Assembly (NCBI GenBank): GCA_036280995.1
Contig: DASUPQ010000282.1
Span: 1-36,985 of the forward strand
Reading direction: 5' to 3'
DNA: 36,985 bases
Source of the DNA: Actinomycetota bacterium
GTDB taxonomy: Bacteria; Actinomycetota; CALGFH01
The translations under genes were made by a program, and so were the position numbers. The notes beneath the pieces were generated by a model. It searched no databases. It saw only the letters and a list, made by a program, of their open reading frames with translations, and was not told where the DNA came from. Positions 1 through 36,985 of this stretch are shown one piece after another. Position 1 is the first letter of the stretch; every line of letters starts with the position of its first letter.

Positions 1-18
1 CTGTAGATATATCGGGAC

Positions 19-417
19 ATGAGCCATGCCGCCGATCGTCCACGCCCAAATCCGGTCTGGCTACTGGTCGTCGTCCTGATGGTGGTGCTGGCCGTGGCCG
101 GCCCGGTGATCATGGTCCGCGACCAGCTCGCCGATGACGCCCCGGCCGCGCCCGCCGCCGCGGCCGCGGCCGCGGGGAGCACGGTGAAGATGGCCGGGCT
201 GGCCTTCGCGCCCGGCACGCTCACGGTGGCCAGGGGCTCGACGGTGGTCTTCGACAACGACGACACCGCCCCTCACACGGTCACGGCGCGCTCCGGCGGG
301 GTCGACTCGGGCGTGCTCGACCCGGGCCGGCAGTTCAGCACCACCGTCACCGACGGCTTCGACTACTTCTGCAGCATCCACCCCAGCATGACCGCCAAGA
401 TCGCCGTGACCGGCTGA
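19..417 (+). CDS. membrane-anchored single-domain cupredoxin
   Basis: This 132-residue protein is probably an electron carrier or copper-binding protein held on the outer face of the membrane. Residues 13-33 form one hydrophobic helix that acts as anchor or uncleaved signal. An Ala/Pro-rich linker follows to about residue 53, then a plastocyanin/azurin-like beta-barrel. The type 1 copper ligands are all visible: His86 in APHTV, then Cys118, His121 and Met124 in CSIHPSM. The ATG at 19 has no Shine-Dalgarno sequence; an AT-rich stretch (TAGATATAT, 4-12) lies directly upstream and may be a -10 element of a leaderless transcript. The gene leads a three-gene copper cluster ending at 2015. The fold is secure; the redox partner is unknown. 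Confidence 0.85.
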   Translation: MSHAADRPRPNPVWLLVVVLMVVLAVAGPVIMVRDQLADDAPAAPAAAAAAAGSTVKMAGLAFAPGTLTVARGSTVVFDNDDTAPHTVTARSGGVDSGVLDPGRQFSTTVTDGFDYFCSIHPSMTAKIAVTG

Positions 418-426
418 CCAGGAGGC

Positions 427-870
427 GTGGTGGACGTCATCGAGCTCCTCAACGACCTGACGGGCGGCCAGCTGCTGCTCTGGAAGGTGCTGCTGACCTC
501 CGTGATCTTCGCCTGCGCGGGGCTCCAGGTGCTGCTGGCGGCCCGCTTCTACGAGGCGAGCACGGTGCCGCCCATCTCCACCGGGGCGGCGTCGCGGACC
601 CACCGCCTGAACGGCAAGCTGACCGTCACCCTGGCCGTGGTGGTGGCCCTGTCCTGCCTGGCCGGGCCGGCCGGGCCGACCTCCCCGACCCGGGTGCTGC
701 TCCACTCGGTGTTCGGGAGCCTGGTCTTCGGCCTGCTCGCGGCCAAGTACACGGTGCTGAAGCTGTGGCCGGCCGGCGGCCGCTTCCTGCCGTGGATCGG
801 CAGCGGCCTGTTCCTGACCTTCGCCGCCATCTGGGCGACCAGCGTGGCCGACTACGTGACCGCGAGGTAG
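427..870 (+). CDS. four-helix membrane protein, DUF6529/cytochrome b561-like
   Basis: This 147-residue integral membrane protein has about four hydrophobic helices, near residues 18-40, 65-83, 92-112 and 119-140. Histidines at the helix edges (RTHRLNGK and LLHSVFG) resemble the paired haem-b ligands of cytochrome b561-type proteins, so a haem-binding electron-transfer role is possible but not shown. I assign it to the DUF6529-like group from memory and with reserve. The GTG start at 427 lies 9 bp after the stop of the upstream cupredoxin, with a GGAGG directly before it. Because it sits between two cupredoxin genes, it probably passes electrons to or from them. That link is inference from position only. 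Confidence 0.7.
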   Translation: MVDVIELLNDLTGGQLLLWKVLLTSVIFACAGLQVLLAARFYEASTVPPISTGAASRTHRLNGKLTVTLAVVVALSCLAGPAGPTSPTRVLLHSVFGSLVFGLLAAKYTVLKLWPAGGRFLPWIGSGLFLTFAAIWATSVADYVTAR

Positions 871-875
871 CCGAC

Positions 876-2015
876 ATGCGCGCCTTCCGCCTGCTGCCCC
901 TGCTCGCCCTCACCGGCCTGGTCCTGCTCGCGCCCCCGGCCGCCTCGGCTCCCGTCACCGCCCAGGCGGGCGAGGAGGCCGAGATCGTCGACTTCGACTT
1001 CTCCCCGCGCCGCCTCACCGTCGAGGCCGGGACCACGGTGACCTGGTCCAACACCGGGGAGCGGCCCCACACCGCCACCGACCGGGGCGGCACCTTCGAC
1101 ACCAGGCCGATCGCCCCCGGGGCCAGCGCCGAGGTCACCCTGAGCACGCCCGGGACCTACTTCTACTTCTGCCGCATCAACCCGGCCAAGATGAACGGGG
1201 TCCTGACCGTCGAGCCGGGCGCCGACGAGCCGCGGGCGGTCCGGGTCCAGGCGGTCGACCCCGGCCAGACCGGCGACAGGCTCCGCTTCGACCCGTCCGA
1301 GCTGGAGGTGGCCGCCGGGACCACCCTGCTGGTGGCCAACGTCGGCGGCAAGCCCCACACCCTCACCGCCGACGACGGCTCCTTCGACACCGGCGTGGTC
1401 GAGCCGGGCGCGCAGGGCGGCCGCTTCGCCGGCAGGAACGCCAGCGTCACCCTGAACCAGGCCGGCACGTTCAAGTTCCACTGCGAGGTCCACCCGGCGG
1501 CCATGAAGGGGACGGTGACCGTCACCGGCCAGGCCGCGGGCGGCGGACCGGCCCAGGCGTCGGCCGGGCCGCGCGAGATCGACGTGGGCGCCGTCGACTT
1601 CGCCTTCGAGCCCAAGGACGCCTCGGTGGCCGCCGGGGGCAAGGTGACCGTCACCAACCAGGGCCAGGCGCCCCACACCATGACCCTGGACGACGTCGAC
1701 CTCGACACCGGCTCGATCGACCCGGGGGCCAGCACCGAGCTGACCGCCCCCGACGCGCCGGGCAGCTACAGCTACCGCTGCACCGTCCACCCGGCCCGGA
1801 TGCGGGGCGTGCTGGTGGTCCTGGGCCGCGACACCGACGACCCCAACGCCCAGGCGGCCGCCCCGGCCGCGGCCCCGGCGGCCCCGGCCGGCGGCGGAGG
1901 CGGGGGCCCGGGCGGCGGCGTCACCGCGTTCGTCCTGGCCACCGCCGTGGTCGCCGCCTTCCTGGGCGGGATCGGGGTGAGCGCGTTCGCCCTGCGCCGC
2001 CGCACCGCCACCTGA
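876..2015 (+). CDS. three-domain cupredoxin with C-terminal membrane anchor
   Basis: This 379-residue protein has a signal peptide (residues 1-25), three tandem plastocyanin-like domains (about 33-113, 125-217 and 234-316), an Ala/Gly/Pro linker and one C-terminal helix (349-373) followed by RRR. That gives an anchored extracytoplasmic chain. Domain 2 has all copper ligands (His161, Cys203, His206, Met210), as does domain 3 (His267, Cys302, His305, Met309). Domain 1 has His65, Cys99 and Met106, but the second histidine is Asn102 (CRINPAKM), so its copper site should be altered or empty. The frame is open further upstream. I chose the ATG at 876 because it begins the signal peptide and lies 5 bp after the previous stop. 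Confidence 0.85.
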   Translation: MRAFRLLPLLALTGLVLLAPPAASAPVTAQAGEEAEIVDFDFSPRRLTVEAGTTVTWSNTGERPHTATDRGGTFDTRPIAPGASAEVTLSTPGTYFYFCRINPAKMNGVLTVEPGADEPRAVRVQAVDPGQTGDRLRFDPSELEVAAGTTLLVANVGGKPHTLTADDGSFDTGVVEPGAQGGRFAGRNASVTLNQAGTFKFHCEVHPAAMKGTVTVTGQAAGGGPAQASAGPREIDVGAVDFAFEPKDASVAAGGKVTVTNQGQAPHTMTLDDVDLDTGSIDPGASTELTAPDAPGSYSYRCTVHPARMRGVLVVLGRDTDDPNAQAAAPAAAPAAPAGGGGGGPGGGVTAFVLATAVVAAFLGGIGVSAFALRRRTAT

Positions 2016-2090
2016 CGGGGTTCGCGCCTTCGCCCTCCGCCGCCCGGCCGCCAAGGGGCCCCAGTTAGGGCGGGTGGGGTTCAAGCGCGC

Positions 2091-2870
2091 TCAGCGGCGG
2101 TCGACGAACAGGGCCTGGGTGGCGCGTCCGATCGGGCCCTGCTCGTCGTGGAGGGTGGTGTCGGCCAGGCCGATGCCGTCGGCGACCGTGGTCGCCGCCT
2201 CGAGGGCGACCCACTCGCCGGCCGCGGGCCGCAGCAGGTAGACGGTGAGGTCGGGGGTGATGAAGCGCCAGCGGCGGTAGTCGAGGGCGGCGCTGACGCC
2301 GTTGCCGGAGTCGGCCGCGGCCAGCACCCGGCACAGCGGCGACGGCGCCTCGCCCGGGACCAGCGGGTGGCGCATGCGCATCCAGGCCGTGGCCGGGCCC
2401 TCCTCCAGGAACGAGCCGGCCACGAACCGGACCTCCATGGCCGTGTGGTAGCCGACGTCCTGGCCGGTCGGGAAGAACGGCGCGGCCCGGCCGGCGTCGG
2501 GGCCCGGCAGCCGGGGCGGCGGGACCAGCCCGCCGGGCAGCTCCAGCTCGGCCCGCCGGACCCGCAGGGCCGTGGCCCGCATCACCTCGGCCTCCCCGGC
2601 CGACAGGGTCGCCTCCACCAGCTCGACGCTGCGCCCGCCCCGCAGCAGCCGGGCCGCCACCGCCAGCTCGGCGATCGGCAGCGGCCGCGCGATCTCGAAG
2701 GTGGCCCGGGCCACCGCCAGGTCGTCCCGGTCCCCGAGGCCCTCGACGGCCCGGCCCAGCAGCGCCGCCGCCGGCCCGGCGTGCTGCAGCCCCGGCGCCC
2801 ACGGGCCCTGGGTGAGCTCGGTGGCCCGGAACCGGTCCGGGCCGAGCGGAACGAAGAAGGCGTCGGGCAT
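2091..2870 (-). CDS. acyl-CoA thioesterase-like protein (tandem hotdog)
   Basis: The 259-residue product matches the TesB-like thioesterase family, in which two hotdog folds lie in one chain and hydrolyse acyl-CoA thioesters. The N-terminal half contains the conserved stretch around GPWAPGLQHAGPAAALL, with the helix of the first hotdog. The second half contains the segment ending in DLTVYLLRPAAGEWVALE and the typical late motif GIGLADTTLHDEQGPIGRA. No transmembrane segment or signal is present, so it is cytoplasmic. The acyl substrate cannot be told from sequence. The ATG at 2870 has no Shine-Dalgarno sequence; a TAGACT hexamer lies six bases upstream, which suggests a leaderless transcript. 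Confidence 0.8.
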   Translation of the reverse strand: MPDAFFVPLGPDRFRATELTQGPWAPGLQHAGPAAALLGRAVEGLGDRDDLAVARATFEIARPLPIAELAVAARLLRGGRSVELVEATLSAGEAEVMRATALRVRRAELELPGGLVPPPRLPGPDAGRAAPFFPTGQDVGYHTAMEVRFVAGSFLEEGPATAWMRMRHPLVPGEAPSPLCRVLAAADSGNGVSAALDYRRWRFITPDLTVYLLRPAAGEWVALEAATTVADGIGLADTTLHDEQGPIGRATQALFVDRR

Positions 2871-2876
2871 GGCCGC

Positions 2877-2882
2877 AGTCTA
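2877..2882 (-). promoter_or_regulatory. candidate -10 element of a leaderless promoter (thioesterase)
   Basis: On the minus strand TAGACT stands exactly six bases before the ATG at 2870, fits the TANNNT pattern of actinobacterial -10 boxes, and replaces any ribosome binding site. The spacing would put the transcription start at or next to the A of the ATG. This is inferred from sequence only. Confidence 0.45.
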
Positions 2883-2994
2883 GATGCGCCGATCGCCGGA
2901 TGGTGCGTGCTCGGGGCGGCATGGGATTTTCATCCTCTCGCTGACGGGCGGCGTCCCGGTGAACGCCGCGCAAGCAGCCTGACCGTCCCGCTGA

Positions 2995-3000
2995 TAGCGT
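2995..3000 (+). promoter_or_regulatory. candidate -10 element of a leaderless promoter (DUF4177-like gene)
   Basis: TAGCGT lies seven bases before the ATG at 3008 and the spacer (CTCCCCC) contains no Shine-Dalgarno sequence. The arrangement matches the -10 candidates of the thioesterase, kinase and peptidase genes in this window. I see no convincing -35 element. Confidence 0.45.
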
Positions 3001-3007
3001 CTCCCCC

Positions 3008-3247
3008 ATGTGGGAGTACGCGATCCGCGAGTACGTGCAGGAATGGGGTGATCAGACCGAGGACCGGTCCATGGCCTCCTTCCTGGACGAGCTGAACCGG
3101 CTGGGGGAGGATGGCTGGGAGGCGGTCGGGATCACGCCCCGGACCCACTACGACCGCGGGGGCGGGCCGGGCGGCTGGGACACCTTCACCTTCGTGGTAC
3201 TCCTGAAGCGGCTGCGGCCGGCCGACGACATGATGCCGAGGAGCTGA
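3008..3247 (+). CDS. small DUF4177-like protein
   Basis: This acidic 79-residue cytoplasmic protein begins MWEYAIREY and contains LNRLGEDGWEAVGI followed by a beta strand ending in FVVLLKRL. That is the DUF4177 pattern: a short N-terminal strand, a helix ending in LNxLGxxGWE, then a strand ending with a KR motif. No biochemical function is known for the family. It starts at an ATG with a -10-like TAGCGT seven bases upstream and no ribosome binding site. The next gene begins four bases after its stop, so the two are probably co-transcribed. Confidence 0.75.
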   Translation: MWEYAIREYVQEWGDQTEDRSMASFLDELNRLGEDGWEAVGITPRTHYDRGGGPGGWDTFTFVVLLKRLRPADDMMPRS

Positions 3248-3251
3248 GGCC

Positions 3252-3740
3252 ATGAAGGGCGCGATCCGGGTCCTGGTCGTGGGCGCCACCGCCGGGCTCG
3301 TCGCCGGCCAGGTGATGGACAAGGCGACGACCTGGTACTACGGGCGCCAGAGCGACGCCTCCAAGCAGCGCGAGCAGGAGCTGCTGCCCGAGGGCGCCCC
3401 GCTGGCGGCGACCCGGAAGCTGGCCGGTCTGGTCGGGGCCGAGCCGACCGACGACCAGGCCAGCACGATCGCCCTGGCCATGCACCGGGGGCTGGGGCAG
3501 GGCTACGGGGTGGCCGCGGCCGCGCTCACCCAGCGCGGCGTCCCGCCCCTGGCCGCCGGGGTCGCCGCCGGCATGGCCGGGTTCCTGGTGGTGGACGAGC
3601 TGGCCAACAGCCTCTTCTTCACCCCGCCGCCCCAGGCCTACCCGGTCGAGAGCCACCTGCGCGGCGTCGTCGGCCACCTCACCCTCGGAGTCGTCACCGG
3701 CGTGCTGCTGGCCCTGGCCCGACGGCTGCGGCTGCTCTAG
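3252..3740 (+). CDS. membrane protein, DUF1440/YagU-like
   Basis: This 162-residue membrane protein has a hydrophobic N-terminal helix (about 5-22), two central helices around residues 80-122 and a C-terminal helix (about 138-157), joined by polar loops. The N-terminal segment (GATAGLVAGQVMDKATTW) and the GxLxHxxxG-type helix near SHLRGVVGHLTLGVVTG resemble the DUF1440/YagU family, whose role is unclear. It has the ribosome binding site GGAGCTGAGG and follows the DUF4177-like gene by four bases. Its TAG stop and the TAG stop of the convergent glcF overlap in the palindrome CTAG at 3737-3740. The family assignment is moderate; the membrane location is secure. Confidence 0.65.
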   Translation: MKGAIRVLVVGATAGLVAGQVMDKATTWYYGRQSDASKQREQELLPEGAPLAATRKLAGLVGAEPTDDQASTIALAMHRGLGQGYGVAAAALTQRGVPPLAAGVAAGMAGFLVVDELANSLFFTPPPQAYPVESHLRGVVGHLTLGVVTGVLLALARRLRLL

Positions 3741-5200
3741 CTCCGGCGCTCCAGCAGCGAGCCGGGCTGGGCGCCGCGGACGGCCGCGTCCAGGACCTCG
3801 GCCACATGCGCCATGGGCAGGCGCTGGCCGCGGCGCTCCAGGGCGTTGCGCAGCTGCATCAGGCAGCCCGGGTTGGAGGTGACCACCAGGTCGGCCCCGG
3901 TGGCGAGCACGTTGGCCGCCTTGCGGTCGCCCAGCTCGGCCGCCGGCTCCGGCTCGACCAGGTTGTAGATGCCGGCCGAGCCGCAGCAGATCTCGCCCTC
4001 GGCGATCTCGCGCACCTCCAGGCCCGGGATGGCCCGCAGGGCCGCCCGGGGCTGGGCCCGGATGCCCTGGGCGTGGCCCAGGTGGCAGGCGTCGTGCCAG
4101 GCCACCTTCATCGGCAGCGGGTGCCGGGGGGCGGCCGGGCCGAGCTCGACCAGCAGCTCGGACAGGTCGCGGACCCGGTCGGAGAACGCCTGGGCCCGCT
4201 CCGCCCAGGCCGGGTCGTCGCGGAGCAGGTGGCCGTACTCCTTCATGGCCGACCCGCAGCCGGCCGCGTTGACCACCACCTGGTCGACCCCGGCGGCCTC
4301 GAAGGTCTCGATGGCCGCCCTGGCGAACGCCTGGGCCTCGGCCTCGCGGCCGGCATGGAGGCTGAGGGCGCCGCAGCAGCCCTGGCCGGGCGGGGCCACG
4401 ACCTCGCAGCCGTCGGCGGCCAGGACCCGGGCCGTGGCCGCGTTGACCTCGGGGAAGAACACCCGCTGGACGCAGCCGGTGAGCATCCCGACCCGCCGTC
4501 TGTGCGTCCCTTCGGCCGGGGTGACCTCGGGCACCGGCTCCGGGCGGCCCAGGTCGGGCAGCAGCCGCTCCATGGCCCCGAGGCGCCCGGGCAGCAGCCC
4601 GGCCCGCCGGACCAGGGCGCCCACGCGGGCCCGCTGGTAGAGGCGGAGGGGGCCGCGCAGCAGGCGCAGCCGCTCCGGGTAGGGGAACAGCCGGAAGATC
4701 AGCGCCCGGAAGGCGCGGTCGCGCCGCGGGCGTGGGTAGCGGCGCTCGACCTGCTGGCGGGTGGCCTCGATCAGCTTGCCGTACTGGACCCCGGACGGGC
4801 AGGCGGTGACGCAGGCCATGCAGCCGAGGCACTGGTCGAAGTGGCGGACCATCTCGGTGTTCAGGGCCTCGCCCTGGCGCCCCAGCTCCATCAGGTAGAT
4901 GCGGCCCCGGGGCGAGTCCATCTCCTCGCCCCAGAGCACGTAGGTCGGGCAGGTGGGCAGGCAGAAGCCGCAGTGGACGCAGTCGTCGATCAGCTCCTGC
5001 TCGGGCGGGTGGTGGTCGTCGAAGGCGGGCAGCACCGACACGTGGGTCTCGAACCGTCCGGTCCCCTCGGTCGCCCGGTCCGCCTGGCCCGGGTCGGCCC
5101 CGACCTCGTCGGGCAGCCCCTCCGGTCCCCGTGCCCCGATCTGGGTCGCCGAGGCCCGCTCGTGGGCCGGCTCGGGCCCCTGTCCCGTCTGCTCGGTCAT
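3737..5200 (-). CDS. glcF: glycolate oxidase iron-sulfur subunit GlcF
   Basis: The 487-residue product is the iron-sulfur subunit that carries electrons from the GlcD/GlcE flavin subunits of glycolate dehydrogenase to the membrane quinone pool. Two 4Fe-4S motifs are visible: Cys74-77-80-84 (CVHCGFCLPTCP) and Cys124-127-130-134 (CLGCMACVTACP). Two CCG domains follow, with the signatures GCVQRVFFPEV...GQGCCGA and HDACHLGH...EICCGSAG. The first 60 residues are a low-complexity extension before the cluster domain. The open frame continues far upstream through glcE and glcD as a shadow. I chose the ATG at 5200 because it overlaps the glcE stop in TGATG, which implies translational coupling. It is the last gene of the aceB-glcDEF operon. 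Confidence 0.93.
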   Translation of the reverse strand: MTEQTGQGPEPAHERASATQIGARGPEGLPDEVGADPGQADRATEGTGRFETHVSVLPAFDDHHPPEQELIDDCVHCGFCLPTCPTYVLWGEEMDSPRGRIYLMELGRQGEALNTEMVRHFDQCLGCMACVTACPSGVQYGKLIEATRQQVERRYPRPRRDRAFRALIFRLFPYPERLRLLRGPLRLYQRARVGALVRRAGLLPGRLGAMERLLPDLGRPEPVPEVTPAEGTHRRRVGMLTGCVQRVFFPEVNAATARVLAADGCEVVAPPGQGCCGALSLHAGREAEAQAFARAAIETFEAAGVDQVVVNAAGCGSAMKEYGHLLRDDPAWAERAQAFSDRVRDLSELLVELGPAAPRHPLPMKVAWHDACHLGHAQGIRAQPRAALRAIPGLEVREIAEGEICCGSAGIYNLVEPEPAAELGDRKAANVLATGADLVVTSNPGCLMQLRNALERRGQRLPMAHVAEVLDAAVRGAQPGSLLERRS

Positions 5201-6468
5201 CAGATGCCTCCCACGAACCGGCCCGGGCTCATCCGGCGGCCAGGGTCGAACCGCTCCTTTACCCGGCGCATCAGCCCGAGCGCGTCCCCGGGCGGCCCCC
5301 ACACGTCCAGCTCCCGCTTGAGGTGCGCCGGCGCCTTGACCACGACCAGGCCGCCCCCGACGGCGGCCAGCCGCTCCCTGGTCTCGGCGACCCACGCGAC
5401 CACCCTCGGGACCGCCGGGTGGTCGGCCCGCAGGTCGCCCTCGCGGGCCGAGCTGGCCAGCCAGGCCACGCCGGTGCCGGCGTGCACCCTGAGCTGGCCG
5501 TCCCGGCCAAGGACGCCGCCGGCCAGGAGGCCGGGCAGCTCGGCCGGCGGGAAGGTGGCCTTGAACGCGAGCTCCGCCTTCTCGAACGGGAGCGCGCCGA
5601 GCTGGTGGAGGGCGGCGTCGGTCTCCCCCGGCCCGGCCACGGCCGCCTCCCCGATCTGGCCGAGGAGCTCGACGGCGGCCCCCGCCTGCGCCTCCACCCC
5701 CGGCCCGATGCCCTCGAACACGGTCGTGAGCCGGCCCGGCCAGCCCCACTCGTCCAGCTGCAGCTCGATCGCGCTCGGCTCCAGGGCGGAGCGGAGCAGC
5801 CGCTGGACGGCCTGGCCGACCCGCTCGGGCGCCTCCGCCCGGAAGGTCACCACGGACGCGGCCGCCGGCACGGGGTGGAGGCGGAAGATGACCTCGGCGA
5901 CCAGGCCGAGGGTGCCGAACGAGCCGCAGAACAGCTTGGCCAGGTCGTAGCCGGCGACGTTCTTGACCACCTTGCCGCCGGCCCGGGCCACGGTGCCGTC
6001 GGCCAGGACCACGGTGATGCCGATGATCAGGTCGCGCACCGTGCCGTAGCGCAGCCGCCGCGGGCCCGAGGCGTTGGCCGCCACCACCCCGCCGAGGGTG
6101 GCCCCCGGCTCGGGCGGGTCGAGGGCCAGCCACTGGCCGGCCGGGGCCAGGGTGGCCTGGAGGTCGGCCAGGCGCAGGCCCGCCTGGGCCCGGACGACCA
6201 GGTCGCCGGCGGCGTGCTCCAGCACCTGGTCGAGGCGCTCGGTGGAGACGAGCAGGTCGGCCCGCTGGGGCGGGTTCCCCAGCCCGAGCTTGCTCCCCCC
6301 GCCCGCGAAGGCCACGGCCAGGCCGTCGTCGGCGGCGGCCCGGAGGACCTGGCTGGCCTCCTCCACCGACACGGGGCGGGCCACCCGGGCCACCGGCACG
6401 CCGTCGACGGCCGTGCCCGGCGGGGCCGGCTGGACCAGGTCGCCGCGCGCCAGCTCCTGGAGGCCCAC
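5200..6468 (-). CDS. glcE: glycolate oxidase FAD-binding subunit GlcE
   Basis: The 422-residue product is the second flavin subunit of glycolate dehydrogenase, a shorter relative of GlcD. The FAD-binding type 4 (PCMH) domain spans about residues 20-195. It shows the FAGGGSKLGLG loop and the conserved stretch LRYGTVRDLIIGITVVLADG followed by GGKVVKNVAGYDLAKLFCGS, typical of GlcE. The remainder is a shortened cap region. Translation starts at GTG, three bases after the glcD stop, and ends in a TGATG overlap with glcF, so all three subunits should be made in step. It has no membrane segment, and the complex would associate with the membrane through GlcF. Confidence 0.92.
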   Translation of the reverse strand: MGLQELARGDLVQPAPPGTAVDGVPVARVARPVSVEEASQVLRAAADDGLAVAFAGGGSKLGLGNPPQRADLLVSTERLDQVLEHAAGDLVVRAQAGLRLADLQATLAPAGQWLALDPPEPGATLGGVVAANASGPRRLRYGTVRDLIIGITVVLADGTVARAGGKVVKNVAGYDLAKLFCGSFGTLGLVAEVIFRLHPVPAAASVVTFRAEAPERVGQAVQRLLRSALEPSAIELQLDEWGWPGRLTTVFEGIGPGVEAQAGAAVELLGQIGEAAVAGPGETDAALHQLGALPFEKAELAFKATFPPAELPGLLAGGVLGRDGQLRVHAGTGVAWLASSAREGDLRADHPAVPRVVAWVAETRERLAAVGGGLVVVKAPAHLKRELDVWGPPGDALGLMRRVKERFDPGRRMSPGRFVGGI

Positions 6469-6471
6469 GGC

Positions 6472-7929
6472 TCAGAACACCTCCGCCAGGCCGGCCTGCT
6501 CGGCCGGGTGGACCCGGCGCGGGCCGGGACGCTCGCCGCACAGCCGCGGGGTGGGGAACACCTTGCCCGGGTTGGCCCGTCCCTCGGGGTCGAAGGCGCA
6601 GCGCACCAGCTGCATGGTGTCCAGGTCCTCGGGCGTGAACTGCCGGCCCATGTACTGCTTCTTGTCGAAGCCGACGCCGTGCTCGCCGGTGATCGACCCG
6701 CCGTGCTCCAGGCAGGTGTAGAGGATCTCGGCGGCCAGCTCCTCGGCCCGCTGCTCCTGGCCGGAGACCTCGCCGTCGTACAGCACCAGCGGGTGCAGGT
6801 TGCCGTCGCCGGCGTGGAACACGTTGGCCACCCGCAGCCCGCGCTCGTCGGCCAGCTCGGTGATCCGCCGCAGCACCTCGGGCAGGGCGGTCCGGGGGAT
6901 GACCCCGTCCTGGACGTAGTAGTCGGGGCTGATCCGCCCAACGGCGGCAAAGGCCGACTTGCGGCCCTTCCAGAACAGGGCCCGCTGGTCGTCGTCCTCG
7001 GCGATCTGGATGGTGGTCGAGCCGGCCTCCTGGCAGTGCCGCTCGACCTCGTCGAACTGGTGCTCGACCTCGGCCGCCGGCCCGTCCAGCTCCACCACCA
7101 GGACCGCGCCAGCCCCTTCCGGGTAGTGCACGTGCACGGCCGCCTCGGCGGCCTCCATGGCCAGGGCGTCCATCATCTCGATGGCCGCCGGCACGATCCC
7201 GGCCCCGATGATCCTGGACACGGCGTCGCCGGCCTGGTCGGTGCCCTCGAACGCGGCCAGCAGGGTGCGGACGGCCTCGGGCTTGCGCAGCAGCCGCAGG
7301 GTCACCTTGGTGGTGATGCCGAGGGTGCCCTCGGAGCCGACGAAGGCGCCGAGCAGGTCGTAGCCCGGCGGGTCGGGGGCCTTGCCGCCCCCCAGGTGGA
7401 TCAGCTCGCCGTCGGGCAGCACCACCTCCAGGCCGGTGACGTGGTTGGTGGTGAAGCCGTACTTCAGGCAGTGGGCGCCGCCCGAGTTCTCGGCCACGTT
7501 GCCCCCGATGGAGCAGACCTGCTGGCTGGAGGGGTCGGGGGCGTAGTAGAAGCCGTCGGGCGCCACCTCCTTGGTGACCTGGAGGTTCAGCACCCCTGGC
7601 TCGACCACGGCCCGCTGGTTGTCCAGGTCGACCTCGAGGATGCGGCGCATGCGGGCGAGCACGATCAGCACCCCGTCCGACACCGGCAGGGCCCCGCCGG
7701 ACAGGCCGGTGCCCGAGCCGCGGGCCACGAACGGCACCCCGGCCTCGGAGCAGGCCTTGACCGCCCCCTGGGCCTGGTCGGCCGTCTCGGGGAGCACGAC
7801 CACGCTGGGGATGACCCGGAAGTTGGCCAGGCCGTCGCACTCGTAGGTGCGCAGCTGGTTGCGCTCGGAGATCACCCCCTGGCGGCCGACGACCTGCTCC
7901 AGCCGGTGGATGAGAGCCTGTCGGTCCAT
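6472..7929 (-). CDS. glcD: glycolate oxidase subunit GlcD
   Basis: The 485-residue product is the catalytic flavoprotein that oxidises glycolate (or D-lactate in close relatives) to glyoxylate. The FAD-binding PCMH domain covers about residues 40-215, with the FAD loop FVARGSGTGLSGGALP and the strand GGNVAENSGGAHCLKYG. The FAD-linked oxidase C-terminal domain follows, with the motifs HAGDGNLHPL, TGEHGVG and DPEGRANPGKVFP. The frame is open upstream. The ATG at 7929 is preferred because GAGGAGG lies about nine bases before it and the family begins here. It follows aceB by 26 bases and is transcribed with it. A D-lactate dehydrogenase role is possible, but the adjacent glcE, glcF and aceB favour glycolate. 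Confidence 0.92.
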   Translation of the reverse strand: MDRQALIHRLEQVVGRQGVISERNQLRTYECDGLANFRVIPSVVVLPETADQAQGAVKACSEAGVPFVARGSGTGLSGGALPVSDGVLIVLARMRRILEVDLDNQRAVVEPGVLNLQVTKEVAPDGFYYAPDPSSQQVCSIGGNVAENSGGAHCLKYGFTTNHVTGLEVVLPDGELIHLGGGKAPDPPGYDLLGAFVGSEGTLGITTKVTLRLLRKPEAVRTLLAAFEGTDQAGDAVSRIIGAGIVPAAIEMMDALAMEAAEAAVHVHYPEGAGAVLVVELDGPAAEVEHQFDEVERHCQEAGSTTIQIAEDDDQRALFWKGRKSAFAAVGRISPDYYVQDGVIPRTALPEVLRRITELADERGLRVANVFHAGDGNLHPLVLYDGEVSGQEQRAEELAAEILYTCLEHGGSITGEHGVGFDKKQYMGRQFTPEDLDTMQLVRCAFDPEGRANPGKVFPTPRLCGERPGPRRVHPAEQAGLAEVF

Positions 7930-7955
7930 GGCGCCGAACCTCCTCGCGCCGGTGC

Positions 7956-9551
<1,596 letters not shown>

Positions 9552-9589
9552 CGCCAAGCCCTCCGCTCACGAGACGTCCTGTTCGCCCC

Positions 9590-9614
9590 ATTGTATGGAG
9601 CCGCCTACGGCGGC
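9590..9614 (-). promoter_or_regulatory. candidate aceB-glc promoter with overlapping inverted repeat
   Basis: On the minus strand TACAAT (9590-9595) is a good -10 candidate about 39 bases before the aceB start. Immediately upstream is a perfect inverted repeat, GCCGCC-TAC-GGCGGC (9600-9614), lying in the -10/-35 spacer, where a repressor or activator could bind. I see no clear -35. The same hairpin could instead help end the pdxH transcript, but it has no T-run. Confidence 0.4.
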
Positions 9615-9651
9615 ACTTGATGCATTCCGCCCGCCAGAATCGGCGGTCGGG

Positions 9652-10272
9652 TCAGGGGGCGAGGCGCTCGATCTTCCAGCCGCCGGCGGCGCGGCGGTAG
9701 CGGAGGCGGTCGTGGAGGCGGTTGGGGCGGCCCTGCCAGAACTCGACGGTCTCGTGGGCCAGGCGGAAGCCGCCCCAGAAGTCGGGCAGGGGGAGCCCGC
9801 CGCCGGGGAGGCGGGTGGCCAGCTCGGCGACCCGTCGCTCCAGGATGACCCGGCTGTCGATCACCCTGCTCTGGGGGGAGGCGGCCGCGCTGAGCTGGCT
9901 GCCGGGGGGGCGGGAATGGAAGTAGGCCTCGCTCTCGGCCCGGCTGGTCGGGGTGACCCGGCCCTCGATCCGGACCTGGCGCTCCAGCGGGCCCCACCAG
10001 AAGACCAGGGCGGCCAGCGGGTTGGCGGCCAGCTCGGCGCCCTTGCGGCTCTCGTAGTTGGTGTAGAAGCAGAAGCCGCGCTCGTCGAACCCGCGCAGTA
10101 GGACCATGCGGGCCGAGGGGCGGCCGTCCGGGGTCGCGGTGGCCAGCGTCATGGCGGTCGGTTCGAGCAGGCCGGCCTGCTCGGCCTGCCCGAACCAGCG
10201 CCCGAACTGGACCACCGGGTCGGCGTCGACGTCAGCCTCGGCCAGCGCCTCCCTGGTGTACTCCGATCGCAT
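9652..10272 (-). CDS. pdxH: pyridoxamine 5'-phosphate oxidase
   Basis: This FMN flavoprotein oxidises pyridoxamine or pyridoxine 5'-phosphate to pyridoxal 5'-phosphate, the last step of vitamin B6 synthesis and salvage. The 206-residue length is normal. It shows the FMN-binding segments [19 protein letters not shown] and [19 protein letters not shown], the strand RQVRIEGRV, and the conserved end WKIERLAP. The ATG at 10272 is ten bases after the stop of the exporter permease gene and has no ribosome binding site. A TAGCGT hexamer seven bases upstream contains that stop codon, so pdxH could be leaderless or could be read with the exporter genes. No functional link with the exporter is evident. 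Confidence 0.95.
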
Positions 10273-10282
10273 ACCCCAGACG

Positions 10283-12832
10283 CTACTCCGTGGCGATCGC
10301 CCTGAGCACGTCGATCCTGGCCGCCCGGCGGCCGGGCCCGACCGCGGCCAGGATGCCGGCGAGGGCGGCGGCGACCACGAAGGCGACCAGCTGCCCGACC
10401 GGCAGGGCGAACTCGGTGATGCCCTGGCTGCTCAGGGCCCGCACGATCGTCCAGCCGAAGAACACCCCGACGGCCAGCCCGAGGACGGCCCCGAGGACGG
10501 CGATGATCACCGCCTCCCAGCGGATCATCGAGCGCAGCTGGGCGCGGGTGGCCCCGACGGCCCGGAGCAGGCCGAGCTCGCGGATGCGCTCGAAGATCGA
10601 CAGGCCGAGGGTGTTCACGATGCCGAACAGGGCGATCACGATGGCCAGGCCGAGCAGCGAGTAGAACAGGTTGATGATCTGGTCGATCTGCCTGGCCTGC
10701 TCGTCGCTGAACTCGGCCTGGTCGCGCACGGTGACGTTGGGGAAGTCGGCCATCACCCGGTCGACCGCGGCCCGGGAGTCGGCCGGGGCGACCCCCGGGG
10801 CGGCCTTGACCAGGATCTGGCTGTCGGCCTGGTCGGCGTAGCCGCGCTCGTAGTCGGGTAGCCCGAGCATGAAGTCGCCGTTCAGGCTGTTGTCCTTGTA
10901 GATCGCCTTGACCGGGATCTGCTGGACGCCGTTGCGGGGGAACTCCATCGCGACGCGCTCCCCGACCGTCCAGCCGTTGGCCTCGGCCACGGTGTCCTTC
11001 ACGGCCAGGCCGCCCGAGGCCAGGTCGCCGAGGTTGCCGGCGGTGGTCTCGGTCTTGACGACCTGCTGGTAGGCGGCCGGGTCGACGCCGAAGAGCGACT
11101 TGTTGGCCCCGTTCAGCTTCCACGGCCCAAGGCGGAGCCCGGCCACGGCCGCCAGCTGCGGCTGCTCGGCCAGGCGCTCGGCGGCCTCGGGGCTGAACGG
11201 CTGGAAGTTGTCGTTGAAGAGGATGTAGTCGGCCGAGACGGTGTCCTCGAGGATCTCGGTGGTCGAGGCCTTGATCGAGGCGGCGAAGATGCTGACGAAG
11301 GCGACCAGGGCCAGCCCGATCATCAGGGCGGCCGCGGTCGAGGCGGTCCGCCGCGGGTTGCGCATGGCGTTCTGGCGGGCCAGGGTGCCGGGCAGCCGGA
11401 AGGCGCGAGCGAACGGCCAGCCGATGACCCGGGCCAGGGGCCGCGCGATCAGCGGGCTCAGGATGGCCACGCCGAAGAAGACGATCACGGCCCCGGAGGC
11501 GACGTTGACCAGCTGGTTGCCCTCGCTGCGGAACAGGCCGGCCAGCAGCGCGGCCACGCCGACGGCGGTGACCAGCACGCCGAGCACGATCCGGCGCTTG
11601 CGGAAGCCGGTCGGGGCGAACGCCGTCTCCGGCTGGAGGGCGGCCACCGGCGGCACCCGGGTCGCCTTGAGGGCCGGCAGCAGCGCCGCCAGCACGGTCA
11701 CGACGACGCCGACCAGCAGCGACACGACCACCGTGCGGGGCTGGAACTGGATGCCGGTGGCGGGGATGTCGGCGCCGAGGAAGCCGCTCAGCAGGGCCCG
11801 TAGGCCGCTGGCGATCAGCAGGCCGAGGCCGAGGCCGACCAGCGACGCCACCACGGCCACGATCACGGACTCGACCAGCACCGAGGTCATCACCTGGCGG
11901 CGGCTCGCCCCCAGGCAGCGCAGCAGGGCCAGCTCGCGGGTGCGCTGGGCGACGATGATCGTGAAGGTGTTGAAGATCAGAAACGCGCCCACCAGCAGGG
12001 CCACGCCGGCGAAGGCGAGCAGGGCCGTGCCCAGGAACCGCCCGATGGTGTCGTTGATCTGGGCGGCCGAGTCCTCGGCCAGCTCTGTGCCGGTGAGCAC
12101 CTCGTACTTGGGGTCGGCGATGGCCGCCCGGACCCGGTCGCGCAGTTCCTCGGGGTTGACGCCCTCCACGGCGGCGACGTCGATCTCGTCGAAGCGGCCC
12201 TCGCGGTTCATCACCTCCTGGGCGGTGGCCAGGTCGAAGCCGACCAGACGGGCCCCGCCGAGGTTGTCGGCCTCGCCGAAGCCGATCACGCCGCTGACCG
12301 TGAACTCGCGGGCCGGGCCCTGGAACAGCACCTTGACCCGGTCACCGACCTTGTAGCCGGTGTCCTCGGCCGTCTTGGCGTCGATGGCCAGCTCGGTCGG
12401 CCCGCCCGGGAGCCGCCCGGAGCGGATGGTCGAGCCGGCCGTGAACTGGGTGTCCTGGTTGAACGACACGCCCAGGCTGGGGGCGCCGCCGGTGGTCACG
12501 GCCTTGCCGTCCTTGCCGACAAGCTGGGCGTAGCCGGTGACGCTGCCCTCGGCCACCCGCACGCCGTCGACCGCCTTGATCCGCTCCAGCAGGGCGGCCG
12601 GCATGGGATCGCGGACCTCGCCGGTGTCGAACCCGCCGAAGGTCTCCTCGGAGCGCACGGCCACGTCGATGCCCTGGGTGACCTGCTTGAACAGGCTGTC
12701 GAAGCTGGCCGTGATGGTGTCGGTGAGCACGTAGGTGCCGGCCACGAAGGAGACCCCGAGCACGATGGCCAGGGCGGTCGCGGCCAGCCGGAACTTGTGG
12801 GCCAGAAGCCCCTTGAGCGTCGCCTTGCGCAT
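10283..12832 (-). CDS. ABC transporter permease, MacB/FtsX type with two FtsX units
   Basis: This 849-residue membrane protein is the permease of an ABC exporter of the MacB/LolC type. It begins with a short cytoplasmic segment and TM1 (about 13-34), then an extracytoplasmic MacB-like domain (about 45-255). The first FtsX three-helix unit lies at about 265-390, followed by more helices, a second extracytoplasmic domain (about 525-715) and a second FtsX unit (about 720-840). The duplicated layout, with the conserved motif [16 protein letters not shown] in unit 1 and [16 protein letters not shown] in unit 2, is typical of actinobacterial permeases that work as one large chain. It follows its ATPase gene by eight bases. 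The substrate may be a lipid, peptide or lipoprotein and cannot be predicted. Confidence 0.9.
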
Positions 12833-12840
12833 GGCCGCCG

Positions 12841-13593
12841 TCAGCCCCCCAGCTTCTTCATGAGGTCGAGCACCTTCTCGGCGGTCGGGTTGGCCATCTC
12901 GTCGACGATGCGGCCGTCGACCAGGAACAGCACGTGGTCGGAGAAGGCGGCCGAGTTGGGGTCGTGGGTGACCATCACGATCGTCTGGCCGTACTCGTCG
13001 ACCGAGCGGCGCATGAAGCCGAGCAGCTCGGCGCCGGCGGCCGAGTCGAGGTTGCCGGTGGGCTCGTCGGCGAACACGATCGCCGGCTTGGAGGCCAGCG
13101 CCCTGGCCGCGGCCACCCGCTGCTGCTGGCCGCCGGACAGCTCGGCCGGCTTGTGGGCCAGGCGCTCGCGCAGCCCCACGGCGTCGATCACCTGGTCGAC
13201 CCAGGGCCGGTCCGGCTTGCGGCCGGCGATGGCCAGGGGCAGCTCGACGTTCTCGGCCGCGGTCAGGGTCGGGAGCAGGTTGAAGGCCTGGAACACGAAG
13301 CCGACCTTGTCCCGGCGGAGCAGGGTGAGCTGCTTCTCGGACAGCTTGCTGAGCTCGACGTCGCCGATGAAGATCTGCCCCGAGGTGATCCGGTCCAGCC
13401 CGGCAAGGCAGTGCATCAGGGTCGACTTGCCCGAGCCGGACGGGCCCATGATGGCCGTGAAGCGGCCGCTGGGGAACTCGACGGAGACGTTGTCGAGGGC
13501 CCGCACCTCGGTCTGGCCCTGCCCGTAGATCTTGGTCACCTGGACGGCCCGCGCGGCCAGGGTCTCCTCGCCGGGCACGATGGCAGCTGACAT
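12841..13593 (-). CDS. ABC transporter ATP-binding protein (MacB/LolD type)
   Basis: This 250-residue ATPase powers the adjacent FtsX-type permease. Walker A is GPSGSGKST (residues 50-58). The Q-loop is in VFQAFNLLPTLTAAENVELP, the signature is LSGGQQQRVAAARAL, Walker B is AIVFADEPTGNLD, and the H-loop is MVTHD. The N-terminal spacing and EPTGNLD are characteristic of the LolD/MacB branch. The frame is open further upstream. I chose the ATG at 13593 because AAGGGGAG lies about seven bases before it and the family begins here. The gene is transcribed away from the ROK kinase gene, and the intergenic region holds a 10-bp-arm inverted repeat (13623-13659) that is a good operator candidate. Confidence 0.92.
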   Translation of the reverse strand: MSAAIVPGEETLAARAVQVTKIYGQGQTEVRALDNVSVEFPSGRFTAIMGPSGSGKSTLMHCLAGLDRITSGQIFIGDVELSKLSEKQLTLLRRDKVGFVFQAFNLLPTLTAAENVELPLAIAGRKPDRPWVDQVIDAVGLRERLAHKPAELSGGQQQRVAAARALASKPAIVFADEPTGNLDSAAGAELLGFMRRSVDEYGQTIVMVTHDPNSAAFSDHVLFLVDGRIVDEMANPTAEKVLDLMKKLGG

Positions 13594-13622
13594 GGGACGG
13601 CTCCCCTTCTCGTCATGGATCG

Positions 13623-13659
13623 TTGCTTGGTCTCGTGGCGAGCCTACGCGACCAAGCAA
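13623..13659. promoter_or_regulatory. inverted repeat, probable operator of the ABC exporter/ROK intergenic region
   Basis: TTGCTTGGTC (13623-13632) and GACCAAGCAA (13650-13659) are perfect 10-base reverse complements separated by 17 bases, with centres 27 bases apart. The element lies 30 bases upstream of the ATPase start and 69 bases upstream of the ROK start. That placement and symmetry are typical of a dimeric repressor site such as those of TetR- or MarR-family proteins. No regulator gene is adjacent. Confidence 0.55.
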
Positions 13660-13688
13660 GCCGATTCGTCGGCCACGGCGCCGATTCG
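13660..13688 (+). repeat. 9-base direct repeat upstream of the ROK kinase
   Basis: GCCGATTCG occurs at 13660-13668 and again at 13680-13688. The copies start 20 bases apart, close to two helical turns, so both face the same side of the DNA. They lie between the exporter operator and the ROK start and could be a second regulatory site. This may also be chance in GC-rich DNA. Confidence 0.3.
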
Positions 13689-13727
13689 GCTCTCCACCTT
13701 TCGGAGGATGCTGGCATCATCCGGGTC

Positions 13728-14711
13728 ATGCATACGGCAGGGGTCGACCTAGGCGGGACCAAGGTCCAGGGGGTGGTCGTCGGCGACGACGGCGCCAAGC
13801 TCGGCGAGGCCAGGGGCAAGACCCCGGCCGGGGACGGGGCGGCGGCGGTGGTGGCCGAGATCGCCAAGGTGGTCAAGGCGGCGGCCAGGGACGCCAAGGT
13901 GGCGCCGCACAAGCTGGCCGGGGTCGGGATCGGCTCCCCCGGCCGGGTCGACGCGGCCACCGGGGAGCTGTTCGGGGCGGCCAACGTCTTCGGGGCCGTC
14001 GACCGGGTGCCGCTGGGGGCGATGGTCGCCGACGCGGTCGGGGTCGAGCGGGTGGTGGTCGACAACGACGTGGTCGTGGCCACCCTGGCCGAGCACCGCC
14101 TCGGGGCCGGCCGGGGCTTCGACGACCTGCTCACGGTGTTCGCCGGGTCGGGGGTGGGCGGCGCCCTGGTGCTCGGGGGGCGGCTGCGGGCCGGCGCCCA
14201 CGGGGCCGCCGGCGAGATCGGCCACGTGGTGGTGGTCGACGGGGGCGAGCTGTGCCCCTGCGGCCGCCGCGGCTGCATGGAGGCCTACGCCGGCCGGGTC
14301 GCCCTGGAGCGGGCCGCCCGGGCGGCCGCGGCCGCCGGCCGCCCGACCGAGCTGCTGGCCATCCAGGAGCGCCGGGGCCGCCCCCGGATGACCAGCGGCG
14401 TCTGGAAGGCGGCCCTGGACGCCGGCGACCCGCTGGCCCACGAGCTGATCGACCGGGCCATCGAGGCCCTGGGCGCGGCCATCGCCTCGGCCGTCAACCT
14501 GGTCGACGTCCAGGCCGTCCTGATCGGCGGCGGCCTGGGCGACAAGCTCGGCGAGCCGTTCGTCCGCCGGGTCGAGACGGCCATGGTCCCCCACCTGTTC
14601 CTCCCCCCCTCCGAGGTGGTGGTCCGCCTCGGCGAGCTCGGCGACTACGCCGGCGCCCTGGGGGCGGCCCTGCTGCTGTCCCCGGATGGTCAGGCGGGGG
14701 CGAGGCGGTAG
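13728..14711 (+). CDS. ROK family sugar kinase, glucokinase-like
   Basis: This 327-residue cytoplasmic kinase phosphorylates a hexose, probably glucose. It has the N-terminal phosphate-binding motif GVDLGGTK (residues 5-12), the catalytic Asp114 in VDNDV, the motif GEIGH (162-166), and the ROK zinc site made by His166 and Cys176, Cys178 and Cys183 (CPCGRRGC). The frame is open upstream. The ATG at 13728 is the family start, although the nearest GGAGG (13703-13707) is about 20 bases away, too far to act as its ribosome binding site. Its 3' end overlaps the convergent sugar dehydrogenase gene by 22 bases. True substrate and regulator functions in ROK proteins vary, so glucokinase activity is likely rather than certain. 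Confidence 0.85.
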   Translation: MHTAGVDLGGTKVQGVVVGDDGAKLGEARGKTPAGDGAAAVVAEIAKVVKAAARDAKVAPHKLAGVGIGSPGRVDAATGELFGAANVFGAVDRVPLGAMVADAVGVERVVVDNDVVVATLAEHRLGAGRGFDDLLTVFAGSGVGGALVLGGRLRAGAHGAAGEIGHVVVVDGGELCPCGRRGCMEAYAGRVALERAARAAAAAGRPTELLAIQERRGRPRMTSGVWKAALDAGDPLAHELIDRAIEALGAAIASAVNLVDVQAVLIGGGLGDKLGEPFVRRVETAMVPHLFLPPSEVVVRLGELGDYAGALGAALLLSPDGQAGARR

Positions 14712-15931
14712 ACCACGCCGGCCAGCGACAGGGCGTAGAGCTCGCCGGCGGCGTCGGTCCCGAACGAGCTCAGGCTGGGGACCTCCAGGCCGAGGTCGCG
14801 CTGCTCGAGCACCTTGCCGTCGCGGGTCCGGGCCGCCCGCACCCAGCCGGAGCAGTAGTCGCCGTACAGGTAGGCGCCGCGCAGGCCGCCGATGCGCCGG
14901 CCGCGGTAGACGAACCCGCCGATCACGGTGCAGCCGTCGTCCCGCCCGTACTCGATCACCGGGTCGACGGCCCCGTCGGGCCGGTCGCCGCCGTTGAAGG
15001 GATGGCGGCCCTCGCGCCGGTTCCAGCCGTAGTTGCGCCCGCCCGACCCGGCCGGCTCGAAGTCGATCTCCTCGTAGGCGTTCTGGCCGACGTCGCCGAT
15101 CCACAGGTCGCCGGTGGCGGCGTCGAACGAGAAGCGCCACGGGTTGCGCAGCCCGTAGGCCCAGATCTCGGGGCGGGCGCCGTCGCGACCGACGAACGGG
15201 TTGTCGGAGGGCACCCCGTAGGCACGGCCCCCGGCCGGTCGCGGGTCGATGCGGAGGATCTTGCCGAGCAGGGTGCCGAGCGACTGGCCGCTGCCCAGGG
15301 GGTCGCCGCCGCCCCCGCCGTCGCCGAAGGCGATGTAGAGGTGGTCGTCGGGCCCGAAGGCGAGCTGGCCGCCGTTGTGGTTGCCGAACGGGTCCTCGAT
15401 GCGCAGCACCGACCGCTGGGAGCCCGGGTCGGCCCGCCGGCCGGCCATGGCCAGCTCGGCGATCTGGTGGTCGCCCTCCCGGTCGGTGTAGTGGAGGTAC
15501 AGATAGCGGCCGTCGGGCGAGAAGGCCAGGCCGAGCAGCCCCTGCTCCCCGCCGGCGGTGACCTGGTCGGAGATGTCGGCCACCGGGGCCGGGTCGAGCT
15601 GGCCGCCGCGGATCGCCCGCACCCTGCCCACCTGCTCGACCACGTACAGGGTGCGCTCGCCCGGCCGCAGGGCCATGGCCACCGGCTGCTCCAGCTCGGC
15701 CACCGGCACGAGGCGGACGTCCGCCGCCCGGAACTGGGCGCTGGGCGCGGTCCCGGCCCGGGCGGCCGTGGTCGTGGGCTCCTCGGTGGTCGACGGCGCC
15801 GCCGTCGTCGAGGTGACGCTGGTCGCCGACCCGGCCTCCTGACCGGGGTCGTCCCCCGAGCAGGCGGCGATCACCAGGGCGAGGACGAGGAACGCGGCGG
15901 GGCCGCGCAGGGCTGGGCGCATGATGGACAT
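14690..15931 (-). CDS. lipoprotein PQQ-dependent sugar dehydrogenase-like protein
   Basis: This 413-residue lipoprotein begins with a hydrophobic signal and the lipobox IAAC (Cys24). A Ser/Thr-rich spacer to about residue 65 would hold the domain off the membrane. The rest is a six-bladed propeller of the soluble glucose dehydrogenase/aldose sugar dehydrogenase family (GSDH domain). Family motifs include GEQGLLGLAFSPDG, FGNHNGGQLAFGPD, LGTLLGKILRIDP, EIWAYGLRNPWRFSFD and GDVGQNAYEEID. Members oxidise sugars with PQQ, though many actinobacterial homologues are untested. Two start codons are possible, 15931 and 15922; both leave the signal intact. It lies nine bases after the ten-helix membrane protein gene and overlaps the ROK gene tail by 22 bases. 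Confidence 0.85.
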   Translation of the reverse strand: MSIMRPALRGPAAFLVLALVIAACSGDDPGQEAGSATSVTSTTAAPSTTEEPTTTAARAGTAPSAQFRAADVRLVPVAELEQPVAMALRPGERTLYVVEQVGRVRAIRGGQLDPAPVADISDQVTAGGEQGLLGLAFSPDGRYLYLHYTDREGDHQIAELAMAGRRADPGSQRSVLRIEDPFGNHNGGQLAFGPDDHLYIAFGDGGGGGDPLGSGQSLGTLLGKILRIDPRPAGGRAYGVPSDNPFVGRDGARPEIWAYGLRNPWRFSFDAATGDLWIGDVGQNAYEEIDFEPAGSGGRNYGWNRREGRHPFNGGDRPDGAVDPVIEYGRDDGCTVIGGFVYRGRRIGGLRGAYLYGDYCSGWVRAARTRDGKVLEQRDLGLEVPSLSSFGTDAAGELYALSLAGVVYRLAPA

Positions 15932-15940
15932 TGTCGTCGG

Positions 15941-17182
15941 CTACGACGTAGTTTGCTCGCCTGCGGCCCGCTGCCGTAGCCACAGCGACGCGGTCGTGGG
16001 CTGCATCGTCCGGTCGGCCACGGCCAGCAGCTCGCCGGTCAGGGCGTCCAGGTCGACCTGGTCGCGCAGGCGGGCCGCGAAGGCGTCAACGGTGCGGGCG
16101 GCGTCGAAGCGGCGCCGGTTGAAGCGGCGGTCCACCACCTCCTGGACCCGGCGCCGGGCCGGCTGGAACATCGCCGCCACGGCCAGGGTGGCGGCCGCCA
16201 CCACCAGGCTGGAGCTCTCCGGCAGCAGCCGGCCCAGGCCCAGCACGACGGCGGCGTAGCCCAGGCCGAGCAGGGCGGTCAGCAGCGTCCAGGCCACCGT
16301 GCGGCTGATGATGTGGTCCAGGTCGTACAGCCGGTAGCGCAGGATCGACGCCCCGGTGGCCAGCGGCAGCAGGGCCAGGCAGAGGGCCAGGGACGCCAGC
16401 ACCACCGGGTCCCGCCCGAAGGCCCCGGCGACGAGGGCGACCAGCAGCAGCAGCGACGCCAGGGCCGCGGCCAGGGCCAGCCAGCGCAGCTGGAGCCGCT
16501 CCACCCCGCGGGCGCGCCGGAACCGCACCACCATCGACCCGGCCGCGATCAGCAGCGACAGCGCCACCACGACGATGCCGGCCAGCGCCGCGGGCAGCAG
16601 CACAGGGGCCAGGGCCGGGATGGCCAGGGCGTTGCCGTAGTACTCGGGCGCCAGCGGGTCGGACTGGACGACGAGCCCCACCATCGTCACCACCGGCGCG
16701 GCCGCGGCCACCCTGGCCCACCATCGCCAGCGGGGCGAGGGCAGCGACCCGGTCGGGGTCAGCAGCAGCACGAATCCGGCGCAGGACAGTGCGACGAAGA
16801 AGGACGAGTAGACGAGCCCGACCAGGTGGCGGGCGCCGGGGAGCGATCCGGGCCGGACGAGCAGCCCGTACTTCACGTACGGTTCCACCAGCACGTTGGT
16901 GGCCACCCCGAGGCCGACGCCGAGCAGCAGCCAGCCGACCGGGTGGCGGGGCCGGTGGCTGGCCACCAGCGCGCCCACGGTCGTCGCGCTCACCACCACG
17001 AGGACGACGGGACCGACCGTGGCGATGGTGGGCGGCGCCGATTCCACGCCCGCGAGCCACGTCTGCGACGCGAGCCACCCCCCGGGAACCAGGCTCAGCA
17101 TCGTCACGCCGGCGACCGCCCAGGCCAGCACGGCCGGCCAGCGGGACGCCCGGGCCGATTCGGCAGCTGCGCTCGTCGCCAT
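15941..17182 (-). CDS. ten-helix membrane protein, sensor-like without kinase domain
   Basis: This 413-residue protein has about ten hydrophobic helices between residues 17 and 350 and a soluble cytoplasmic tail of about 60 residues. The motif YRLYDLDHIISRTVAW before helix 9 and the tail motif VDRRFNRRRFDAARTVDAF are shared by a family common in Actinomycetota and Chloroflexota. There this membrane module often precedes signalling domains. Here the chain stops after LWLRQR and has no kinase or cyclase domain, so it may sense a signal and act through another protein. The function is unknown. The ATG at 17182 has CATACT six bases upstream and no ribosome binding site. The next gene, the sugar dehydrogenase, starts nine bases downstream. 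Confidence 0.75.
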   Translation of the reverse strand: MATSAAAESARASRWPAVLAWAVAGVTMLSLVPGGWLASQTWLAGVESAPPTIATVGPVVLVVVSATTVGALVASHRPRHPVGWLLLGVGLGVATNVLVEPYVKYGLLVRPGSLPGARHLVGLVYSSFFVALSCAGFVLLLTPTGSLPSPRWRWWARVAAAAPVVTMVGLVVQSDPLAPEYYGNALAIPALAPVLLPAALAGIVVVALSLLIAAGSMVVRFRRARGVERLQLRWLALAAALASLLLLVALVAGAFGRDPVVLASLALCLALLPLATGASILRYRLYDLDHIISRTVAWTLLTALLGLGYAAVVLGLGRLLPESSSLVVAAATLAVAAMFQPARRRVQEVVDRRFNRRRFDAARTVDAFAARLRDQVDLDALTGELLAVADRTMQPTTASLWLRQRAAGEQTTS

Positions 17183-17227
17183 GGTCGCAGTATGGCCGGG
17201 CCGCGTCCCGGCAGCGTTACGGGCGGG

Positions 17228-17743
17228 TCAGCGGGGGCGGGTCGGGAGGGCGACGCCCATGCGGATCAGGAGGCGCTGGACGCGGCGGTCGATGGCGTCG
17301 CGGATGCAGCGGACGGACTCGGCGTCCTTGCCCCGCGGGTCGTCGATGCACCAGTCCTCGCTGCGCCGGCCGCCGGCCAGGTCGTCCTGGTCATAGCCCA
17401 TCACCACGACCAGCTCGGCCCCGTCGAGCAGGGCCGGCGACGGCGGCTCGGTGGCGACCCTGGCAAGGTCGACGCCCAGCTCGGCCAGGGACGCGGCGAC
17501 CGCCGGGTCGGGGTCGACGGCGGCCGGGCTGGCCGAGACGGCCCGGACCCGGCCCTTGGAGCGATGGGCGAGCAGGGCCGCGGCGACCAGGCTGCGGGCG
17601 TCGTCGGCCACCCCGAGGAAGACCACCGTCCGGGCGGGACGCGGGACCGGCCGCCCGTTCCCGCCACCGGGCACGGCGACCAGCCGTGGCGGCGGCCCCC
17701 CTCGATCCCTGGCCGCCGCGGCCCCCGAACCGGTCCCACTCAT
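17228..17743 (-). CDS. ArsC/low-molecular-weight phosphatase-like protein lacking the catalytic Cys
   Basis: This 171-residue protein has a 35-residue disordered N-terminus and then the fold of thioredoxin-type arsenate reductase and low-molecular-weight tyrosine phosphatases. Matches include SASPAAVDPDPAVAASLAEL, ELVVVMGYDQDD, and EDWCIDDPRGKDAESVRCIR, which parallels the ArsC segment with its conserved aspartate. The P-loop should read Cys-X5-Arg-Ser. Here it is Gly44-Val-Ala-Asp-Asp-Ala-Arg50-Ser51, so the nucleophile is absent while Arg and Ser remain. The glycine codon is GGG, so it is not one base from Cys. Catalysis by the family mechanism is excluded; a binding or regulatory role is possible. 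A GTG at 17752 could also start; I prefer the ATG. Confidence 0.72.
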   Translation of the reverse strand: MSGTGSGAAAARDRGGPPPRLVAVPGGGNGRPVPRPARTVVFLGVADDARSLVAAALLAHRSKGRVRAVSASPAAVDPDPAVAASLAELGVDLARVATEPPSPALLDGAELVVVMGYDQDDLAGGRRSEDWCIDDPRGKDAESVRCIRDAIDRRVQRLLIRMGVALPTRPR

Positions 17744-17764
17744 TGCCACCACCGCCCAGCGACG

Positions 17765-17778
17765 TAGGCACGTACCTA
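17765..17778. promoter_or_regulatory. near-palindrome in a divergent intergenic region
   Basis: TAGGCACGTACCTA is a 14-base palindrome except for one symmetric mismatch pair. It lies 22 bases upstream of the ArsC-like gene, in the 153-base gap between divergent genes, where a dimeric regulator could bind. Confidence 0.3.
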
Positions 17779-17843
17779 GAAGACGTCACAGCCAGGTCCC
17801 AGGTTCCATCCCTATCCGCGCAGATACTGTCAATTCGGTGACA

Positions 17844-17857
17844 CCGGACCTGTCCGG
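17844..17857. promoter_or_regulatory. perfect inverted repeat upstream of the winged-helix gene
   Basis: CCGGAC-CT-GTCCGG is a perfect 6-base-arm inverted repeat 39 bases before the ATG at 17897. It is well placed to overlap the promoter of that gene, and autoregulation is conceivable. In DNA this GC-rich, short palindromes also arise by chance. Confidence 0.35.
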
Positions 17858-17896
17858 AAGTTGTCGGCTGTCCGGGGCGGCTGCTGTAGTGGGTCG

Positions 17897-19069
17897 ATGC
17901 GACGGATCGGGGTGGAGGAGCGCCGGGCCCGACTCGGCCTGCGCCACCACCTGGCGGCCGAGACCCGCACGGACGTGGTCGAGGCGGCCCGCGACCTGGT
18001 CGGCCTGCACGGCACCGATCCGGCGACCGTCCACCTGGCCGCCCGGGCGCGGATGCGCGACCCCCAGGTCGCGGCCGTCGAGCAGGCGCTGTACGAGGAC
18101 CGGACGCTGGTCCGGATCCTGGGCATGCGCCGGACGATGTTCGTCGAGCCGGTCGAGCTGATGCCGGTGGTCCAGGCGGCCTGCACCGACGCCATCGCCG
18201 TCCAGCAGCGCCGGCTGCTGCTCACGATGCTCGACCGGGCCGGGCTGACCGACGACCCGGCCGGCTGGGTCGAGGAGGTGGAGAAGGTCGCCGTCCGGGC
18301 CCTGGAGGCCCGGGGCGAGGCGACCGCCGCCGAGCTGGCCAGGGACGACCCGCGCCTGGCCCAGCAGATCGTGGTCGCCGCGGGCAAGCCATACGAGGGC
18401 CGCCAGAGCGTGGTCACCCGGATCCTGCTCCTGCTGGCCGCCGAGGGCCGCATCGTCCGGGGCCGCCCCCGCGGCTCCTGGGTCAGCGGCCAGTACCGCT
18501 GGTCGGTGGTGGACGCCTGGCTGCCGGAGGGCGTCGCCCCCTGGTCGCTCCAGGACGCCCAGACCGAGCTGGTCCGCCGCTGGCTGCGGGGGTTCGGGCC
18601 GGCCACCGTCGCCGACGTGAAGTGGTGGACGGGCCTGCCCATGGGTCAGGTCCGCAAGGCCGTGGCCGCCACCGGGGCGGTCGAGGTCGACCTCGACGGC
18701 GTGCCCGGCCTCGTCCTCCCCGACGACCTCGACCCGGTGCCGGCGCCCGAGCCCTGGGCGGCCCTGCTCCCCGCGCTCGACCCGACGACCATGGGCTGGG
18801 CCGGCCGCAACTTCTACCTCGGCCCGCACCGCCCCGTGCTGTTCGACCGCAACGGCAACGCCGGCCCGGCCATCTGGTGGGACGGCCGCGTCGTCGGCGG
18901 CTGGGCCCAGCGCAGGAGCGGCGAGGTCGTCCTGCGCCTCCTGGAGGACGTCGGCGCCGACGCCACCGGCGCCATCGAGGCCGAGGCGGCCCGCCTCGCC
19001 ACCTGGTTCGGCCCGGTCCGGGTCACCCCCCGCTTCCGCACCCCCCTGGAGCGCGAGCTGGCCGCCTAG
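17897..19069 (+). CDS. winged-helix DNA-binding protein, AlkX/AlkZ-like (HTH_42)
   Basis: This 390-residue cytoplasmic protein belongs to the HTH_42 family, tandem winged-helix proteins that include the DNA glycosylases AlkX (YcaQ) and AlkZ. Recognisable parts are the start with ARDLVGLHGTDPATVHLAAR, RILGMRRTMFVEP, the middle segment WLRGFGPATVADVKWWTG, and the late part FYLGPHRPVLFDRNGNAGP then WWDGRVVGGW. Where AlkZ has the catalytic Gln-X-Gln motif, this protein reads His38-Gly-Thr40-Asp41, as in a large group of uncharacterised actinobacterial homologues. Glycosylase activity is therefore unproven. A TTG at 17861 also opens the frame; the ATG at 17897 matches the family start. A perfect inverted repeat lies 39 bases upstream. 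Confidence 0.82.
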   Translation: MRRIGVEERRARLGLRHHLAAETRTDVVEAARDLVGLHGTDPATVHLAARARMRDPQVAAVEQALYEDRTLVRILGMRRTMFVEPVELMPVVQAACTDAIAVQQRRLLLTMLDRAGLTDDPAGWVEEVEKVAVRALEARGEATAAELARDDPRLAQQIVVAAGKPYEGRQSVVTRILLLLAAEGRIVRGRPRGSWVSGQYRWSVVDAWLPEGVAPWSLQDAQTELVRRWLRGFGPATVADVKWWTGLPMGQVRKAVAATGAVEVDLDGVPGLVLPDDLDPVPAPEPWAALLPALDPTTMGWAGRNFYLGPHRPVLFDRNGNAGPAIWWDGRVVGGWAQRRSGEVVLRLLEDVGADATGAIEAEAARLATWFGPVRVTPRFRTPLERELAA

Positions 19070-19088
19070 CCGGTGGGGTGGCCGGCGC

Positions 19089-19637
19089 TCAGAACTCGAC
19101 CTCGGCCGTCTTCACCACCCCGGCGGTCCGGCCGGGTCCCGAGTGGTACCGCCAGTACATGTTGGTGTGGTCGATGACCTTGTCCGGCGACGGTGCGCCC
19201 CACTCGCTCAGGTCCTCGGTGGTGTGGGCGTCGCCCACCAGGGTCGTGTCGTACCCGCGGACGAACGCGCCGTGCAGCGTCGACCGGATGCACTCGTCGG
19301 TCTGGGCGCCGGTCACCAGCAGCCGGCCCACGCCCCGCTCGGCCAGCACCGACTCCAGGTCGGTGTCGTCGAACGAGTCGCCGTAGTGCTTGTGGACCAG
19401 CGGCTCGCCGTCCTCCCGGACCAGCTCCGGCACGTACTGCCACTCATCGCTGTCCCTGGCCAGCTGCTCGTCCGAGTGCTGCACCCAGACCACGGGCACC
19501 TGGCTGGCGCGGGCCCTCTCCACCAGCTGGCGGATGTTCGCGACCACCCTGTCCCGGTCGTAGGCGTTCGCGACGACGCCGTTCTGGACGTCGAGCACCA
19601 TCAGCGCGGTGTTCGGTCGGTCGGTGAACCTGGACAT
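19089..19637 (-). CDS. isochorismatase-like cysteine hydrolase
   Basis: The 182-residue protein belongs to the isochorismatase/nicotinamidase superfamily. The catalytic triad is Asp16 (LDVQNG), Lys83 (HKHYGDSF) and Cys116 (GAQTDECIRST), with the cis-peptide turn before the cysteine. No metal-binding DxHxxxxH motif of nicotinamidases is visible, so an isochorismatase-type or amidohydrolase activity is more likely. The substrate is unknown. The ATG at 19637 has an excellent GGAGGAGG five to six bases upstream. The 3' part of the upstream lipoprotein gene overlaps its first 37 bases, so the two are probably co-transcribed. It ends 19 bases from the convergent winged-helix gene. Confidence 0.9.
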   Translation of the reverse strand: MSRFTDRPNTALMVLDVQNGVVANAYDRDRVVANIRQLVERARASQVPVVWVQHSDEQLARDSDEWQYVPELVREDGEPLVHKHYGDSFDDTDLESVLAERGVGRLLVTGAQTDECIRSTLHGAFVRGYDTTLVGDAHTTEDLSEWGAPSPDKVIDHTNMYWRYHSGPGRTAGVVKTAEVEF

Positions 19638-20047
19638 GCGGCCTCCTCCGTCGTCCCTGCACGCGCCGCCGACCGCCCCATCATCACCCGCCGGCCCGAC
19701 ACCTCGCCGAGGAAGCCGACCCAGCGTTGCCCGGGCATGATCTCGAGCTGGTGGACGCGATCGGAGGGGCCGGCTTCGGGGCCGTCGAACTCGCTGGCGA
19801 TGCGCTCCACATGCCGGCGTTGGTCCATGGACGGCGGTACCCGGGCGGTCCCGGGGTCGCCGCCGCCCTGGGGGAACTGGCGGCGCTCGACCTCCTCGGC
19901 GACCTGCTCGGCGTCCTCCAAGGCAAGCTGGCGGGCCTGGTGGCGGGCCGCGTCCTCGCCGGTCCGGAAGCCGCCGGCCTTCACGCAGCCGGTGCAGCTC
20001 AGCGCCGCTGTCACCGCGAGCGCCAGGACCCGCTTCGTCGTCTCCAC
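19601..20047 (-). CDS. small putative lipoprotein of unknown function
   Basis: This 148-residue protein is not one I recognise. A basic, hydrophobic N-terminus (ETTKRVLALAVTAAL) ends in SCTGC, which looks like a lipoprotein signal with Cys21 or Cys18 as lipid site. A Gln/Glu/Ala-rich helical stretch follows (about 34-55), then a globular part with HQLEIMPGQRWVGFLGEVSG. The last 25 residues look disordered. Third-codon positions are almost all G or C, which supports real coding. The GTG at 20047 is the first start that keeps the signal peptide; no strong ribosome binding site precedes it. The end overlaps the start of the isochorismatase-like gene by 37 bases in another frame. Confidence 0.6.
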   Translation of the reverse strand: METTKRVLALAVTAALSCTGCVKAGGFRTGEDAARHQARQLALEDAEQVAEEVERRQFPQGGGDPGTARVPPSMDQRRHVERIASEFDGPEAGPSDRVHQLEIMPGQRWVGFLGEVSGRRVMMGRSAARAGTTEEAACPGSPTDRTPR

Positions 20048-20384
20048 ATGCCGCCCAGGACGGCCCGCCCCGGCCCACCAGACCATCGGAGTCCGGCCTC
20101 AACTCATGGGGCTGGTGTCCCCGGGTGCGGCTGGGTAGTTCCGGCAACCAGCGGCGCAGCCCAGCCGCCCGAGCCGGTGCCGCCGCCGCTGCGCCGGGCT
20201 CGGCCGCCTTCACCTCGCGCTCGCGTTCGCGGGTCTGCTCCCCCTGGGCGACCTGCTGCTCGGCCTCGTCCTCGACCCCGCCCACCGGTCGCCACTTGGC
20301 GCCCTGGGCCCTGGCCGAGTGCGGTGGCCCGGCAGCCGGGTGGTCAAGGGTCGCCTGGGGCTGCCGGGCCGTACGGGCCGGCGG
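20048..20384. other. 337-base interval without a confident gene
   Basis: No reading frame here matches a family I know. One minus-strand frame, from a GTG at 20285, has nearly perfect GC at third positions and encodes a charged helical stretch (EDEAEQQVAQGEQTREREREV) before losing coding character. It could be a relic or a short unrecognised gene. The plus-strand frames look like shadows of it. I see no RNA gene. Confidence 0.4.
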
Positions 20385-20582
20385 TCACTCCGACGGCATC
20401 AGGATCCAGAGGAGCGGGTAGACGATGATCTGGCTGCCCGGGATCACGATCAGGGTGACGACGAACAGGATCCTCATCATCGTCGCGCCTATCCCGAACC
20501 GGCGGGCCAGCCCGGCGCAGACCCCGCCCAGGATCCTGCCCTGGCGCGGCCGGACGAGCCCCTGACGACGAAACGCTTCCAT
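20385..20582 (-). CDS. small PspC-domain membrane protein
   Basis: This 65-residue protein is little more than one PspC domain. The N-terminal part RQGRILGGVCAGLARRFGI is the family signature, and one or two membrane segments follow (MRILFVVTLIVIPG and QIIVYPLLWILMP). PspC proteins take part in envelope-stress responses in E. coli, and stand-alone short forms are common in Actinomycetota with no tested role. The frame is open to 20633. The ATG at 20582 is chosen because GGAGGA lies about eight bases before it and the domain begins there. No other psp gene is nearby. Confidence 0.88.
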   Translation of the reverse strand: MEAFRRQGLVRPRQGRILGGVCAGLARRFGIGATMMRILFVVTLIVIPGSQIIVYPLLWILMPSE

Positions 20583-20636
20583 TGCTGCGGTCCTCCATGA
20601 CCTCGACTGTCCCTCCCACCCTAGGCGGATCACCCG

Positions 20637-20715
20637 GCAACGGCATCGGGAATCGGCCCGGGACCTGCCGCGGGCGGGTCAGGGTCCGATCAGGGACATC
20701 CCCGATGCCGGTTGC
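20637..20715. repeat. long-spaced inverted repeat near the methyltransferase relic
   Basis: GCAACGGCATCGGG (20637-20650) and CCCGATGCCGGTTGC (20701-20715) are reverse complements apart from one extra G, with about 50 bases between them. The element lies between the divergent PspC gene and the small open frame at 20728. It could form a cruciform or hairpin, or be a pair of half-sites. Confidence 0.4.
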
Positions 20716-20727
20716 TGTGCTCCCGCC

Positions 20728-20880
20728 ATGACGACCGACGGCCCGCCGACGCTGGCCGATCAGGTCAGCCGGCTGTACGACCTGATCGCCGGCTACCACG
20801 CCACCCACCGCGGCTGATCGCCGAGCGGGGGCTGGCCGGCCGCTGCGCTGGTCGCGGCAAGGCCTGGCCGCCGGGCCGGG
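20728..20880 (+). pseudogene. probable relic of an N-terminal methyltransferase fragment
   Basis: An ATG at 20728 opens 29 codons ending at a TGA (20815-20817). The piece LADQVSRLYDLIAGYHATH resembles the N-terminal helix of class I SAM-dependent methyltransferases of the O-methyltransferase type. After the stop, another frame continues with RLIAERGLAGR, which would suit the next helix of such a protein. Coding then fades before the response regulator gene ends at 20881. It could also be a genuine 29-residue peptide. The methyltransferase match rests on memory of family sequences and is tentative. Confidence 0.35.
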
Positions 20881-21462
20881 TCAGGGCGTGGACGGGCTCT
20901 CCGGCTGGGCCTCCAGGACCCGCTTGGCGATCTCGGCCAGGGGCAGCTGGCGGTCCATGGCCGCCCGGCGCATGCGGGTGTAGGCCTGGTCCTCGGTGAG
21001 GCCGAACTGCTCCATGAGCCGGCCCTTGGCCCGCTCGATCACCTTGCGGGCGGCCAGCTTGGACTCGAGGTCGTCGACCGTTCCCTGGAGGTCGCGGTGG
21101 TCGGCCGCCCGGGCCAGGGCGACGCTGACCCCGGCGAGCAGCTGGGCCGGCTGGAACGGCTTGACCAGGTAGCCGATGGTGCCGGCGTCGGCCGCCTGCT
21201 CGACCAGGTCCTTGTCGGAGAACGCGGTCAGGACGAGCACGGCCGGGCCCTCGGCGGTGATCTGCCTGGCCGCGGTGAGGCCGTCCACCTTGGGCATCTT
21301 CACGTCCATGATCACCAGGTCGGGGCCGAGCTCACGGGCCAGGCGGACCGCCTGCTCGCCGTCGCCGGCCTCGCCGACCACGGTGTGCCCACCCTCGGTG
21401 AGGGTCTCGACGATGTCCACCCTGATCAGGACCTCGTCCTCGGCGACGAGCACCCGCGCCAT
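20881..21462 (-). CDS. ANTAR-domain response regulator, PdtaR-like
   Basis: This 193-residue protein has a receiver domain (residues 1-118) with the acidic pair Glu8/Asp9, phospho-acceptor Asp53 (IMDVKMP), Thr79 and Lys101 (YLVKPF). A short coiled linker follows, then an ANTAR RNA-binding domain (about 128-185, ARKVIERAKGRLMEQFGLTEDQAY). ANTAR regulators bind paired hairpins in mRNA and prevent termination when phosphorylated. In mycobacteria the cognate kinase is PdtaS, and a kinase of that type is encoded at 31130 in this window. The frame is open upstream; the ATG at 21462 has AAGGAG five bases before it. It lies 92 bases downstream of gltB on the same strand. Confidence 0.92.
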   Translation of the reverse strand: MARVLVAEDEVLIRVDIVETLTEGGHTVVGEAGDGEQAVRLARELGPDLVIMDVKMPKVDGLTAARQITAEGPAVLVLTAFSDKDLVEQAADAGTIGYLVKPFQPAQLLAGVSVALARAADHRDLQGTVDDLESKLAARKVIERAKGRLMEQFGLTEDQAYTRMRRAAMDRQLPLAEIAKRVLEAQPESPSTP

Positions 21463-21554
21463 CCTGCTCCTTCCGCCACGTACGTCGGGTAGGCATCGTA
21501 GCCCGGAAGGAGGCTGACGCGGAGTCCGGTTGTCGTCCAGGGCCCGCCGTGCCG

Positions 21555-26042
<4,488 letters not shown>

Positions 26043-26224
26043 CTCGCCTCCGATTGCACTGCTGGGGCGACGCCGGAGCCCGGGTGCCGATGGACAACGA
26101 TGTCCAGGGACACGAAAAACGGCGCCGCCTGGGCGAGCGCCGTTGCTCTCGAGCCATGAGCGTACGGAGGTGGGTCCGGCACGTCAACAACTGGTGTGAC
26201 CGGCGGCGACACGCCGTCCCGGGC
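26043..26224. other. intergenic region upstream of gltB with terminator of the preceding operon
   Basis: This 182-base gap holds the gltB ribosome binding site at its left edge and the terminator of the large surface-protein operon at 26112-26144. I looked for a glutamine or glnA RNA motif and found none I could support. No promoter element stands out. Confidence 0.5.
26112..26144 (-). terminator. rho-independent terminator of the 30830-26225 operon
   Basis: On the minus strand AACGGCGC (26144-26137) pairs perfectly with GCGCCGTT (26125-26118) across an 11-base loop. A run of T follows directly (five A on the plus strand, 26115-26119). It lies about 80 bases after the stop of the 1382-residue gene and before gltB on the same strand, so it insulates gltB from that operon. 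Confidence 0.75.
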
Positions 26225-29200
26225 CTACCCGGAAGGGGTGCTCGTGGGGCGCCGGGCGGCCACCACGCCGGCCGCGGCGGCCAGGGCCAGGAGCACCAGC
26301 CCGGCGCCGGTGAAACGCAGCAGCGGGCCGGTGTCCAGCCGCCGCTCGGAGGGCGGCACGGGCAGGCCGGGCACCGGCTCCGGCCGCATGGCCTGCCTAG
26401 GGACAAGGCCGAGGCGGACGGCCAGGCGGCCGAGGGCCGCCGGCCGGGCCGGGCCGCCGTCGGCGGGCAGCTCCAGCACGGCCCGCTCGAACAGCTGGCG
26501 CACGGCCCCGTCCGGCATCGTCTGCGGGGTGCCGAGCGGCCGGCCGAACCGGTCCCGGGCCCGCCGGAAGTCGCTGGCCGTGGCCGCCGCCGGGTCGGTG
26601 CCCAGGTAGACGCGGGCGATCTCCTCGTCGCTGAGCAGGGCCCTGGTCTGCCGGTTGTTCACCGGCGCCCGGGCCGATGGCAGCGGGATGTCGGCCTCGG
26701 CCACCGCCTCGACGTCCAGCTTGGCCAGCTGCGGCGGCAGCTCAATGGGCCGCACGGCCGGCGGGCCGCTGGCGGTCGGGACCGCTCCAAGCACCATGGT
26801 GTCGAACGCCTGCAGGGCCGGGCCGTCGCTGGTCCAGACCGACCCGAGCGGCCGGCCGAGGACCGCCTTGCCGCCGGCGGCCTGGTAGCCGGTGTAGAAG
26901 GCGCCGACCTGGCTGTCCACGACCCGGTAGCCGCCGCAGGCCGAGCCCGTGACGTTGGAGAACAGCCCGCCGGGCACGGGGATGCTGTCGGCCACCGGGT
27001 CGAGCGGGGCGGTGTCGACCCGCCACAGCTCGATACCCGACAGGCTCCGCGACGGGTGGGCGGCCAGCCGCCTGCCGTGCTGGCGGACCCAGGCGGCCAG
27101 CGACGGGGTCATGGGCCCGCCCTGGGCGGTCGCGCCGGTCAGCACGAAGAAGCGCACCCCGGCGGCGTGGGCGGCCGGGCCGCTCGAGAACTCGGTCACG
27201 GTGGCGCCGGTGGCCAGCAGCCGGGCCCGGTCGGCGGGCCCGCTGGCGTTGACCGCCGAGCAGCCCGGCACCTGCTCGCCGACCGTCGCCACCAGCCGGG
27301 CCAGGCCGTCGTCGGCCGGGCGGCCGTAGCTGGCCCCCCAGGCCAGGCCCTGGACGACGAGCAGCCCGGCCAGGACGACCCCCGTCGCGGCTCCGACCAA
27401 CCGGGTCTCCGGGCGCCCGCCGGCGGCCGCCAGCACCGCCACGCCGGCCAGGGCCAGGGAGACGGCCGCGGCGGGGACGGCGAAGGGGAGGGCCTGGGAG
27501 GTCGGGTAGCCGAGCGCGACCGCCACCGCCGCCCCGGCGGCCGTGGTCGCGGTCCAGGCGAGCACCCGGGCCGGCCATTGCGCGGTGCCAGGCCTGGCGC
27601 CGGACCGGTGGCGCCAGGCCAGGATGGCGGCTGCCAGGCCGGTGGCGACCAGCAGCCAGCTGAGCGGGGCGGCGGCCAGCGACGCGCCGAGGGACCCTCG
27701 CCTGGGGGGGCGTCCGAGCAGCCATCCGGCCTGCCCGGCGGTCAGGTCCTGGCCGGCCACCCAGACGGGCAGGACCAGCCAGAGCCCGATCCCGAGCCCG
27801 AGGGCGGCCATGGCCCGCCAGGCCTCCCGGTGCCGCCCCTGGAGCAGCTCGGCCACCACCGGGACGGCCAGCACCCCCAGCGCGAGCGGGCTGACCAGCA
27901 GGGCGAGCCCGGCCCCGGCGGCGACCAGCGGCAGCCACCGCAGCGCCGGCCGCGCCGGCAGCTCCCAGGCCAGGAGCAGCGCACCCAGGGCGAGCCCGAC
28001 GGCCAGGACCGTCCCGGTCGCCGTCCGCCCGCTCCGGACCAGCACCGGGTCGAGGGCCACCAGCGCCCCCGCCAGCGCCGCTCCCCCCAGCCGCCACCCG
28101 TGCGGCGGGGCCGGACCCGGCCCGGCCGCCGCACCGGTACCGGGTCCGACCCGCATGAGAAGCAGGAAGAGCAGCACGGTCAGCCCAACCACACCCGCCA
28201 GCAGGAACCGGCTCGGCACCCTGGCCTCCCGGATCGCCCCCTCGAGCGAGGCCCCCGCTTCCGTCGCCCGCAACCACACCCCGACGCCCAGGGCGTGCAG
28301 CGGCTCGATCGGCCCCATCCTCGGGTCCTGGGCCACCAGGCCGCCCTCGCCCTCCCCGGCAGCCCGCACCACCGCCACCTCACCAGCCAGCGTGTCCGGC
28401 CCCCCACCCGCACGCCACCCCGCGGCGGCCACCCCCACCACCGCCAGCAGCAAGATCACCAGGGCGGGCCCGGCCACCCCGCCCACCCCAGCCCGAACCC
28501 CCGCCGCGCCCCCCTGCGCCACCCGCGCCCGCCGAGCCTCAGCCTGCGCAGCCCTCCGCGCCTCCAACCGCGCGATCCGCCGCTGCGCAGCCTCCTCCCG
28601 CCCCACCCGCCGAACCTCCGCCCGAGCCGCCCTGGCCAGCCGAGCCTCGTCCCGGGCGACCTTCCGCGCCTCCTCCTGAGCCGCCTTGGCCTGCCGGGAC
28701 TCCTCCCGGGCAATCTTCCGCTCCTCGGCCTGTGCCGCCCGCTGCTGCGCCGCCTCGGCCCGAGCCGCCTCCTGAGCTTCGGCCCGCGCCGCCTTGGCCT
28801 GCTGCGCCTCTGCCCGGCGGACCTCGGCGCTCGCCGCCCTGGCCTGCGCCGCTTCCTGGCGAGCCGACCGCCGCGTCTCCGCCTGGGCTGCCCGCGCCTG
28901 CCGCGCCTCATCCCGCCGGGCCGCCCTGGTCCGGCTCGCCTCCGCCCGCGCGGCCTTCCGGACCGCCGCCCGCTCCACACGCCGCTGCGCCGCCTCGGCG
29001 CGGGCGGCCTGCCGCGCCTCGGCCCGAACCGCCCGCCGCTCCGCGGTCTGCGCCGCCTTCGCCTGCCGGGCCTCGGCCCGAGCCGCACGATCCACCTTCG
29101 CCTGCGCCGCCTTGGCCTGACGCGCCTCCTCCCGCTCGGCGGCCCGAACCTCCGCCGCCGCGGCTCTGGCCTGGCGGGCTTCCTCCCGAGCGGCGGCTCG

Positions 29201-30373
29201 GGCCTCCGCCTGCGCCGCCTTCACCCGACGGGCCTCCTCCCGCTCAGCGGCCCGCGCCGCCTCGGCCTCCGCCTTCGCCTGGCGCGCGACCTCGCGCTCG
29301 GCCGCGCGGGCCTCCGCCTCAGCCGCCCTTGCCTGACGGGCCTCCGCACGCTCGGCCGCACGGGCCGCCTCGGCAGCAGCCTTCGCCTGGCGCGCCTCCT
29401 CCCGGGCCGCGGCGCGCGCCTCCGCCTCGACCGCCTTGGCCTGGCGGGCTTGCTCGCGGCGGGCCTCGGCGTCGGCGGCCTTGGCCCGAACCGCCTCGGC
29501 ACGTTCGGCGCGGCGCTGCTGCTCGGCCCTCTCGGCCCGCTCGGCCCGGGCGGCCTTGGCCGAAGGTGCCTCGTCACAACCCGTGGAGCGCTCCTCCGCG
29601 CCGGTGGGCGGCCGCCTCCCCCAGCGGCGCAGCTGCTCGAGGGTGCCCCGGTCCATTCCCGGGGCGACCTGGCCGGGCCCGATGACCGGCTCCAGCTCGC
29701 GTCCGCTCAACCCGATCAGCAGCCCCGACTCGGCGACCGGCAGTCCCCGGCCCGCGGGCGCCTCCGCCACCCGTCCCGGGGCGGCGGCCTCCGGATCCTC
29801 CCCGGGGTCCGGCTCGCCGGGCCCCACCGGCCCGGCCACCTCGGGCGCGATCCCCGTGATCGCCGCCCACAGCTCGGCGATCTGCAGCGGCCGGTAGAGG
29901 ATGGCGCGGGGCGGGCCCGGCGGGAGGGACTCGGGGTGCTCGCCCTCCTGGAGCAGGACCGCCGTGCGACCGAGGAAGCGGCCGTCGAGCACGGCGAAGG
30001 CACGGTCGTGGAGGCTGGGCGGCATGTCGACCACGACCACGTCGGCGTGCCGGATGGCGGCGTCGAGCTCCTCGTTGTACCAGTCCAGCACCTTGACCAC
30101 GCCGGGCTGCTCGATCAGGGAGCGGAGGGCGGCGGCGAGCATGATGTCGCGGGAGACCAGGACCACCCGGAGGGCCGACCCCTGGGGCTCGGGCACCGGC
30201 GGCCGCGGACGCGGGCCGGGCCGCGGGGTCCGCTCCGGCTCCTCGGAGCGGACCGGTCCGCCGGTCCCCGCTGTGGGGACGGTCTCCGGCTCGGGGGTGG
30301 TCGGGGACGGCTCGGTGGCCGGGTCGCCCGGGCCGCCGGGGAGGCGCTCGACGTCGCCGCGGCCGCCGCTCAC
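26225..30373 (-). CDS. giant receiver-like/long-helix/GT-C-like/LGFP-like surface protein
   Basis: I do not recognise this 1382-residue architecture as a described family. A Pro-rich start (1-66) leads to a receiver-like fold (67-175; RVVLVSRD, VVVVDMPPS, LYRPLQIAEL). It keeps an Asp at the acceptor strand but has Arg where Lys is expected. Residues 270-620 are an unbroken Ala/Arg/Glu/Gln helix with an 18-residue period. Membrane helices run from 637 to about 1010. The stretch ALDPVLVRSGRTATG and its surroundings resemble the membrane core of GT-C (PMT/ArnT-like) glycosyltransferases, but I cannot point to the catalytic acidic pair. Extracytoplasmic residues about 1020-1345 contain two LGFP-like modules (about 1156-1197 and 1267-1303), and a last helix ends the chain near 1374. 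The GTG start overlaps the sortase-relic stop in GTGA. Confidence 0.8.
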   Translation of the reverse strand: MSGGRGDVERLPGGPGDPATEPSPTTPEPETVPTAGTGGPVRSEEPERTPRPGPRPRPPVPEPQGSALRVVLVSRDIMLAAALRSLIEQPGVVKVLDWYNEELDAAIRHADVVVVDMPPSLHDRAFAVLDGRFLGRTAVLLQEGEHPESLPPGPPRAILYRPLQIAELWAAITGIAPEVAGPVGPGEPDPGEDPEAAAPGRVAEAPAGRGLPVAESGLLIGLSGRELEPVIGPGQVAPGMDRGTLEQLRRWGRRPPTGAEERSTGCDEAPSAKAARAERAERAEQQRRAERAEAVRAKAADAEARREQARQAKAVEAEARAAAREEARQAKAAAEAARAAERAEARQARAAEAEARAAEREVARQAKAEAEAARAAEREEARRVKAAQAEARAAAREEARQARAAAAEVRAAEREEARQAKAAQAKVDRAARAEARQAKAAQTAERRAVRAEARQAARAEAAQRRVERAAVRKAARAEASRTRAARRDEARQARAAQAETRRSARQEAAQARAASAEVRRAEAQQAKAARAEAQEAARAEAAQQRAAQAEERKIAREESRQAKAAQEEARKVARDEARLARAARAEVRRVGREEAAQRRIARLEARRAAQAEARRARVAQGGAAGVRAGVGGVAGPALVILLLAVVGVAAAGWRAGGGPDTLAGEVAVVRAAGEGEGGLVAQDPRMGPIEPLHALGVGVWLRATEAGASLEGAIREARVPSRFLLAGVVGLTVLLFLLLMRVGPGTGAAAGPGPAPPHGWRLGGAALAGALVALDPVLVRSGRTATGTVLAVGLALGALLLAWELPARPALRWLPLVAAGAGLALLVSPLALGVLAVPVVAELLQGRHREAWRAMAALGLGIGLWLVLPVWVAGQDLTAGQAGWLLGRPPRRGSLGASLAAAPLSWLLVATGLAAAILAWRHRSGARPGTAQWPARVLAWTATTAAGAAVAVALGYPTSQALPFAVPAAAVSLALAGVAVLAAAGGRPETRLVGAATGVVLAGLLVVQGLAWGASYGRPADDGLARLVATVGEQVPGCSAVNASGPADRARLLATGATVTEFSSGPAAHAAGVRFFVLTGATAQGGPMTPSLAAWVRQHGRRLAAHPSRSLSGIELWRVDTAPLDPVADSIPVPGGLFSNVTGSACGGYRVVDSQVGAFYTGYQAAGGKAVLGRPLGSVWTSDGPALQAFDTMVLGAVPTASGPPAVRPIELPPQLAKLDVEAVAEADIPLPSARAPVNNRQTRALLSDEEIARVYLGTDPAAATASDFRRARDRFGRPLGTPQTMPDGAVRQLFERAVLELPADGGPARPAALGRLAVRLGLVPRQAMRPEPVPGLPVPPSERRLDTGPLLRFTGAGLVLLALAAAAGVVAARRPTSTPSG
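28514..29566 (-). repeat. 54-base coding repeat specifying an 18-residue helical period
   Basis: Inside the giant gene, codons for residues 270-620 form a degenerate tandem repeat. From residue 324 about nine successive 18-residue units align without gaps, each beginning R-(E/A)-E-A-R-Q-A-(K/R)-A. Further units follow with one single-residue insertion and one shortened copy. Eighteen residues are exactly five turns of an alpha helix at 3.6 residues per turn, so the same face repeats. At 0.15 nm per residue, 350 residues would span about 52 nm. The copies differ at many codons, so the repeat is old and not an assembly collapse product. Confidence 0.8.
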
Positions 30374-30696
30374 CGGCCGGCCTCCGTCCCGCCGTCGGCC
30401 GCCCTGGTGGCCGACACGACCAGGTTCTCACGGTAGCCGCGCTGGGCCCGGGAATCGACGTGGCCGGCGATCACGGCCCGGCCGAGCTGCCCGGGCTGCG
30501 GGACGCCGGTGAACCAGCCGGCGACCTGGTAGTCGCCCGGCACCTGCATGGTCCCGTCGGGGTTGAGCCCGAGGCGGACCAGGGGCGCGGCGCGGGCCAC
30601 CTGCTCGGGCGGCCCGCCACCGGCGGAGCAGCCGGCCGCTCCGGCGACCACCAGACTCAGCGCGACCACCCCCCGGCGGACCTCACCCCTGGCCAT
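30370..30696 (-). pseudogene. class F sortase-like lipoprotein with internal deletion
   Basis: The 108-residue product starts with a lipoprotein signal (Cys23 after VVAGAAG) and continues with the class F sortase segment VRLGLNPDGTMQVP, then QVAGWFTGVPQPGQLG and AVIAGHVDSR, which carries the catalytic His79. It then jumps at about residue 84 to RGYRENLVVSA, the extreme C-terminal strand of the family with its Arg89. The roughly 90-100 residues between, including the TCGG-type catalytic cysteine motif, are missing without loss of frame. It cannot be an active transpeptidase. The ATG at 30696 gives the signal peptide; the stop overlaps the giant gene start in GTGA, so translation through it may still matter for that gene. 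Confidence 0.75.
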
Positions 30697-30710
30697 GGCA
30701 CACGAGTGGC

Positions 30711-30830
30711 CTAGCCGGTCGACCGCCGCAGCTGGACGACGAACCCGGTGGCCGCGGTCCCGGAGGCAGCTCCGGGCATGGCAAGCAGGGCGACCAGGGC
30801 CACGGCGGCGGCCAGTCGTCGGCGAGACAT
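30711..30830 (-). CDS. 39-residue secreted peptide
   Basis: This very short gene has a strong ribosome binding site (GAGGAGG, five bases before the ATG at 30830). It encodes a clear signal peptide: MSRRR, a hydrophobic core AAAVALVALLAM, and a cleavage-like PGAASG. The mature part would be only about 15 residues (TAATGFVVQLRRSTG). Its stop lies 14 bases before the sortase-relic start, so it is probably the first gene of that operon. It may be a genuine small secreted peptide or the 5' remnant of a longer exported substrate that decayed together with the sortase. I recognise no family. Confidence 0.5.
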   Translation of the reverse strand: MSRRRLAAAVALVALLAMPGAASGTAATGFVVQLRRSTG

Positions 30831-31129
30831 TCGCCCTCCTCGATGGTCGTTCGTCCGGGGGGACGCGAACGACGACGAGTGGTACGCCCCCCGCGATCCC
30901 ACCACGCATGCCGTCACGAGCCGATTCGGTCGTCATTATCGGTGCTGACCCCTCCTGCGAGCGCCCCCAATTCTGCGTAGTTCGGATCAGAAGAGGAGGT
31001 GAACGGGGTAGTATTTCGTGACTGAATTCTTACGGAAATTGGGTAGACAACTACTTTCAAGGAATTTGAGGCTTCCGAGCGGCTTATCCGGCCACGCCAT
31101 CCGCTGCCGTAGGCGGCTACGCTGACGGC
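30831..31129. promoter_or_regulatory. 299-base divergent intergenic region with an AT-rich core
   Basis: The stretch 30960-31080 is much richer in A and T than the rest of the window (for example TGAATTCTTACGGAAATTGG). It separates the minus-strand surface-protein operon from the plus-strand kinase gene. On the minus strand GATAAT at 30935-30940 is a -10 candidate, about 105 bases before the 30830 start. On the plus strand TACGCT at 31118-31123 is six bases before the kinase ATG. No gene, RNA motif or mobile-element end is evident in it. Confidence 0.5.
31108..31123 (+). promoter_or_regulatory. kinase -10 candidate overlapped by an inverted repeat
   Basis: TACGCT (31118-31123) stands six bases before the ATG at 31130 with no ribosome binding site between, which fits a leaderless transcript. 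CGTAG-GCGG-CTACG (31108-31121), a perfect 5-base-arm inverted repeat, covers most of this -10 box and could hold a repressor. Confidence 0.45.
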
Positions 31130-32713
31130 ATGACCGAGGTTGCCCCGCCGGTCCGGCGCCGGCTGTCCGACGACGCGATCGAGCACCTGCACAGCCTGAT
31201 GGCGGGCTGGCAGCTGATCGCCGACCTCGCCTTCGCCGACCTGCTGCTGTTCCTGCCCGTCGACGGCAGCGAGAGCTTCCGTATCGTCGGCCAGCTCCGG
31301 CCCTACACCGCCCGCACCCTCTACCCGGTCGACCTCGTCGGCGAGGTGGTCGAGCCGACCTGGCACCCGTACGTCGAGCGGGCCTGGCGGGAGGGCCGGC
31401 GCCAGCGTTCCCTGGAGCCGATCCTGATCGACGCCGAGCCGGTGCGGGTCGAGACCGTGCCCGTCCGCCACCAGGGCGAGATCGTGGCCGTGCTCAGCGT
31501 CGAGTCGCCGGAGACCCCGGCCCGCCCCACCGGCCGGCTGGAGGCGTCCTACCTGGGCGCGGCCGAGGCGCTGCTGGAGATGGTGGCCGACGGGACCTTC
31601 CCATTCGTCGAGGTGACCGACCCGACCGCCTCGCCCCGCGTCGGCGACGGCCTGGTCGTGCTCGACGCCAGCGGCCGGGTCGAGTTCGCCAGCCCCAACG
31701 CGACCTCGGCCTTCCGGCGGATGGGCACCAACGCCCTGCCGCTCGGCCAGCCGCTCCCCCACCGGGCGGCCATCCTGGTCGCCGAGGCCATGGCCGGCGG
31801 CCGGCCGGTGGAGTCGGAGATCGAGGCCGCCGGGGCGGTCGCCGACATCCGGGTGGTCCCCCTGCTACGGGAGGCCGGCCGCCGCGGCGCGCTGGTGCTG
31901 GTCCGGGAGGCGACCGAGCTGCGCCGGCGCGACCGGGTCATCTCCCGGCGCGAGGCGACCATCCGCGAGGTCCACCACCGGGTCAAGAACAACCTCCAGA
32001 CGGTGGCCTCGCTGCTGCGGCTCCAGGCCCGCCGGCTCGGGGACCACCCGCAGGCGGTGGCCGCCCTGGAGGACTCGGTCCACAGGATCACCTCGATCGC
32101 GCTGGTCCACGAGACCCTGACCGAGGAGTTCGAGGGGGCGGTCGACATGGCCGACGTGGCCCGCCGGGTGGTCAGGATGCTGGAGGGGTCGCTCGGCCGC
32201 GAGGACGCCCACATCGAGCTGCACACGGAATCGGTACGGGTGGACGCGGCCGTGGCCACCCCGCTGGCCGTGGTCCTCAACGAGCTGATCCAGAACGCCG
32301 TCGAGCACGGCCTGGGTGACGGCCACGGGACCGTCACCGTCGAGCTCCGCGGCGGCGACGACCAGCCGGTGGTCCTGGAGGTCCACGACGACGGTCGCCG
32401 GCCCATTCCGGAGACCGGCCACCCGCCCATGCCGGAGACCGGTCACCGGCCCATGCCGGAACCCGACCCCGCGGCACCCGGGCCCCCGGATCGGGAGGGT
32501 AGCCGGGGGCAGGTGGTAGCTCAACCGGCTGTCCACGGCCCTCCTGGCGGCCCCGTCGGCGACCCCTCTGGCAGTCCCGCGGGCGGGCTCGGGCTGCGGC
32601 TGGTGCGGGCGCTGGTCGAGGAGGAGCTGCACGGCCAGTTCACCCTGACCCACCCCGCCGGGCGGGGCAGCATCGCGACCGCGACCATCCCGCCGGTCGA
32701 GCGGGAGGGGTGA
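31130..32713 (+). CDS. PdtaS-type sensor histidine kinase with ATP-lid insertion
   Basis: This 527-residue soluble kinase has an N-terminal GAF-like domain (about 10-155), a PAS-like domain (about 160-265), a HisKA_2 dimerisation helix with phospho-His282 or His283 (IREVHHRVKNNLQTVASLL), and an HATPase domain (N-box LNELIQNAVEHG 383-394, DDG 420-422, GLGL 487-490). This is the order of mycobacterial PdtaS, whose partner is an ANTAR regulator such as the one at 20881. Between the DDG and GLGL boxes there are about 64 residues where relatives have 15-20. The extra part is Pro/Gly-rich and starts with three copies of an 8-residue repeat. There is no membrane segment. Translation starts at an ATG without ribosome binding site. 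Confidence 0.9.
   Translation: MTEVAPPVRRRLSDDAIEHLHSLMAGWQLIADLAFADLLLFLPVDGSESFRIVGQLRPYTARTLYPVDLVGEVVEPTWHPYVERAWREGRRQRSLEPILIDAEPVRVETVPVRHQGEIVAVLSVESPETPARPTGRLEASYLGAAEALLEMVADGTFPFVEVTDPTASPRVGDGLVVLDASGRVEFASPNATSAFRRMGTNALPLGQPLPHRAAILVAEAMAGGRPVESEIEAAGAVADIRVVPLLREAGRRGALVLVREATELRRRDRVISRREATIREVHHRVKNNLQTVASLLRLQARRLGDHPQAVAALEDSVHRITSIALVHETLTEEFEGAVDMADVARRVVRMLEGSLGREDAHIELHTESVRVDAAVATPLAVVLNELIQNAVEHGLGDGHGTVTVELRGGDDQPVVLEVHDDGRRPIPETGHPPMPETGHRPMPEPDPAAPGPPDREGSRGQVVAQPAVHGPPGGPVGDPSGSPAGGLGLRLVRALVEEELHGQFTLTHPAGRGSIATATIPPVEREG
32399..32470 (+). repeat. three 24-base tandem repeats in the kinase ATP lid
   Basis: Units at 32399-32422, 32423-32446 and 32447-32470 encode RPIPETGH, PPMPETGH and RPMPEPDP. 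The first two differ at only a few bases; the third has drifted at its end. The unit length is a multiple of three, so copy-number change keeps the reading frame. Confidence 0.8.
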
Positions 32714-32718
32714 GCGGC

Positions 32719-33771
32719 ATGGCGCCCGTGCGGGTGGTGATCGCCTCGCCGCTGGAGGCCGAGCTGGCGGCCAGCATCCAGGAGGCCGACCCGCGGGCCG
32801 AGGTGCTGTTCGAGCCGGACCTGCTGCCGCCGGCCCGCTACCCGGCCGACCACCGCGGCGACCCGGCCTTCCGCCGCGACCCCGGGGCCGAGGCCCGCTG
32901 GCGGGCCCTGCTGGACCGGGCCGAGGTGCTGTTCGGCGTCCCCGACGACTCGGCCGAGGGCCTGGCCGAGGCGGTCAACGGCCTGCCGGGCCTGCGTTGG
33001 GTCCACGCCACCAGCGCCGGGGCCGGCGAGCAGGTGCGCAAGGCCGGGCTGCCGGCCGAGGCGCTCGGGCGGGTGGTCGTCACCACCTCCAGCGGCGTCC
33101 ACGCCGTGCCGCTGGCCGAGTTCGCCGTCTTCGGGCTCCTGGCCGTGGCCAAGGACCTGCCCCGGATGCTGGCCGACCAGCGGGCCAGGGCATGGCCGGA
33201 GGTCCGTGAGCCCTTCCGGGAGCTGTCCGGGCAGACCCTGTTCCTGGTCGGTCTGGGCGAGATCGGCCGCGAGGTGGCCCGGCTGGGCAAGGCGCTGGGC
33301 ATGCGCACGGTCGGCTTCCGGCGCAGCCAGGGCCCGCCGCCGGAGTGGGTCGACGAGGTCCACGGCCCCGGGCGCCTGGCCGAGCTGGCCGGCCGGGCCG
33401 ACGCCATGGTCGTCTCCCTGCCCATGACCGACCAGACGGCCGGCCTGATCGACCGGGCCACCATCGAGCGCCTGCCGGCAAGCTGCATCTTCGTCAACGT
33501 CGGCCGCGGCGGCGTGGTCGACGAGCCGGCCCTGGTCGACGCCCTCCGCGAGCGCCGCATCGCCGGCGCCGTCCTCGACGTGTTCGCCACCGAGCCCCTG
33601 CCCGCCGACTCCCCCCTCTGGACCCTGCCCAACGTGCTCGTCACCCCCCACGCGGCCGCCCTCTCGGCCCGCGAGAACGAGCGCATCACCGAGCTGTTCA
33701 CCGACAACCTCCGCCGCTACCTGGACGGCCGGCCCCTGCGCAACGTTGTCGAGCCCGGGGTGTACTACTAG
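32719..33771 (+). CDS. D-isomer-specific 2-hydroxyacid dehydrogenase
   Basis: The 350-residue protein belongs to the D-2-hydroxyacid dehydrogenase family, which reduces 2-oxoacids with NAD(P)H. The Rossmann motif is GLGEIG (178-183). The catalytic residues are Arg263 (NVGRGGVVDE), Glu292 (FATEPLP) and His311 (TPHAAA). An Arg-Arg pair after the second strand (FRR, 200-202), where an Asp would select NAD, suggests NADP preference. In this subfamily a glyoxylate or hydroxypyruvate reductase role is possible, but the substrate is not determined. A GTG at 32710 overlaps the kinase stop as GTGA. I prefer the ATG at 32719 because GGGAGGGG then lies at normal distance. It is probably co-transcribed with the kinase. 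Confidence 0.9.
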   Translation: MAPVRVVIASPLEAELAASIQEADPRAEVLFEPDLLPPARYPADHRGDPAFRRDPGAEARWRALLDRAEVLFGVPDDSAEGLAEAVNGLPGLRWVHATSAGAGEQVRKAGLPAEALGRVVVTTSSGVHAVPLAEFAVFGLLAVAKDLPRMLADQRARAWPEVREPFRELSGQTLFLVGLGEIGREVARLGKALGMRTVGFRRSQGPPPEWVDEVHGPGRLAELAGRADAMVVSLPMTDQTAGLIDRATIERLPASCIFVNVGRGGVVDEPALVDALRERRIAGAVLDVFATEPLPADSPLWTLPNVLVTPHAAALSARENERITELFTDNLRRYLDGRPLRNVVEPGVYY

Positions 33772-33774
33772 CGG

Positions 33775-34090
33775 ATACGCGTCCTCACCCAACGTCGCCC
33801 ACCAGACCCGGCCGGAGGCCGACGGCTCGGGGGTCTCGACCGCCAGCCGCTGGCCGCCCGCCGAGGTCCATGAGGTCGACCTGCAGGTGACCCCCCGCCC
33901 CGCCGGGTTCCCGCCGGTGGCCGAGGTCCAGGCTCCGCCGCCCTTCGGGCCGCTGCTGTTCGTCAACCACAAGCCCAACATGGTCGCCGAGGGCACCTGG
34001 CGCTGGAACGGGGACGGCGGATCGACGACGTCCTGGTCCGCTTCCGGGACCACGGGCCCTCGCTCGGCAACGGCGCCTATGCCGCCGGCT
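33775..34090 (+). pseudogene. decayed endonuclease/exonuclease/phosphatase-family gene
   Basis: The 305-base gap after the dehydrogenase holds two blocks of a broken EEP-family protein in different frames. Block 1 (about 33842-33990) reads ASRWPPAEVHEVDL and then FGPLLFVNHKP, matching the mid-part with its SRWP and VNHKP signatures. Block 2 (about 34018-34075) reads RRIDDVLVRFRDHGPSL, matching the C-terminal RIDYILVR...DHGPTL segment. The catalytic centre between them (GDFN-type strand) and the final SDH motif are absent, and the tail runs into the end of the convergent peptidase gene. No start codon and no intact frame remain. Confidence 0.65.
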
Positions 34091-35870
34091 CGGCGCCGCC
34101 GGGCACATGCCGCGACGCGAAGCGGAGCAATACCTCCATCTGGCGGATGCGCTCGTTGACGACCAGGGCGCCATGGCCCGCGTCGAAGCGGTCGAGCTCG
34201 AACGGCTTGCCCAGCTCGGTGAGGCGGTCGGCGTAGTTGAGCACCTGCTGGAGGGGGCAGCGGGTGTCGTTGTCGCCCACCATCAGCAGCACCGGGGTCT
34301 TGACCCTGTCCACGTAGGTGATGGGCGAGCGCTCGACGTACAGGTCGTGCCTGTCCTCGGGGCCGCCGCCGAACAGGCTGCGGTCGAACGCCTGGAGGGC
34401 CTCGGACTCGTCGGCGTAGGCGGCCAGGTAGTCGGCCACCGGGACCACGGCCATGGCCGCCCGCCAGCCGTCGGGGACGGTGCCGATGGCCTGCAGGGTC
34501 ACGTACCCGCCCCAGGAGGCGCCGCTGATGACCACCTGGCCGGGGTCGGCCAGGCCGCGCGCGACCAGGTCGTCGCGGCCGGCGACCACGTCCTCGATCT
34601 CGGGCCGGCCGGGGTCGCCCTCGAGCACGTCCTGCCAGGCCTTGCCGTAGCCGGTGGAGCCGCGGTAGTTGACCAGCCCGACGGCGTAGCCGTGGTCGAC
34701 GAAGGCCTGGACCTCGGGGTCCCAGGAGTCGGAGTCGTGGTGGGTGGGACCGCCGTGGACGATCAGCACCGTGGGGTGCGGGCCCGGGCCCGGCGGCACG
34801 GCCAGGAACCCGTGGACCTGGTCGCCCTGGGGGTTGGGGAACGTCCAGCTCTCGTAGGCGACGCCGGAGGGGGCGCGCGGCCCGGGCGGCCGCAGCACCG
34901 CCTCCTCGGCGCCGACGGCCCGGACCTCGGGCGCGGCCGCCCCCGAGGAGTGGCGGTACCAGACCGTCCCGTCGGGCCGCACCCCGGCCCGCTGGATGGA
35001 CCCGGCCGGGTGGTCGAGCCGTTCCAGGGCGCCGCTGCGCAGGTCCAGGCGGTGCAGCTCGTCGCGGCCCATGTAGGTGTGGATCAGCAGCAGCGCCCCG
35101 CCGTCCGGCCACCAGTCGGCCACGTCGACCTCGCCGGGCAGGTCGAGCTCCAGGTCGGTCCGCTGGTCGCCGGCCGGGTCCCAGATGGCCGGCCGCAGCG
35201 AACCCGTCCGGTCGGCGAGCACGGCCAGGCGCCCGTCGCCGGCCACCGGCGAGAAGCCGGCCGAGGCCACGAACAGGCCGAAGCCCTCGCCGTCCCACAG
35301 GTCGGCCAGCGGGGCCCCGGCGTCCAGGTCGAAGGCGCGCAGCGCCGGGTGGAGGTTGTCGCCGTGCTCGGCGTGGTGCACGACCAGCAGGCGGCCGTCG
35401 CGGCTGACCCCGGCGACGTCGACCATCTCGTCGTGGCGGTACAGCTCCTCGCTGCCCCCGCCGACCTCGCCGACCCGGACCGAGAAGCCGTCCCGGCTCG
35501 ACACCCCGACCACGGCCAGGCCCTTGGGCCCGAGGGCGAGCCCGGCGCTCCAGGCCGGCTCGACGTCGGCCACCAGCGGCGCGGTCTCGCCCCCCTCGAA
35601 CGGCTGCTGGAGCCAGCGGCCGACCTCGTCGCCCTTGGAGTCCTGGAACCAGACGACCCTGGCTCCGTCGGGGGTCAGGCCGGCGGCGACGACGCCGGTC
35701 GGGTGGTCCGACACCTGGCGGTGGGTGCCGGCGGCCCGGTCCCAGGCGTGGACCTGCCAGGAACCGGAGAGGTTGGAGACGTAGACCAGGTGGTCGGGCT
35801 CGTCAGGGGCCCACCTCGGCAGACTCAGCGAGGGGGCGCGGTAGCGCTGCTTCCAGCGAGGCTCGGTCAT
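34077..35870 (-). CDS. S9 family serine peptidase (acylaminoacyl-peptidase-like)
   Basis: This 597-residue cytoplasmic protein of the prolyl oligopeptidase family has an N-terminal beta-propeller (about 20-320) built of repeats like SRDGRLLVV, GFSPVAGDGRLAVL and DWWPDGGALLLI, and a C-terminal alpha/beta-hydrolase domain (about 340-590). The oxyanion segment is HGGP (372-375). The catalytic triad is Ser452 (GASWGGY), Asp535 (VGDNDTRCP) and His566 (DAGHGAL). It would remove short N-terminal pieces from peptides. The frame is open far upstream, but the ATG at 35870 begins the family sequence and has TACGAT six bases before it, a leaderless pattern. The start is only 15 bases from that of the divergent SDR gene. 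Confidence 0.92.
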   Translation of the reverse strand: MTEPRWKQRYRAPSLSLPRWAPDEPDHLVYVSNLSGSWQVHAWDRAAGTHRQVSDHPTGVVAAGLTPDGARVVWFQDSKGDEVGRWLQQPFEGGETAPLVADVEPAWSAGLALGPKGLAVVGVSSRDGFSVRVGEVGGGSEELYRHDEMVDVAGVSRDGRLLVVHHAEHGDNLHPALRAFDLDAGAPLADLWDGEGFGLFVASAGFSPVAGDGRLAVLADRTGSLRPAIWDPAGDQRTDLELDLPGEVDVADWWPDGGALLLIHTYMGRDELHRLDLRSGALERLDHPAGSIQRAGVRPDGTVWYRHSSGAAAPEVRAVGAEEAVLRPPGPRAPSGVAYESWTFPNPQGDQVHGFLAVPPGPGPHPTVLIVHGGPTHHDSDSWDPEVQAFVDHGYAVGLVNYRGSTGYGKAWQDVLEGDPGRPEIEDVVAGRDDLVARGLADPGQVVISGASWGGYVTLQAIGTVPDGWRAAMAVVPVADYLAAYADESEALQAFDRSLFGGGPEDRHDLYVERSPITYVDRVKTPVLLMVGDNDTRCPLQQVLNYADRLTELGKPFELDRFDAGHGALVVNERIRQMEVLLRFASRHVPGGAEPAA

Positions 35871-35888
35871 GCGAGCATCGTACGCATG
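35868..35888. promoter_or_regulatory. shared divergent start region with inverted repeat
   Basis: CATGCG (35868-35873) and CGCATG (35883-35888) are perfect inverted arms that contain the start codons of the S9 peptidase (minus) and the SDR (plus). The minus-strand TACGAT (35877-35882) is the peptidase -10 candidate. With 15 bases between starts, a protein bound here would block both genes. Confidence 0.45.
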
Positions 35889-36752
35889 CCGCCACAACAG
35901 AGCATCCTGATCACGGGCGCGACCTCGGGCATCGGCCGGGACGCGGCCCTGCGGCTGGTCCGGGACGGGCACCTGGTCCTGGCCGGCGGGCGCCGGCCCG
36001 ACGCCTTGGCCGAGCTGGCCCGGACGGCCGGGGGCCGGCTGGAGCCGGTGGTGCTGGACGTGACCGACCCGGCGTCGGTGGAGGCGGCCCGGGCCCTGGT
36101 CGAGCGGCGGACCGGCGGCCGGGGGCTGGACGTGCTGGTCAACAACGCCGGCTACGCCCTCCCGGGGCCGCTGGAGGCGCTGGCCGAGCGGGACCTGCGC
36201 GAGCTGTTCGACACCAACGTGTTCGGCATGCTGGCGGTGACCAGGGCGTTCCTGCCCGCGATGCGCGAGCGGGGCCAGGGCCGGGTCGTCAACGTCGGCA
36301 GCATCATGGGCCGGGTCGCCATGCCCCTGCTCGGCGCCTACAACGCCAGCAAGCGCGCCGTGGCCGCCGTCACCGACGCCCTGCGCATGGAGCTGGCCCC
36401 CTTCGGCGTCACCGTGGTCCTGGTCGAGCCGGGCGCGGTCCGGACCGGGTTCGCGTCCCGGGCCCTGGCCGGCCTCGCCCCCTACCGCGACCCCGGCTCG
36501 CCGTACGCCGCCGCCCTGGCCGGCACCGACGCCGCCTGGGCCCGGGTCTACCGCCTCGCCCCCGGCCCGGCCTCGGCCGGGCGCACGGTGGCCCGCGCCG
36601 CCACCGCCGCCCGCCCCGCCCCCCGCTACGTGGTCCCGGCCCGCAACCGCCTGGTCGTCGCCGCCCTCGGCGCCCTCCCCACCCCGGCCGCCGACGCCGC
36701 CAAGCGCCGCATCATGGGCCTCCCGGCCCGGCTCAGGCGTCCAGGGGGGTGA
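35886..36752 (+). CDS. short-chain dehydrogenase/reductase
   Basis: This 288-residue classical SDR uses NAD(P)H to reduce or oxidise a carbonyl/alcohol substrate that cannot be named from sequence. The cofactor motif is TGATSGIG (10-17), followed by Arg35-Arg36 (AGGRRP), which favours NADP. NNAG is at 85-88, Asn110 is in DTNVFG, and the catalytic Ser138, Tyr151 and Lys155 (YNASK) are all present. The C-terminal part around VEPGAVRTGF is typical of the SDR group annotated as oxidoreductases acting on lipophilic alcohols. It starts 15 bases from the divergent S9 peptidase start and shows no ribosome binding site. Its end overlaps a minus-strand relic by 20 bases. Confidence 0.9.
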   Translation: MPPQQSILITGATSGIGRDAALRLVRDGHLVLAGGRRPDALAELARTAGGRLEPVVLDVTDPASVEAARALVERRTGGRGLDVLVNNAGYALPGPLEALAERDLRELFDTNVFGMLAVTRAFLPAMRERGQGRVVNVGSIMGRVAMPLLGAYNASKRAVAAVTDALRMELAPFGVTVVLVEPGAVRTGFASRALAGLAPYRDPGSPYAAALAGTDAAWARVYRLAPGPASAGRTVARAATAARPAPRYVVPARNRLVVAALGALPTPAADAAKRRIMGLPARLRRPGG

Positions 36753-36865
36753 CCTCGACGGCGAGCTCGACCGTCCAGGGGCCGCCGCCGACGGACAGGC
36801 GCAGGGCCAGCCGCCCGCCGAGGGCGTCGGCGAGCTGGCAGTAGCCGTCTCCGAGGTGGAACCCC
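36733..36865 (-). pseudogene. 5'-truncated relic of an unknown gene
   Basis: A minus-strand frame ending at a TGA (36735-36733) encodes about 43 residues, including GDGYCQLADALGGRLALRL and GGPWTVELAVEVTPLDA. Third positions are nearly all G or C and the composition looks like a globular protein C-terminus. No ATG, GTG or TTG occurs in the frame, and coding character stops near 36865, next to the promoter of the sigma-factor gene. It looks like the tail of a gene whose front was deleted. I do not recognise the family. Confidence 0.4.
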
Positions 36866-36904
36866 GGCGCCGCCGATGGTGTATGGATTGGCGAGACCGA
36901 GTCC

Positions 36905-36985
36905 GTGGAGGGCCGACCACTGGACGAGCAGGAACTCGTCGAGCAGGCACGAGGGGGCGATGCGCGTGCCTATGAGGCGCTGGTC
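36905..36985 (+). CDS. ECF RNA polymerase sigma factor, 5' fragment
   Basis: The last 81 bases encode 27 residues from a GTG start: EGRPLDEQELVEQARGGD, then ARAYEALV. The pattern (D/E)xxLVxxARxGDxxAFxxLV opens region 2.1 of extracytoplasmic-function sigma factors. The gene runs off the window edge, so neither the -10 recognition region nor region 4 is visible. No strong ribosome binding site precedes the GTG, and another start further upstream cannot be excluded (none in frame back to 36872). Confidence 0.6.
   Translation, partial: MEGRPLDEQELVEQARGGDARAYEALV

Follow-up and report, generated by a model that had tools for sequence, protein, structure and literature searches.

An ATP-lid insert in an actinobacterial PdtaS-type histidine kinase is very probably a translated copy of a genus-specific dispersed element

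The ATP lid of a PdtaS-type cytosolic histidine kinase from an uncultured actinobacterium (lineage CALGFH01, assembly GCA_036280995.1) looks like one that has been lengthened by selfish DNA. The kinase gene lies in a window of 36,985 nucleotides, the whole stretch of DNA that was analysed (contig DASUPQ010000282.1), and most of the insert in its lid is one copy of a dispersed DNA element that had gone unnoticed in the first-pass annotation. Very probably what is translated in the insert is a copy of a short, lineage-specific element that has spread genus-wide into intergenic DNA as well as open reading frames (ORFs), and the best reading of this element is as an intragenic repeat comparable to the Rickettsia palindromic elements (RPEs), tolerated by its host protein as a disordered loop. 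The comparisons that follow draw on the window's own genome (G000), on one other member of the genus, here called the sister species (G001), and on one other genus of the family (G002), all genomes being draft metagenome-type assemblies.

The gene occupies positions 31130-32713 of the forward strand, where it was recognised as an ORF with Pfam and PDB matches. Its product of 527 residues carries the domains GAF_PdtaS (E = 1.9e-36), PAS_4, HisKA_2 (1.4e-20) and HATPase_c (4.5e-11), in that order, and the scores for GAF_PdtaS (125.5 bits against a cut-off of 23.7) and HisKA_2 (73.6 bits against 22.3) place it among the PdtaS-type kinases. The nearest solved relative by sequence is the mycobacterial PdtaS (PDB 2ykf, 2e-44), and the order GAF_PdtaS, PAS, HisKA_2 and HATPase_c is common to the Mycobacterium protein and the window kinase. 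What sets the latter apart from PdtaS kinases is a lid of 67 residues rather than 15-17 and a G1 box that reads DDGRR; the combination typical of PdtaS-type kinases, an intact G1 DxGxG with a short lid, is absent. The region from the G1 box, where the second glycine has been lost, through the G2 box (GLGL) was delimited by homologue comparison at 32387-32596 (+), and the 67 residues run from the G1 aspartate D420 (codon 32387-32389) to L487 of the G2 LGL (codon 32588-32590). Twenty-seven homologues were drawn from other families of the phylum, and in all 26 that could be parsed the lid has 15-17 residues, so that the excess in the window kinase is about 50 residues; the first-pass annotation had rightly placed the insertion in the ATP lid and had estimated its size a little too low, at about 45 residues. 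The kinase from the other genus of the family (a single genome) has a lid of 73 residues with a G1 box of DDGSG, and DxGxG is found in 25 of the 26 parsed homologues. To judge from the sequence, loss of the second G1 glycine would be more likely to lower kinase activity than to raise it.

Immediately 5' of the element core lies a 24-bp tandem repeat at 32401-32460 (+; Tandem Repeats Finder, period 24, 2.5 copies, 91% match, score 99), which codes for RRPIPETG/HPPMPETG/HRPMPEPD. An array of three 24-base repeats had been said to open the insert; the array is indeed there, with 2.5 copies, the third unit being partial and diverged, and it preserves the frame as had been claimed, the period of 24 being read through in the kinase ORF. 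The same program found a degenerate second 24-bp repeat of 1.9 copies in the Pro/Gly-rich 3' part of the insert (32539-32585, +), and weak tandem repeats over much of the window. As a separate observation, a 1382-residue ORF at 26225-30373 (-), with no Pfam match at 1e-5, contains a long array of a 54-bp (18-residue) Ala/Arg/Glu-rich repeat around 28589-29449.

The core of the dispersed element was located at 32459-32542 (+) by model R1 (49.9 bits, E = 1.6e-12), a sequence-only model built from 51 copies of the two positive genomes, and nhmmer recovered the same core at 32460-32542 (3.1e-11). It is the sole copy in the window, lies in sense orientation and in frame, and encodes residues 444-471. 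Within it the conserved block A, CGGGAGGGTAGCC, at 32492-32504 (+) is an exact match, one with 25 exact copies in the window's own genome, and after a spacer of 24 nt follows block B at 32529-32537 (+), of the YTGTCCACA type and here CTGTCCACG, with one mismatch. A DNA search of the same genome with positions 32385-32600 returned 39 further places up to an E-value of 0.2, which mostly matched the middle of the insert. Across copies the element is a core of about 85 bp in which the conserved blocks (C)GGGAGGGTAGCC and YTGTCCACA flank a variable 24-nt spacer, the spacing being constant in 54 of the 56 copies first collected and in 111 of the 117 scorable copies of a larger set. Since the blocks served to find the copies, their conservation is in part a product of the search; among the 25 exact own-genome matches to block A, in the choice of which block B played no part, all but two carry block B with at most two mismatches and with a spacing that is equal or differs by one base. 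Two subfamilies of the element occur in the genus, with GGGAGGGTA in 67 of 141 copies from both genomes and GGGGGAGCGTA in 45 of them.

No conserved hairpin or palindrome was found in the element, the RNAalifold consensus containing five pairs without covariation, and within the spacer no covariation was seen beyond an alignment shift; strongly covarying pairs that appeared once resulted from a one-base shift between the subfamilies. The alignment (A1) held 51 of the 56 copies, leaving out two with a gap of 26, one with a poor block B (L021) and two cut by contig ends. A stem following the GTAG tag was likewise not supported, with 72.5% of cells pairing as against 71.3% in shuffles and no covariation signal, and inspection by eye for the marks of a MITE revealed neither inverted termini in the consensus nor a clear target-site duplication at two empty sites. 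Several other identities were considered and dropped: a riboswitch or other structured RNA, as none of eight loci attained the gathering score of any Rfam family and covariation was not found; a promoter (TANNNT on the reverse strand of block A), discarded on inspection because the 28 nt to block B do not fit sigma-70 spacing; and a G-quadruplex, the relaxed pattern of which occurs in 53 of 141 cores compared with 12% of shuffles and was treated as a by-product of the conserved GGGAGGG.

In the manner of RPEs, dispersed copies are confined to one lineage among the genomes searched. With an E-value of up to 0.1, model R1 matched at least 101 places in the window's own genome and at least 113 in the sister species, these counts being lower bounds since scoring was limited to 144 candidates per genome. 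The other genus of the family yielded a single weak match, and each of 28 further genomes of the phylum at most one, likewise weak. The exact two-block pattern was found in 2 of 100 genomes, at 14 and 26 places, and its reversal nowhere. Among 84,980 species, in a collection that may exclude records of the window's own genome, only CALGFH01 records contained it, in 26 stretches of the uncultured actinobacterium isolate ERR671912_bin.21, which is the sister species. Searches for a mobilising partner were negative in that no Y1 transposase (PF01797) was detected in either draft genome of the genus, 5 of 14 control genomes giving a match, and no gene recurred beside the copies other than small kinase, response-regulator and similar families common to 2-3 of 70 sequences from the window's own genome. 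Among the papers listed by literature searches, none could be recognised by its title or the opening of its abstract as describing the element.

From 147 hits in the two genomes, 141 distinct copies were left once duplicates and hits above an E-value of 1e-5 had been taken out. With ORFs called by a codon-usage script written for this analysis, 43 of these lie in sense and 26 in antisense orientation inside ORFs, 67 are intergenic and 5 cross an ORF edge; intergenic copies are strongly over-represented, because they make up 67 of 141 although about 90% of the loci was called coding. The excess of sense over antisense copies is marginal (p 0.053) and not significant alone. As with RPEs, the copies are found in frame inside unrelated ORFs, 69 of the 141 being intragenic with translations free of stops. 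Eight of ten element-bearing proteins scanned against Pfam had domains (LigD, a GlnD-type protein, a cyanophycin-synthetase-like protein, a molybdopterin oxidoreductase, a helicase, a NIT/HATPase sensor, an M20 peptidase and UvrD), and the element lay outside the matched domains in all eight. The kinase copy is atypical, for its residues 444-471 fall within a domain (HATPase_c, 376-522).

The tandem repeat of the kinase insert appears to belong to a wider pattern. Just upstream of the core, a tandem repeat was found at 54 of 134 copies (40%), whereas control windows drawn from these loci had one in 18 of 2000 cases (0.9%), by a criterion of a period of 15-45 and a score above the strongest shuffled one, and with equally strong repeats so rare in the controls the kinase repeat is beyond chance. 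Arrays also occur downstream, less often (25 of 131 copies, against 52 of 131 upstream), the denominators of 131 and 134 being the copies with enough flank. Their length varies: at one in-frame copy with orthologues in the two species, L129 has a single 24-bp unit and L067 has three, which bears out, at a gene other than the kinase, the earlier expectation that repeat number would differ between relatives, and at L023/L176 an 18-bp array differs in length. Since arrays are common beside copies and vary in length, the 24-bp repeat of the kinase is part of a general feature of the element. Array periods are multiples of three in 32 of 32 cases inside ORFs and in 11 of 22 elsewhere. In any gene, frame-preserving arrays are the ones that selection would spare. 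Given that the element also sits in numerous unrelated genes and between genes, a regulatory device specific to the lid accounts for this pattern less well than repeat growth beside the element followed by selection against frameshifts.

Comparison with the sister species provides an indication of movement. Among the sister-species loci compared, 28 of 75 own-genome hits had an aligned partner region, and many of these partners also carry the element. Clean empty sites in the sister species were seen at L143 versus L063, inside a predicted helicase gene, and at L158:763-820 versus L057, inside an M20 peptidase gene; this count leaves out the second copy in L058 versus L113 and the copy at L158:3467, for which the alignments were not clean. 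At L014:2012-2097 versus L208 there is also an 85-bp own-genome insertion with a cleanly empty sister site, the inserted sequence being unlike the element core. When 14 shared orthologous pairs were aligned, the blocks were mostly kept and the remainder was often more divergent than the flanks. Different subfamilies can occupy orthologous element sites, as they do in the two species at L014/L208 and L022/L191. Such divergence at shared sites may come from replacement, from conversion or from selection for the site, and orthologous sites that retain the element despite divergence could reflect selection for function rather than selfish spread. The kinase gene itself is split in the sister species, where a contig ends just before the position of the insert and the gene resumes on another contig just after it. 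By a count made by hand, a contig end is no more than 120 bp away from at least 10 of the 80 matches listed for the sister species (2.1 expected), so that breakage of the assembly at the element is a plausible reason for the split; in the window's own genome the figure is at least 4 of 70 matches against 2.7 expected, not a clear excess.

In the other genus of the family, the long kinase lid contains five 24-bp units of a sequence different from the window element. This unit, near GGCCTCGCGCGCCTCAGGCGA, is itself dispersed and tandem (L004:1612-1836 on the reverse strand, and L241-L259). A pattern taken from that genome, with two mismatches allowed, has 64 matches there; neither genome of the window's genus gave any, nor did the reversed pattern. 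Because the second unit is both dispersed and unrelated to the first, the same lid has been filled by a different dispersed repeat in each of the two genera.

These observations have to be set against other explanations of the insert. It could be argued that the lid is no more than a low-complexity loop, encoded by GC-rich DNA and tolerant of change, and that its match to dispersed repeats is compositional, given a GC-rich, Pro/Gly-rich insert and the weak tandem repeats seen over much of the window; this is hardly conceivable, as it is already refuted by the genome-specific copy numbers and is contradicted by the E-value of the window copy in a whole-genome search (1.6e-12), by the zero counts of the reversed-pattern controls, by the single weak match or none in each other genome of the phylum or family, and by the rarity of such strong tandem arrays in control windows. 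A second proposal, that the insertion is a regulatory feature of the lid, a long lid tuning ATP turnover and tandem copy number adjusting output between strains, would account for the finding that the two genera of the family have their lid insertions at the same place and a 24-bp tandem repeat in each, and the copy number of a 24-bp unit does vary at another gene. We regard it as very unlikely, however, for the inserted DNA is that of an element that recurs in numerous unrelated genes and between genes, the dispersed repeat in the second genus is another one, and the G1 box of the window kinase has lost a glycine.

Somewhat unlikely, yet a more serious contender, is the view that the element is a functional protein-binding site maintained at many places, for instance one with a DnaA-box-like 9-mer, and that intragenic copies are by-products. 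Such a site would explain why both blocks are conserved at a fixed spacing of 24 nt around a variable spacer, why orthologous sites keep both blocks as the remainder diverges, and why intergenic copies are over-represented; block B would be a putative DnaA box by the actinobacterial consensus, and both genomes have 9-mers with a TCCACA core, among them TTCTCCACA and ATGTCCACA, a short way upstream of dnaA. The exact 9-mer TTGTCCACA was absent from 7 kb around dnaA in either genome, with two one-mismatch 9-mers upstream of the gene. Against a binding site speak the confinement of the copies to one genus among those searched, the presence of half of them inside ORFs and on both strands, the existence of empty sites, and the fact that block conservation is partly built in by searching through the blocks. 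The stretches upstream of dnaA (L211:2280-2390 and L212:2420-2530), which contain TTCTCCACA, ATGTCCACA and other TCCACA-core 9-mers, are of some interest in themselves as a possible origin region.

Under the preferred reading, that of a dispersed intragenic repeat, copies of the element would move or be copied by some machinery acting in trans, tandem arrays would grow and shrink beside the core, and selection would remove frameshifting arrays from genes. In the kinase, the ATP lid would as a result contain a long Pro/Gly-rich loop, disordered and tolerated by the fold. A single-sequence AlphaFold2 model of the catalytic half (mean pLDDT 62.5) has a kinase fold in which the lid is without secondary structure and mostly below a pLDDT of 50, and Foldseek placed HisKA_2-type kinases such as 4r39 first, with TM-scores by query length of 0.45-0.49 for the first three. 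The model suggests that the lid insert is a disordered, tolerated loop, and its effect on ATP handling is probably none or mildly negative.

Among known systems, the closest parallel is with the RPEs, elements of about 150 bp of which nearly half were described as residing inside ORFs as translational fusions (PMC10969869). The likeness consists in a short, lineage-specific element with a large share of copies in ORFs, where they add a peptide in frame, and in the lack of a known dedicated transposase; the window element differs from RPEs in having no conserved palindrome or hairpin, two blocks at fixed spacing, adjacent tandem arrays, an uncultured GC-rich actinobacterial host and more than 100 copies per genome. 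The GTAG and CGTC families of REP sequences are also short dispersed repeats, some of them with intragenic copies, and the report on them argues that insertions in linkers or loops are possibly neutral (PMC3733652). With the GTAG REPs, which are mobilised by RAYT/Y1, the window element shares a GTAG tetranucleotide in its conserved block; it is longer, has no stem supported by covariation, and no Y1 transposase was found in either draft genome, and on the last two grounds an assignment to REP/RAYT was rejected. One may also entertain the unlikely idea of a new class of intragenic element, a non-palindromic two-block site of fixed geometry that provokes tandem amplification on its 5' side and thereby creates and keeps resizing disordered in-frame linkers in many proteins genus-wide, the kinase lid included, with the sister genus doing likewise by means of an unrelated 24-bp repeat. 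Possible readers of such a two-block site are DnaA or other proteins that bind the chromosome.

Rickettsia provides the best-known cases of selfish repeats carried in frame by proteins, and an uncultured actinobacterial lineage with more than 100 copies, half of them in ORFs, would give the phenomenon a broader reach. With arrays that are tied to the element and filtered for frame only in genes, the origin of new protein linkers becomes testable. That the same lid was filled by different repeats in two genera would mark it as a tolerant landing place and may offer a natural experiment on the lid length of histidine kinases.
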